From NCBI GenBank assembly GCA_029339505.1, contig JAQISU010000210.1, positions 10,553,501 through 10,617,500 of the forward strand: a stretch of DNA of 64,000 nt, in the 5' to 3' direction. Within the stretch, counting starts at the first letter, position 1. Each line of letters opens with the position of its first letter. The position numbers and the translations under genes were made by a program. Origin of the DNA: Unio delphinus. Taxonomy: Eukaryota; Mollusca; Bivalvia; Unionida; Unionidae. The notes below the pieces were generated by a model, which worked only from the letters and a program-made list of their open reading frames with translations, was not told the DNA's origin and made no database searches. Shown here piece by piece: positions 1-64,000 of the stretch.

Positions 1-569
1 AACTCTTCGCATTGATTATACACTTCGCCCACCTCATTGATATATCCAATGTATGATGCGTTACCCTTCTTCTTAATTCTACCTGTTTTTTCAGTTTTGA
101 TTTTGTAGAATATATCAGCCCAGTGAGTTATATCTCTAACAAAGTTATGATGTTCTGGTTTCAACAAATTTTTCCTGTTTTCATAAGTCGTAACAACAAG
201 CGCAGGAATTTTTGCTAGTTTAGTCTCAATGATTGCTGCTAAACCCGCCTCGTTAAATATCACGCGTAAATCATCTACTATTTCTTTTGATTCTATTTGT
301 TTTGTTTGTTCAGTTTTCGCTGCTATTTTTTCGAGTTCACCGATAACAGATTTTCCCGTCTCGGGAACATCTCCCAGTATAGCACGCTCTATCCCCTTCG
401 TTGCTGTGGTTACTGGTTTAAACAATTTTTCGGATCCCATAGCAAAATCAGTCTGAAGACTCAGTCGTTGTTGTAGTTTATTCCGTACAGAGTCACGAAT
501 TGGTACAAATCTCCTGATTGCATCCAGTCGTTCACGAGCCAATCGGGTTGTTAATGCTTCATTGACCAT
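1..569 (-). CDS. Hypothetical protein of the Polinton-like element, runs off the left edge
   Basis: The minus strand is open from an ATG at 569-567 to the window edge, about 189 codons without a stop. I translated this by hand. The N-terminus is rich in Arg and Leu and looks helical (start MVNEALTTRLARERLDAIRR). A Lys/Glu-rich middle and a later segment with HWADIFYKIK follow. No family is recognised. Its position at the end of a minus-strand gene set, and the helical N-terminus, would suit a structural or DNA-binding protein, but that is inference. The plus-strand frame at 229-456 is its shadow. An extended left flank would show its real length. Confidence 0.7.
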   Translation of the reverse strand, partial: MVNEALTTRLARERLDAIRRFVPIRDSVRNKLQQRLSLQTDFAMGSEKLFKPVTTATKGIERAILGDVPETGKSVIGELEKIAAKTEQTKQIESKEIVDDLRVIFNEAGLAAIIETKLAKIPALVVTTYENRKNLLKPEHHNFVRDITHWADIFYKIKTEKTGRIKKKGNASYIGYINEVGEVYNQCEE

Positions 570-880
570 TATTTAAAATCAGAAACAATTTTTCAATTGC
601 AAAACAATTTTTCAATCCGACCTAACACCATCGGATGGTCATGGAAGTGTTTTAACATCTCTATCAATGATGGCGAAAGTGTGGAAATCCTTATAAAAAA
701 AAAAATCACACTTTCGCCACTTTTCCATTGATAAATCCGAACCAGCCATCAATTTTTTATTCACTGATTTCAACAGTTTTGATCAAAAAATGCTAAAAAA
801 AAAATTAAAATCTCTATGAGGGACGGTCACAATCAAATAATGATAAATGGTTGGTCAATCAAATAATGATAAATGGTCAA
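570..880. other. Intergenic spacer of the Polinton-like element
   Basis: AT-rich noncoding stretch between two minus-strand genes. It holds a strong hairpin (separate entry). Near 833-883 the motif CAATCAAATAATGATAAATGG occurs in two close copies. Nothing else is recognisable. Confidence 0.6.
671..719. terminator. Perfect 13-bp stem-loop, possible 3'-end or terminator hairpin
   Basis: TGGCGAAAGTGTG at 671-683 is the exact reverse complement of 707-719, around a 23-nt loop that contains an A-run. Short flanking complements (TATCAATG at 662-669 and CATTGATA at 727-734) extend it imperfectly. It lies downstream of the minus-strand gene at 881-1237, so a 3'-end role is plausible. That role is inference; the structure is seen directly. 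Confidence 0.5.
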
Positions 881-1237
881 TCAAAATTGTTCATTTTCTT
901 GAATTAACGCCCGTAGGTTTCTAACTTTAGAATTAACCTCCTTTTTCAATTCGTATTCGTACCCCAATTCTTTTCGTATTCGTTCTACGATGGTATACAA
1001 CGGAGCGAACATACTTACGTCACTGGAAAATGCGAGAGAGTCCTTAATAGAATTCTGAATTCTTTTGATGAGCGCATACTTCTTTGGTAGCATATATTTA
1101 TTGTTGTTAACTCCGTATTCTATGTCCTGAAAATCAGACATGATTTGATCAGGATTTAACCCATCTGATAGTTCAATATCCCAACCTTTCAATTTTGAAA
1201 TCTCGGATAAAATGCTATTCATGTTTTCAGAATTCAT
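881..1237 (-). CDS. Small hypothetical protein of the Polinton-like element
   Basis: An open frame of 133 codons reaches back to an ATG at 1282. I prefer the internal Met at 1237, giving about 118 residues starting MNSENMNSILSEISKLKGWD. The longer version would overlap the end of the upstream endonuclease gene and begins with an unlikely HIFHLEIYHYY tract. The protein is acidic/basic mixed, probably all-helical, with no cysteine pairs or membrane segment. It contains the segment DGLNPDQIMSDFQDIEYG. I do not recognise a family. It follows the endonuclease on the same strand and may share its transcript. Confidence 0.55.
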   Translation of the reverse strand: MNSENMNSILSEISKLKGWDIELSDGLNPDQIMSDFQDIEYGVNNNKYMLPKKYALIKRIQNSIKDSLAFSSDVSMFAPLYTIVERIRKELGYEYELKKEVNSKVRNLRALIQENEQF

Positions 1238-1281
1238 TATTCTATAATAATGATATATTTCTAAATGAAAAATATGACGCA

Positions 1282-1773
1282 TTAGACATAACTAAATTGA
1301 ACTTTTTGTCCCGTCCTTTTTGAAATAGCCGTCTTGGTTATTCCCTCTGCAACATATCGTACTGAGGATATACAAATATCGAAGTGCCTACCGGCTTCAT
1401 TCATTGATTGAAATATTTTTTCTTCGTTAGTTATCGTATTCAAAGATTTCACAGATCTCGCTTTTTTCGAGTATTTCCCAGTCCCCCCTCGTTCGGTATT
1501 CTCACTTTGTGTAACAGCCTGCAGATTTGATAAAGAATTGTTTTTCGGATTAGAATCGATATGATCAATGACAGAATCATCCTCGATCAATCCATGGAAA
1601 CACTCGTACACGAAACGATGATTGAGATATTTCTTCTTTCCAGCACCAAACATCAAATACCCCATACCATTATCCCACCCAACTGATTTCTTCAGTCTGC
1701 GGTTTCTTACAACACCATCACTGGATGCTTCATAATTTGTGATCACAGGGTGTTGTCTGAATTCTTGGTTCAT
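1282..1773 (-). CDS. HNH endonuclease with NUMOD4-like and NUMOD1-like domains (homing type)
   Basis: 163 residues. The N-terminal 35 residues (HPVITNYEASSDGVVRNRR) match the NUMOD4 pattern of homing endonucleases. Residues about 50 to 95 carry an HNH core with HRFVYECFHG, the H-x-D pair in VIDHIDSNPKNN and LQAVTQSENT. Residues about 105 to 145 look like a NUMOD1 DNA-binding helix-turn-helix (SMNEAGRHFDICISSVRYVAEG). Such proteins are free-standing nucleases common in phages and large DNA viruses; here the gene is not inside an intron or another gene. It sits on the minus strand between a zinc-binding protein and a small unknown protein. A role in element mobility or recombination is inference. 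Confidence 0.85.
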   Translation of the reverse strand: MNQEFRQHPVITNYEASSDGVVRNRRLKKSVGWDNGMGYLMFGAGKKKYLNHRFVYECFHGLIEDDSVIDHIDSNPKNNSLSNLQAVTQSENTERGGTGKYSKKARSVKSLNTITNEEKIFQSMNEAGRHFDICISSVRYVAEGITKTAISKRTGQKVQFSYV

Positions 1774-1787
1774 TCGTATACATAATA

Positions 1788-2204
1788 CTATTGTTTGTCT
1801 AATTCATCGTTTGGTTTAATGATAAATCTTTCGATGTAGTCTTGAGGAGTTCTTATGATTTTATCCTTGACTCTGTCAAGGATACTGACTTTGTCAGCGT
1901 CAAGAATACTGACTTTGTCAGCGTCAAGAATACTGACTTTGTCAGCGTCAGGGTTAAAATTTCTGATTGATTGTCCATTTTTTATTCTTTTATCATAATA
2001 TCGCTTCAACTCCCTGTATCGCTTACCACCGCAATTCAAACACAACTGAGATTTTCCCCTAACCCCAACTCCACATCGTATGCATGGTAACGGACCAAGG
2101 CTTCCACGACGAAAGCTTTGCATATGATACCCACAGAACTCATTTCTGCATGATTTGTTACACGGGATTACTGATCCAATCATAAGCCACTTGCAGTGAT
2201 TCAT
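1788..2204 (-). CDS. Cysteine-rich zinc-binding protein with octapeptide repeats
   Basis: 138 residues. Residues 1-60 contain Cys/His sets (CNKSC, FCGYH, CIRCG, CLNCGG) that look like two treble-clef or zinc-ribbon modules. A basic stretch with YRELKRYYDKRIKNG follows, then three perfect copies of an eight-residue unit DADKVSIL, encoded by a 24-bp tandem repeat at about 1870-1950. The C-terminus is charged. Function unknown; zinc binding is inferred from the cysteine spacing. It lies 14 nt upstream of the HNH endonuclease start on the same strand, so co-transcription is likely. Confidence 0.6.
   Translation of the reverse strand: MNHCKWLMIGSVIPCNKSCRNEFCGYHMQSFRRGSLGPLPCIRCGVGVRGKSQLCLNCGGKRYRELKRYYDKRIKNGQSIRNFNPDADKVSILDADKVSILDADKVSILDRVKDKIIRTPQDYIERFIIKPNDELDKQ
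1873..1956. repeat. 24-bp tandem repeat, 3 copies, in frame
   Basis: Three consecutive 24-bp units in the zinc-protein gene encode DADKVSIL repeats. The unit is a multiple of three, so the frame is preserved. Confidence 0.9.
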
Positions 2205-2245
2205 ATATAAAAATCTTTCATTTAAATGCTTGTTTTAATTATAGC

Positions 2246-2800
2246 ATGAAGGAATTAGGGAGAACGCCTTCGAAAAATGCTGATAAGGAGTTTAAGAGAT
2301 TATTAAAAATCAATCCTAGATTTAATCTCGATAAACCCAAAAAACGTAACAAACGTCCAATAGACGGAAACATGAAAGAGTTTAAGAGATTATTAAAAAT
2401 CAATCCTAGATTTAATCTCGATAAACCCAAAAAACGTAACAAACGTCCAAGAGACGGAAACATGAAAGAGTTTAAGAGATTATTAAAAATCAATCCTAAA
2501 TTTAATCTCGATAAACCAAAAAGACGTAACAAACGTCCAAGAGACGGAAACATGAAAGAGTTGAAGAGATTATTAAAAATCAATCCTAAATTTAATCTGG
2601 ATAAACCAAAAAGACGTAACAAAATCAATCCTAGATTTAATCTCGATAAACCAAAAAAACGTCCAATAGACGGAAACATGAAAGAGTTTAAGAGATTATT
2701 GAAAATCAATCCTAGATTTAATCTCGATAAACCAAAAAAAAACGTCCAAGAGAGATTACCCCTGGAAAGATGCTCAATTCAATCTCGATATAGCTTCTAA
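2246..2800 (+). CDS. Basic 30-residue-repeat tract, probable N-terminal extension of the polymerase
   Basis: 184-codon frame made of about five copies of a 90-bp (30-residue) unit, core KRLLKINPRFNLDKPKKR, very rich in Lys, Arg and Asn. The frame ends at 2800, 32 nt before the polymerase ATG. In the polymerase frame the sequence is open back past 2740 and continues the same NLD-type repeat pattern. The two frames part at the A9 run near 2737-2745. So either the tract was once the N-terminus of the polymerase and a homopolymer indel broke it, or the shift occurs during expression, or the run length is a sequencing error. A DNA-binding or protein-priming role is inference. Confidence 0.55.
   Translation: MKELGRTPSKNADKEFKRLLKINPRFNLDKPKKRNKRPIDGNMKEFKRLLKINPRFNLDKPKKRNKRPRDGNMKEFKRLLKINPKFNLDKPKRRNKRPRDGNMKELKRLLKINPKFNLDKPKRRNKINPRFNLDKPKKRPIDGNMKEFKRLLKINPRFNLDKPKKNVQERLPLERCSIQSRYSF
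2281..2750 (+). repeat. 90-bp tandem repeat, about 5 copies
   Basis: Units start with ATGAAAGAGTTTAAGAGATT and are 90 bp long. One later unit is shortened. Copies differ by a few substitutions (R/K, I/R, F/L), so the array is not brand new. Confidence 0.9.
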
Positions 2801-2831
2801 TACACCAAAGAATACAATTCTTGATAAAGCC

Positions 2832-5800
2832 ATGATTAGTAAAATCAGAGACTGTTTTAATGAATTCAAGCGTGATGGAGCATCTTATTGTTGGTCAACA
2901 TTTCGAATTGATGGTGTTGTTGATGCTACCATGACTGATGAAAAAGCAGCAGTGATAATTTCACGTGTTGGGGAAAAACGGCATTTTTTCCGAATCAAAT
3001 TCATTATCGAAGTCGATGGCAAATGGATTATTAAGGATAAATTTGAACCAATCCTCAAGAATAAAAAAGCTGTCATTGTGAGTAGAGATTCCAAACCAGG
3101 GATTCTAACCGGCATTGATAAACTATACTACGAAAGATCTTATCCCGTAACAGCAATGGTTTATGGGATATATCCGTTAAATGATAAACCCGATATCGCA
3201 AAACTAGCTCCTATGAAATATTCGTCAGGGCTTAATTGTGTAGCAGAACGAATAATAGAACACTTCACAAATGCATCCCGAGGAAATAAACTAACTGATC
3301 TGCGACGTAGGAAAATAACCGAGTGGGAACTGACAGTGAAACAGCATGGTGCAAAGATTTCTGATATAGCTAAATTAGAAACATCATTACGATTCCCAAT
3401 AACCGTTATGACGATAACCGGAGAGGTTTTATACGAACCGAAATATAACAAAAATGGAGCACCAATACAGATTATTGATCATAACAAACACGCGTGGACA
3501 CCTGCGGTAACAATATTTCCACGAGAACGAACCGTGAAATATATCCCTAAGGAGTTCGTCGGGGATGTTTTCTATGAAGAGAGATTATTTGATGCTATTC
3601 ATGCGTTGTGTAAGGATGATCCTGTGTCAGTGTGGTTACTTAGAAGTGATGAAGAATTCGATCAATTTGTAAAACCAAATGGTGAATTATATCGCATTAA
3701 AGAATTAGATAACAGAATGAGAAAAATCGCTAGTGATTTTTCACCGGAGAATTCCCATGAAAAACTACTCACGGATAGTTTTACTATTCCATCAGTGGTA
3801 GCTCACTTCGCAAGAGAAAAAAACTCATGGCGTCCAACACGAAATGATTTTCTCGAGGATGTTAAATTGAGTTGCGTCGTATTTGGTCATGGAGGACTGT
3901 GGAATACGAAATACTCACGTGATGGTATGATTTCAATTGATATAGCCGCGTGTTATCCCGGAAGTTTTCTCGGGTATGGGGAATGCGCTGAGTACTTCAA
4001 ACGATTTGGACACCCCACGCATGAAATGACTCGTGTTGCGATTAATGGACCATTGCCTGATTTTGATTTAACCGGATTCGCTCGTGTGATTTCATTTGAA
4101 TTAGCTACAGGGTTACATCCGTGTAGTTATGTTTGGCTCGGTAGACACCTATCTGAAAAACACTGGATGCCAATAGTGCTATTGAGATATATGATTGATT
4201 GTGGTATGCTAATATCGTTGATTGTTTCCGAGGCTATTATATGCTATCGAGCTCAGAAAGAAGTTTGGCTACCACAACCCAATCTAGATAGAATAATCAA
4301 CGAACTACGAAAACAGTTTCCAGATTTCAGTGAAGAAGAAATCATAAATTGGTCTAAGAAGTTATTTGAAATTAAAAAAGAACAAGCAAAAGATCTCGGA
4401 AGAAGAATAATCGGTAAATTTACCCAGGGTGGACGATACGATAACGCAAAATATTCTTCGCGGTTGATCATAGATGTCGCTGAATACGATTTTATTGTAG
4501 CGGATTTAATGAAACAGGGAAAACTTGTATCCCGTAAGGATGCTTTTCTATCCAATGGTGAGAAATTAGGTACGGTTGTTACCTACTGTGATGGATATAA
4601 TTCCCAGTACACACACTTAAGAAGTTCAATGTTAGCCTATGCTTCTATTAATCTATTTTCGATGATAAATAGATTTCCTAATACCGCGGTTAGAGTAGCC
4701 ACTGATTCGATGTATATACATAATAAGTACAAATCAACTGTAGCGGCATTCACAGATCCCGAAGAAAATTGGGGGCGTTGGCGATTTAAAAAGGAGATGC
4801 TACATGAGTATTGTGAATCCGCAGACGTTGCCATGGATGATAAATATATTTGTTGTAACCGTATTGAAATTCAATCAGAACTTTCTAATGCACCACCGGT
4901 ATCTGATCCAGTATGTAGATACAAGACAGTTTATTTAAACGGTTGTGGTGGGTCAGGAAAGACAACTCGTGCAATTGAATTATTTCGTCGTGGAAACGCT
5001 AGCGTTTCTAACATGATTGTGCTAACACCGACTCACAGACTCACCAGAGAGATGATACAACGAGGGGTAAATGCTTGCACTTACCATAGTTTCTTTCGAT
5101 GGAAGGGTGACAAATGGACTCCTGAGCGTATGGGTGATAAATTCATTCCTGAAATCTTAATTTGGGATGAAATATGCACAGTGTCATTAGACGTATTAAA
5201 AACATTTCTTGAGTGGTTGTTAACCAAAAACACAAAAGTCGTCATGTGCGGGGATCAAGGCCAACCACCACCATTTGTCGGTGCATCTCCACATGAATGG
5301 CTAAAGGGTTTTGTAGACTACTATGAAGAAATCACCACTGATTATAGATCACTTGATGAACGATTACGCGAGTTCAAAGCGCTAATTAGATTACAACCGG
5401 ATAGAATCCAATGCGAAATAGCGCGTGAAGTGATTTCAGAAACCCCAATGAATGATTTCTGGGAAGCGTGGAGACCAAACGATTTGATCATTGCAAGTAG
5501 AAAAATAGTCAGGGATACACTTCAGATGAAGTTATTTGAATTGCATAAAGAAAAATTTGCAACGCTTCCAGTACCCCTTTGTTATAGGCCATCGGATACA
5601 CGAAAACAGAATATTGAAGTTGATATTCCAGGACAGAATGAAAAACAAATTTTGGTATTAAATGATATTGTGCTGGTTGATATCAATGTCGTTGAAGATG
5701 CATTGCGTGCTAATAAATCCCCGTGGACGCTAGGATACGCAGCAACAATACACTCTTCACAGGGATTGACTATATCGGATACAGTTGTTTGGATGGTAGA

Positions 5801-6185
5801 TAATCACATCGAATGGTCAAATTTAGTCTATCTCGCAGTATCCAGAGTACGAAACATAAATCAACTTCGAAGAGTTGTTTTCGATGATAATGACACAACA
5901 ATAAGTGATATTGATGTTAGCATCATTAATAAAAAACTCTCCGGTTACAAACAACAGGACAAAAAAAAACAACGAGAATTTGATATTGATGCTAAATTAA
6001 TAATCACTTTGAAGAAACAACAGAATAATCACTGCGCGAGTTGCAATTGTATAATGCGTTGGCAGTATTCGGATAAGGATCCTCGCCAATTCACCGTAGA
6101 CAGAAAAAATAACAATCTCGGTCATGTCAGAAATAATGTGATGTTGACTTGTCTTGAGTGCAATAGACGCAACGGTGCTAGTTAA
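2832..6185 (+). CDS. Family-B DNA polymerase / SF1 helicase / HNH fusion protein
   Basis: 1,117 residues. Residues about 360-640 carry divergent PolB palm motifs: motif A SIDIAACYPGSFLGYG (about 368), a motif-B-like GRRIIGKFTQGG (about 525) and motif C VATDSMYI (about 621). The usual NS-x-x-G of motif B is not conserved. Residues about 700-1040 form an SF1 helicase: Walker A GCGGSGKT (about 704), motif II LIWDE (about 776), motif III GDQGQPPPF (about 806), motif V ATIHSSQGLT (about 970) and motif VI AVSRVR (about 1002). Residues 1060-1117 are an HNH/treble-clef domain with CASC, DRKNNNLGH and CLECN. It would replicate the element. No 3'-5' exonuclease was recognised. The 3' end overlaps the convergent integrase gene by 8 nt. 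The true N-terminus may lie upstream in the repeat tract. Confidence 0.85.
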   Translation: MISKIRDCFNEFKRDGASYCWSTFRIDGVVDATMTDEKAAVIISRVGEKRHFFRIKFIIEVDGKWIIKDKFEPILKNKKAVIVSRDSKPGILTGIDKLYYERSYPVTAMVYGIYPLNDKPDIAKLAPMKYSSGLNCVAERIIEHFTNASRGNKLTDLRRRKITEWELTVKQHGAKISDIAKLETSLRFPITVMTITGEVLYEPKYNKNGAPIQIIDHNKHAWTPAVTIFPRERTVKYIPKEFVGDVFYEERLFDAIHALCKDDPVSVWLLRSDEEFDQFVKPNGELYRIKELDNRMRKIASDFSPENSHEKLLTDSFTIPSVVAHFAREKNSWRPTRNDFLEDVKLSCVVFGHGGLWNTKYSRDGMISIDIAACYPGSFLGYGECAEYFKRFGHPTHEMTRVAINGPLPDFDLTGFARVISFELATGLHPCSYVWLGRHLSEKHWMPIVLLRYMIDCGMLISLIVSEAIICYRAQKEVWLPQPNLDRIINELRKQFPDFSEEEIINWSKKLFEIKKEQAKDLGRRIIGKFTQGGRYDNAKYSSRLIIDVAEYDFIVADLMKQGKLVSRKDAFLSNGEKLGTVVTYCDGYNSQYTHLRSSMLAYASINLFSMINRFPNTAVRVATDSMYIHNKYKSTVAAFTDPEENWGRWRFKKEMLHEYCESADVAMDDKYICCNRIEIQSELSNAPPVSDPVCRYKTVYLNGCGGSGKTTRAIELFRRGNASVSNMIVLTPTHRLTREMIQRGVNACTYHSFFRWKGDKWTPERMGDKFIPEILIWDEICTVSLDVLKTFLEWLLTKNTKVVMCGDQGQPPPFVGASPHEWLKGFVDYYEEITTDYRSLDERLREFKALIRLQPDRIQCEIAREVISETPMNDFWEAWRPNDLIIASRKIVRDTLQMKLFELHKEKFATLPVPLCYRPSDTRKQNIEVDIPGQNEKQILVLNDIVLVDINVVEDALRANKSPWTLGYAATIHSSQGLTISDTVVWMVDNHIEWSNLVYLAVSRVRNINQLRRVVFDDNDTTISDIDVSIINKKLSGYKQQDKKKQREFDIDAKLIITLKKQQNNHCASCNCIMRWQYSDKDPRQFTVDRKNNNLGHVRNNVMLTCLECNRRNGAS
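4993..5008. repeat. 16-bp perfect palindrome, copy 1
   Basis: GAAACGCTAGCGTTTC lies inside the polymerase-helicase gene, just after the Walker A region. The same 16-mer occurs once more in this element, at 6428-6443. Confidence 0.8.
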
Positions 6186-7140
6186 GACCATGCGGTGGCA
6201 ATTGAGTATCCTCGGGAATCACTTGTAGTTGTTGTCGAGTAAAACCCCGCTGAGGGGCAGTTGAATCCAGTTTATAGACTGGAGGTCTACCAGTTGATCG
6301 TGTTATACTAGATATCTTATGCGTAGTGACGCTCCAAATAGGATCAGTAGCCCTTTTTCTACCCCCTTCAAGCTCTCCTGGTTCGTATAAGTACCTCACA
6401 ATGACACTACTACCAAGAATTGGTTGGGAAACGCTAGCGTTTCTAGGGAAATCTTTTTGTGGTTGTACGGGTATTGACTTCTTTTTAATCGCGTTGATAG
6501 GTTTCATGTTGATTGTTCTAGTAATCTCGTTATTCAGTGCAGTAATCACAGATGGTAATCTTTTAACCCATTCACTGGATCGCTTTTCTTGAATGAATTC
6601 TTTTGCGTATTGATATCCAAATAACCGCTCAGCAATCGTCCGATTAAATCGTTCTACAATGGCCTGATCGCGATGTAGCGCAGTATGCCCTCGTCGTATG
6701 GTGACATTATGATGTTTCATTGTAGATAACACTACACCCTGAAATTCCTTGCCAGGATCAACCTGCAATAGATTCGGCCAACGCAGAGGACCTCGTCGAT
6801 AAATCCTTTCAAATGCAGAAGCGACTTCAGTGGCTGATTTTGTTTTTAACGGTTCTGCTTCTTTGTATCGACTTGCAATATCAACTACGGTTAACGCATA
6901 TTTGTAACCACGATCATGTGGCAGAAATAATATATCAGCCTGATGAACTTCATTAGGAGCGGTCACATCAAAATGCGAGAATTGAATTTGTTTAGGCGGT
7001 GGTAGATAAATTTGCCATAGTGCCTGTTTGGATGACCAATTAGCCGCAGTGGTTTTTTTCACTTTTGCGGCGCTAGCGAGTTTATTGATTGCAGCGTTAC
7101 CCCTCCAGTATCCCCTCGGAGAATAATAAATTGATTCCAT
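6178..7140 (-). CDS. Retrovirus-type DDE integrase (Polinton integrase)
   Basis: The frame runs from an ATG at 7158 (326 codons), but the start is more likely the Met at 7140 (MESIYYSPRGYWRG), which resembles Polinton integrase N-termini. In 326-residue numbering the catalytic triad is D75 (HQADILFLP), D134 (QVDPGKEFQ) and E169 (AIVERFNRT), a D-D-35-E spacing. The core is preceded by a helical domain with AAINKLASAAKVKKTTAANW, in the position of the zinc-binding domain but without a clear HHCC motif. The C-terminus is basic, with STGRPPVYKLDS. It would integrate the element. The gene is convergent with the polymerase and downstream of the phospholipase on the same strand. All catalytic residues are present. 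Confidence 0.92.
   Translation of the reverse strand: MESIYYSPRGYWRGNAAINKLASAAKVKKTTAANWSSKQALWQIYLPPPKQIQFSHFDVTAPNEVHQADILFLPHDRGYKYALTVVDIASRYKEAEPLKTKSATEVASAFERIYRRGPLRWPNLLQVDPGKEFQGVVLSTMKHHNVTIRRGHTALHRDQAIVERFNRTIAERLFGYQYAKEFIQEKRSSEWVKRLPSVITALNNEITRTINMKPINAIKKKSIPVQPQKDFPRNASVSQPILGSSVIVRYLYEPGELEGGRKRATDPIWSVTTHKISSITRSTGRPPVYKLDSTAPQRGFTRQQLQVIPEDTQLPPHGLN
6428..6443. repeat. 16-bp perfect palindrome, copy 2
   Basis: Same GAAACGCTAGCGTTTC as at 4993-5008, here inside the integrase gene. Because it is palindromic it encodes NASVS in both genes although they are on opposite strands. Confidence 0.8.
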
Positions 7141-7144
7141 ATTA

Positions 7145-7480
7145 TTAATTACCAGCACCTAACATCAATTTACTTTTCATTGCCGATTTTATCAAAAATG
7201 AAGACAATTTTTCTTTGAAGGATTTATCAGGAATAGCATTTAACGCATGAATTAATTTCACATCTGCTAGATGCCTGTGTTGCAGATTGCTGCTTTTATA
7301 AGCAACATCATGAAGGTGACAGGCCTTATCAATGGCGTTTATTGGTTCTTCACCGGGGTTGGGTTGATTTTGATTATTGAGTCTGATATCAAGTCTGGTT
7401 CCCGGTCCACAGTAGCTATATCCTGGGAGGTGCTTTTCTCCGGGGTACTTTGCCCATGGGGTTCCAGGGAGCTTTGCCAA
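7145..7480 (-). CDS. Parvovirus-type phospholipase A2 domain protein
   Basis: 111 residues. The calcium-loop motif YCGPGT is at 23-28 and the catalytic His-Asp pair is in CHLHDVAY at 54-61. This is the arrangement of the PLA2 domain in parvovirus minor capsid proteins and in several Polinton/adintovirus proteins, where it is thought to help membrane crossing. A helical tail follows. The frame is open upstream of this ATG as far as a TGA at about 7519-7517, just before an A9 run in the zinc-ribbon gene. The lipase may therefore be made as a frameshift product of that gene rather than from its own ATG. It overlaps the integrase frame by a few codons. Confidence 0.85.
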   Translation of the reverse strand: MAKLPGTPWAKYPGEKHLPGYSYCGPGTRLDIRLNNQNQPNPGEEPINAIDKACHLHDVAYKSSNLQHRHLADVKLIHALNAIPDKSFKEKLSSFLIKSAMKSKLMLGAGN

Positions 7481-7662
7481 TTTCGCTGCGATATCACCTC
7501 CTCGTTTTTTTTTAAATCAGATCTCATAGACACAAATCTAAATTTCTTTGTACCACATTGCACGCATTTACCAGAAAGCGCTGATCGGTTATTTTTTGTT
7601 GTAATCGTCGTCACATCATCTGTGCCAGTACGCGTTTTACACTTCACACAATATAGATCCAT
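7339..7662 (-). CDS. Small zinc-ribbon protein (DUF5679-like)
   Basis: Residues 1-45 form a zinc ribbon with C5, C8, C33 and C36 (YCVKCKTRT ... KCVQCGTKKFR), a pattern like DUF5679, known from large DNA viruses and Polinton-like elements. After about residue 50 the frame loses any recognisable fold and overlaps the phospholipase frame by 142 nt, so the 3' half is probably not the main product. At 7510-7504 the frame contains the heptamer A AAA AAC in the correct phase for -1 slippage into the lipase frame. Its ATG is only 5 bp from the ATG of the divergent ATPase frame, so the two promoters must overlap coding DNA or the ATPase must start further in. Confidence 0.75.
   Translation of the reverse strand: MDLYCVKCKTRTGTDDVTTITTKNNRSALSGKCVQCGTKKFRFVSMRSDLKKNEEVISQRNWQSSLEPHGQSTPEKSTSQDIATVDREPDLISDSIIKINPTPVKNQ
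7504..7510 (-). promoter_or_regulatory. Candidate -1 ribosomal frameshift heptamer A AAA AAC
   Basis: Within a run of nine A followed by C on the minus strand, the zinc-ribbon frame reads A|AAA|AAC, one of the classical X XXY YYZ slippery sites. The phospholipase frame is exactly -1 to the ribbon frame and opens just upstream, after a TGA at about 7519-7517. Slippage would join the ribbon to the lipase domain. I did not identify a downstream pseudoknot. A homopolymer indel is the alternative explanation. Confidence 0.5.
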
Positions 7663-7679
7663 AATTTATGTATAGAAAT

Positions 7680-8339
7680 ATGGATATAATTGATTTTTCA
7701 GCGACTAAAAGAAGAGAACCAATTAAGCATCATGCAGCGCTACCAAACTCTATCCGGATGATTATAATCGGGCCATCTGGATCCGGTAAAACGCAATTGT
7801 TGCTCAATTTAATAATGAGATGGATGAAGTGGGATAAGTTGTATTTCATTGCCCCTAGCGTAGATGATCAACGATGTTATGAAGTGTTAAAGGATTTTAA
7901 CGAGAATGCATCAGAAATTAAGGGTGAGAACGCCATTGATTTTATAACCGATATCGATGAAGCACCGAGTATTGATGATATTGATGGAGATATTAACAAT
8001 TTAGTCGTATACGACGATATAATGTTGGATAAACAAAAAAATCCTGCTAGAATATTTTCCCGTGGGCGTCACAAAAACACTGACGTGATATATGTCACTC
8101 AACGCTACACTCAGGTTCCAAAAGTCATCAGAGATAACTGCAATTTATTGTCTGTATTCAACGGAGTTGATACTCATACGCTACGAAATATTTGGCAGAC
8201 ATGGTGTTCTGATATGGACTTCAATCAATTTAGAGATTTCTTTAGTCATGCTCAGTCGACTCCGCACGGATTCGCAACAATAAATTTACATGATCCTCGG
8301 ACACGATATCGTATCGGACTGGATCAAATATTCGGTTAA
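7680..8339 (+). CDS. FtsK/HerA-like genome-packaging ATPase
   Basis: The frame opens at an ATG at 7668 (223 codons). The Met at 7680 (MDIIDFSATKRREP) looks like the better start because the first ATG is only 5 bp from the divergent zinc-ribbon ATG. In 223-residue numbering Walker A is GPSGSGKT at 35-42 and Walker B is NLVVYDDIM at 111-119, followed by a sensor-like region with FSRGRHKNTDVIYVTQRY. This matches the A32-like ATPases of Polintons and adintoviruses, which pump DNA into capsids. It is the last gene before the right terminus. Its presence argues that the element descends from a virion-forming lineage. Confidence 0.9.
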   Translation: MDIIDFSATKRREPIKHHAALPNSIRMIIIGPSGSGKTQLLLNLIMRWMKWDKLYFIAPSVDDQRCYEVLKDFNENASEIKGENAIDFITDIDEAPSIDDIDGDINNLVVYDDIMLDKQKNPARIFSRGRHKNTDVIYVTQRYTQVPKVIRDNCNLLSVFNGVDTHTLRNIWQTWCSDMDFNQFRDFFSHAQSTPHGFATINLHDPRTRYRIGLDQIFG

Positions 8340-8380
8340 AATCATTTTATTATTTTTGTTAACCCAGAACTGAAAACTTT

Positions 8381-8608
8381 AGCAGCAGAGAGGGTGGATG
8401 ACAACAAGTTGCGACCAAAATTAATTAAAAAATCGTTTTCATTTTTTTAGTTAAAATAATTTCGTAGGGAGATTTCAATCAATTTTTTGTCTGAAAACGT
8501 TGTAGGGTTCGCCTTTTTTTGGTTAAAATAAGATCGTAGGAAGGCTCGTTTTAGGATTTCAATCAAATTTTGTCTGAAAACGTTGTAGGATTCACCCTCT
8601 CTGCTGCT
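8381..8608. repeat. Right-terminal region of the Polinton-like element: 16-bp inverted repeat with direct repeats
   Basis: AGCAGCAGAGAGGGTG at 8381-8396 is the exact reverse complement of 8593-8608. Between them lie two imperfect direct copies (about 8450-8513 and 8522-8597) that share GTTAAAATAA, TCGTAGG, GATTTCAATCAA and TTTTGTCTGAAAACGTTGTAGG. The outer arm marks the likely end of the element. Confidence 0.6.
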
Positions 8609-9230
8609 TCCTAAATGTACATGACCGCGTTAAGTATAGTTCCAAATAAATGCTATACTTCAAGAATATTAAAGAGCACTTTGTAATTCCAGTGAATAAT
8701 AAATTGAATGAATAAATCATCCCTCATTAAACATTGAACACAAAAGTAAGACTTATTCCGCTGTGAATATTAAGGCAAGAATAAGTTATCCAGAAAAATA
8801 GTTTTTATACCACTCCACTTGACCTAGATGGCAATTACTATTTCCGGAAATACTCTGAAAACCTAATGGAAATCATTTCTGGAACTTTCTAAGGTATCAG
8901 TTATATATTTAACTTGATATGAGGCAAACATGAATTTTTAGTCTAATAACAGAAAATAATGGCTATGTTTAATGCTGTTTAAAAAATAAATGTCACTGGT
9001 CAGGGAGACCATGAATTCGATTTTGGACGAACTTCAAATGCCAAAAGCATATATACACAGCATAATCATTACGAAAAGCCAACAAACTATACAACATTAA
9101 TAGCGAAAACAACTCATCTTGTAAAGCAAATCAAACATTTATTTAATAAAGGTTTCGTTTATAAATTTTTCAAAACTACATTAAATTAAAATTTAAAAAT
9201 ATAATGTCTTATAAATTACACTAAATATAC
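8609..9230. other. No gene recognised; AT-rich flank
   Basis: Host or retroelement-flank sequence between the Polinton end and the Gypsy fossil. The integrase region expected downstream of RNase H in a Gypsy element could not be recognised here. Confidence 0.5.
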
Positions 9231-9239
9231 ATGAATAAT

Positions 9240-10620
9240 ATAATACTTATATGTACGTGCAAGTGCATCTGCAGGTTGATTATCGTTCCTTTCAAATGCC
9301 TGAAATATTGTAATCATGCAATATCAAACTCTACCATAATAATCTCTGATTTTTGGTTTTCCTAATGCATGCAAGAGGGTCGAGAGCGCTAAATTCAAGA
9401 GGAGTAGGAGCTGAATTACTATACTCTTCAAAGGTTTGCAAAACCTTTATCAAAGCCAAACATTCCTTGGCTGTGAAATAATTTCTCTGTTGCCTTTTTA
9501 ATTGTTTAGAAAAATACACTTGATGAACTTCACCATTTTTACCTTGATTTATCAATACTTCACAAACCAATTCATCACGTGAATGAAGAGACATTGTGAA
9601 TCATTGACTGCAATTTGGAAAAAACTAATGCGCTCTTGAGTATGACCTTCAATGTATAAACAAAACACTCCTGGTATTTTTTCAGACAAAATACAACTTG
9701 TTTTCCTACTCCAAATATCGGTCCGGGACTCGGAAATAATGGGAACGTTTAAGTACAATGTACGATAATATTGCAGCCATTCCCAAACATTGCATCAGTT
9801 ACATACTGACATTTTTCAGACCAATGAAATTTGATTTATTTACTCAAAATAATAGTCAGGTATTCAACCATAAACAAAATTTCCGATAATATTAAATAAT
9901 AGTCAAAAAGCTCAGCAATTTCTTTTAATTATTGACATAGAAAACGTAGAGATAACCTTGATTTATCTTTAATGGGTTCAACTTGAAAGTATCCCGCAAT
10001 ATGTCATATGAATGTAACGCAAGAACAACAAAACTCACGTTTGGATAAATTAAATGTCAAAGATGCATCAAATAGTCTAACAAAGAATTAGAAATGGTTT
10101 TCATGTGATCTTTCCCGGTGTCGCTGTAGGTGATGATGCCATCGATGTATAAGTCTCATTTATATAGACCAGACATAATTATGTTTATTAAACGTTGGAA
10201 AGTAATAGGGGAAACCTTTCATGCCAAACGGCATCATTTTATATTCGCAAAGCTCATCAGGAGTTACGAATGTCGAAATTTCGTTTATCCTTTCTATGAG
10301 TGGAAATTTGTGATCAATTTTACATTTATAATGTTGTTAATGCAACGATCAATACTGTATTGGTAAAGCTGTTCGTTTGTCTATGGTCGGTAAACATGCG
10401 GAAAGAATTATTGGCTTCATCACAAGAATAAATGGTTAATTTTAATCATTTTTGTTTTCTTGGTGCGATAAAATGATTCTCGAACAAATAATGAATTTCT
10501 TGTTTCAAACATTGTGTTTTGGGACATTTTATATCGTACGGATGATGATTCACGTGTGTGAAATCTAATAATTTCAACGTCTCTGTTGATTTTATTTCTT
10601 CCTGTTGGAACATCTGGGAA
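9240..10620 (-). pseudogene. Decayed Ty3/Gypsy pol: reverse transcriptase and RNase H fossil
   Basis: Reading the minus strand across frames gives, in order, ESSSVRYKM, a degenerate palm entry, EISTFVTPDELCEYKMMPFGMKG (RT blocks 3-4), then YIDGIITYSDT in the place of the catalytic Y-x-DD box (second Asp replaced by Gly) and DASLTFNLSKREF. Then comes RNase H sequence at 9594-9331 with VYFSKQLKRQQRNYFTAKECLALIKVLQTFEEY and, near 9260, an NQPADALART end. Stops and frameshifts are frequent, so it is inactive. The pattern follows Mag/Steamer-type Gypsy elements. A matching LTR and primer binding site lie upstream at 11.4-11.6 kb. Confidence 0.8.
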
Positions 10621-11431
10621 AAAGTTTACATGTCCAGCTGAGAAACTTCCTGGTCCTAATTATTTCATATTACTGAATTCCAAAGTTTAGCTACACAGTT
10701 TCGACACTAATAGACTATATGTTGAGGTTTGCACCGAGACAAGGAAATCCCAGTCAACGGTTTACATTATCTGTCTCCCCTAGAGGCTTGCCGATGAATA
10801 AGAACATATGATGTAACAATGAGATTGGGATTTCCTCTTCTCAGTGCAAACCCCAACGTAGATTTGTTTTTTCACCCAATAATTTCCTTTAAAGTAAGAA
10901 AGAACTTCTCACTTGTGCAATACAGTTCGAGAGCAAATGTTTACGTTCGGTGCATTAATACTGTAATAAATTTGGACGTTTAGCCAGTTAGTAGGAACAA
11001 ACATCACAGAGAGGAGTGTTAGTGAATTTGAACCATGCTGGGTTCGTTAGTAGTGATTTTAGGCACAAGCCGAATGACTGTCCCTTTCAGTAACATAGTC
11101 CATATTAAAATTCAGCGGTGTATACAAGTATTGTGATTGAAAAGGCAGCATTTATGGTTGGAAATCAGTAAATTATAGAATGGAATCAATAAGTTGGAAC
11201 TTGGTAGGTACCGTTTATGTGTCCATAGTGGAAAATGGGCGTATGTATATGAGCGTGATACGACGGAAATTCTGTGGAATCACTGGCCTAGGGTCGCGCA
11301 GTTAAATATTTCCCAGTTAGTAAGGGAATACTGGTGCAATTTATATGGCATGACAAGCTATCGGTACGGAAAACGGATGATAATGAATAAAAACCATGCA
11401 AAGGTGCAGTTAATGGACGTTTGGGCAAGTT
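10621..11431. other. Presumed decayed gag region with a fold-back repeat
   Basis: This stretch lies between the primer binding site and the RT fossil, so it should hold gag on the minus strand. I could not recognise a nucleocapsid motif. The open frame at 11194-11454 on the plus strand is probably chance. Confidence 0.4.
10718..10860. repeat. Fold-back repeat, possible MITE
   Basis: An arm at about 10718-10755 (GTTGAGGTTTGCACCGAGAC, then AAGGAAATCCCA) pairs imperfectly with about 10824-10860 (TGGGATTTCCTCTTCTCAG, then TGCAAACCCCAACG). The arms are about 35 bp with a spacer near 70 bp. Confidence 0.5.
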
Positions 11432-11449
11432 GTCTCCTCTGGGTCGCCA
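11432..11449 (-). promoter_or_regulatory. Candidate tRNA primer binding site of the Gypsy fossil
   Basis: Two nucleotides after the LTR end (TAATCA on the minus strand) the sequence reads TGGCGACCCAGAGGAGAC. The TGG start and the spacing are as expected for a primer binding site. Confidence 0.55.
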
Positions 11450-11451
11450 AT

Positions 11452-11620
11452 TGATTAGAGCAAAGATTATTAGTTATAGCAGACACGTCTTTCTTTCCAT
11501 TTTACAACTCAAGTTGTATGGAAGTCTTTGGAAATTTGGGGAAAACTTATGACTCCCAGCGTGACTCGCGCCAGGGTTTTGACACCGCTCGGTCAAGTGA
11601 ATACCCCTGTGCGTGTAACA
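11452..11620 (-). mobile_element. 5' LTR of the Steamer-like Ty3/Gypsy fossil (169 bp)
   Basis: On the minus strand it begins TGTTACACGC and ends CTCTAATCA, the TG...CA pattern of LTRs. It aligns along its length to 19099-19265 on the plus strand, including the shared block TATGGAAGTCTTTGGAAA (reverse-complemented there). The short length resembles the LTRs of Steamer-type elements in bivalves. No 3' LTR was found below 9.2 kb. Confidence 0.7.
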
Positions 11621-12063
11621 ATACAAATATCTTAATGGGGACTGTGATGTAATTGTGTCATCCGAAGAGGACAGTTAATATGCGTGAGTTAAACAAATAA
11701 CAACATAAAACGCTTCATTGTATTGAGGTATTATCACTTTTTAAAATATCGATGTTTTATGAAATAATAAAAAAAAAAATTAAAAAATAGTTAATATGTT
11801 TTACACGAAAATGTTTCACTTTCATCAGTTTAAATTAGATAATAATGTTGTAAACAATGGAGCGATACGGAGTCCACACCTCTGTTGTAGTGTGTAGACT
11901 ATTAGCATAACGAAACCTTACATGTATCATGAGTGTCCGTGTTTGGGTTATTCACGGGTAATTAGTGATTTGTGTCACTATTGTACATAAGTCTTATTAG
12001 CTGAAACTGTGACTGGAAGTCCTCGCTGGCTCATTCGGTTGCAACTAAGTTGATTTCTTTGTT
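11621..12063. other. No gene recognised
   Basis: AT-rich sequence between the LTR and a SINE. I see no repeat or coding signal. Confidence 0.5.
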
Positions 12064-12363
12064 TGTGTGATTATGATTTTGAACGTAGCTTTAACAATTT
12101 TTCTGTCATACCGCTACGATGTCTGCAGTGAGGCAGTTGATTGAGATGCCTAGCGCTGGGGCATCATGCCGCAGACATTTAGCATGATGTCCCACCCCGT
12201 CACATTAACATGACGCCAGGCCGACCAGTCTTAAATTAACATATTAATACTGAGCGCCAAGCGAGGCAGCTGTTAGTACCATTTTTGTAACTCATTGGCA
12301 TGACTCGGCCGAGGATCGAACCCACGACCTCCTGCTCTAACCAATAGGCCACCGGAGCGGTCC
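12064..12363 (-). mobile_element. tRNA-derived SINE, family A copy 1
   Basis: On the minus strand the head reads CTCCGGTGGCCTATTGGTTA (box-A-like) and then GGGTTCGATCC (box B). The body contains CAGCTGCCTCGCTTGGCGCT, GGCCTGG and CAGACATCGTAGCG, and it ends in AAAATCATAATCACACAAAC. About 16 nt of the anticodon region are deleted relative to the other copies. Confidence 0.8.
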
Positions 12364-12445
12364 AACTAAGTTAAATGAATGATTAACACGGCTTTCTGTA
12401 TCAACATACTCCTTTAACATAATAAAATCCCAAGGAAAAAAAAAA

Positions 12446-12512
<67 letters not shown>

Positions 12513-13301
12513 TAGAATTTAGAAACACGTGTGGGTACCATGCTGCATGAGTTGACTAGCCGTCTCGTTATTTCAATAGTCATCATCCGGTTTACATTAT
12601 TTTCAGGCTGTTCGTTTCCGTTAATTAGTCAAATCCAGGGCACTCCACTTAAAACGTATGTATGTGTAAGTCATTAGATAACAAAGAACGCCAATGCTCG
12701 TGAAATAAATAACACAACGTTAAGAGAAACTCAAAACATATTGCACTGATAGGTAATATATACAAGAGTAAAATAATTAAAAGAAAGGGTAAAATAAAAT
12801 TTAAAACGAGTAAAATAATGTAAAACAAAATCCGATTATACACAATATACAGATATACACCCTTCTTGTCCACGCTTTTGAAACAAAAGTACAAAAGTCA
12901 TGCATTGCTGTTGTTGACATCGCTCTCCCAAAAGTACCTCTGACGATAGTTACAAAATCAAATGCAAATATCAGAAGCATGATTCCTTTGCTTTAACGCC
13001 TGAGCTTAACCTCTAGGATTTTGTAAACCTATTTCAAACACCGAGCAAATAAAGTCTAGTTATCAGCTGACCTCAGTAATGATGCTTAATATCTTCTCTG
13101 ACACATTTAGTATACTACCGAATATTCCAACATAGGCATGTTTGAAGTCTTCACATTTCCTTCCTTAGCTAAATTATGTTTGCAAATCCTAAATTGTCTT
13201 TCTTCCCAGACCCAAAAACTGTATTCAGTTGCGAATGATAGTACAAATATTCGATGCCAATCCTAATTTTAGCAACGTGTTCGTTTATGTTAAAATAATG
13301 T
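12364..13301. other. Intergenic, with a TA/GA microsatellite
   Basis: (TA)n followed by (GA)n occupies about 12446-12508. The rest is AT-rich with no recognisable gene. It includes the 3' flank of the GPCR gene. Confidence 0.6.
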
Positions 13302-14369
13302 TTATAGCATACCAGATGTCGTAATCACTGAGCTCTGACTACCAGGTGTAGTATATCTTGTCTTTCTACAACAGACCACGTTTTTAATTCCGTTCCATAA
13401 GGTATGTGTATAGAACGTGTACAATATAGGATTAATGCAGCTATTCATGTAAGCCAAACAATTCGCTGCATATAATATGGATGCAAATGTCACAGTTGAA
13501 TGTTCTTCCTTTGAGACATGCGTATAGAGCATAATAACCTGAAGTGGCATCCAGCATATTGCAAAGACTGTCACCACCAAAACCACCATCTTTGTGATAC
13601 GTTTGCTAGCATGCAAGCGAATTTGGTCTCCATTATTCTGTCCCGTGGGAGATTTTCCAGTTAGGAATACTTTCAACAGATGTCCGTAAAGAACAAACAA
13701 CAAAATCATGGGTAACATATAAGCAAACATAAATAAGCATATTGAAGTGGCATCATCGAAATGGTGAGTGCAAACCATTCCATGTTCGTAAATATGTTCT
13801 GGGCTCATATTTACTTCTTTAGCAATAAATATAAAGGGAATATTTCCTAATATGACGAGGCTCCATAAGGCAATAAGTGCAATGTAGCCGTTTTGTTTTG
13901 TACGCAGCATTATGGCCCTAATTGGATGTGCTAAATCAATATATCTGTCCAAAGAAATGAGCACGAGTGTGTACATCTTTGCAATGTAGAAAACATAATC
14001 TAGATACGTGTGAATCCGGCACCAAATGTCCCCAAACGGCCAGAAGTGTAAAGCCAGGTATATGGCTTTGAAGGACACACAAAATACAACATAGAGTGTA
14101 TCAATTATAGCTAAGTTTGTTATCAGATACTTTGTTATTCCTTTAATTGTATTGTGGTGCAGAATAACAGCTATTGTCAAGATGTTGCCAAGCAATCCAA
14201 ATATAATGATAAGTCCAAATAATACTGGAATGATGATTCTTGTTAAATTTAAAAATTTCACAATCTCTTCGTATTTTTCCATATCCATATCATATGTAAT
14301 GTTATATGTTGACCTGTTCCAGAAATAAATATAATCAATATCTTCGTACATCAGTATCGTACTTTCCAT
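13302..14369 (-). CDS. Rhodopsin-family neuropeptide GPCR, galanin/allatostatin-A-like
   Basis: 355 residues in one exon. The Tyr-rich, acidic N-terminus has N-glycosylation sites (NRS, NIT, NLT). TM1 has G61-N62. C117 (DIWCRI) and C200 (GMVCTHH) form the usual disulfide. TM3 ends DRY at 141-143, followed by IDLAHP. TM6 has CWMP at 272-275 and TM7 has NPILY at 313-317 in AYMNSCINPILYTFY. The short third loop, FWPFGDIWC and the TM6-7 segments resemble galanin and allatostatin-A (buccalin) receptors; the subfamily is inference. The C-tail has a CC pair (VVCCRK), a likely palmitoylation site. Upstream, ATCACAG|GCAGC before the ATG could be a splice acceptor for a 5' UTR intron. All hallmark residues are intact. 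Confidence 0.88.
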   Translation of the reverse strand: MESTILMYEDIDYIYFWNRSTYNITYDMDMEKYEEIVKFLNLTRIIIPVLFGLIIIFGLLGNILTIAVILHHNTIKGITKYLITNLAIIDTLYVVFCVSFKAIYLALHFWPFGDIWCRIHTYLDYVFYIAKMYTLVLISLDRYIDLAHPIRAIMLRTKQNGYIALIALWSLVILGNIPFIFIAKEVNMSPEHIYEHGMVCTHHFDDATSICLFMFAYMLPMILLFVLYGHLLKVFLTGKSPTGQNNGDQIRLHASKRITKMVVLVVTVFAICWMPLQVIMLYTHVSKEEHSTVTFASILYAANCLAYMNSCINPILYTFYTHTLWNGIKNVVCCRKTRYTTPGSQSSVITTSGML

Positions 14370-15178
14370 TGTTGCTGCCTGTGATATTACGTTGGTTGTT
14401 GTACTCTGTCTGGTGATTCTGATGTATTAAGAATAACCTTTCCCTCTGTTATTCCCTTTTCTCTGTGAAGAAACAATTCAGAATTATTACGTTCATTTTC
14501 TTGGTTAAAAAGAAATACATGCATCAAAAACATCATTAAGGTATTTTTAATTATAATTACACCTAATATGACGAAATTCAATAATGCTATATTAGTGCGC
14601 GTGCCATTTTAAAACTTGATACACAAAAAAATGAATTTGTTTTAACATTGGAAGAAATTGGAACAGTGAAAACTAGTAACATGTTTTGTTTTTTAAAAAA
14701 CGCAAGACACATAACACGAAATTGCTCCAAACATCCCATCAAACAGCAATGATTAACAATGGTACGATAAATTTCTAGAAAACTTAATTTTTGATCATTT
14801 TATTTGTAATTAAGTACCGCATACAACATTCTTGAAACTTTATTTCTACGTCGTAAGTATAAAAGCAACCGAATGTATGCATGCATCATTCAACTTCCTA
14901 AGAAAACATCTCGGATATATTGATTTCCAATAAATAATGCAATACATTTCATACATTTAGATTTTAGGAAGGTTTCATTTAGTGCTTATGTGCAAAACCG
15001 TACATATAATGCAGTATATTAGGATTGTGTATGATTGTGATTTCCTTTTCTATTTTATGATCTTTAAATTTTTCTTAAATAGAATAGAACAAATAGGAGA
15101 TAGAAAAGAACAAACAGGAGATAGAATAGAACAAATAAGAAAAAATGCATGTCCCCCACCATGACCAAGCCGCAAAAA
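14370..15178. other. 5' flank of the GPCR gene, no second gene recognised
   Basis: AT-rich. At about 15080-15145 there are three imperfect copies of a unit like AGAATAGAACAAATAGGAGAT. The minus-strand frame at 14387-14581 is probably 5' UTR or chance. Confidence 0.5.
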
Positions 15179-15274
15179 TCAATAATTATTTGAGGAATAC
15201 AAATATATGCGACTACCCTCAGCAGTTATCATTACACATCCAAAATCAACTGATGTGATCAAAAAATCAAGACC

Positions 15275-15275
<1 letters not shown>

Positions 15276-15314
<39 letters not shown>

Positions 15315-15382
15315 TACATACATACATACATACATACATACATACATACATACATACATACATACATACATACATACATACT
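15276..15382. repeat. (CA)n and (CATA)n microsatellites
   Basis: (CA)n at about 15279-15310 passes directly into (CATA)n up to about 15380. Frames through it are low-complexity artefacts. Confidence 0.95.
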
Positions 15383-15397
15383 TTGACTTTACTCCGA

Positions 15398-15467
<70 letters not shown>

Positions 15468-15482
15468 TCGGAGTAAAGTCAA
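15383..15482. repeat. Perfect 100-bp palindrome: 18-bp arms around (TA)32
   Basis: TTGACTTTACTCCGAAGA at 15383-15400 is exactly reverse-complemented at 15465-15482, and the whole interior is self-complementary TA. It should extrude as a cruciform. No gene is involved. Confidence 0.9.
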
Positions 15483-16030
15483 CCATCATAATTGATTGCA
15501 TATTCAATTTCGTAATTAGCATGATAAGAATAAGCTGGTCGCAGGACAAATCATTAAAAATAATACATGTATTATTTTCAGATTTCGCTATTACAAGAAA
15601 AATGATAGACCTTAAGATGTAATCCATCATTACAATAACAATTTATTATTCGGAAGCATATATTCATTGGTAAAGGCTTACCTGTTCTAAAATTACACAG
15701 GTGTATCCTATATTTTTTCTCGGTTGTATCCTATATATTAGTTGTATCCTATATGTTGGTTGTAACCGATATAGTTTTTGTTGTATCTCAATTTCTCACC
15801 AAAAGCGGATACATATATCCAAACATATGCACGAAACAGTATCTACGAAGCGCAATGAAGTTTGTACAAAATGTAAGAGAGCTTGTTAAAGAACCATTGC
15901 ACAAGGTCACGTGATATGAGCGAATCTGAAACTTTTGCATATCGCGTAAGTATATACATGAGTGGTTGGAAAAATTGAGACTGGCTAGAGAATTAAAAAT
16001 CTAGTTCGCGACACGCCCTAGCATATGAAG
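15483..16030. other. No gene recognised
   Basis: AT-rich. A short degenerate direct repeat (GGTTGTATCCTATAT type) occurs at about 15700-15770. Confidence 0.5.
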
Positions 16031-16033
16031 CAT

Positions 16034-16650
16034 ACATGATAATTGTTTAATGTAATCACATGATTCTGATATAAACATCAATATGATAACTTTTACATGA
16101 TAATTGTTTAATGTAATCACATGATTCTGATACAAACATCAATATGATAACTTTTACATGATAATTGTTTAATGTAATCACATGATTCTGATATAAACAT
16201 CAATATGATAACTTTTACATGATAATTGTTTAATGTAATCACATGATTCTGATACAAACATCAATATGATAACTTTTACATGATAATTGTTTAATGTAAT
16301 CATATGATTCTGATACAAACATCAATATGATAACTTTTACATGATAATTGTTTAATGTAATCACATGATTCTGATACAAACATCAATATGATAACTTTTA
16401 CATGATAACTGTTTAATGTAATCACATGATTCTGATACAAACATCAATATGATAACTTTTACATGATAACTGTTTAATGTAATCACATGATTCTGATACA
16501 AACATCAATATGATAACTTTTACATGATAATTGTTTAATGTAATCACATGATTCTGATACAAACATCAATATGATAACTTTTACATGATAATTGTTAATG
16601 TAATCACACGATTCTGATACAAACATCAATATGATAACTTTTACATTCTC
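16034..16650. repeat. 61-bp minisatellite, about 10 copies
   Basis: The unit starts ACATGATAATTGTTTAATGT and ends GATAACTTTT. Copies differ by single substitutions (ATAAACA/ACAAACA, AATTG/AACTG), and one copy lacks a base. Confidence 0.95.
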
Positions 16651-16654
16651 ACAT

Positions 16655-18207
16655 TTCAAATAGATGAAAGTATGTTTGCTCAATTTCAATTATGGTATAT
16701 TCCTAAATGTATTAAAATTATACAGTTTTAAATGTAAAACAAACATAAGAATAAATGTACAATAATCTCATACGAAATTATAAACAGTTATAGCGACAAC
16801 CGCGTGTAACAGACCAAGAGATTATATATTTAACTTTATACTGTATCGTTACAAATGCATGCTTTGTCAAGAAAAAGGTTCGCATCGGAATTCTTTGAAG
16901 TCATAGACTGTGCTCACTGCGACATATTATAGATAGATAATAATTGGATTTATTCTTCAGGTTCTTGTCAGATTGCAATACCCATTTTACGAAAGTGATG
17001 TTAGGGTCTTGGGCGTCCTACTGATAAAACAATAGCAGACCTAAATATAATAACAATTTAACGTTTCGTGAAAATTTTCTAGATGTGTTTCAGATTTGGT
17101 ATAAACTTAAGTGATCTCTCACCATAGATATTTAAATAAAACATACACCTGTGTTACGGAATGATGTATACATATGAACAATGAACGTTCAATTTATAAA
17201 TCTAAATATATTAACGTACTTTATATAAATATTCTAAAGTTATGATATGATGTACATTAAATCGGTACATATTAAATTACGACATATAAATCTATACATA
17301 TTAAATTACGACATATAAATCTGTACATATTAAGGTACAATGTATAACGCATACTATTCATCCTATTTTACGTTATATAAATATGTACACATTAACGTAC
17401 TATCTATAGATACGTGCATATTAAGATACATTTTATAAATCCACAAATGTACAGTATTTAAATATATACATATTAAGATACGGTGTATAAAACTTAATGT
17501 ATAATGTATAAATCTGTACAAGATACATTATATAAACTTTAATGTATAATGTTAAAACTGTACATATTAAGATACGGTGTTTAAAACTTGCATGTGTATT
17601 GTTAAAATCTATACATATTAAGATACGGTGTATTAAACTTAGTGTATAATGTACAAATCTGTACATATACGTTATCAGTCTTACCTTATTGAAGAAACTC
17701 TCTACAAAGTTCTAAGTCGTACATCCGGTTAAGGTCTATTGGCATTACTAAGGCAGTGTTGTATATGTTGGTCTTAACTCTGCTTACAGACTAAAAGAAT
17801 GAGACAATAATAACGACAAAAATATTATTTTTAAATGTCTCACTTAATCGTAAATAATGACTCTATCAAGTATTGCAATCAAAGTATTCTGTACCACATT
17901 TGACATTTACTACAGAGTAACCATCTTCAAAATGATTGTTGTAATAATTTTTAATTTCAAACTATTTGTTGATGACCAAAAAAGTGGTGTTTTGAGAATG
18001 TCAGTGCATTATCATTTATAAATTAACTACTGCATTATTGGAAACTGAATGCCTTAATAAGTTTCAATCATTTGCCGTCTAATGTATGACGTGTGCACAA
18101 CATTTCTTTGTTTCGTTTCAATCTGGCTACATTCTGATATTTGTCAGAGTCAAAATCTTGTCGAAATAAATCATGAAAACAGTCTCTGAGGTCGTACTAT
18201 CTCTAAA
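16655..18207. other. Intergenic with degenerate ATA-rich repeats
   Basis: From about 17,200 to 17,690 many loose copies of TACATATTAAGATACGGTGT and GTATAATGT occur without a fixed period. No gene is recognised on either strand. Confidence 0.5.
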
Positions 18208-18517
18208 ACCTCTCCGGTGGCCAAGTGGTTAGAACATCCGCCGCGGAAGCGGGAGGTCGTGGGTTCTATCCCAGGCCGAGTCATACAATCGACTTACAAA
18301 AATGATATTAACAGCTGCCTCGCTTGGCGCTCAGCATTAGGAGGTTAGTGTTAAAACTGATCGGCCTGGTGTCAGAGTAATGTGACTAGGCGGGACGCCA
18401 TGCGATATGTCAGCGGCATGATGCCTCAGTACAAGACATCACTATCAACCATCTCACTGCAGACATTGTAGCGATATGACTGAATATTGTTTTTTAAAGC
18501 TATGTTCAAAATCCTAA

Positions 18518-18519
<2 letters not shown>
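18208..18519 (+). mobile_element. tRNA-derived SINE, family A copy 2
   Basis: Head TCTCCGGTGGCCAAGTGGTT, then GGAGGTCGTGGGTTCTATCC (box B), body with CAGCTGCCTCGCTTGGCGCT and CTGATCGGCCTGGTGTCAG. The tail AAAATCCTAATCACA runs straight into (CA)n. Confidence 0.85.
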
Positions 18520-18598
<79 letters not shown>

Positions 18599-18712
18599 CA
18601 GCATAGAGGGTGAATCAGACAACCTTGTATACATACATACATACATACATACATACATACATACATACATACATACATACATACATACATACATACATAC
18701 ATACATACACAT
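18520..18712. repeat. (CA)n, (TA)n and (CATA)n microsatellites
   Basis: (CA)n directly continues the SINE tail, then (TA)n to about 18596 and (CATA)n at about 18628-18710. Confidence 0.95.
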
Positions 18713-19098
18713 ATATAATATATATTTAGATTATCAAATATAGTTAAGGATATATTACAGAGTACTTTCTTTTATCGTTGTCTTCGAAACAGATTTTAAG
18801 GACTGTACATCATCTGCTTTCCTATCTTATCAGAAAACTCGTGTCAATTGACATTCACAATGCAAAAACGCTATATTAATGGTTGTTGTCATAAATATTT
18901 GGAATAAGCAAAACCAATTTTTTTTTAAAAATAGTTACGTGATAAACCTTTTCTTTTTTTATAATTATTATTTGATAATAATGCGTGAACTTGTTTCTCA
19001 CCCATTTTTCGGTACTCAAAATTTAAATATACTGAGAAGGTTAAAATTCCAACTTGCATTTATATTTTTACTTCAAGGAAACTAGTTCTTTTTAGTAT
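18713..19098. other. No gene recognised
   Basis: AT-rich sequence between microsatellites and the solo LTR. The open frame at 18879-19085 has no recognisable features. Confidence 0.5.
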
Positions 19099-19265
19099 TG
19101 CTACACGCCAGGGGTCTTTTCTTGTCCGAGCTGTGATCGAACCTTGGAGCGTTTTCCTTTAGAAATCATACGTTTACCCAAACTTTCCAAAGACTTCCAT
19201 ACAGCTCCAGTTGTAAATTAGAAAGCCCGACGTGTCCGTTCTATACAAACATTTTCCTCTAATCA
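19099..19265 (+). mobile_element. Solo LTR related to the Steamer-like LTR at 11.5 kb
   Basis: Begins TGCTACACGC and ends CTCTAATCA, 167 bp, and aligns along its length to the minus-strand LTR at 11452-11620. No primer binding site, pol or target duplication is recognisable beside it, so it is most likely a solo or truncated LTR. Confidence 0.65.
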
Positions 19266-19301
19266 ATGCAGGACAACCAAAGATCACGAACCTGCCAAAT
19301 A

Positions 19302-19382
<81 letters not shown>
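19302..19382. repeat. (TA)n microsatellite abutting the Penelope-like array
   Basis: The 3' end of Penelope copy A (on the minus strand ...TTTTTTTATCCCC) is directly followed by TA repeats. Confidence 0.9.
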
Positions 19383-19385
<3 letters not shown>

Positions 19386-19415
19386 GATAAAAAAAACAAC
19401 ACAAACGCCGATAAA

Positions 19416-19456
19416 CTTGTGCGACTAGTTTCGCATTTATGCTTCTTCAGGCACAA
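19416..19456 (-). ncRNA. Hammerhead ribozyme motif, Penelope copy A
   Basis: Minus strand: stem I TTGTGC/GCACAA, core CTGAAGA, a short stem II GCA-TAAA-TGC after an extra A, GAAA, a minimal stem III in the self-complementary ACTAGT, and predicted cleavage after GTC (between the complements of 19423 and 19422). Hammerheads are established in Penelope-like elements. Activity here is inferred. Confidence 0.7.
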
Positions 19457-19715
19457 ACTTTATTTGAAAGAAACTGATGACGTCTATAAAGTTATAAACA
19501 ATTACGTCATTAACATAACGTCATGCTTTTGAAAGAAGCAGATGACGTCTATATGTCAATAATTACGTAATTGACATAACATCATAATTTATATTCTTTA
19601 TTATACAAATATCATATGTACAACTGGATCAGAATGATGCATGAGTCTCTAATGAAAACTGAGAGTGAGATTATAATGTAGAGACTAACAGTAATACATA
19701 TAACTACATATTATA

Positions 19716-19744
19716 TATATATACATATATACATATACACACAT

Positions 19745-19821
<77 letters not shown>

Positions 19822-19858
19822 CATACATATATATATACATATACACACATATACATAT
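19716..19858. repeat. TA/TG-rich microsatellite in the copy A 3' UTR
   Basis: A long TA tract with TATG and TGTG interruptions lies about 40 nt beyond the RT stop. The same tract is found in copies B and C with different lengths and is nearly lost in copy D. Confidence 0.9.
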
Positions 19859-19890
19859 AAATACAATATATCAAATCATCCACAAAAATT

Positions 19891-21927
19891 CTATACAATT
19901 TTATATAATGCCTTAGTATTAAGGCCATTAGGATAAACAGTATCTAACCGATTAATCCAGTAACTTTCTTTAATGAGTCTGTTCATTTCTCCGTGCACAA
20001 TATCGATTGGCATGAAAGAAAAATCCCTTAATGAGTGATTATTTGTATTAAAATGCATTGAAACATTAGAGGAGAACTGAGGATCCATATAATTTTTTAT
20101 ATGAAAGCGGTGATTATTCATTCTCTTAGAAACTTGTTGAAGTGTTTGTCCAACATATTGCATGTTACATTTTTTACAGGTTATCAAATAAATTACATCA
20201 GTTGATATACAATCAGTGTTATAACGTAGAGAAAACATTTCTTTAGTATTGCAGCTACTAAAATAGGTACTTTCTGTAATATTTGCACATTGAGAGCACC
20301 TACGTCTGTTGCATTTAGATGACGAAAAACATCTTTGAAAATTTTTTTTCGGTTTAGTTCTGATCAAAAGATCTTGTAAATTCCTAGGTCTTCTATAAGC
20401 AAGAATTGGCTTGCTCTTGTAAAGTGTTTTGACGCTGTTTTTTTCTGATAAGTTAAGGAGAGTCCAATATTTATTAATTATAAGGCCTATATTTGGCAAA
20501 GATGGATTATATTGTATTATGAAAGGAATTATATTTTTATCTTTCGTACATTCTGCTGTATTTAAAGCATCATTTTGGGTAAGAATACAGACTTTACTTA
20601 CAGCAGACTCTATTATATGTATAGGATAATTTCTTTTTATGAAATATGTTTTTAATTCATTTAAAGAATGTTTTAATTGATGATCGTCTGAAATGATACG
20701 TCGATATCTTTTCGCCTGACTATACGGTATGCCGTTTTTACATGACCTGGGATGACAAGACGAATATTCCACATATTGGTGGATATTAGTTTCTTTTACG
20801 TGAACATTTGTAGAGATAGTATTATCAGGATTTTTCATCACATTTACATCTAGAAAGGATACATGCGTAGTGGATGCAGTGTAAGTAAATTTAATTGTGG
20901 GGTGAAAATTATTTAGGCTATTAATAAATTTGTGTAGATCTTCTTCTGAGTGGTTCCAGATCATAAATATATCATCTAAAAATCTTAGCCAAACAGTGGG
21001 CTTAAAATTCTCGTTTTCAAGAAAATCTTTTTCTAATTTACCCATGAAAAGGGAAGCATATGAAGGAGCCATAGTACTACCCATTGCCGTACCCATTATT
21101 TGAATGTAATTAGTACCATTAAATTGGAAATTATTATTTTCCAAGATAAGAGTTATTATTTTACAAATATCTTCACTCGATAGTCTGTTATTATTAAGAG
21201 TGTTGTCAAGAAAATATTTACACGCCTTAATACCATCTGCATGCGGTATGTTTGTATACAATGATGTAACATCTAAAGATACAAGGAGGGAATTATGAGA
21301 TAGTTGTGGAATAGACTTCAACTTTTTTATGAAATCAGTAGTATCTTTAATATATGAAGGAAGCGATTTCATTAAAGGCTGCAAAATACTATCTATAAAT
21401 TTGGATAAGTTCTCTGTATATGAATTACAACCTGATATACTTGGTCGTCCTGGATAATTTAAAGGTAATGTATGATCAGGAAATTTATGAGTTTTGGGCA
21501 ATATGTAGAACTGAGGTGTACGTATTTTGAGAGGAAAAGTATCAAATTCTTCATATACGGAGCTATTATTCTTAGATATTTCATCAATGCATGTGGAAAT
21601 TTTAGATTTAATTTCTAATGAAGGGTCTTTATCGACTTTTTGATAGTACTTTTCATCATTTAATTGACGTTCAACTTCTTTAACATAGTCTTCCTGATTC
21701 ATAATAATAATATTATTTGATTTATCAGCCTTTTTAATAACAATACTCTCGTCATTAATTAAATTATGTAAAGACTCCATTTTTTTCTTAGAAATATTAC
21801 TATAACGTCTCTTATGAGGAATATTGTGTAATATTTCTTGTGTGATAGCTTCAATGTAAAAATCTAAATGAGAGTCACGTCCACTAGGTGGTGTAAAAGA
21901 TGATTTGTTTTTATTGAAATAACCCAT
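19891..21927 (-). CDS. Penelope-like reverse transcriptase with GIY-YIG endonuclease, copy A
   Basis: 678 codons from the listed ATG. The N-terminal part has [18 protein letters not shown] (61-81). RT palm motifs: [12 protein letters not shown] (218-229), [11 protein letters not shown] (278-288) and the catalytic FLDDIF (316-321). A Cys-rich linker (CNRRRCSQC) precedes the GIY-YIG nuclease at about 578-672, with [18 protein letters not shown]. This is the Penelope architecture: target-primed reverse transcription with a GIY-YIG nick. The frame continues upstream of the ATG, and the ORF2 N-terminus lies in the overlapping +1-relative frame at 22139-21864. Copy A has Thr where the other three copies have Pro in MGSPMAP, a usually conserved residue, so its activity is doubtful. 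Confidence 0.92.
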
Positions 21928-22139
21928 ATTTTTTGAATTGAAAGAATCTGATTCACAATTAGAGTTGCTGCTTGATTTATCATAAAAAATTCTTTTAATT
22001 TTAGGCGTCTAGAAAAATTTAAAATTTCTTCAGCTAATTTAATTTTATCATGAGATTTTGGTTTTGGACAAAATTTTAATCCTTTACTTAAAAGTATGTA
22101 ATCATTATCCGTTAGTTTTTTACGTGATAGGTTTAACAC
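21864..22139 (-). CDS. Penelope ORF2 N-terminal segment in a shifted frame, copy A
   Basis: The first codon in frame is GTG, inside the ORF1 stop region. Its first 55 residues (LNLSRKKLTDNDYILLSKGLKFCPKP ... RRLKLKEFF) match the conserved N-terminus of Penelope RTs. After FF the frame degenerates, while the RT frame, one nucleotide back, continues sensibly with YDKSSS. The switch falls at a T6 run (complement of 21984-21989). Copy D has the same split, so it predates duplication. Either translation shifts here or the family ancestor was already broken. Confidence 0.65.
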   Translation of the reverse strand: MLNLSRKKLTDNDYILLSKGLKFCPKPKSHDKIKLAEEILNFSRRLKLKEFFMINQAATLIVNQILSIQKIWVISIKTNHLLHHLVDVTLI

Positions 22140-23107
22140 TGTCTCTTTACCTCTATGAATTTGTTTTCTCCGTTTTTGTTCTTTTTTCCATTGTCTCCTA
22201 CTACTAAATCTATGGAATCTCCTGTTATTTTGTCTTGGTAAGTCTTTTGTATCAATTGTTCTAAAACTTTGACAAGGTGTGTCAATGTTTTTGTCATGGT
22301 CACTGACTCCGATTCCCCCATGATTACGGCCTCTGCGTAACTTTTCTTTGTTGTGCCATGGGGAGACCAGTTTTTTTGTTGCTCTTGCTGATCTTTACTG
22401 TTCTTGTTTGAATTTATCACATTCCTTTTTACCTCTCCCGTTTTGCTTGTTGATGCTTTTGGTACAGCTGTAGGTGTTACATTTTTCAATGTTGTAATTT
22501 GGTTCGGTTTTGGAGATTTCTGTTTGGGTGTATCTTTTCTCTGCTGTTGTGATGCTGTTTTAACATTTGAATGATTAACTGAATGTTTGTTCTTTGAATA
22601 CTGCTGTTTTTGCTGTTGTTTTTGCATCGTATAACGTGCTCCATTCTTCTTCTCTAGTTGACTTTGTCCTTTATTCTCTCGCAATTTATGAATTTTTTTG
22701 TTTTGCTTGAGAAGTATACTATTTTTTGAAAATTCTGTTTTTTCATACACTTCTTGATCAAAGTCAAAAAGACTATGTCCGTCAAGTTTCTTTTTAAGTT
22801 TATCTCTAGCATTTTCCATTTGCTTTCCTATGTCTAGGGATATTTTCTTTTGTTCTTCTGCAAGTCTCTCGCATATATTTAATGAAACTTTATCCAAAAG
22901 GTTGTCAATTGATTTTTGGAATTCTTCACCGCCGTTTCCAATGTAAATTTTAAGTTTTAACTGTAGTCCTGACGGAATTATCCCTTCTTCGACACAGTTG
23001 TTTAAAAAGCTGCTGTGAAGACTTCTTTTTATTTGTTTTTCTGAAAGTTTTAGAATTTCGAATTTTAAAGACGTCAAATCTTCCGGCGGATCACTTTTTG
23101 ATGCCAT
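22133..23107 (-). CDS. Penelope-like element ORF1 protein, copy A
   Basis: 324 residues, start ATG 23107 in CACAATGGCATC. Residues 1-130 are helical (LKFEILKLSEKQIKRSLHSS, later RLAEEQKKISLDIGKQ, probable coiled coil). Residues 150-250 are Gln/Lys/Ser-rich and probably disordered (MQKQQQKQQYSKNKHS). The C-terminus has LTHLVKVLEQLIQKTYQ and is basic. No known domain is recognised; an RNA-binding or particle role, like ORF1 proteins of other retroelements, is inference. It overlaps the ORF2 N-terminal frame by a few nt. Copy D encodes a near-identical protein with about six substitutions. Confidence 0.8.
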   Translation of the reverse strand: MASKSDPPEDLTSLKFEILKLSEKQIKRSLHSSFLNNCVEEGIIPSGLQLKLKIYIGNGGEEFQKSIDNLLDKVSLNICERLAEEQKKISLDIGKQMENARDKLKKKLDGHSLFDFDQEVYEKTEFSKNSILLKQNKKIHKLRENKGQSQLEKKNGARYTMQKQQQKQQYSKNKHSVNHSNVKTASQQQRKDTPKQKSPKPNQITTLKNVTPTAVPKASTSKTGEVKRNVINSNKNSKDQQEQQKNWSPHGTTKKSYAEAVIMGESESVTMTKTLTHLVKVLEQLIQKTYQDKITGDSIDLVVGDNGKKNKNGENKFIEVKRQC

Positions 23108-23160
23108 TGTGTTGTTGATAAAAATTCAGGGGATAAAAAAACAACACAAACGCCGATAAA

Positions 23161-23201
23161 CTTGTGCGACTAGTTTCGCATTTATGCTTCTTCAGGCACA
23201 A
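23161..23201 (-). ncRNA. Hammerhead ribozyme motif, copy B/A junction
   Basis: Same sequence as the copy A motif (CTGAAGA, GCATAAATGC, GAAAC, TAGTC, stem I TTGTGC/GCACAA). Predicted cleavage is about 60 nt upstream of the ORF1 ATG of copy A, which would give transcripts a defined 5' end. Confidence 0.7.
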
Positions 23202-23495
23202 ACTTTATTTGAAACAAACTGATGACGTCTATAAAGTTATAAACAATTACGTCATTAACATAACGTCATGCTTTTGAAAGAAGCAGATGACGTCTATATG
23301 TCAATAATTACGTAATTGACATAACATCATAATTTATATTCTTTATTATACAAATATCATATGTACAACTGGATCAGAATGATGCATGAGTCTCTAATGA
23401 AAACTGAGAGTGAGATTATAATGTAGAGACTAACAGTAATACATATAACTACATATTATATATATATACATATATACATATACACACATACACAT

Positions 23496-23582
<87 letters not shown>

Positions 23583-23657
23583 TATACACATACATATATA
23601 TATACATATACACACATATACATATAAATACAATATATCAAATCATCCACAAAAATT

Positions 23658-25263
23658 CTATACAATTTTATATAATGCCTTAGTATTAAGGCCATTAGGA
23701 TAAACAGTATCTAACCGATTAATCCAGTAACTTTCTTTAATGAGTCTGTTCATTTCTCCGTGCACAATATCGATTGGCATGAAAGAAAAATCCCTTAATG
23801 AGTGATTATTTGTATTAAAATGCATTGAAACATTAGAGGAGAACTGAGGATCCATATAATTTTTTATATGAAAGCGGTGATTATTCATTCTCTTAGAAAC
23901 TTGTTGAAGTGTTTGTCCAACATATTGCATGTTACATTTTTTACAGGTTATCAAATAAATTACATCAGTTGATATACAATCAGTGTTATAACGTAGAGAA
24001 AACATTTCTTTAGTATTGGAGCTACTAAAATAGGTACTTTCTGTAATATTTGCACATTGAGAGCACCTACGTCTGTTGCATTTAGATGACGAAAAACATC
24101 TTTGAAAATTTTTTTTCGGTTTAGTTCTGATCAAAAGATCTTGTAAATTCCTAGGTCTTCTATAAGCGAGAATTGGCTTGCTCTTGTAAAGTGTTTTGAC
24201 GCTGTTTTTTTCTGATAAGTTAAGGAGAGTCCAATATTTATTAATTATAAGGCCTATATTTGGCAAAGATGGATTATATTGTATTATGAAAGGAATTATA
24301 TTTTTATCTTTCGTACGTTCTGCTGTATTTAAAGCATCATTTTGGGTAAGAATACAGACTTTACTTACAGCAGACTCTATTATATGTATAGGATAATTTC
24401 TTTTTATGAAATATGTTTTTAATTCATTTAAAGAATGTTTTAATTGATGATCGTCTGAAATGATACGTCGATATCTTTTCGCCTGACTATACGGTATGCC
24501 GTTTTTACATGACCTGGGATGACAAGACGAATATTCCACATATTGGTGGATATTAGTTTCTTTTACGTGAACATTTGTAGAGATAGTATTATCAGGATTT
24601 TTCATCACATTTACATCTAGAAAGGATACATGCGTAGTGGATGCAGTGTAAGTAAATTTAATTGTGGGGTGAAAATTATTTAGGCTATTAATAAATTTGT
24701 GTAGATCTTCTTCTGAGTGGTTCCAGATCATAAATATATCATCTAAAAATCTTAGCCAAACAGTGGGCTTAAAATTCTCGTTTTCAAGAAAATCTTTTTC
24801 TAATTTACCCATGAAAAGGGAAGCATATGAAGGAGCCATAGGACTACCCATTGCCGTACCCATTATTTGAATGTAATTAGTACCATTAAATTGGAAATTA
24901 TTATTTTCCAAGATAAGAGTTATTATTTTACAAATATCTTCACTCGATAGTCTGTTATTATTAAGAGTGTTGTCAAGAAAATATTTACACGCCTTAATAC
25001 CATCTGCATGCGGTATGTTTGTATACAATGATGTAACATCTAAAGATACAAGGAGGGAATTATGAGATAGTTGTGGAATAGACTTCAACTTTTTTATGAA
25101 ATCAGTAGTATCTTTAATATATGAAGGAAGCGATTTCATTAAAGGCTGCAAAATACTATCTATAAATTTGGATAAGTTCTCTGTATTTGAATTACAACCT
25201 GATATAATTGGTCGTCCTGGATAATTTAAAGGTAATGTATGATCAGGAAATTTATGAGTTTTG
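23658..25263 (-). pseudogene. Truncated Penelope RT with GIY-YIG nuclease, copy B
   Basis: The Penelope part has about 535 codons. The frame is open and has MGSPMAP, FLDDIF and the GIY-YIG domain, but the N-terminal part is missing. A few residues at its start come from the palindrome junction, not from the element. It differs from copy A at several residues (for example AERTKD for AECTKD, SSNTKE for SCNTKE). Confidence 0.85.
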
Positions 25264-25272
25264 ATTATACAT
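25246..25272. repeat. Centre of the large Penelope palindrome (27-nt spacer)
   Basis: ...AATGTATGATCA ends at 25245 and TGATCATACATT begins at 25273. The spacer consists of 18 nt that continue copy B and 9 nt of filler (ATTATACAT). The arms extend outward for about 5.5 kb each way. Confidence 0.9.
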
Positions 25273-26860
25273 TGATCATACATTACCTTTAAATTATCCA
25301 GGACGACCAATTATATCAGGTTGTAATTCAAATACAGAGAACTTATCCAAATTTATAGATAGTATTTTGCAGCCTTTAATGAAATCGCTTCCTTCATATA
25401 TTAAAGATACTACTGATTTCATAAAAAAGTTGAAGTCTATTCCACAACTATCTCATAATTCCCTCCTTGTATCTTTAGATGTTACATCATTGTATACAAA
25501 CATACCGCATGCAGATGGTATTAAGGCGTGTAAATATTTTCTTGACAACACTCTTAATAATAACAGACTATCGAGTGAAGATATTTGTAAAATAATAACT
25601 CTTATCTTGGAAAATAATAATTTCCAATTTAATGGTACTAATTACATTCAAATAATGGGTACGGCAATGGGTAGTCCTATGGCTCCTTCATATGCTTCCC
25701 TTTTCATGGGTAAATTAGAAAAAGATTTTCTTGAAAACGAGAATTTTAAGCCCACTGTTTGGCTAAGATTTTTAGATGATATATTTATGATCTGGAACCA
25801 CTCAGAAGAAGATCTACACAAATTTATTAATAGCCTAAATAATTTTCACCCCACAATTAAATTTACTTACACTGCATCCACTACGCATGTATCCTTTCTA
25901 GATGTAAATGTGATGAAAAATCCTGATAATACTATCTCTACAAATGTTCACGTAAAAGAAACTAATATCCACCAATATGTGGAATATTCGTCTTGTCATC
26001 CCAGGTCATGTAAAAACGGCATACCGTATAGTCAGGCGAAAAGATATCGACGTATCATTTCAGACGATCATCAATTAAAACATTCTTTAAATGAATTAAA
26101 AACATATTTCATAAAAAGAAATTATCCTATACATATAATAGAGTCTGCTGTAAGTAAAGTCTGTATTCTTACCCAAAATGATGCTTTAAATACAGCAGAA
26201 TGTACGAAAGATAAAAATATAATTCCTTTCATAATACAATATAATCCATCTTTGCCAAATATAGGCCTTATAATTAATAAATATTGGACTCTCCTTAACT
26301 TATCAGAAAAAAACAGCGTCAAAACACTTTACAAGAGCAAGCCAATTCTTGCTTATAGAAGACCTAGGAATTTACAAGATCTTTTGATCAGAACTAAACC
26401 GAAAAAAAATTTTCAAAGATGTTTTTCGTCATCTAAATGCAACAGACGTAGGTGCTCTCAATGTGCAAATATTACAGAAAGTACCTATTTTAGTAGCTGC
26501 AATACTAAAGAAATGTTTTCTCTACGTTATAACACTGATTGTATATCAACTGATGTAATTTATTTGATAACCTGTAAAAAATGTAACATGCAATATGTTG
26601 GACAAACACTTCAACAAGTTTCTAAGAGAATGAATAATCACCGCTTTCATATAAAAAATTATATGGATCCTCAGTTCTCCTCTAATGTTTCAATGCATTT
26701 TAATACAAATAATCACTCATTAAGGGATTTTTCTTTCATGCCAATCGATATTGTGCACGGAGAAATGAACAGACTCATTAAAGAAAGTTACTGGATTAAT
26801 CGGTTAGATACTGTTTATCCTAATGGCCTTAATACTAAGGCATTATATAAAATTGTATAG
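25273..26860 (+). pseudogene. Truncated Penelope RT with GIY-YIG nuclease, copy C
   Basis: The open frame (first ATG at 25367) includes MGSPMAP, FLDDIF and the complete GIY-YIG nuclease. The N-terminal ORF2 region and ORF1 are missing. It is nearly identical to copy B, but with Cys as in copy A at AECTKD and SCNTKE. Confidence 0.85.
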
Positions 26861-26889
26861 AATTTTTGTGGATGATTTGATATGTTGTA

Positions 26890-27075
<186 letters not shown>

Positions 27076-27330
27076 ATATGTAGTTATATGTATTACTGTT
27101 AGTCTCTACATTATAATCTCACTCTCAGTTTTCATTAGAGACTCATGCATCATTCTGATCCAGTTGTACATATGATATTTGTATAATAAAGAATATAAAT
27201 TATGATGTTATGTCAATTACGTAATTATTGACATATAGACGTCATCTGCTTCTTTCAAAAGCATGACGTTATGTTAATGACGTAATTGTTTATAACTTTA
27301 TAGACGTCATCAGTTTCTTTCCAATAAAGT

Positions 27331-27371
27331 TTGTGCCTGAAGAAGCATAAATGCGAAACTAGTCGCACAAG
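27331..27371 (+). ncRNA. Hammerhead ribozyme motif, copy C/D junction
   Basis: Stem I TTGTGC (27331-27336) and GCACAA (27365-27370); core CTGAAGA 27337-27343; stem II GCA/TGC with TAAA loop at 27345-27354; GAAA 27355-27358; stem III in ACTAGT 27358-27363; C at 27364 is the predicted cleavage nucleotide. ORF1 of copy D starts 60 nt downstream. Confidence 0.72.
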
Positions 27372-27424
27372 TTTATCGGCGTTTGTGTTGTTTTTTTATC
27401 CCCTGAATTTTTATCAACAACACA

Positions 27425-28399
27425 ATGGCATCAAAAAGTGATCCGCCGGAAGATTTGACGTCTTTAAAATTCGAAATTCTAAAACTTTCAGAAAAACAAA
27501 TGAAAAGAAGTCTTCACAGCAGCTTTTTAAACAACTGTGTCGAAGAAGGGATAATTCCGTCAGGACTACAGTTAAAACTTAAAATTTACATTGGAAACGG
27601 CGGTGAAGAATTCCAAAAATCAATTGACAACCTTTTGGATAAAGTTTCATTAAATATATGCGAGAGACTTGCAGAAGAACAAAAGAAAATATCCCTAGAC
27701 ATAGGAAAGCAAATGGAAAATGCTAGAGATAAACTTAAAAAGAAACTTGACGGACATAGTCTTTTTGACTTTGATCAAGAAGTGTATGAAAAAACAGAAT
27801 CTTCAAAAAATAGTATACTTCTCAAGCAAAACAAAAAAATTCATAAATTGCGAGAGAATAAAGGACAGAGTCAACTAGAGAAGAAGAATGGAGCACGTTA
27901 TACGATGCAAAAACAACAGCAAAAACAGCAGTATTCAAAGAACAAACATTCAGTTAATCATTCAAATGTTAAAACAGCATCACAACAGCAGAGAAAAGAT
28001 ACACCCAAACAGAAATCTTCAAAACCGAACCAAATTACAACATTGAAAAATGTAACACCTACAGCTGTACCAAAAGCATCAACAAGCAAAACGGGAGAGG
28101 TAAAAAGGAATGTGATAAATTCAAACAAGAACAGTAAAGATCAGCAAGAGCAACAAAAAAACTGGTCTCCCCATGGCACAACAAAGAAAAATTACGCAGA
28201 GGCCGTAATCATGGGGGAATCGGAGTCAGTGACCATGACAAAAACATTGACACACCTTGTCAAAGTTTTAGAACAATTGATACAAAAGACTTACCAAGAC
28301 AAAATAACAGGAGATTCCAGAGATTTAGTAGTAGGAGACAATGGAAAAAAGAACAAAAACGGAGAAAACAAATTCATAGAGGTAAAGAGACAGTGTTAA
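27425..28399 (+). CDS. Penelope-like element ORF1 protein, copy D
   Basis: 324 residues, intact, same layout as copy A ORF1 (helical N-terminus, Gln/Lys-rich middle, basic C-terminus). Differences include M for I in KQMKRS, S for F in ESSKNS, S for P in QKSSKPNQ, N for S in KKNYAEA and R for I in GDSRDLV. Its end overlaps the ORF2 N-terminal frame. Function as for copy A is inferred only. Confidence 0.8.
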   Translation: MASKSDPPEDLTSLKFEILKLSEKQMKRSLHSSFLNNCVEEGIIPSGLQLKLKIYIGNGGEEFQKSIDNLLDKVSLNICERLAEEQKKISLDIGKQMENARDKLKKKLDGHSLFDFDQEVYEKTESSKNSILLKQNKKIHKLRENKGQSQLEKKNGARYTMQKQQQKQQYSKNKHSVNHSNVKTASQQQRKDTPKQKSSKPNQITTLKNVTPTAVPKASTSKTGEVKRNVINSNKNSKDQQEQQKNWSPHGTTKKNYAEAVIMGESESVTMTKTLTHLVKVLEQLIQKTYQDKITGDSRDLVVGDNGKKNKNGENKFIEVKRQC

Positions 28400-30641
28400 A
28401 CCTATCATGTAAAAAACTAACGGATAATGATTACATACTTTTAAGTAAAGGATTAAAATTTTGTCCCAAACCAAAATCTCATGATAAAATTAAATTAGCT
28501 GAAGAAATTTTAAATTTTTCTAGACGCCTAAAATTAAAAGAATTTTTTATGATAAATCAAGCAGCAACTCTAATTGTGAATCAGATTCTTTCAATTCAAA
28601 AAATATGGGTTATTTCAATAAAAACAAATCATCTTTTACACCACCTAGTGGACGTGACTCTCATTTAGATTTTTACATTGAAGCTATCACACAAGAAATA
28701 TTACACAATATTCCTCATAAGAGAGGTTATAGTAATATTTCTAAGAAAGAAATGGAGTCTTTACATAATTTAATTAATGACGAGAGTATTGTTATTAAAA
28801 AGGCTGATAAATCAAATAATATTATTATTATGAATCAGGAAGACTATGTTAAAGAAGTTGAACGTCAATTAAATGATGAAAAGTACTATTAAAAAGTCGA
28901 TAAAGACCCTTCATTAGAAATTAAATCTAAAATTTCCACATGCATTGATGAAATATCTAAGAATAATAGCTCCGTATATGAAGAATTTGATACTTTTCCT
29001 CTCAAAATACGTACACCTCAGTTCTACATATTGCCCAAAACTCATAAATTTCCTGATCATACATTACCTTTAAATTATCCAGGACGACCAAGTATATCAG
29101 GTTGTAATTCATATACAGAGAACTTATCCAAATTTATAGATAGTATTTTGCAGCCTTTAATGAAATCGCTTCCTTCATATATTAAAGATACTACTGATTT
29201 CATAAAAAAGTTGAAGTCTATTCCACAACTATCTCATAATTCCCTCCTTGTATCTTTAGATGTTACATCATTGTATACAAACATACCGCATGCAGATGGT
29301 ATTAAGGCGTGTAAATATTTTCTTGACAACACTCTTAATAATAACAGACTATCGAGTGAAGATATTTGTAAAATAATAACTCTTATCTTGGAAAATAATA
29401 ATTTCCAATTTAATGGTACTAATTACATTCAAATAATGGGTACGGCAATGGGTAGTCCTATGGCTCCTTCATATGCTTCCCTTTTCATGGGTAAATTAGA
29501 AAAAGATTTTCTTGAAAACGAGAATTTTAAGCCCACTGTTTGGCTAAGATTTTTAGATGATATATTTATGATCTGGAACCACTCAGAAGAAGATCTACAC
29601 AAATTTATTAATAGCCTAAATAATTTTCACCCCACAATTAAATTTACTTACACTGCATCCACTACGCATGTATCCTTTCTAGATGTAAATGTGATGAAAA
29701 ATCCTGATAATACTATCTCTACAAATGTTCACGTAAAAGAAACTAATATCCACCAATATGTGGAATATTCGTCTTGTCATCCCAGGTCATGTAAAAACGG
29801 CATACCGTATAGTCAGGCGAAAAGATATCGACGTATCATTTCAGACGATCATCACTTAAAACATTCTTTAAATGAATTAAAAACATATTTCATAAAAAGA
29901 AATTATCCTATACATATAATAGAGTCTGCTGTAAGTAAAGTCTGTATTCTTACCCAAAATGATGCTTTAAATACAGCAGAATATACGAAAGATAAAAATA
30001 TAATTCCTTTCATAATACAATATAATCCATCTTTGCCAAATATAGGCCTTATAATTAATAAATATTGGACTCTCCTTAACTTATCAGAAAAAAACAGCGT
30101 CAAAACACTTTACAAGAGCAAGCCAATTCTTGCTTATAGAAGACCTAGGAATTTACAAGATCTTTTGATCAGAACTAAACCGAAAAAAAATTTTCAAAGA
30201 TGTTTTTCGTCATCTAAATGCAACAGACGTAGGTGCTCTCAATGTGCAAATATTACAGAAAGTACCTATTTTAGTAGCTCCAATACTAAAGAAATGTTTT
30301 CTCTACGTTATAACACTGATTGTATATCAACTGATGTAATTTATTTGATAACCTGTAAAAAATGTAACATGCAATATGTTGGACAAACACTTCAACAAGT
30401 TTCTAAGAGAATGAATAATCACCGCTTTCATATAAAAAATTATATGGATCCTCAGTTCTCCTCTAATGTTTCAATGCATTTTAATACAAATAATCACTCA
30501 TTAAGGGATTTTTCTTTCATGCCAATCGATATTGTGCACGGAGAAATGAACAGACTCATTAAAGAAAGTTACTGGATTAATCGGTTAGATACTGTTTATC
30601 CTAATGGCCTTAATACTAAGGCATTATATAAAATTGTATAG
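28393..30641 (+). pseudogene. Penelope ORF2 (RT with GIY-YIG), copy D, with frame split and a premature stop
   Basis: The N-terminal segment (28393-28668) and the RT frame (from about 28543) are split at the same T6 run as in copy A (28543-28548). The RT frame is then interrupted by a TAA at 28890-28892, where copy A has a CAA Gln codon (KYYQKVDKD). After the stop the frame is open to 30641 and includes MGSPMAP, FLDDIF and the GIY-YIG nuclease. The nonsense change makes this copy non-autonomous unless read through. Confidence 0.85.
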
Positions 30642-30679
30642 AATTTTTGTGGATGATTTGATATATTGTATTTATATGT

Positions 30680-30762
30680 ATATGTGTGTATATGTATATA
30701 TATATGTATGTGTATGTGTGTATATGTATATATGTATATATATATAATATGTAGTTATATGT

Positions 30763-30807
<45 letters not shown>
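30680..30807. repeat. Short TA/TG tract and (GT)n at the right end of the Penelope array
   Basis: The copy D 3' UTR microsatellite is much shorter than in the other copies and changes into (GT)n at about 30770-30806. Confidence 0.9.
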
Positions 30808-30809
<2 letters not shown>

Positions 30810-30954
30810 CCACACCGACAACGGTTTTTATTTTCTTATATTAATCGTGACATACCAATATATATATATAAAGTATCAAACATGGAGAAAATTATTGTAT
30901 ATATTTTATATGGGCACATTGACACAACACAACATACAGCAAACTATGGAACTC

Positions 30955-31372
30955 AGGAAACCTTTATTTACACAATAAAATATACATCAATGAATGAAAC
31001 TCCTTACACGATTATTGACTCTACACAATATACATCAACGTACGAAAATTATTTCTTGTATTTACATAACATAATTTACATCTATGTCTGAAAATCATAA
31101 CAAGTTTATTTACTCCATACAATTTACATCAATATATGAAAATTATTACACGTTTATTTACTCAATACAGTTTACACCAATATATGAAAATTATTACACG
31201 TTTATTTAACCATTACAGTTTACACCAATATATGAAAATTATTACATGTTTATTTAACCAATACAGTTTACACTAATATATGAAAATTATTACACGTTTA
31301 TTTAACCAATACAGTTTACACCAATATATGAAAATTATTACACGTTTATTTACTCAATACAATTTACATGAA
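30955..31372. repeat. 48-bp minisatellite, first part
   Basis: Unit like TACAGTTTACACCAATATATG followed by AAAATTATTACACGTTTATTTA, 48 bp. Copies are degenerate to the left and tidy from 31166. The array is interrupted by a SINE at 31377-31575. Confidence 0.85.
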
Positions 31373-31376
31373 CACA

Positions 31377-31575
31377 GGGGCCCCGAGTGGCCGAGTTGTA
31401 TAAAGCGCTCTCCGTTACGGATCACTGGCATCTCACCTCTGCCAGTAGCTTCTAGTGGGTCGGTGGTTCTTTCCAGGGGTTTTCCCGGGTTCTTCCTCCA
31501 CCAATAATACTGGCCGCCATGTATAGCCTATCATGTGCTGAAAAATGGCGTTAAACCCTACAGCAACAACATCAA
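31377..31575 (+). mobile_element. tRNA-derived SINE, family B copy 1, inside the 48-bp array
   Basis: Head GGCCCCGAGTGGCCGAGTTG (box A like tRNA-Leu/Ser), middle with TCGGTGGTTCTTTCCAGGGG and ATACTGGCCGCCATGTATAG, end CTGAAAAATGGCGTTAAACC plus a CAACAACA tail. Part of the promoter region is deleted relative to copy 2. Confidence 0.85.
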
Positions 31576-31655
31576 TACATGAAAATCATTACAGGTTTAT
31601 TTACTCAATACAATTTACATCAATATATGAAAATTATTACACGTTTATTTACTCA
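31576..31655. repeat. 48-bp minisatellite, remainder after SINE insertion
   Basis: One and a half more units of the same 48-bp repeat follow the SINE, so the SINE was inserted into an existing array. Confidence 0.8.
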
Positions 31656-31747
31656 GCAAAGTGTTACTCAGAATAAGTCATTCATATTTCCCAAAGCAAA
31701 ATGCAAAACCTTTTAATTAAAATATGCTCATTTTTTGCTCCATTAAA

Positions 31748-32186
31748 TTTACATTATCAGAATCGGTCTCATATTACACGACACATGTCTATTTACATTA
31801 TCAGAATCGGTCTCATATTACACGACACATGTCTATTTACATTATCAGAATCGGTCTCATATTACACGACACATGTCTATTTACATTATCAGAATCGGTC
31901 TCATAGTACACGACACATATCTATTTATATTATCAGAATCGGTCTCATATTACACGACACATGTCTATTTACATTATCAGAATTGGTCTCATATTACACG
32001 ACACATGTCTATTTACATTATCAGAATCGGTCTCATAGTACACGACACATGTCTATTTACATTATCAGAATCGGTCTCATAGTACACGACACATGTCTAT
32101 TTACATTATCAGAATCGGTCTCATATTACACGACACATATCTATTTACATTATCAGAATCGGTCTCATATTACACGACACGTGTCA
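31748..32186. repeat. 44-bp minisatellite, about 10 copies
   Basis: Unit TTTACATTATCAGAATCGGT followed by CTCATATTACACGACACATGTCTA. It is open in several frames because the unit has no stop, so the listed frames are not genes. Confidence 0.95.
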
Positions 32187-33090
32187 AAAATTACTAACGT
32201 GTATTAGGAATTACTTTGATTGTAAAAGTACGATGTACATGTACACGACACATGTCTTAAATTACTAACGTGTATTAGGAATTACTTTGATTGTAAAAGT
32301 ACGATGTACATGTACACGACACATGTCTTAAATTACTAACGTGTATTAGGAATTACTTTGATTGTAAAAGTACGATGTACATGTACACGACACATGTCTT
32401 AAATTACTAACGTGTATTAGGAATTACTTTGATTGTAAAAGTACGATGTACATGTACACGACACATGTCTAAAATTACTAACGTGTATTAGGAATTACTT
32501 TGATTGTAAAAGTACGATGTACATGTACACGACACATGTCTAAAATTACTAACGTGTATTAGGAATTACTTTGATTGTAAAAGTACGATGTACATGTACA
32601 CGACACATGTCTTAAATTACTAACGTGTATTAGGAATTACTTTGATTGTAAAAGTACGATGTACATGTACACGACACATGTCTTAAATTACTAACGTGTA
32701 TTAGGAATTACTTTGATTGTAAAAGTACGATGTAAATGTACACGACACATGTCTTAAATTACTAACGTGTATTAGGAATTACTTTGATTGTAAAAGTACG
32801 ATGTACATGTACACGACACATGTCTTAAATTACTAACGTGTATTAGGAATTACTTTGATTGTAAAAGTACGATGTACATGTACACGACACATGTCTTAAA
32901 TTACTAACGTGTATTAGGAATTACTTTGATTGTAAAAGTACGATGTACATGTACACGACACATGTCTTAAATTACTAACGTGTATTAGGAATTACTTTGA
33001 TTGTAAAAGTACGATGTACATGTACACGACACATGTCTTAAATTACTAACGTGTATTAGGAATTACTTTGATTGTAAAAGTACGATGTAC
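32187..33090. repeat. 71-bp minisatellite, about 13 copies
   Basis: Unit from TGTCTTAAATTACTAACGTG to TACACGACACA, 71 bp. It includes the palindrome GTACATGTAC and shares TACACGACACATGTCT with the neighbouring 44-bp unit. Copies are nearly identical. Confidence 0.95.
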
Positions 33091-33966
33091 GTTCGTGTTG
33101 CAGAAGCTTTAGCTTTTGTTTTTTATCAGTTTGTGAATCAACTAAACAAGCTGTTTCATCCATTTGAAAGTAAATATGATAACGTTAACGATTTGGACGA
33201 TAAGTAAATATGATAACGTTAGCGATTTGGACGAATTCACTGAGTAACAAATGAAACTTTCGAATAAGCATGGTATGTTCTGAATGTATTCAAATGTAAG
33301 TTGGAACATGTCGGCCATATCTATATTTTGCTTTAACAAAGGAAATACTTTTGCTTGTTAGGAAAGTTAGTATTATTCTTTAGCTTAATATAACAAAATC
33401 GAAAGGTAAAATATAACAAAATCGAAAGGTAAAATATAACAAAATCGAAAGGTAAAATATAACAAAATCGAAAGGTAAAATATAACAAAATCTAGTGAAA
33501 ATCGATTCCAAAAAATCACGATTAAAATAGTTGGTTATATTCAGCCCACTCATACCGAGCACTTAATGATGCAATTTGATAGAAGTAAGAATAATCAACC
33601 ATTATTATTCTCAAAGGAAAATAAACAGATTCTAGATTACCATGTCAACAGTGATCATAAGACACGTGAGTTGTCCAATTTCACGCAACACACCACGTAA
33701 TCTTTTTGGGAGAAATCTTTGCTCTGAGTTTCAAAATGTATCCTAATTAATTTTCTTCAGAGAAAAACTATCTCATTTGCAATAGAGTAACTGAGACGAA
33801 ACTATCTCATAGAGCAACGGAGACGAAACTATCTCATTTGTAATAGAGCAACTGAGACGAAAATATTTCTTTTGTAATAGAAGCAACTGGTGTGATGCTG
33901 TATGAAGCTACAAAAATTGTTCGTAACTATATAATAAAATTTGACGATGTGTTATGTACTGGGTTT
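33091..33966. other. Intergenic with small tandem repeats
   Basis: A 23-bp unit (AACAAAATCGAAAGGTAAAATAT) repeats about 4-5 times at 33391-33490. GAAACTATCTCAT/TAGAGCAACGGAGAC-type direct repeats lie at about 33765-33890. This is the 3' flank of the GPCR gene. Confidence 0.7.
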
Positions 33967-35649
33967 TCATTTCGCTTGCCTACACTTACAAATAATCCCA
34001 TAGAAGAATGATCGAAACTCTGTATTAAAAAGCCCATATATGAGAGGGTTAACAGTGCTGTTGAGAAAATACGACCGTAGTCCGATTGAATATAGAATGA
34101 GTTCAACATTGCTCATCTGGATTACCTCCTGGACGTTGTGATATATTCTCCAGACCATCAAGGACAAGAATGGAAGAAAGCTGAGGACGAAACATGCGCT
34201 TACCAAAAACATAATTAGCGTGTATTTTGTTGTACTTGAATTGGCGTTTACTGTTTTGTTTTGACGATTGTTCAACGACTTTCGATGAGTGTCAGAAGTT
34301 TGTATTTCCACAGTCAAATCATCTGTTACAACTGAGGGCGCAACCACAGAATGTATGTGTGTAGTCAATGAGTTTGAGTCCAATCCACGAATAGCTCCAA
34401 CTGTGGGCAAAATTTCCAATGATCCCCCCAAAGACTGATCACTAGTTATGGCTTCATCCACACGGACATTGCCATCGGATGGGCTTGTAATATCTGTAAT
34501 ATTGTCTTCATTTATTGTTGGACTGATATGAGTAATCTCTGCTATAGCTGAAGACCCTATTTCACTTGTGAAGCTAAGGTCATGTTTAAATATCTGTTCG
34601 ACAATTATGCTAGATCCTATAGGTACGATACAACTACCACTGGTCACTCTAGGTTCTGAAAAACTAGATACTGAAATGATGTCCCTGGCTTTGATCTCCT
34701 CAAAGTCCAAAACACTCAGTCCTGAGGCCATGCCCGAGTCATTGGTCTCCTCAAAACCGGAAACACTGAGACTCTGCTCGTTTCCGCTTACATCATGCGT
34801 TTGAAAACTGTCCTTTCTTACTCTTTCGCTCCTTCCCCCTTTTTCTTTAGCATGCTGAATATTGTATCCCTTTTGTTTTCCATTCGGTGAGCCATCATGT
34901 GCCTTCTGCGTGGTTTGTCTGCACCTAATCCCAACCACTGACAAATTTCGAGCTACGCGGGTTGCGAGGATTCGAAACTTTCTTTGTTTGAGAAGAGTAT
35001 ATCCAATTAAAATGTAAAACAGTGTTAAAGAGAATGCCGTTGCCACAAACCCCGCTAAGTGTATCACATACGTTAGCAATAGGTAAAATTCCATCGATTC
35101 ATCCTTGGTTGTTGTGCACTCAAAACCCGCCTCGTACGGAGAACCCGAGTAAGAAACGTTAACATGAATGATGTCGTAAAACACTGTCATAGGGGCTGAT
35201 AGGATTATGGAACTAAACACAATAATTATGCAAGCAATTTTGACCTGCCTTGGTGTAATTTTATTCTTGAACGGACTGCAGATCATCCTATGTCGTTCAA
35301 AGGCAACGAAGTTCAGAAGAAAGGTTGAAGCTATGGAAGCAAAATGTGTCACAAATCGATCTAGCTTGCACATAACGATATTGTTAAACTTGTAGAACAA
35401 ATTAATATCGGCAATTTCTACCGGCATGGAGAAGACGCAGACACAAACATCGAAGGAAGCGATAGCAAGAATGCAAAATGTGCTGGTTGTTTGCGGACAC
35501 CTGAAGCGGTAGAAATACAAAACCGATATGTTTCCTGTTGTTCCGATAACCATCATGATGGTCACATACACCATGGCGGGAATCAGCACAGGCGCTTTCT
35601 CACTGTCAAGGTAAATTACATGAGTGTCAAAACCGGACTGATTTGTCAT
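33967..35649 (-). CDS. Orphan rhodopsin-family GPCR with a very long third intracellular loop
   Basis: 560 residues, single exon. TM1 has G39-N40. C94 (VMCKLD) should pair with the Cys in FECTTTKDE of the second extracellular loop. TM3 ends with ERH (118-120) in place of DRY. The loop between TM5 and TM6 spans about 220 residues (about 245-465), is Ser/Thr-rich and probably disordered, with many potential phosphorylation sites. TM6 is FVLSFLPFL without the CWxP motif, and TM7 has NPLIY (534-538). These features fit the large lophotrochozoan families of orphan neuropeptide-type receptors, but I cannot name the ligand. Frame and TM pattern are complete. Confidence 0.82.
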   Translation of the reverse strand: MTNQSGFDTHVIYLDSEKAPVLIPAMVYVTIMMVIGTTGNISVLYFYRFRCPQTTSTFCILAIASFDVCVCVFSMPVEIADINLFYKFNNIVMCKLDRFVTHFASIASTFLLNFVAFERHRMICSPFKNKITPRQVKIACIIIVFSSIILSAPMTVFYDIIHVNVSYSGSPYEAGFECTTTKDESMEFYLLLTYVIHLAGFVATAFSLTLFYILIGYTLLKQRKFRILATRVARNLSVVGIRCRQTTQKAHDGSPNGKQKGYNIQHAKEKGGRSERVRKDSFQTHDVSGNEQSLSVSGFEETNDSGMASGLSVLDFEEIKARDIISVSSFSEPRVTSGSCIVPIGSSIIVEQIFKHDLSFTSEIGSSAIAEITHISPTINEDNITDITSPSDGNVRVDEAITSDQSLGGSLEILPTVGAIRGLDSNSLTTHIHSVVAPSVVTDDLTVEIQTSDTHRKSLNNRQNKTVNANSSTTKYTLIMFLVSACFVLSFLPFLSLMVWRIYHNVQEVIQMSNVELILYSIGLRSYFLNSTVNPLIYGLFNTEFRSFFYGIICKCRQAK

Positions 35650-36624
35650 CTTGACTTTAACGTTTTAGAACACGTTTCTAAGTAATTAATTATTTTTTTC
35701 CGCACAATAACCTAATATGGCTTCCTTGTTTCACCGATCAACAAAGTTCCAGCGTTATTGGCTTAACATAAAATATTTAACGATCTATCCAGTTGTCGTT
35801 CTAAGACTGTCTACTTTAGTCCAGACTGGGTTGCTTAAAGGTTATCTTTGTTTCACCAATCAGAGATAATTTCAACCAATCCAGTGTGTATCATGTGAGG
35901 GGTTGTTGTGAAGCAAGTAAATGGGCAAACAATAGAAACACTCCTGAAACAAATGGACAACAAGCTGTGACACTGGAGATTTCAAAAAAACTAATGGACT
36001 GTTTATTTAGTTTAGATACACCGGAAACCGGTCCATTGGTTTTGACCAAACAGTCATCAAGCTCAGAGATCCATTACCGAAAACTCTTTCAAAAGCTGGG
36101 TACAATATATAACCCACATTTGAGCGGATAATGTCTTCATTTTATAAAAAATAATAAATTAATAACCTTTTAGTGGATTGGGAAAATCAATAGAAATTTG
36201 ACTAGTAATTTTGGACTCTGATTTAATAATCTACCTTATCTAAATCGCATGAAAACTCACTAGGACAGGATAAAAAAAATGAAGATATATTCAATTCTTA
36301 AGTATTCATGAAAAATCATTTATTGAGATATCTACGCCCTTAAGCTTCCCTCACAAAGATTGATACTGAATTTACAACAGTAACTCTAAAGACATGTAAA
36401 CTAGTAATATCAAGTTTGTTATTTCATCATCTTCGTTTAAAAATTAAATTACATGAAGAAAAAAGTATGCACTGCAGAAACTATAAAACTTCATCGATCT
36501 TCATTCTTACTATTATTTATTCATTATCCGTCAATATTTTTATTTTATTTGCGTTGCAAACGGAAATTACAACAGGAACTAAATACACCTTTTTTTGAAT
36601 AGAAGCAAAATCTAGAATATAATA

Positions 36625-36628
<4 letters not shown>
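35650..36628. other. 5' flank of the GPCR gene and intergenic DNA
   Basis: A plus-strand frame at 35886-36131 (81 codons, no recognisable domain) lies here. Around 35997-36054 GACTGTTT and AAACAGTC form a loose inverted repeat with ACCGGAAACCGGT inside. No firm gene. Confidence 0.4.
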
Positions 36629-36716
<88 letters not shown>

Positions 36717-36718
36717 CT
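36629..36718. repeat. (TA)n and (TATG)n microsatellite
   Basis: About 60 bp of TA then about seven TATG units. Confidence 0.95.
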
Positions 36719-37757
<1,039 letters not shown>

Positions 37758-37859
37758 AACTATAAACTTGTAAGTGAAGTATGCATGGGCGTCTGCGTCT
37801 AGGTAATGACGACAACCGTAATGCATACTGTAATCAGAAGATTTTATAGAACAGATAGT

Positions 37860-38710
37860 GAGGGCAGGAGACAAATACAGAGGACAAATGCAGGTGGTAG
37901 AACACAAGATAAAGCAAGTACAGGTAGTGAGGGTGGAAGACAAGATACAGAGAGATATGAGTAGTACAGACAGAAAACAAGATATAGAGAGTACGAATAG
38001 TGAGAGTATAAGATAAAACGAGAGTACGGATAGTGAGAATAGAAGACAAGGTACAGAGAGTACGGATAGTGAGAATAGAAGACAGGGTACAGAGAGTACC
38101 GGTAATGAGAATAAAAGACAAGGTACAGAGAGTTCGGCTAGTGAGAATAGAAGACAAGGTACAGAGAGTACGGATAGTGAGAATACAATACAAGGTACAG
38201 AGAGTACGGGTAATGAGAATAGAAGAAAAGGTACAGAGAGTACGGCTAGTGAGAATCGAAGACAAGGTACAGAGACTACGGGTAATGAGAATACAAGCCA
38301 AGGTACAGAGAGTACGGGTAGTGAGAATAGAAGACAAAGTACAGATAGTACGGGTAATGAAAAATAGAAGACAAGGCACAGAGAGTACGGCTAGTGAGAA
38401 TAGAATACAAGGTACAGAGAGTACGGGTAATGAGAATAGAAGACAAGGCACAGAGAGTACGGCTAGTGAGAATAGAATACAAGGTACAGAGAGTACGGGT
38501 AATGAGAATAGAAGACAAGGTACAGAGAGTACGGCTAGTGAGAATCGAAGACAAGGTACAGAGACTACGGGTAATGAGAATACAAGCCAAAGTACAGAGA
38601 GTACGGGTAGTGAGATTAGAAGACAAAGTACAGATAGTACGGGTAATGAAAAATAGAAGACAAGGCACAGAGAGTACGGCTAGTGAGAATAGAAAACAAA
38701 GTACAGAGAT
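37860..38710. repeat. 36-bp minisatellite with higher-order duplication
   Basis: Unit like GAGAATAGAAGACAAGGTAC followed by AGAGAGTACGGATAGT, over 20 copies, irregular at the left. A block of several units, including GGGTAATGAAAAATAGAAGA, recurs about 300 bp later. The period is a multiple of three and several frames stay open, giving long low-complexity frames on both strands that are probably not genes. Confidence 0.9.
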
Positions 38711-38719
38711 AGTCCGTTT

Positions 38720-39530
38720 CTTTACACTGGAACACGCACGACTAACAGTCAACATAGTCCCTTGTTTTAGACTGCAATATGAAAATTTGGCAGTCAGCAG
38801 GAATCCTTGTTTTAGACTGTAATATGTACCATTAGCAGTCAGCAGGAGTCCATGTTTTAATCCAGTCACCATAGTCCCTTGTTTTAGACTGCAATATGTA
38901 CCATTAGCAGTCAGGAGTCCATGTTTTAATCTAGTCACCATAGTCCCTTGTTTTAGACTGCAATATGTACCATTAGCAGTCAGCAGGAGTCCATGTTTTA
39001 ATCCAGTCACCATAGTCCCTTGTTTTAGACTGCAATATGTACCATTAGCAGTCAGGAGTCCATGTTTTAATCTAGTCACCATAGTCCCTTGTTTTAGACT
39101 GCAATATGTACCATTAGCAGTCAGCAGGAGTCCATGTTTTAATCTAGTCACAATAGTCCCTTGTTTTAGACTGCAATATGTACCATTAGCAGTCAGCAGG
39201 AGTCCATGTTTTAATCCAGTCACCATAGTCCCTTGTTTTAGACTGCAATATGTACCATTAGCAGTCAGCAGGAGTCCATGTTTTAATCCAGTCCCCATAG
39301 TCCGTTGTTTTAGACTGCAATATGTACCATTAGCAGTCAGCAGGAGTCCATGTTTTAATCCAGTCACCATAGTCCCTTGTTTTAGACTGCAATATGTACC
39401 TTTAGCAGTCGGCAGGAGTCCATGTTTTAATACAGTCACCATAGTCCCTTGTTTTAGACTGCAATATGTACCATTAGCAGTCAGCAGGAGTCCATGTTTT
39501 AATCCAGTCAACAAGATCCCTTTTTTGAGC
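38720..39530. repeat. 72/69-bp minisatellite, about 11 copies
   Basis: Unit AGTCACCATAGTCCCTTGTT then TTAGACTGCAATATGTACCA and so on. Some units lack three bases (AGCAGTCAGGAGTCC). A minus-strand frame of 454 codons (38276-39640) crosses this array and the 36-bp array, giving 24-residue repeats with TANGTYCSLKQGTMVTGLKH. No known family; probably fortuitous. Confidence 0.9.
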
Positions 39531-39639
39531 ATGCAGTCGGTATCACCATTTGTAGAGCTAGATACCACGATCATGCTTTTGTTTGTTCGGTATATAGCGG
39601 TATTTCGTAAAGCTCTCCGATACTTACTACGATATACCA

Positions 39640-40056
39640 CAGTTACATACGGTATACCACAGTTACATACGGTATACCACAGTTACATACGGTATACCAC
39701 AGATACATACGGTATACCACCCCCAGTTATAGTGGATCAAAACTTAACAATCTGGCCCAGGGGTATGACACTTTCTATGTTTAATTTCCAACTTTCAATA
39801 AAAAAAAAAAATTAAATCTTGCTGTGATTCATACTAAATTTACACCGTAATATATCGTTATACTTTTTTTAAAAAAAAATTAAATATCTTGAGAAAACGA
39901 AAAGATAATATTTCAGCTCAAAATAATATCACTGCCCAGTCATCCACCCCCACCCTCCTACATACACATGCAGTAAATGGCTAGTAACTTATAGTAAATG
40001 AATTTACTAAGTGTATGTTAATCGTTGTATTCTTTGCAATCTAAAAGCCGTAACTA
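39640..40056. other. Intergenic with a 16-bp tandem repeat
   Basis: ATACGGTATACCACAG-type units repeat about five times at 39633-39720. The rest is AT-rich with no gene. Confidence 0.7.
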
Positions 40057-40383
40057 ATGTGGGAAGATCAAGCGTACACTAAAGCCAATACTGTGAAAGA
40101 TATCCTGCTGGTATTTGAGAGCCTATTGAACAAACAAAGCAGTGTTTATACTAAAACTTACAATTTGTTGAGCTACACAATTGATGTACGTGGCATAGAA
40201 GCTTTGAATAAAATACTAACATTCACCATGGCAAGATATTCCTCAGAGAGGGTCAGTAAATATAAAACACACTCAACAAACGCTAAAATATTTAGTGGAC
40301 TAAAGAAAATATGTAAAGTTCACACAGAAAACAAGCGCCTTGCCGAAAATCGTGCGATGATATTTAAGTCTAAGTATGGCTAA
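40057..40383 (+). CDS. Unrecognised 108-codon frame
   Basis: Starts ATGTGGGAAGATCAAGCG and encodes a basic, Lys/Thr/Ser-containing protein without low complexity (segments ANTVKDILLVFESLL and KIFSGLKKICKVHTENKRL). Unlike its surroundings it is not a tandem repeat. It could be a small exon or a fragment of an unrecognised transposon. No domain recognised and no promoter or splice signal confirmed. Confidence 0.25.
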   Translation: MWEDQAYTKANTVKDILLVFESLLNKQSSVYTKTYNLLSYTIDVRGIEALNKILTFTMARYSSERVSKYKTHSTNAKIFSGLKKICKVHTENKRLAENRAMIFKSKYG

Positions 40384-40514
40384 CATATAGCAATAACTCT
40401 TGGTTTAGCCTGGTATTTATATGGCTAATATACACTAAAAACTCTTCTTTTAACCTGGTATTTGTATGGCTAACAGTCAGCAGGGACCCTTGCTTTAACC
40501 TAGTATTTGAGGGT

Positions 40515-42155
40515 TGCATCATCATCATCATCATCATCATCATCAGTCACTTGACCTAGTGTGGTCGTTGAGGCACTGTGCTGCTGAACATCTGACCAGT
40601 TCCCTCCACTTGACTCGATCATGTGCCAATGCCTGTGTCTGTGCAAAACTTTTCCTGGTCCATTCTGTGATGTTGTCACTCCACTTTTTTCTCTGTCTAC
40701 CTCTCCTTCTACCACCTTGACACTACCCTGCAGTATTGTTGTGGATAGACTGTTGGTTCTAGTGACATGGCCATACCATTTCAGCGTTCTCTTTTTGACA
40801 ATGGTGAGGAGGTCTTCATAATGGCCTATTTGTGCCTGATGGTGTTGCGCACTTCTTCATTTGTGATGTGGTCCATGTAAGAGATGCCACGGATGATTCT
40901 GTAGCATCTTATTTCAAGTGCCTGAATTCTTCGTTGTAATTCTGCTTTCAGGGTCCGGGCCTCACATAAATACAGAAAGACTGAGATGACTAGTGCTCTC
41001 AATAGTCTGATTTTAGTTTTCAGACAGATGTTCTTGTCTCTCCAGATGGTTCTTAGCTTTGACATAGCTGACGTTATTTGTGCTGCTGGTGACAAAATTT
41101 CTGCTCTTGATCTCTCTTCCGTGATTATGGAACCAAGATATTTTAATTGGCCCACTGTTTCCAGTTCCTGTCCTCTGACTTTAATCTTGGTTGAGATTTG
41201 TTTGCCACTGTTTGTCATCAGCTTTGTCTTCTAGGCACTTATCTCCATGTCATTTGCCACTGTTTGTCATCAGCTTTGTCTTTTCGGCACTTATCTCCAT
41301 GTCAAAGCTGGAAGATGTTTTATCCAGGTTCTTCACTAAGGTGGCAAGCTCATCTTCACTGCCTGCCAGCCCATCAATGTCGTCTGCAAAGCGGAGGTTG
41401 GTGATGTTACGCCCTCCAATGCTGACTGTCCCACAGTGGTTTTCCAGGGCTTCGCTCATGATGCGCTCTAAGTAGATGTTGAAAAGCATGGGTGACAGGA
41501 GACAGCCTTGCCGTACTCCAACTGTAGTCTTGAACCAGTCCCCCACAGAACCTTGAGCAATTACTGCACTGGTAGCCTTGGCGTACAGCCGCTTGATGGT
41601 GTTGGTCAACTTTTGACCCATGTTGTACTTCTTCACTGTGTTGAAAGTGTCTGTCATCACTTTAACATCAACATCAATCTCAAGGAGTGGAGCAAATTTT
41701 CCTCCAATTGTGGCTTGGAATAACTTGCAGATGTTAGGGTCCTTCAGTTGTTTAAGGTTGAATTTGAGCCTAATTTTCTTTGGCATGTTAATTTTCTTCA
41801 ACCTCACTCGGAAGATCATAATGACGAGGTCGTGATTACTCCCAAGATCAGCACCTGGAAACGTTCTTGTTTTTTCTCTATTAATTCCAGATCGGTACCG
41901 GTTTTGAACTAGTATGTAGTCGATCTGGTTATGATGGGTTCCATTTGGTGCATGTCATGTCCAGCATCGGGAAGCTTTATGTTGACCCAGGGTGTTGGCT
42001 AGTACCAAGTTGTTGTAGCTTGCGAACTCGAGCAGACGTCTCCCTCATTCATTTGTAAGCTCATTGCAAGAAGGTCCACAATGATCATCCCAGACTTTTA
42101 GAGCATCTTTGCCAACTTTGGCATTCCAGTCTCCTTGGATAATAAGGATGTCTTT
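40515..42155 (-). mobile_element. 5'-truncated RTE-like non-LTR retrotransposon
   Basis: Minus strand. From about 42150 there is an endonuclease C-terminus (IIQGDWNAKVG, then NQIDYILV), then the RT, then the RT thumb region. The element ends in (ATG)n at 40518-40545 (CAT repeats on the plus strand), as is typical for RTE-type tails. Stops and frame breaks make it inactive. It sits between two related minisatellites. Confidence 0.8.
40826..42150 (-). pseudogene. Broken endonuclease/reverse transcriptase of an RTE-like element
   Basis: Three pieces. At 42150-41820, APE-type endonuclease end (GDWNAKVGKDA, LLEFASYNNLVLANTLG, HNQIDYILV) with in-frame stops. At 41819-41250, RT palm with VGVRQGCLLSPMLFNIYLE and the catalytic box RFADDID. 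At 41218-40826, RT thumb with LKYLGSIITEE and SVFLYLCEARTL. A short direct duplication around 41205-41285 (repeat of GCCACTGTTTGTCATCAGCT) breaks the frame between the last two pieces. The catalytic Asp pair is present, but the gene is not functional. Confidence 0.8.
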
Positions 42156-42204
42156 TTTACTTACCATGTTTATTATACCTTGAAGTTTGTTGTGGAGTTT
42201 AAGG

Positions 42205-42690
42205 GTCTAACAGGCGATAATTACTCTTGTTTTAGCCTGGGAATATTTGAAGGTCTAACAGGCGATAATTACTCTTGTTTTAACCTGGGAATATTTGAAG
42301 GTCTAACAGGCGGTAATTACTCTTGTTTTAACCTGGGAATATTTGAAGGTCTAACAGGCGGTAATTACTCTTGTTTTAACCTGGGAATATTTGAAGGTCT
42401 AACAGGCGATAATTACTCTTGTTTTAGCCTGGGAATATTTGAAGGTCTAACAGGCGATAATTACTCTTGTTTTAACCTGGGAATATTTGAAGGTCTAACA
42501 GGCGGTAATTACTCTTGTTTTAACCTGGGAATATTTGAAGGTCTAACAGGCGGTAATTACTCTTGTTTTAACCTGGGAATATTTGAAGGTCTAACAGGCA
42601 GTAATTACTCTTGTTTTAGCCTGGGAATATTTGAAGGTCTAACAGGCGGTAATTAGTCTTGTTTTAGCCTGGGAATATTTGAAGTTTACA
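42205..42690. repeat. 48-bp minisatellite, about 10 copies
   Basis: Unit GGTCTAACAGGCGGTAATTA followed by CTCTTGTTTTAACCTGGGAATATTTGAA, with two alternating variants (GGCGATAATT with TTAGCC or TTAACC, and GGCGGTAATT). It encodes an open 16-residue repeat, GLTGGNYSCFNLGIFE, but shows no other gene feature. Related single units lie at 40390-40510, on the other side of the RTE insertion. Confidence 0.92.
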
Positions 42691-42956
42691 AAGGTTCGTA
42701 GAAGACATCTCATTTAGCTTTATCCCAACTTATATGTTTCATAGCATATTGACGCGTCAACAACAACAAAATCAATATAAGCTGCCGATTAAAATTCAAG
42801 TCCTAAATATTTTTATCAAGAATTAAATCTTTAGCAAGATAAATCCTTCCAAATGCACGTAACCTGGAAGTACTGCTCGAAATAAGTAACGATATTAAAA
42901 TTCCGTTCAAAATTATATAAAAAAAGAGGACACAATCATACAAATTATCACATATA
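42691..42956. other. No gene recognised
   Basis: Short AT-rich spacer before a SINE. Confidence 0.5.
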
Positions 42957-43195
42957 GAGGGCCCCGAGTGGCCGAGTGGTCTAAAGCACTTTCCGTTACG
43001 GATCACTGCCGTCTCACCTCTGTCTGAATGTGTTCGAGTCTAAGATTCGGCTAATGTAGTTATGTGAGAAAGCTTGCCAGTAGCTTCTGTTGGGTCGGTG
43101 GTTCTCTCTGGTGTTTTCCCGGGTTCTTCCTCCACCAGTAATACTGGCCGCCATGTATAGCCTATCTTGTGCTGAAAAATGACGTTAAACCATAT
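42957..43195 (+). mobile_element. tRNA-derived SINE, family B copy 2 (most complete)
   Basis: GGGCCCCGAGTGGCCGAGTG gives a good box A and GTGTTCGAGTCTAAG a box B. The body holds AAAGCTTGCCAGTAGCTTCT, GGGTCGGTGGTTCTC and TACTGGCCGCCATGTATAGC, and the end is CTGAAAAATGACGTTAAACC. Confidence 0.88.
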
Positions 43196-44017
43196 AAACA
43201 AAACAAATCACATACAGAACAAAAGTTTGCATGCTATACATGTTTCAAAAGCTTTTTGATAATTGCTGATTTTAGGTACATGTTTCTCGATCCCTATAGT
43301 TTCGAATATTATCGAATAATGCAACCTATAATACTACTGTACAGCCATTTATACTGCTGAACTGACAATGATAAAAATTATAAGAATACTGTACAGCTGT
43401 ACATACTGTTTAATTGATAATACTGAAAATTATTATTGTCCTGTACAAGTGTTTTTATAATTCTGTACATGCTGTTATAACTATATCGTCCAGATGTTTG
43501 TTATTATAATTATACTGTATAGCTAGCTGCCGATACTGTTTAATTGAAAATAATGAAAATAATAATTATATTGTACGGTTGTCTGTTATTATAATTATAT
43601 TGTACATTTAGCTGTCGATACTGTTTAATTGACAATAATGAAAATAAAAATTATATTGTACGGCTGTCTGTTCTTATAATTATATTTATGTGTATACTGT
43701 TTAATTGACAACTAAATGGTCTTTACATTCTTTCTGTTTAATGCCATGACTTACAGAATATGTACAAGATTACTTAAAGGGAGTCTATCAAGCTGAAATA
43801 CGTGTCTTACAGTACTGTCCATACTTCAGTTGTCTCCTCTTTCTCTCTTAAGCGCGCACTCTTTGTTTAAAACGATTTAATTTTAATTTAGGTTAACTTT
43901 ATATAGCTGATGAAAGACCGAAATGTGTGTCAAATACTATCATATTAAAATGAAATCGTTCGATTTCATCACAGAAAATGAGCTGGTGCATTTGTCCATT
44001 TATCCATCCATCCATCA
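43196..44017. other. Intergenic with degenerate AT-rich repeats
   Basis: ACTGTTTAATTGACAATAATGAAAAT-like blocks recur at about 43406, 43533, 43619 and 43697 with unequal spacing. No gene recognised. Confidence 0.55.
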
Positions 44018-44019
44018 AT

Positions 44020-44192
44020 CCAAACTCTCACCGTGTGGGTTCGCGTCTCAGATTCGGCCTGTGTGGGTATGTGAGAAAGCTTGTCAGTAGCTTCTTGTGG
44101 GTCGTTGGTTGTTTCCGGGCGTTTCCCGGTTTTTCCTCCACCGATAATACTGGCCGGCGTGTATCGTGTGCTGAAAAATGGCGTTAAACCCT

Positions 44193-44226
<34 letters not shown>

Positions 44227-44230
44227 CCCA
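44020..44230 (+). mobile_element. tRNA-derived SINE, family B copy 3, head truncated
   Basis: Begins near the box B region (GTGTGGGTTCGCGTCTCAGA), continues through ATACTGGCCGGCGTGTATCG to CTGAAAAATGGCGTTAAACC and ends in (CAA)n. Confidence 0.85.
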
Positions 44231-44264
44231 CTCTCACATTCATCCATCCATCTGTCTGTCTGTC

Positions 44265-44395
44265 AGAAATCTTGCCTGAAACTTCCCAAGGGTCGGTGGT
44301 TCTTACCGCATTTTTCCAGAAATCGTCCGCCACCAGTTTTACTGGCTACCATGTATCGCTTATCATGCGCTGAAAAATGGCGTTAAAAACAAGAA
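44265..44395 (+). mobile_element. SINE family B copy 4, 3' half only
   Basis: Contains GGGTCGGTGGTTCTTACC, TTTTACTGGCTACCATGTAT and CTGAAAAATGGCGTTAAAAA. It follows copy 3 almost directly. Confidence 0.75.
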
Positions 44396-44469
44396 ACATC
44401 ACCATCAGCATAAACAGTATAATAGCAAATTCATTAATAATTTTCTTGTTTGATTTCATATAAACCGAT

Positions 44470-44950
44470 ATCTCTAGTTGACGGTGTTTACTTTTGCATT
44501 CAAAACATGCAACAACGTGTTTTTCATGTCTTACAGTCAGTCTACAACTATACTTTTAGTGTTTTCATTTTTTTTATAGTCAGTCTGCAGTTGTACGTTT
44601 AGTATTTTTTTATGTCTGAAAGAAAATTTACAGTTGGAAGTTTAGTTTTTTTCATGTCTTAGAGTAAATCTCAAGTTAGAGGTTTAGTGTTTTTCATGTC
44701 GTAAATCTACAGTTGGACGTTTAGTGAATTTCGTGTAGTAAAAGTAAATCTACGGTTGGAAGTTTAGTGTTTCCATGTCTAATAGTAAATCTACAGTTGG
44801 AAGTTCTGTGTTTTCTTGTCTACCATTAAATCTACAGTTGGACGTTTAGTGTTTTTCAGGTCTTACAACATTTACGGCATTTCAACAGTTGGAAGTTTAG
44901 TGTTCTTCATACCTTTGAGTACGTCTACAGTTGGCCGTTTATTGTTTTTG
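44470..44950. repeat. Degenerate minisatellite, period about 45 bp
   Basis: Repeated phrases AAATCTACAGTTGGAAGTTT and AGTGTTTTTCATGTCTTACA, about ten loose copies. Confidence 0.75.
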
Positions 44951-44969
44951 AGCTAACACTGATTGTGAC

Positions 44970-45434
44970 ACGAAGTCAAATATACAAGAGTGAGAAATGA
45001 AACATTCAATTAGCTCGTTTAATTTCATGATTACGACGAACGAATCTGGCACAATATTCGCGTGCATACATTCCAACAATAGATCTAACAGAATAATATG
45101 CATCTTGTCAAGCAACCATATAAGGAAACGAGATCGTTCTGAAGCTAATCAAGGGATGTAACTTCAACGAGTAATCAAACAAGAATCAATGTATCAGCAT
45201 GACACGAAGACAAATATACAAGAGTGAGAAATGAAACACTCAATTAGCTCGTTTAATTTCATGATTACGACGAACGAATCTGGCACAATATTCGCGTGCA
45301 TACATTCCAACAATAGATCTAACAGAATAATATGCATCTTATCAAGCAACCATATGAAGGAAACGAGATCGTTCTGAAGCTAATCAAGGGATGTAACTTC
45401 AACGAGTAATCAAACAAGAATCAATGTATCAACA
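44970..45434. repeat. Tandem duplication, about 230-bp unit, two copies
   Basis: From GACACGAAGTCAAATATACA to CAAACAAGAATCAATGTATCA is repeated at about 45200-45434 with only a few substitutions and a small indel. Confidence 0.92.
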
Positions 45435-45767
45435 TGCTCAAGTATCAACTCTGAATATTGCGTTGATCTATCCCCATCAATGTTAAGTGCATTGAATTGA
45501 TACACAAATATGAACAGTGTATGATCCTCTCAGCAATAGTAGTAAAGTAGAGAATTTCTACATCAGAAGAGGGCATCAAAGTAGAAAATTTCTACATCAG
45601 AAGAGGGCATCAAAGTACCAAATTTGTTCAAAAAAATGAATTATGTTTTATCCACATGTAGGATGTATCTATAACTTAATTGACCTTTGTTCATATAACA
45701 ATACTGAATTATTGATGTCGCTCGTACATTAATATTGCACATTGATTCAAAAAAAAGAACACGTATT
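45435..45767. other. Intergenic with a short tandem repeat
   Basis: A 36-bp unit (AAAGTAGAAAATTTCTACAT then CAGAAGAGGGCATC) is present twice at about 45543-45617; GTAGAAAATTTCTAC in it is a palindrome. Confidence 0.7.
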
Positions 45768-46025
45768 TCATGGCATGGAGTGAATGATCACAACGTATTT
45801 CCGGTTCCTCAGCTCTTGTACAAAATTTAAGGAGCCACCATGCATGGCCTGTATCTCCCAGTCTGCCAAATGACAAGTCTTTCTAGTCACTGCCGACCAA
45901 TTAGTTCCAACATTTGAATCCATCACTGCGAGCAAACTAATAAGGTCCTCCAGGCAACTGTTACAATCGACGGCAGCATACAGACGGCACGAAATCTCAC
46001 GCTCACGGGGTTCTACTACTCCCGG
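45768..46025 (-). CDS. Possible death-domain-like exon or exon remnant
   Basis: The minus strand is open for 85 codons before a TGA at 45770-45768. I translated this by hand; it has no ATG near its start. The segment LEDLISLLAVMDSNVGTNWS, then AVTRKTCHLADWEIQAMHGG and FVQELRNRKYVV, resembles the helix pattern of death domains: L-x-x-L-x-x-x-L, then N-W, then an x-W-E-I helix and a later L-R-N-R helix. The GC content is higher than its surroundings. No clear splice acceptor was found upstream, so it could be an exon, a remnant or chance. Confidence 0.25.
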   Translation of the reverse strand, partial: PGVVEPREREISCRLYAAVDCNSCLEDLISLLAVMDSNVGTNWSAVTRKTCHLADWEIQAMHGGSLNFVQELRNRKYVVIIHSMP

Positions 46026-47477
46026 TCACAAAACGAAACTTAATATCTAACGACTGGGTTGTCAAGTCCAGGAAATACGGTTAAGTACGAATGCAATGAT
46101 ATACGTGACGCGTGATCGCACATGGATTGGTTTCGTTGCACATTAAATCTTTTTATCAAAACCGCTGTTCAAGATTATTACTATAATAATCACGTTAGTA
46201 TATGAATGAAAATTCTCACTGTATGATAAAGAGCTAGGCCATTACTCATCCTTTATTAGACACGACGGATAACTAAATTCAGATTTTCTGTCCTGTTAGA
46301 AAATGGCTGACACGAAACAACTTGTACTATGCATGATATCGTGGTAATGTGGGACACACATCTTACAATCTGTAAAATTTAGAATAAATTATAAAACAAT
46401 TACATAAAACAATTAATTGTATCCCATAAAACAGATAGCAAGAAATATGCAATTTTGTATTTTCCGTACCTCTACACCTGAAGATTGCTTCAGATTTTGT
46501 TTATGTCTTTGTCAGCGCGGTCAATTGGTTCGACAGAGTCCACTCTAAGACATGTTGTCTTACAGACTCTTTGATGGTCAGGAGGACATCCATAATATAG
46601 ATAGCTTATTGACACATCACGTTGTGATAAAACAACATCAATTTAAACTATAAGTACCTTGAAATCACTGCCACTGACGTTTAGGTAATGGGATTTCTCA
46701 CATCAATCACTCTTCTCTTACAGCACTGTTGAAGTAAACTCACTATTTCGAAACAAAAACAAATATCTATCAGAAAATATTTGAAAAACATTGTATTGAA
46801 AGAAAATATTTTGTACATCCAACCGTTTACTTCCTAATCGGGACGCCGGTGAAGGGAGCTAACGTTAGCTGGAACGGCGGTTCTCGAGTAGCCAGCTGTC
46901 ATGATAAAATCTATACCATTATACAGTTTTTCATTGTGTATGTTTTTTTTAAATGGAACAGAGTTTACAGTTGGAAAGAATCCGAAAGTATCAAAGCAAT
47001 AGACTGATATCGATCTCTTTGCTCCGGCATACGCATGACTGTTTTCAAACCAGTTAAACAGACTAACATTAATTTTTTTTTCAAAATATATGTGCGCAAG
47101 TATCGAACAATTATTGAAGACAATTCAGCAGTATTTCATGCCACGTAGTGTACTTTCATTTGAAAGAGGCCTTCAGCGGGAGATTTTTCCATGGTGTGAC
47201 ACGGTATGTTTGCTTTAGGCATGTCGAAGACTGATGATAATGCGTTATTCAATAAATAGATTTTCCAGTGTTTCTCTGACAATTAATATCAACAGAAGTT
47301 TTATGTGAAAAAACTAAGAACGCAAAGTAGCACTCGATTCGAACGTTATCGCAAAGCATAGCTGTTTAACTATTTACAAAAGACTCAAATAATCTTGAAT
47401 AATCAAATATGTATTTACTTAAAAAAACATGGAGTGTAATTGAGAAGAAAAAAAGAAAGCAAGAAAAGAAAAGAAAC
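46026..47477. other. No gene recognised
   Basis: AT-rich intergenic DNA. A 14-bp palindrome AGCTAACGTTAGCT lies at about 46858-46872. No long open frame or repeat. Confidence 0.5.
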
Positions 47478-47532
47478 ACATACATACATACATACATACA
47501 TACATACATACATACATACATACATACATACA

Positions 47533-47565
<33 letters not shown>
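47478..47565. repeat. (CATA)n microsatellite
   Basis: About 22 units of CATA. Confidence 0.95.
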
Positions 47566-47566
<1 letters not shown>

Positions 47567-47869
47567 GTACATTGCATTATAGTTTATATAGTATATTTAG
47601 CCAGATAAGAACGCTCGTTGCAACACATTTCGAAATTATCCAGAGTAGCACAGAACAAAGCAAGAACTTGCATTATTAAAGATGAATTTCAAACAGGTGA
47701 CTATAAAAGAATACCAGTTCATATCAAACGGCAACAAAACCTACGGTAATATGCATGACGTCAAACACCTATTGTAAAAAGCATGTAATAATTGTTCAAG
47801 GTTTTAAAACTGACAGAAATATAATGTTTAAATAAATAATTATTACATGTAGATACATAAATATAACAT

Positions 47870-49310
47870 TTAATCACAATTTTGTAAAACTTAGATACAT
47901 AAATACAAAATTTAGATACATAAATACAATATTTAGATACATATATACACCATTAAAAACAAAAATACAACATTTAGATACATATATACACCATTAAAAA
48001 CATAAATACAACATTTACATGCATATATGCACCATTAAAAACATAAATACAACATTTATATACATATATACACCATTAAAACAAAAATACAACATTTAGA
48101 TACATATCTACACCATTAAAAACATAAATAAAACATTTAGATACATATATACACCATTAAAAACAAAATACAACATTTAGATACATATATACATCATTAA
48201 AAACATAAATACAACATTTATATACATATATGCACCATTAAAAACATAAATACAACATTTAGATACGTAAATATAACATTTAGATACGTAAATACAACAT
48301 TTAGATACGTAAATATAATATTTAGAGAAATAAATATAACATTTAGATACGTAAATATAACATTTAGATACGTAAATATAACATTTAGATACGTAAATAC
48401 AACATTTAGATACGTAAATATAACATTTAGATACGTAAATACAACATTTAGATACGTAAATATCACATTTAGATACGTAAATATAACATTTAGAGAAATA
48501 AATATAACATTTAGAGAAATAAATATAACATTTAGATACGTAAATATAATATTTAGATACGTAAATACAACATTCAGATACGTAAATATAACATTAAGAT
48601 GCAAAAGTATAACATTCAAATACATAAACATAACTTATAAATACACAAATATAACATAGAAACACATAAATATTACATTTGAATACAATAATAGGACATT
48701 TAGATATCAAATATTAAATTTAGATACACAAACATAACATGTAGATACATACAGATATATTGAGATTCATGCATATAACATTTAAATACATATGCATAAC
48801 AGTTAGATGCATAATTTTAACATTTAAATACATTGCTATATATTTAGATATATATATATAACATTTGGATACATAAATGTAACATTTATACATAAATATA
48901 TATTATTTAGATACATATATTTAACATTTATACATAAATATAACACTTGGATACATAAATATAACATTTAGATACACAAATGTAACATTTATACCTAAAT
49001 ATTTATTATTTCGATACATATATTTAACATTTACATACATACAGATAACATTTAGATACACAAATATAACATTGTGATACATGAATATAACATTTAAAAC
49101 GCATATATGCAACATTTAGATAACTTGTATAACATTTAGATGCATAAATTTAACATTTGTAAACATTAATAAAACATTTAAAGACATAAGTAAAACATTT
49201 AGAGACATAGGAAAAACATTTAGAGACATAAGTAAGTATAACATTTGAACACATACATATAACATTTAAATACATATATAGAACATTTAGATACACATGT
49301 ACAACCCATA
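47870..49310. repeat. 21-bp AT-rich minisatellite, first part
   Basis: ACATTTAGATACGTAAATATA-type units, tidy at 48250-48600 and degenerate outside. Because 21 is a multiple of three, a 137-codon frame of LNVIFTY repeats exists, but it is low-complexity and not supported as a gene. The left part shows a longer unit (about 40 bp, with CACCATTAAAAACATAAATA). Confidence 0.9.
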
Positions 49311-49615
49311 GACCGCTCCGGTGGCCTAGTGGTCAGAGTGTCCGCCGCGGAAGCGGGAGGTCGTGAGTTCGACACTTTAACCAATAACTTACAAAAATGG
49401 TCCTAGAAGCTGCCTTGCTTGGCGCTATGCATTAAGAGGTTAGTGTTAGGACTGATCGGCCTGGTGTCAGGATAATGTGACTGGGTGGGGATCATGATAC
49501 ATGTCTGTGGCATAATGCCCCAGTGCTAGACATGACTATAAACTGCCTCAATACAGACATCGTAGAGATATAAGTTATTTTTTTTAAAGTTACTTTAAAA
49601 ATCCTAATCACACAA
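49311..49615 (+). mobile_element. tRNA-derived SINE, family A copy 3, inside the 21-bp array
   Basis: Head GACCGCTCCGGTGGCCTAGT, box-B-like GTCGTGAGTTCGAC, body with CTGATCGGCCTGGTGTCAGG and ATACAGACATCGTAGAGATA, tail AAAATCCTAATCACA passing into (CA)n at about 49617-49664. The 21-bp array continues on both sides. Confidence 0.87.
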
Positions 49616-49790
49616 GCACACACACACACACACACACACATACACACACACACACACACACACGTAGATACATAAATACAACACTTAGATACATAATTAT
49701 TACATTTAAATACATACAATATAACATTTAAATACATAAATATAACATTTAGATACATATCTAAGCATCTAGATACACAAAAAAGACAGT
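49616..49790. repeat. (CA)n tail and remainder of the 21-bp array
   Basis: (CA)n with one T interruption to about 49664, followed by five or so units of the 21-bp repeat. Confidence 0.85.
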
Positions 49791-50339
49791 TTTAAAATAT
49801 AATAAATGATGATACATGAGAGTAACCATAATAATACAAGCAATAGTGGCTCATTAAGCCATACGATAAATTTCAATTCCAAAATTAACATGCATTTTGT
49901 GATATATTCACCGTTAAAAGTACAAATTTGGTAAAATGAGTTTGGAGATATTTGCATTTATTGCTAGCATGTACGTATACTGATTTGTAATACACTTTTT
50001 GCGATAACGAACTTTGATAAGTTTTCATCTGCCAGTTTGAAATGTTTTTCCGACGAATAAAAATTAAATTCGTACCTGGTGTCATGGTTAGCATGATAAT
50101 GACATCTTTGGTTTCAATATTCGGTATATGATAAGTAGTCCTGAACTTTATCAAAGATACAGATACATAGAGATCCGAACGTAAATGTAGCAAGTAGTTT
50201 AACTTATTTAAATCTTGCTTGAAACACTGGATAACGTTTCCCTCACACGAAAGAGTTACTTTATAGTGCCATTCCTGTATAAAAGGGTAGTTTAAAATTT
50301 GTAAGAATTCGTTTTCTGCCTTTATGATTATTGCTTACT
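49791..50339. other. No gene recognised
   Basis: AT-rich; small open frames without recognisable domains. Confidence 0.5.
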
Positions 50340-51265
50340 TCATATGATAATCATGTGCAATCCGTAAAGCATTCATCGATTTATAGATATTATAGTTAGC
50401 ACTGGTTTCGTTAAAAACAATTTGATAAAGGAATCTGGATAATTTAGTCCATTTAACACTAATGATAGAGACCCAATACCCCATCATTCCGGATCTGATA
50501 ATTATATCGATGAGTCATAACTCGTGCGGACAGATGCTTGAGTGATCTGTAATGGCGATCCAATTAGACCGTTTGGCTACCCGTGGTTACCCTTGTCATA
50601 AAAACCTTAATTAGAAATGTACAGGGATCCAGAGTTACCATCGTAAAACTTCGGTCAAGCTGAGGCACGCATACATTACTGAGATATTTCAGAACGTTGC
50701 TTGACAAGAAATAAGCATTTTGGACACACATTCAAATTGACAACACCGGGTCAACACAAATACCTCCTGGCCAATACTCTCTTTCTCAGCAACACTCACA
50801 CATACGAAGTGATTTGTAAGGAAGATATTAAGTATTTGGAGACAAAAAACATGCACCGTATCCTTACAAACCAGCAAACACGCATACACATAAACTTTGT
50901 TTGTTTGATTAGGATTTATAACGTAGCTTTAACAATTGTTCAGTCATATCGCAACGATGTCTGCATTGATGCAGTTTATAGTGATGTCTAGCACTGGGGC
51001 ATCATTCTACACACATGTAGCATGATGTCCCATCCAGTCACATTATCCTGACACCAGGCCGACCAGTCCTAACACTAACCTCTTAATGCTGAGCGCCAAG
51101 TCAGGCACCTGTAAGTACCATGTTTGTACGTCTTTGGTATGACTCGGTAGTGGATCGAACCCACGACCTCCCGCTTCGGCGATGGACGCTCTAACCACTA
51201 GGCCACTGGAGCGGTTTATATACGGAAACAAACAAGCAGATTTGCATAACTCAAAAATGGGCATG
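50340..51265 (-). mobile_element. Unknown interspersed repeat U, copy 1, split by a SINE
   Basis: Minus-strand match to 60211-60828 (for example GATCCGGAATGATGGGGTAT, ACCCGGTGTTGTCAATTTGA and CACATGCCCATTTTTGAGTT in that orientation). A family A SINE sits inside it at 50905-51215. No coding capacity recognised. Confidence 0.75.
50905..51215 (-). mobile_element. tRNA-derived SINE, family A copy 4, nested in repeat U
   Basis: On the minus strand: ACCGCTCCAGTGGCCTAGTG, GGAGGTCGTGGGTTCGATCC (perfect box B), the family body and the tail TAAATCCTAATCAAAC. It is flanked on both sides by repeat U sequence that is continuous in copy 2. Confidence 0.88.
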
Positions 51266-51277
51266 TGACCGTTGTAT

Positions 51278-51441
51278 GTATAACACATACATACATACGT
51301 CCGTCCGTCCGTCCATCCATCCAACCATCTCTCTCTCTCTCTCACGCACACACACACACACACACCATACATACATACATACATACATACATACATACAT
51401 ACATACATACATACATACATACATACATACATACATACATA
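51278..51441. repeat. Compound microsatellite (CATA/CGTC/CT/CA/CATA)
   Basis: Short CATA and CGTC runs, then CT, CA, and about 19 units of CATA. Confidence 0.95.
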
Positions 51442-52389
51442 GAGAGGCCAATGCTACTAAATAGACATACACATTTAAAGGTTACAAGTAGGCAAAAGAC
51501 GTAACATAATGGAAACAATATGGCAATATCAGAAACGATGACATATCTTTCTCACCACGCGCTAATAGAAAACTTTTGTACAACCCACCCAACCCCCTTA
51601 TTGTCAGTGTATTTTTTGTTTTGCCTGGTTAGTCCGGGTCCCACAGCACCTACAACCCATGGTAGTAACATTACCATGCTGACTTTGTTTAGCACTACAG
51701 TTATTACTATTTATTTTATTTTATATATTTTATTTATTGACGCTTTTTTATAACTGGCATATAAAGGAAGCCTGTGGAATTGTGAAATGTTTATTTGACA
51801 ACACACGTAGTTGCCCACAATACCCCCTGATAGCCCCTCTAACAACCCCAACCCAAAATAATACCAAAATACGATACTTTAGAGGTATAAGGAGTCCATG
51901 ATTGTGTGCCGACAAAAGCATGACCATGGCTTGAAGGCACACACAACAGGGAGGTGTGTTAACGAATCATCGAGTAACGGAGAGAACACAATAACGTTTA
52001 CCGCCAGATCCCAGGTAACAGGTATCAGCTTGGAATTAGACCGTCATTCTCTTCTCTGTGATCGGACGGACGGTCGGATTGTTCTTCGAGTCAGAAGTAG
52101 ACAAAAATGAGTCATGGACTGGTACTCGAATTGACAGTGTTAAAGTGATAACAGGCTAGTACCGGCGTAAGGACAACTTGACAACGGGTTGTGTACATAT
52201 GTACACATTTACAATTATATACATTAATGATTATCTCTGCTCACTTTATTGTGTATATATCTAGACCTGGTCATTTCTCGTGCCTGTGATCATATCAAGC
52301 CATCACGGTTACAGTACAACATATCTGTTAAGGTAACGTTAATTAACAAGGCGCTTGATTTAGTTTTGAAAGTCTTTCACATTTTTAAC
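51442..52389. other. No gene recognised
   Basis: Mixed composition, with C-rich stretches near 51580 and 51820. No coding or repeat signal that I can support. Confidence 0.45.
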
Positions 52390-52456
52390 GGAACCATTGC
52401 TATAATATTTATAAATCGATGAATGTCTCAAGGATTACACATGATTATCGTATGCA
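52390..52456 (+). mobile_element. Unknown interspersed repeat U, copy 3 (3' end only)
   Basis: GGAACCATTGCTATAATATT, then TATAAATCGATGAATGTCTC and AAGGATTACACATGATTATC, matches the end of copy 2 at about 60766-60824. As there, a microsatellite follows directly. Confidence 0.75.
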
Positions 52457-52472
52457 TGTGTGTGTGTGTGTG

Positions 52473-52511
<39 letters not shown>
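52457..52511. repeat. (GT)n microsatellite
   Basis: About 52 bp of GT with one C interruption. Confidence 0.95.
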
Positions 52512-52513
<2 letters not shown>

Positions 52514-53257
52514 AGTTTAAAAGTATTTCACGATGAACTTGTATTGCAGCGAACTATTTTAGGCACAGAAAAGTAATCAGTTTATTTTTCAACGCATCTA
52601 TCCTGTAGAGCTTGTGTGTTTGATTTGCGTCATCGTATGTGTATTGAAGGGAGAAGGGCTACTTGTCATTCGTGTAGCCAACTAGCTGTATTGTGTTGTC
52701 TGCAAGGAAGCTATTGTGAAAAGAGAAATATTTAATACTATCGGAAAGTATCTGGCCCTGTATCGAGTGGCGTTATGTGGGATTCATTTAGCTGGATTCA
52801 AGACGAGCTAGCTGTATCGATGTATTGAAATTCGTTTAAAGTGGAGTTTGTTGTCTCTGTATTTAAAACGGAATTTATTAGGATGTCGTTACCTCGTTGT
52901 GTTTTAAACTAAAGTAATTATGTTAATTGGGGAACTGACTAGTACTGCTGCCATTACTACGTTTACTATTGTTGATAACTTGGCTTCTACAAAAAACCAC
53001 AACAACTAGTAGTACTTCGGCTATTTTTGCTACTGTCTCTAACTGGGTGCTACCATAACTAGAACTACTATTGATATTGTGGTTGATAATTTCTATTGGA
53101 ACTGAGGATTTCAATACTGCTACTAAAATTGGCAGTTATAAAGGGCTACAAGTACTACTACAACACTAATCATATTGCGTCTACAACAAATATAACTGCT
53201 GCAACTAAGGATATTGCTCTTAACATTAATATTTGTTGTTTATGTTGTTGCTATTGC
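52512..53257. other. No gene recognised
   Basis: Moderately AT-rich with ACTACT/AACTACT-type simple sequence from 52930 on. No gene. Confidence 0.5.
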
Positions 53258-53467
53258 ATGGTTTCACGCCATTTTTCAGCACAAGATAGGCTATACATGG
53301 CGGTCTTTATTAATGGTGGAAGACGAACCCGGAAAACCCCACCGACCCACGAGAAGATACCGGCAGGCTTTCTCACATACCCACATTGGCTGAATCCGAG
53401 ACTAGAACCTACGCAGACAGAGGTGAGACGGCAGTGATCAGTATCTATGGGCCACTCGCGGTTCCCT
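53258..53467 (-). mobile_element. tRNA-derived SINE, family B copy 5
   Basis: Minus strand from AGGGAACCGCGAGTGGCCCA through GTGAGAAAGCCTGCCGGTAT to CTGAAAAATGGCGTGAAACC. The head is diverged. Confidence 0.82.
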
Positions 53468-53479
53468 GAAGTTAATACA

Positions 53480-53639
53480 ACTACTACTGCTACTACTATA
53501 AGGCTTCCACTAATAGTACTACAATAACTGATAATCTGATTGCTATCATTACTACTAATAGTACTACAATAACTGATAATCTGATTGCTATCATTACTAC
53601 TAATAGTACTACAATAACTGATAATCTGATTACTATCAT

Positions 53640-53684
<45 letters not shown>

Positions 53685-53690
53685 GGTATT
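53480..53690. repeat. 45-bp repeat (3 copies) and (ACT)n
   Basis: AATAGTACTACAATAACTGA followed by TAATCTGATTGCTATCATTACTACT, three units, then about 15 ACT triplets to 53684. Confidence 0.92.
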
Positions 53691-53826
53691 TTGTTTTCTT
53701 CTGCTGCTACTTTTATCATTAATGACACTAGGAATTTTTTTACCCAAGTTTATATTTTTATTATTGTTGTTGATGCTTTTATTATTACAGTTATTAGTAT
53801 TGATCATCAAGTGGTAAAGGTATTCA

Positions 53827-53828
<2 letters not shown>

Positions 53829-53915
<87 letters not shown>
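53829..53915. repeat. (TA)n microsatellite
   Basis: About 86 bp of TA. Confidence 0.95.
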
Positions 53916-53919
<4 letters not shown>

Positions 53920-54370
53920 CATGATTTCATTCAACCATGACAACCCAGACTTAGAGGTCACTAATGACCACGAAACTTTATGCAGGATCAACTGAGATCA
54001 ACCCTTGCATGCATAATTCGCGGGGAGATCTGGGTCTTTACTGTTCATTCTATTATTAGCTTGAACCGCGGATCCAGATCTATCTACTCGATTTGTGACG
54101 TCAGATCCGGTCTAAGCACTTGGATGTTCGTGTACTGTTGCTAAATATTGCAATAATCTGAAATGAAAGCGACGCTTCTTTTTATCAATATTGTGAATGA
54201 AATTTAGAAAGATAGAACGGCATACGTTCATGCTTGACAACATCACCATTTTTTTGAAAGTTAAAGTATAGCATTCTACAATGTTATAAAATGTTGGTTT
54301 CATTCTCCATTCCAGACTCTTGCGACACGTTTCACTATTGCTGGACTATCGATTCACTGGAATATTTGGG
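53916..54370. other. Upstream flank of the doublecortin-domain gene
   Basis: No open frame or repeat of note. Several GATC-rich patches (AGATCTGGGTC, GGATCCAGATCT) lie at 54020-54110. Confidence 0.4.
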
Positions 54371-54373
54371 ATA

Positions 54374-54380
54374 TATATAA
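54374..54380 (+). promoter_or_regulatory. TATA box of the doublecortin-domain gene
   Basis: TATATAA lies 88-94 nt upstream of the ATG at 54468. A start site about 30 nt downstream, near 54405-54412 (AGTATAACAATC), would give a 5' UTR of about 60 nt. Confidence 0.5.
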
Positions 54381-54467
54381 GCCAGATCCACTGTAATCTG
54401 AGTATAACAATCAAAGGAAACAAACGTAGATAGCTGCTTATTTGAATAGCAAGCACTAGGTATTGTA

Positions 54468-54769
54468 ATGAGTGCCGAAATGGATGACACGTACCAGGCG
54501 GGCTATCTTAGGGGCTATCAGAAAGCCTTTAAAGTCAAACTCTATAGGAACAATGACACATTTTTTCCACCCAAGGAAATTACAATCCAACAGAAGCACA
54601 TGAACTTTGACAAGTTTTTGACTTTATGCACGGATTCGGTAAAGCCGGTATTTGGCGCTGTCCGGAACATTTACACACCCATGGGCCGACACCGGATAAC
54701 GAAAGTAGACGAGTTGAAAGATGGGGAGGCCTATGTAGTGGCGGGAAACGAAAAGTTCCGAAGACACCC
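54468..54769 (+). CDS. First exon of a doublecortin-domain protein
   Basis: ATG in the context ATTGTAATGAGTGCC. The exon encodes 100 residues plus two bases and ends at CCC|GTAAGT, a consensus donor, so the intron is in phase 2. After a short leader (MSAEMDDTYQAGYLRGYQKA), residues about 21-97 form a doublecortin fold: KVKLYRNNDTFFPPKEITI, DKFLTLCTDSVK, GAVRNIYTPMGRHRI, VDELKDGEAYVVAGNEKFRR. Doublecortin domains bind microtubules. The usual Gly of the NGD turn is Asn here. The rest of the gene, possibly a second domain, was not found in the window and is probably further downstream. Confidence 0.82.
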
Positions 54770-55440
54770 GTAAGTAATCATTTTATGTTCTCAACGTTGT
54801 GGTGGGATTTATCCATGGGCGCGAGACAATGTGAGGACGTCGGGAGCTTTTTTTCAGCTGAAATATTCGCTTATTATAACCTTGCACGTATCCATTTTTC
54901 CGTGGAGGCCCACGAACTGACACACACAGTCAGTGGTCAGTCCGTCGTAGTACATCTACACATAACACTGGTTTCAGCATTAGAATAAAACATGGTTTAG
55001 CCCGTCATATGGCCGTGATAAATATTATAGACGTAAAACAGGTACACCGGAAAAACAGCAAAATACTTATTTTGTGTTTTAGATCTCCTGCATTCCCGAC
55101 GCACACTGCAACACATCCGTTTTCTTTTTTTAAGATGCGCCGCGGCGGACAAAAGTTGTTCCAGTGAGAAAGTTGCAGTTGAAATTTCTATGTCGAATGT
55201 CGCGAAATCGAATATCACGTGTTGGATCAAATTTCATGTCCTTAAAGTTTCAATTCCCTTGATCGAGGGTTTAGATTTTATATGCTGAATTATACCGTTG
55301 TGTGTTAAAATTATATTGTCTATGTCGATGTTTTACAGTGTATATTTTTGAATTACACCGCGGTGGTTGAAATTTCAGTATCATATGTCGATGTTAATTC
55401 ACTTGTTGAATGTAACTGTTTGTAATGAAAGTTCCATTTC
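54770..55440. other. Presumed intron 1 of the doublecortin gene, start
   Basis: Begins with the GTAAGT donor. From about 55140 it contains loose repeats (GTTGAAATTTC, ATGTCGATGTT) that are inverted relatives of those at 55.85-56.4 kb. No further exon recognised. Confidence 0.5.
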
Positions 55441-55443
55441 ATT

Positions 55444-55640
55444 ATTTAGATTTCATACGGTGAGTATTTAGATTTCATACGGTGAGTATTTAGATCTCAT
55501 ACGGTGAGTATTTAGATTTCATACGGTGATTATTTAGATCTCATACGGTGAGTATTTAGATTTCATACGGTGAGTAGTTAGATTTCATACGTTGAGTATT
55601 TAGATTTCATACGGTGAGTAGTTAGATTTCATATATTGAG
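55444..55640. repeat. 22-bp minisatellite, about 9 copies
   Basis: Unit TATTTAGATTTCATACGGTGAG, with minor variants (TCTCATACGG, AGTTAGATTT). Confidence 0.93.
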
Positions 55641-55849
55641 CTTCACAGCAAATAGAAGCAGCCTCCTTGTTTACAAATAACGCGGTCCGTTCACGAGAGC
55701 GACTTCTAACGAATAATTCTCTACCTGTGAATGTTAACCTTCAAACTGTCAATGCATGAAATGTAATGGCACCTCGTAATTGAATAAACGAATGATTTAA
55801 CTTAATACTCGATATTATTTTAATTGTAAACTTGGACATTAACACCAAC

Positions 55850-56410
55850 ACAACATTTCACTATATAAAAATACAAAGTCGGACAACCACAATACAATGT
55901 CCAACCAACGCTGTGTAATTCAACAGATACAATCTTAAAATGCATCATACGAAATGGAACTATCAGCACAATCAATGTGATTCAACATGTTCAATTGAAA
56001 CTCTCGACATACAAAAGCCGCCTTGTAATTCCGAAGATACAATCTAAGTTATAGACATTGGAAATGGAATTTGCGAACGGCGCTGTTTCATTGAACAGAT
56101 GAACTCTAAATACTGAAAATATGAAATGGAACTTTCAACACAACTCTTTGAACCAGGTCTTTTATTCGGAATATTCTATGTATGACGTTGAAATTTAAAC
56201 CAACAATGTGTAATTTAAAAGACACAACCTAAAACCTCGACATATAAAAAAAAAACTTTCAACCACTACTGTTAATTCAACAGATACAATCTAAAATTTT
56301 GACCTAGAAAATTAAAGTTAAAGGAAAGGCACTTTTAATACAACAGATACAACACGTAAAAATTGGAATTCAGGACATATAAAATTAAAATTTCAACAGC
56401 AACGCTCTGA
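55850..56410. repeat. Degenerate repeat, period about 70-85 bp
   Basis: Phrases TGTAATTCAACAGATACAAT, CTAAAAT, CGACATA and AAATGGAACTTTCAACA recur six or seven times. The reverse complement of the same phrases occurs at 55.14-55.43 kb. Confidence 0.65.
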
Positions 56411-56561
56411 CTGGACCAGCCTTTGTCCGCTACGGCGCCTCATAAGTTACAAGGTAAGGTTAGTATTTCAACTCGTACACGGACGTCGCCGAACAAATCT
56501 TTCAGCTCTGCCGTCAACTAAAGCATTTGTTGGATAATTAACTTCGTGCTTGTCACTATAG

Positions 56562-56564
<3 letters not shown>

Positions 56565-56602
<38 letters not shown>
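56565..56602. repeat. (GT)n microsatellite
   Basis: About 38 bp of GT. Confidence 0.95.
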
Positions 56603-56809
<207 letters not shown>

Positions 56810-57124
56810 TGAATAGTTTCATGTATGGGAACATTTAAATAATCGTACAATAACATTTCTAACAAGTCTGAATTCTTAGATTTTATGCGTCAACGCGTTT
56901 CTTTATGAAGTGACATTTTATAGTTTAATAGCACCATGATGATAATCGTCAGCACTTATTCTATTTTGACAACCAAAATACGACCGTGATCGTAAAAGTT
57001 CACTGACACATTTACAGCTGGAGTACTGTTTAAATAATTTAATACGGTTGTAAGTGGATTTTGTGATTCATAAGACGGTCCCATAAATATTGTTCAGTGG
57101 TTATTTTAGGAATGGATAAACGAC

Positions 57125-57125
<1 letters not shown>
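56810..57125. other. No gene recognised
   Basis: AT-rich spacer. Confidence 0.5.

Positions 57126-57184
<59 letters not shown>
57126..57184. repeat. (GT)n and (GA)n microsatellite
   Basis: About 20 bp GT then about 38 bp GA, directly at the 3' end of a SINE. Confidence 0.95.
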
Positions 57185-57186
<2 letters not shown>

Positions 57187-57500
57187 CGAATTTTCAACCT
57201 TGCTTTAACAATGTTTCAGTAATGTTGTTACGATGTCTAGAATGTGCCAGTTTATAGTGATGTCTAGCTTGAGGCCATCATTACGCAGACATTGTTTCAT
57301 ATCCCACCCAGCCACATTATTGCCACACCAGGACGACCAGTCCTAATAACTGACCTCTTAAAGGTGAGTGCCAGTCCTAATAACTGACCTCTTAAAGGTT
57401 AGTGCCAAGCGAGGCAGCTGTTAATACAACGTTAATAAGTCTCTGTTATGACTCGGCCAGGGTTGCTACCCACCACCTTCCTCATTCGAGGCGGACGTTC
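57187..57500 (-). mobile_element. tRNA-derived SINE, family A copy 5, with an internal duplication
   Basis: Minus-strand family A body. A 34-bp segment (AGTCCTAATAACTGACCTCT then TAAAGGTGAGTGCC on the plus strand) is tandemly duplicated at about 57331-57398. The tRNA-like head is diverged and truncated. Confidence 0.8.
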
Positions 57501-57867
57501 TTGATATCAGAAACAGACACGATAACTACAACACGATAACAACAAATTACAACACTTCTCTGGTTTAAGTGTAACACTATGATATATGTTTGTTGGCATG
57601 TGTTCATGGCTTTATACAGTTTGAAACACATGCAATTTCCGGTTTCAGTCTTAATTTAAATTTCGCACAAATGACAGATACAAACAACAGCATTGAGTAT
57701 AACAGCTAGCTCCTTAAAGTAACCTTTGTAAATTTAGTTTTTATTAAAATTATATTTTTTTGAATTGGATGATAAAATCCATTCTAACCTCCTAATGGTG
57801 TGGATAGTGGTGACAAAATACATTTTCCTTAGCGTTGGACGCCATTTTGAAATGCTCATATGGCTGC

Positions 57868-57870
<3 letters not shown>
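57501..57870. other. No gene recognised
   Basis: AT-rich spacer before a TA tract. Confidence 0.5.

Positions 57871-57946
<76 letters not shown>
57871..57946. repeat. (TA)n microsatellite
   Basis: About 76 bp of TA. Confidence 0.95.
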
Positions 57947-57950
<4 letters not shown>

Positions 57951-58757
57951 ACCTTTTTAGAATAAGTAAAACTCGTGATGTATAATGTATATAAAGAGTG
58001 TAATACGGCAAACACAAGCAAATCAGACCATGGAACATTTGAAATGCAAACACCTTTGTAGATGTTCAAACACCATGCAAAGGAAATAAATAATTTTTCA
58101 ATAACTGCTCCGTATGACTATACAAATGCAGACAACCTGTCAAATATAAGACTTCTTTGACTGCGTTAAATAATGTGACAGCCATATGGAATAGATTATA
58201 TACAGGTAACTGTATGATTTTCACTCCAGTTGAAAATAACGGTATGCGTGCGTCGAGCACGATGGTATTTTTCGTTTATTGAACAAGAAATATTATTCCA
58301 TTATCACCTGTCCTATTTCTTTCCTATGCTCAAATTTCACTTCCTCGTCGATTATACTGGGGAATGGGGTTGTTTCCTTGGGATAGGAGTTAGGGGGAGG
58401 GGGAGGTATGTGACAGAAAATCAATACACATACGACTATATAGTGACAAGGCGATGTAAGCAAAATACCTTGCCCAGGTGCAGCAGAACAGCTGTTGTAC
58501 CTGTTTAATTCTAGCAGAATTCGAATTGTTGCAACTGGTGTTTCCTCATAAAAGTGTTTCCAAGTGTAATTTTGTTAATTCTACTTTTTATTATTATTTT
58601 TTTCCCTCTTCAGTACAAAGCTCACGGACATAGGAATATCCATATATACGGGTCCTTTATGCTAATAATAAACCTATAATAAATGCATGTCCTTGTGCCG
58701 GTCATTTGTACTGATTCTATGTTATGACAAATACAGACGCTTGCTTTATTGTTTTTG
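57947..58757. other. No gene recognised
   Basis: No open frame with a recognisable domain. A G-rich patch (GGAGTTAGGGGGAGGGGGAG) lies near 58386-58405. Confidence 0.45.
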
Positions 58758-58985
58758 GATTTAAAGCCATTTTTCAGCACATGATATGCTACATACATGA
58801 CTGTCCGGTAGACGAACAATCAGGAAAAATAACAAAAAGAACCATTCACCCAAGCAATATACAGGCAGGACGTCAGTTCTCACATACCCACGCTGGCCGC
58901 GCCCGGGACTCGCTCCCGCACGGACATAGTTTATACGTCGCTGATATGTATGTATATGCGAGCACTCTATCGGACACCCACCCAT
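58758..58985 (-). mobile_element. tRNA-derived SINE, family B copy 6, diverged
   Basis: Minus strand: GGGAGCGAGTCCCGGGCGCG (box-B-like), GCGTGGGTATGTGAGAACTG and, at the end, GCTGAAAAATGGCTTTAAATC. The middle is altered. Confidence 0.7.
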
Positions 58986-59124
58986 TCACTTGCATAGGTA
59001 CCATCAATGTTAATAAGTGATGATATGGTGTCATTGAAATTTAAAATTTGCAAGTTGGCACAGCGTTAGAAATATTCACTTGACTGCATTATGAGAAACA
59101 CACTGTGCTTGTTTTCCAATATTA

Positions 59125-59128
<4 letters not shown>

Positions 59129-59180
<52 letters not shown>
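59129..59180. repeat. (TC)n microsatellite
   Basis: About 50 bp of TC. Confidence 0.95.
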
Positions 59181-59182
<2 letters not shown>

Positions 59183-59429
59183 ACGGATTACAACATTGTT
59201 CACATAGCAGTTAGTTTACGTTGTTTAGTTGATATTTATTTATTTTTATATTTATGGGTAAAACATTTGCACGCTTGTACTAAAGCTGGGCGATATAGCC
59301 TGTCACGTGAGGTCTTGAATCGAAACGTAATTCGATCTAATTAAGAACAGCAAGCTTTCGTCTCTTGCAAAATTACTGTGATTACTGTATACGCCTCTTG
59401 TGACATGTAATACGTTTGAACGAAATGAA

Positions 59430-60030
59430 CGGAGATTAATCATATAGATAGATCAATGAATAGATAGATAATGGGTTCATGTAGGCTGATAGACAGATCG
59501 ATGGACATGCCGATTGACCTATTGATTCTACAAAGATAGATACATGGATATATAAAAAGGTAGATAGATGGTTGGATAGATATATAGATAGTTAAATATA
59601 TTGAATCATAGATAAATATAATTGCAAGCCAGCATGCAGGCTCATAGACATATACGGGTGGATAGATAGACATTCATATAGATATACCGATAGACAGGCA
59701 GACAAATAGGCAAGCGGTCAGATGGATAGACAGGCATTCATAGAGATATACCGATAGACAGACAGCCAGATAGATCGCCCTATTGACAGGCAGTTAGACA
59801 AGCAGTCAGATAAATAGACAGAAAGACAGGCATTCATACAGATATACCGATTAACAGGCAGATAGAGAGAATGAATGACAGCCAGTCAGGTAAACACGCA
59901 GACATATAGATAGATAGGTATTTGTGTTGATAGACCGGTAGATAGGTTGTCAGATATAAAGGTGTCCGATAGATAGACAAACGGTCAGCTTTAACCGATA
60001 GATAGACAAACGGTCAGCTTTAACAGGACT
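59430..60030. repeat. Degenerate GATA/GACA-rich region
   Basis: Imperfect GATA, GACA and CAGA tetranucleotides with longer recurring phrases (GGCATTCATAGAGATATACC, GATAGACAAACGGTCAGCTT). Frames here are artefacts. Confidence 0.85.
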
Positions 60031-60103
60031 TTCTATATCTAGGTATCATGCCAAGGAACTATGTGCCATGTCTAATAACATTAAAGCAGGTGACTTAACG
60101 ATT

Positions 60104-60165
60104 TGTGTATGTATGTATGTATGTATGTATGTATGTATGTATGTATGTATGTATGTATGTATGTA

Positions 60166-60210
<45 letters not shown>
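60104..60210. repeat. (TATG)n and (GT)n microsatellite
   Basis: About 17 TATG units then about 40 bp GT, directly before repeat U copy 2. Confidence 0.95.
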
Positions 60211-60213
<3 letters not shown>

Positions 60214-60824
60214 AGACAATGTTCACATGCCCATTGTTTGAGTTTATGTACATATGCTTGTTTGTTTCTGTGCATGCGTGTTTGCTTGTTTGTAAGGATA
60301 CGGTGCATATTTTTCTATCTACATATTTAATATCTTCCTTATAAGTCACTTTGTATGTGTGAGTGACTGAAGCTGCGAAAGAGAGTATTGGTTAGGAGGT
60401 ATTTGTGTTGACCCAGTGTTGTCAACGTGAATGTGCGTCCAAAAATGTTAATTTCTTTCAAGCAAATTTCTGGAATATCTTAGTAATGTATGCGTGCCTC
60501 AACTTGACCGACGTTTTACGATGGTAACTCCGGATCCCTGTACATTTCTAATTAAAGTTTTTATGACAAGCGTAACCCCGGGTAGCCAAACGGTCTAAAG
60601 CAATCGCCTTTACAGATCATTCAAGCATCTGTCCGCATGAGTTTTTGTTTCGGCTTGACCTATTGATATAATTATCAGATCCGGAATAATGGGGTATTGG
60701 GTCTCTATCATCAGCATTAAATGGACTAAATTATCCAGATTCCTTTATTAAATCATAATTAACGAAACCATTACTATAACGTTTATAAATCGATGAATGT
60801 CTCAAGGATTGCACATGATTATCT

Positions 60825-60828
<4 letters not shown>
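60211..60828 (+). mobile_element. Unknown interspersed repeat U, copy 2 (uninterrupted)
   Basis: About 618 bp, no coding capacity recognised. It contains a tRNA-like stretch at about 60575-60620 (CCGGGTAGCCAAACGGTCTA). It ends GGATTGCACATGATTATCTTA and runs into (TATG)n. Copy 1 is its inverted relative 10 kb upstream and copy 3 an end fragment. Confidence 0.75.

Positions 60829-61578
<750 letters not shown>

Positions 61579-61625
<47 letters not shown>
61579..61625. repeat. (GT)n microsatellite
   Basis: About 46 bp of GT. Confidence 0.95.
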
Positions 61626-61628
<3 letters not shown>

Positions 61629-62451
61629 ATGAGTTTCGAGTTTGTTGGAGAAACAGATTTACTTTCAATCCAATGTGCACTTTTAACGTTGGAGGTCTTC
61701 GTGTCGTCATTTGACTGCTGACTGGTAAATTCCTTGAATTAATTGACAATTAACAACACTTTTACTCGTTGTTATTAAGTTTCATCAAATATGAATATCG
61801 GTAACACTAATCTTTGTTGAATATTCTGTTCATTTTACGAGAATGTTTTCATTTCCAGCTGTCAAGAATGTTTACTGCCCTTCCTTGAAAAGTTATTAGG
61901 TTCTATGTAAATTTACTTTCGTCAAGCTTACCGTCTTACTCAGATGTCGAAATGATTGCTCATTTGATTACACACTGTTCCTTTTATTTTCTACTTCAAA
62001 TTATCAAACAAACATATTTTCATATTTTTCAAACAAAAATCTCTTTTGCGAGACCGCCGTGCCATTCCGGATCAGTTTTCAACATGAGAAATGCATATTC
62101 GAACGATAGAAATTATAGACGAGTTACGTGTCAGTGTTTAAATTCCTTTCATTCTTTTCAACGTTTTGGAAAGCTAGATTATTTTTATTCTTGTATACAT
62201 AAAGGCTCAAACTTTGGTATTTAAAGTTCTCGATTGTAAAAATAATTACTACCATTTGAAGACATAGCTGTAGATTCAACCACACTGTTTAATTAGAGAC
62301 GTTATGGTAGCATGTGACACTCCTAATGAAGTTCATTAGTGCCGTGTAAATTTAAAACATGAACAAACATGCAAAACTTGAATTTGTTGGAAATTCTTGT
62401 AACTTGTACGAAACTTTGATCGTTATAATGATAATGTCTAATGGAGCGCGC
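61626..62451. other. No gene recognised
   Basis: AT-rich; the open frame at 61952-62224 has no recognisable domain. Confidence 0.45.
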
Positions 62452-62460
62452 GCGCACACG

Positions 62461-62494
<34 letters not shown>
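62452..62494. repeat. (CG/CA)n microsatellite
   Basis: Short GCGCGC and CACG runs followed by about 28 bp of CA. Confidence 0.9.
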
Positions 62495-62498
<4 letters not shown>

Positions 62499-63563
62499 AT
62501 AGTCATGTATATCTTTATATTTACGGACCATTACTTATGGGTACCCTTTTATAAGTTATCTGGCATACATAATGCCATATTTAACGTTACAGATGATGAA
62601 TGACACCTTGACTAGGGTAATAATATTTGTAAATTAATCTCTTTGAAACGGCAATAACTAAATCAACATTGTTTTTGCACACAAAGAGGGGTAACATAGA
62701 ATAATACATTCAAAGGGAGCAGTCGTGCAAAATGAGCCCCTGTAAATATTGATTTCTTTATTGCTGTTTACCTGAATGAGTAAATAAAATTTGAACAGAA
62801 TACGTGGGGGTATGTTTAAACGTTATTTGTACATTACAAATGGGCTTCTTTTGGCTTCTTTTAAAAGACGAATTCAGTTTGAATTGTAATTCGTACAATG
62901 TCGGAATTTAAGCCAATTTTTAGACTGTCCAAAACATTCATTGAGTCTGGTATCGACAAGTTTACATTCATATCAGTTAATTTTCTATATACGATATGCT
63001 GCTCGCTTATAAGTCAAGTGCAACTGCAAACAACGAATACCCGTATATGGCGTTGTATAGTGTGCCGTTGTATAGTGCCGGAAGATCAGGGTCTATGATA
63101 TTCCCAAATGAGAAAATTATGTCCGGATCTGCGGCTCCTTATAGGACGGAAGAGCAGTTGTCTATACTTTTTGCAGTTAGACTTCATTTATAAGCTAGTG
63201 TGTGCGGTATGTTCCCTGTGGGAAAAAAATCTAATTACATCAACGATTAGTTTTAGAGAATTTAGATTGGGCAAATAAATCTCATTCATTCATTAACTTT
63301 CTTCGGGTGTACGATAATCGATTAAATTTGCTTTTCAAGAAGTCTGGGTTTATTTAACCAATGAAATTAGATCAAAGATACTGACATGGTGGTATCGAGG
63401 TAGAAATTTATTGGGAATCAATGATATATTTCAAGATGACATCCGTTAGATATGTTAAAGTGACAAAGCTTTCATGAAGTTTACCAACATGAGCGTTTTA
63501 AAAATAAGTAACCTGATTAGCTAATATTGCCCACCCACCACCCTCGCCTTTTTATTTGGCGAT
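62495..63563. other. No gene recognised
   Basis: Two overlapping small plus-strand frames at 62898-63193 have no recognisable domain. The second (NEYPYMALYSVPLYSAGRSG) has coding-like composition, but I found no splice or start support. Confidence 0.4.
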
Positions 63564-63690
63564 ACCAGTCTTTAACATTTAGTCTACATACCAGTCTTTA
63601 ACATTTAGTCTACATACCAGTCTTTAACATTTAGTCTACATACCAGTCTTTAACATTTAGTCTACATCACAGTCTTTAACAAAATGTATA
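63564..63690. repeat. 26-bp minisatellite, about 5 copies
   Basis: Unit TACCAGTCTTTAACATTTAG plus TCTACA, last unit variant. Confidence 0.95.
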
Positions 63691-63904
63691 TTGTTTGAGG
63701 CATAGGCGAGTTGAAATTGTAACATATGTAGGTGTAACTGGTTGCTATTGTTGCGATAAATAATTTCTCAAAACGGCTGTCTTGGAAGAAATGTTGAATC
63801 ATGGATAGATCATAAATTCTATGTTTCTTACCAACGAAAAAAATAAATCAGAAGAATTGGTATTGTATTTTGCTAGTATTTTTATATTATTTTATAAACA
63901 TTTT

Positions 63905-64000
63905 AAAGTTGTTTAACGACAAAGATCCTTTCCTTGAAAATTGGGGACAATATAAATAAAATGTCTAAGGCTAGCTACCACAACGGTTGGACTAGATAAT
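63905..64000. repeat. Relative of the right half of the 56.6-kb inverted-repeat element
   Basis: AAATTGGGGACAATATAAATAAAATGTCTAAGGCTA, followed by GGTTGGACTAGATAAT, parallels the sequence at 56755-56815. It runs to the window edge. Confidence 0.5.

What the first reader, a model, noticed from the sequence alone, without database searches (positions are those of the whole stretch)
2832..6185. Polymerase, SF1 helicase and HNH domain fused in one Polinton-type protein
The three domains lie in one uninterrupted frame: PolB motifs A and C (SIDIAACYPG, ATDSMYI), Walker A/B and motifs III, V and VI of an SF1 helicase, then a CxxC...CxxC HNH module. Known Polinton polymerases are protein-primed PolBs that usually carry their own exonuclease and do not, to my knowledge, carry an SF1 helicase plus HNH. 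This could be a new replication module.
Basis: partly seen in the sequence, partly recalled or inferred. Interest (0 to 1): 0.88.

Follow-up and report, generated by a model that had tools for sequence, protein, structure and literature searches.

The report
Polymerase-helicase-nuclease protein of an animal virus-transposon
An animal genome, probably a mollusc's, carries many recent near-identical copies of a virus-like jumping element whose single replication protein joins a DNA polymerase, a helicase and a nuclease module; this fusion is already known from elements of protists and algae, and what looks new is finding it spreading in an animal.

The parts
2832..6185 (+). pPolB-S1H-HNH replication protein, 1117 aa
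3237..3239 (+). Cys136 in invariant NCVA, putative vOTU protease nucleophile (His217 to His220 at 3480-3491)
   Evidence: C 22 of 22; both His 20 of 20 rows with letters, 2 gapped; fold not confirmed, pLDDT mixed and under 50 at 118-132 and 217-227
3522..3866 (+). residues 231-345, degenerate exonuclease-domain remnant
   Evidence: structural alignment with phi29 polymerase starts at model residue 230 / chain residue 52; no acidic residue conserved in 90% or more of rows, apart from one column with letters in only 2 rows
3867..4901 (+). protein-primed PolB palm region; motif A 3933-3962, motif C 4695-4715
4902..5891 (+). SF1 helicase, Pif1/RecD2/Dda type (Walker A 4941-4967)
5922..6182 (+). 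C-terminal HNH / endonuclease VII-like tail
   Evidence: phrog_1035, 6e-8; present in 21 of 22 aligned
2246..2800 (+). ORF of about 30-aa tandem repeats in a different frame from 2832-6185; 25 of 41 copies have longer frames (1291-1336 aa)
6178..7158 (-). retroviral-type integrase, DD35E (D75, D134, E169)
   Evidence: PF00665 1.5e-8; spacing
7145..7480 (-). phospholipase A2-like protein
   Evidence: PF08398 2.9e-12
7339..7662 (-). zinc-ribbon protein, DUF5679
   Evidence: PF18930 7e-14
7668..8339 (+). A32-type packaging ATPase
   Evidence: PF04665 3e-12
1282..1773 (-). separate HNH_3 endonuclease
   Evidence: PF13392 9e-13
3..569 (-). ORF running off the window's left edge, no family found
881..1282 (-). 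ORF of unknown function
1788..2204 (-). ORF of unknown function, Cys-rich, with a 24-bp tandem repeat
8361..8608 (.). right terminal inverted repeat; left partner starts about 6.7 kb before the window (L009 position 2335)
8609..8613 (.). 5-bp target site duplication TCCTA

Best explanation
The ORF is the replication protein of an integrated polinton-like virus (endogenous Preplasmiviricota) of the Tlr1 type: a pPolB-S1H fusion ending in HNH. Shown here: element anatomy, the palm and helicase folds (predicted models), the HNH match, loss of the exonuclease signature, recent spread, a signal of purifying selection. Inferred: the linear DNA ends (inverted repeats) are origins; an N-terminal domain supplies the protein primer; the putative vOTU protease cuts it off; the palm copies DNA by strand displacement, with the fused SF1 helicase opening the duplex and perhaps compensating for the lost exonuclease; the HNH tail nicks branched or end-linked intermediates. 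New copies are packaged and/or inserted by the DD35E integrase, giving 5-bp duplications.
Against: No direct comparison with Tlr1, transpoviron or TvV-S1 proteins was possible. The full-length model is mediocre (pLDDT 64, pTM 0.38). The vOTU and primer domains rest on conserved residues and position, without a fold match. Sequence profiles did not detect PolB. The first Asp of motif C is missing, once taken to mean an inactive polymerase. The HNH has Arg1091 (21 of 21 rows with letters) where canonical HNH has its first His (recalled), so nuclease activity is uncertain. Selection counts per segment are small (HNH 4 N, 5 S shared), the exonuclease remnant stands at 0.34, and singletons (0.36) are also below 1. 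The two Gigaspora margarita rows lack the stretch with motif A.
Confidence: 0.82

Rival explanations
1. The palm is a relic kept as a scaffold: the protein works as a helicase-nuclease and the host polymerase copies the element.
For: Motif C has lost its first Asp in 22 of 22; no exonuclease signature.
Against: Motif A Asp (20 of 20 rows with letters), motif B Lys and motif C second Asp (22 of 22) are kept, and D370, K529 and D625 are unchanged in 23 of 23 genomic copies counted; the palm's shared changes show per-site N/S 0.13, as low as the helicase's. Mavirus and other PolBs lacking the same Asp are active, per PMC11071308.
Confidence: 0.15
2. A canonical Polinton/adintovirus whose polymerase independently gained a helicase and HNH, so the fusion is local and new.
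For: Polinton-like gene set with rve integrase; an animal host.
Against: Relatives outside animals carry the fusion (Gigaspora margarita, in partial gene models; other unnamed entries); canonical exonuclease signature absent; same architecture published.
Confidence: 0.08
3. The HNH tail is a selfish homing endonuclease riding on the replication gene, not part of replication.
For: Published Tlr1-like proteins carry either GIY-YIG or HNH there, interpreted as intein invasions; a separate HNH_3 gene sits in the element.
Against: Kept in 21 of 22 aligned relatives down to about 28-31% identity, at the very C-terminus with no C-extein; shared changes N/S 0.18 (few counts).
Confidence: 0.35

Closest known systems
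Tlr1-like helicases / pPolB-S1H fusion proteins of polinton-like viruses, the Tlr1 element and transpovirons (PMC11071308: section 10 read, other passages seen; Krupovic et al. 2016 Virus Evolution known only from its title in reference lists)
   Same: palm followed by SF1 helicase and, in some, C-terminal HNH or GIY-YIG; exonuclease lost; first Asp of motif C changed; conserved Cys/His upstream of the palm
   Different: animal host; HNH retained in 21 of 22 aligned members of this lineage; N-terminal domains not matched to a known primer domain
Tlr1 element of Tetrahymena thermophila
   Same: rve integrase plus pPolB-S1H, capsid proteins, packaging ATPase
   Different: Tlr1's protein ends in GIY-YIG and the element lives in a ciliate; the window's ends in HNH and sits in an animal genome
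OmPLV Helicase SF1-pPolB of Oxyrrhis marina (PMC12721341, abstract and passages seen)
   Same: SF1 helicase and pPolB in one protein of an endogenous PLV
   Different: order reversed (helicase first) and exonuclease retained; the authors infer an independent origin
Canonical Polintons/Mavericks and adintoviruses
   Same: integrase, inverted repeats, DJR capsid protein, adenain-like protease (weak match here), A32-type ATPase
   Different: their polymerase has TP-vOTU-EXO-PALM organisation without a fused SF1 helicase
Mavirus virophage pPolB
   Same: best match in the viral structure library (E 6e-11); lost most of the exonuclease
   Different: its helicase is a separate S3H gene

Membership tests
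pPolB-S1H (Tlr1-like helicase) | protein-primed PolB palm | tested here: met
pPolB-S1H (Tlr1-like helicase) | TPR1 and TPR2 insertions | tested here: inconclusive
   motif A-B and B-C spacings 158/95 vs 142/65 (phi29) and 128/80 (PRD1); alignment spans phi29 chain residues 52-499; subdomains not superposed on their own
pPolB-S1H (Tlr1-like helicase) | motif C lacks its first Asp, motifs A and B kept | tested here: met
   Ala623 22 of 22; D370 20 of 20 rows with letters; K529 22 of 22
pPolB-S1H (Tlr1-like helicase) | exonuclease lost | tested here: met
   no acidic residue conserved in 90% or more of rows in 231-345, apart from one column with letters in only 2 rows; alignment to phi29 starts at chain residue 52, past its DFET motif at 8-11 of the record's protein
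pPolB-S1H (Tlr1-like helicase) | vOTU protease domain next to the palm | tested here: inconclusive
   C136 22 of 22, H217/H220 20 of 20 rows with letters; pLDDT mixed, no fold match
pPolB-S1H (Tlr1-like helicase) | terminal-protein domain at the N-terminus | tested here: inconclusive
   residues 1-130 form a moderate-confidence alpha/beta region with no fold assignment
pPolB-S1H (Tlr1-like helicase) | C-terminal SF1 helicase | tested here: met
pPolB-S1H (Tlr1-like helicase) | C-terminal HNH or GIY-YIG in some members | tested here: met
pPolB-S1H (Tlr1-like helicase) | sequence or tree link to Tlr1, transpoviron or PLV proteins | not tested
   those sequences were not retrieved; one search is a tree of this search's own hits only
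Polinton/Maverick sensu stricto | rve integrase, inverted repeats, 5-6 bp target duplication (the range is recalled) | tested here: met
Polinton/Maverick sensu stricto | DJR capsid protein, protease, A32 ATPase | tested here: met
   DJR PF21738 4e-16; C5 protease E 0.0019, below its curated cut-off, so weak; ATPase
Polinton/Maverick sensu stricto | pPolB with 3'-5' exonuclease and no fused helicase | tested here: not met
OmPLV-type SF1-pPolB | helicase N-terminal to a full exonuclease-polymerase | tested here: not met
   order is palm then helicase; no exonuclease signature

The most novel reading that the evidence does not exclude
A Tlr1-lineage polinton-like virus is spreading now in an animal, and its one protein is a self-contained replisome: putative primer and protease domains, an active palm with an ATD motif C, an SF1 helicase and an HNH nuclease that is a fixed working part of replication rather than an intein or passenger.
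Probability: 0.3. Interest if true: 0.65.

Novelty: new member of a known kind. Interest (0 to 1): 0.45.

Why it matters
The papers seen here place pPolB-S1H proteins in a ciliate, in algal and metagenomic viruses and in transpovirons. An animal genome with at least 41 near-identical copies, 38 of them without a stop in the match, is an accessible system for two open questions: does a palm with an ATD motif C copy DNA, and does the fused helicase stand in for the lost exonuclease. The selection pattern across copies already argues that the palm is not a relic. It would also widen the host range of this branch beyond the canonical Polintons and adintoviruses usually reported from animals.

Tried and rejected
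Pfam for PolB: none in P0001 at E<=1, none among the 19 families matched by the 22 members of A1. hhalign with phi29+PRD1: no match (E 0.41), read as low profile depth (Neff 2.4 and 1.6). Viral contigs (IMG/VR): 1 of 66 pattern matches encodes a relative, residues 694-1005 only, 28%. Second protein search, by profile: 15 hits, 5 of them new, one from Sinanodonta woodiana. Host by COX1: not used as evidence, because the matches are one without stops in a 192-kb contig (C445) and one in C871 that seems to read AGA as Arg, unlike invertebrate mitochondria (judged by eye). Whether canonical Polintons (PF03175) occur in the same genome: not completed. The full-length model was too weak for the palm, so residues 1-690 were folded again. 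Intein reading of the HNH: set aside, no C-extein. The second-ranked viral structure hit H6WBE3 has no name and was not used. In the structure searches the N-terminal 230 residues found no match; by the tool's own note this does not exclude one.

Literature: PMC11071308 section 10 read, other passages; PMC12721341 abstract and passages; PMC10120064, PMC4642659, PMC11071296, PMC10328495, PMC10294476, PMC10707223 passages only. Krupovic 2016 not held. 'No earlier report in animals' rests on the paper searches, which cover open-licence PMC papers only.

Rows dropped: of 37 proteins found, A1 holds 21 (made, when 32 were known; mostly shorter ones left out, but also P0004 and P0007), A2 33, the tree 35. 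First selection count: 7 of 8 fetched copies, L006 left out for its length. Second: of 41 scored copies 28 were fetched (ranks 1-28), 27 passed the script's filter (L052 missed only because of a Walker A substitution), 23 of length 3351 were counted, two of them with one stop each. Target duplications: 11 copies examined including the window's; 9 had both ends within the fetched pieces, C54 lacked the left and C8 the right; repeat-pair identity was lower in C28 (188/235) and C239 (221/235).

Full report
Observation. Window 2832-6185 (+) encodes 1117 aa in one frame.

Relatives. Two protein searches found 37 proteins. The named ones come from Gigaspora margarita and Cetraspora pellucida (fungi; Gigaspora is Glomeromycota) and Sinanodonta woodiana (a unionid bivalve); the others are unnamed entries, environmental or read-archive by my reading of their source tags. 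Among 22 aligned, motif C reads ATD in 21 and AID in one, so Ala replaces the first Asp in 22 of 22, and the HNH tail is present in 21, the exception ending before it. The two Gigaspora rows lack the stretch with motif A. A tree of 36 rows puts the window protein with P0002-P0005 and the mussel protein (SH-aLRT 100), apart from the fungal and remaining rows; the mussel row is long and its place unsure. Capsid-protein relatives (44 hits) include Sinanodonta woodiana (62% over 62% of the query) and Potamilus streckersoni (50% over 43%), both Unionidae.

Element. The 9 kb to the left (L009) carries a double-jelly-roll capsid protein (4e-16), a weakly matched adenovirus-type protease (0.0019) and further ORFs. 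In the window follow the fusion gene, a DD35E integrase, a PLA2-like protein, a zinc ribbon and an A32-type ATPase. Inverted repeats of about 248 bp bound the element, from L009 position 2335 to window 8608, which makes 15,274 bp by coordinates. Of 11 copies examined, 9 had both ends in the fetched pieces, and all 9 have a 5-bp target duplication, each different. Repeat pairs are identical over the aligned length in five of the nine (235, 235, 230, 175 and 118 bases; two of these cut short by the piece's end); the others give 232/235, 227/229, 221/235 and 188/235. So these are independent and mostly recent insertions.

Selection. Among 23 equal-length copies, median pairwise divergence is 1.25%. 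Changes shared by two or more copies have a per-site N/S ratio of 0.14 (30 N, 57 S); singletons 0.36 (84 N, 63 S). By segment, shared changes give N-terminal/vOTU 0.09, exonuclease remnant 0.34, palm 0.13, helicase 0.13, HNH 0.18. The 13 checked residues of protease candidate, polymerase, helicase and HNH are unchanged in 23 of 23. Counts per segment are small. Earlier, on 7 of the 8 first-fetched copies, the window's copy differed from the six others with dN/dS 0.17-0.20, while those six differ among themselves with ratios from 0.40 to 2.43 in 14 pairs, one undefined, on very few changes. This fits a source lineage under selection with relaxed copies after insertion, though singletons below 1 show that the split is not clean.

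This copy. An upstream ORF of about 30-aa repeats (2246-2800) lies in another frame; 25 of 41 copies have frames of 1291-1336 aa (two of these with stops inside), 16 of 41 at most 1231. Longer intact frames therefore exist; the window's copy may make an N-terminally shorter protein. I did not work out the change.

Comparison with the known. PMC11071308 describes Tlr1-like helicases as pPolB palms with TPR1/TPR2, a changed first Asp of motif C, a vOTU next to the palm, an SF1 helicase, and HNH or GIY-YIG at the C-terminus in different PLVs (section 10), with the exonuclease lost. The window protein meets those features that could be tested; TPRs, vOTU and primer domain stay inconclusive. PMC12721341 reports a different, reversed fusion in a dinoflagellate. 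PMC10120064 says that in its data cnidarian capsid genes were the only metazoan ones outside the main Maverick-Polinton cluster. I found no report of the pPolB-S1H type in animals, but only open-licence papers were searchable.

Host. A rhodopsin-type GPCR gene most like nociceptin and galanin receptors, about 4.7 kb from the element (window 13302-14369), points to an animal genome. Mollusc is likely from the mussel relatives, not proven.

Mechanism and verdict. Most likely: protein-primed, strand-displacing replication by a single multidomain protein, with integration by the DD35E integrase. Fold, anatomy, spread and selection signal are shown; priming, self-cleavage, helicase coupling and HNH nicking are inferred. 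The finding is real and informative, but the architecture is known.

Noticed in passing
G000:C871:5786-7345 (L012, L013): A 36-kb contig carries a divergent COX1 that uses TGA as Trp and seems to read AGA as Arg, with an internal insertion: probably a protist (perhaps ciliate) mitochondrial contig in the assembly (judged by eye).
   Followed up: partly
G000:C445:76315-77646 (L011): COX1 with no stops under the standard code in a 192-kb contig, perhaps a bacterial associate or contaminant.
   Followed up: no
window 2288-2623 and 2576-2662: 90- and 45-bp tandem repeats code for a lysine-rich repeat upstream of the polymerase; they may form an N-terminal extension in copies with longer frames.
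   Followed up: partly
window 8382-8396 and 8593-8607; L009 2336-2350 and 2547-2561: Each terminal repeat is itself bounded by a 15-bp inverted repeat (GCAGCAGAGAGGGTG / CACCCTCTCTGCTGC), so each end could fold back.
   Followed up: no
window 19891-21927 and 23658-25310: Two nearly identical ORFs ending in a GIY-YIG domain (one match just under its cut-off), one with a detected reverse transcriptase: Penelope-like elements (label recalled).
   Followed up: no
P0030-P0033 (Gigaspora margarita), P0027 (Cetraspora pellucida): Two arbuscular mycorrhizal fungi carry relatives of this replication protein, a host group I did not see named for this lineage in the passages read.
   Followed up: no
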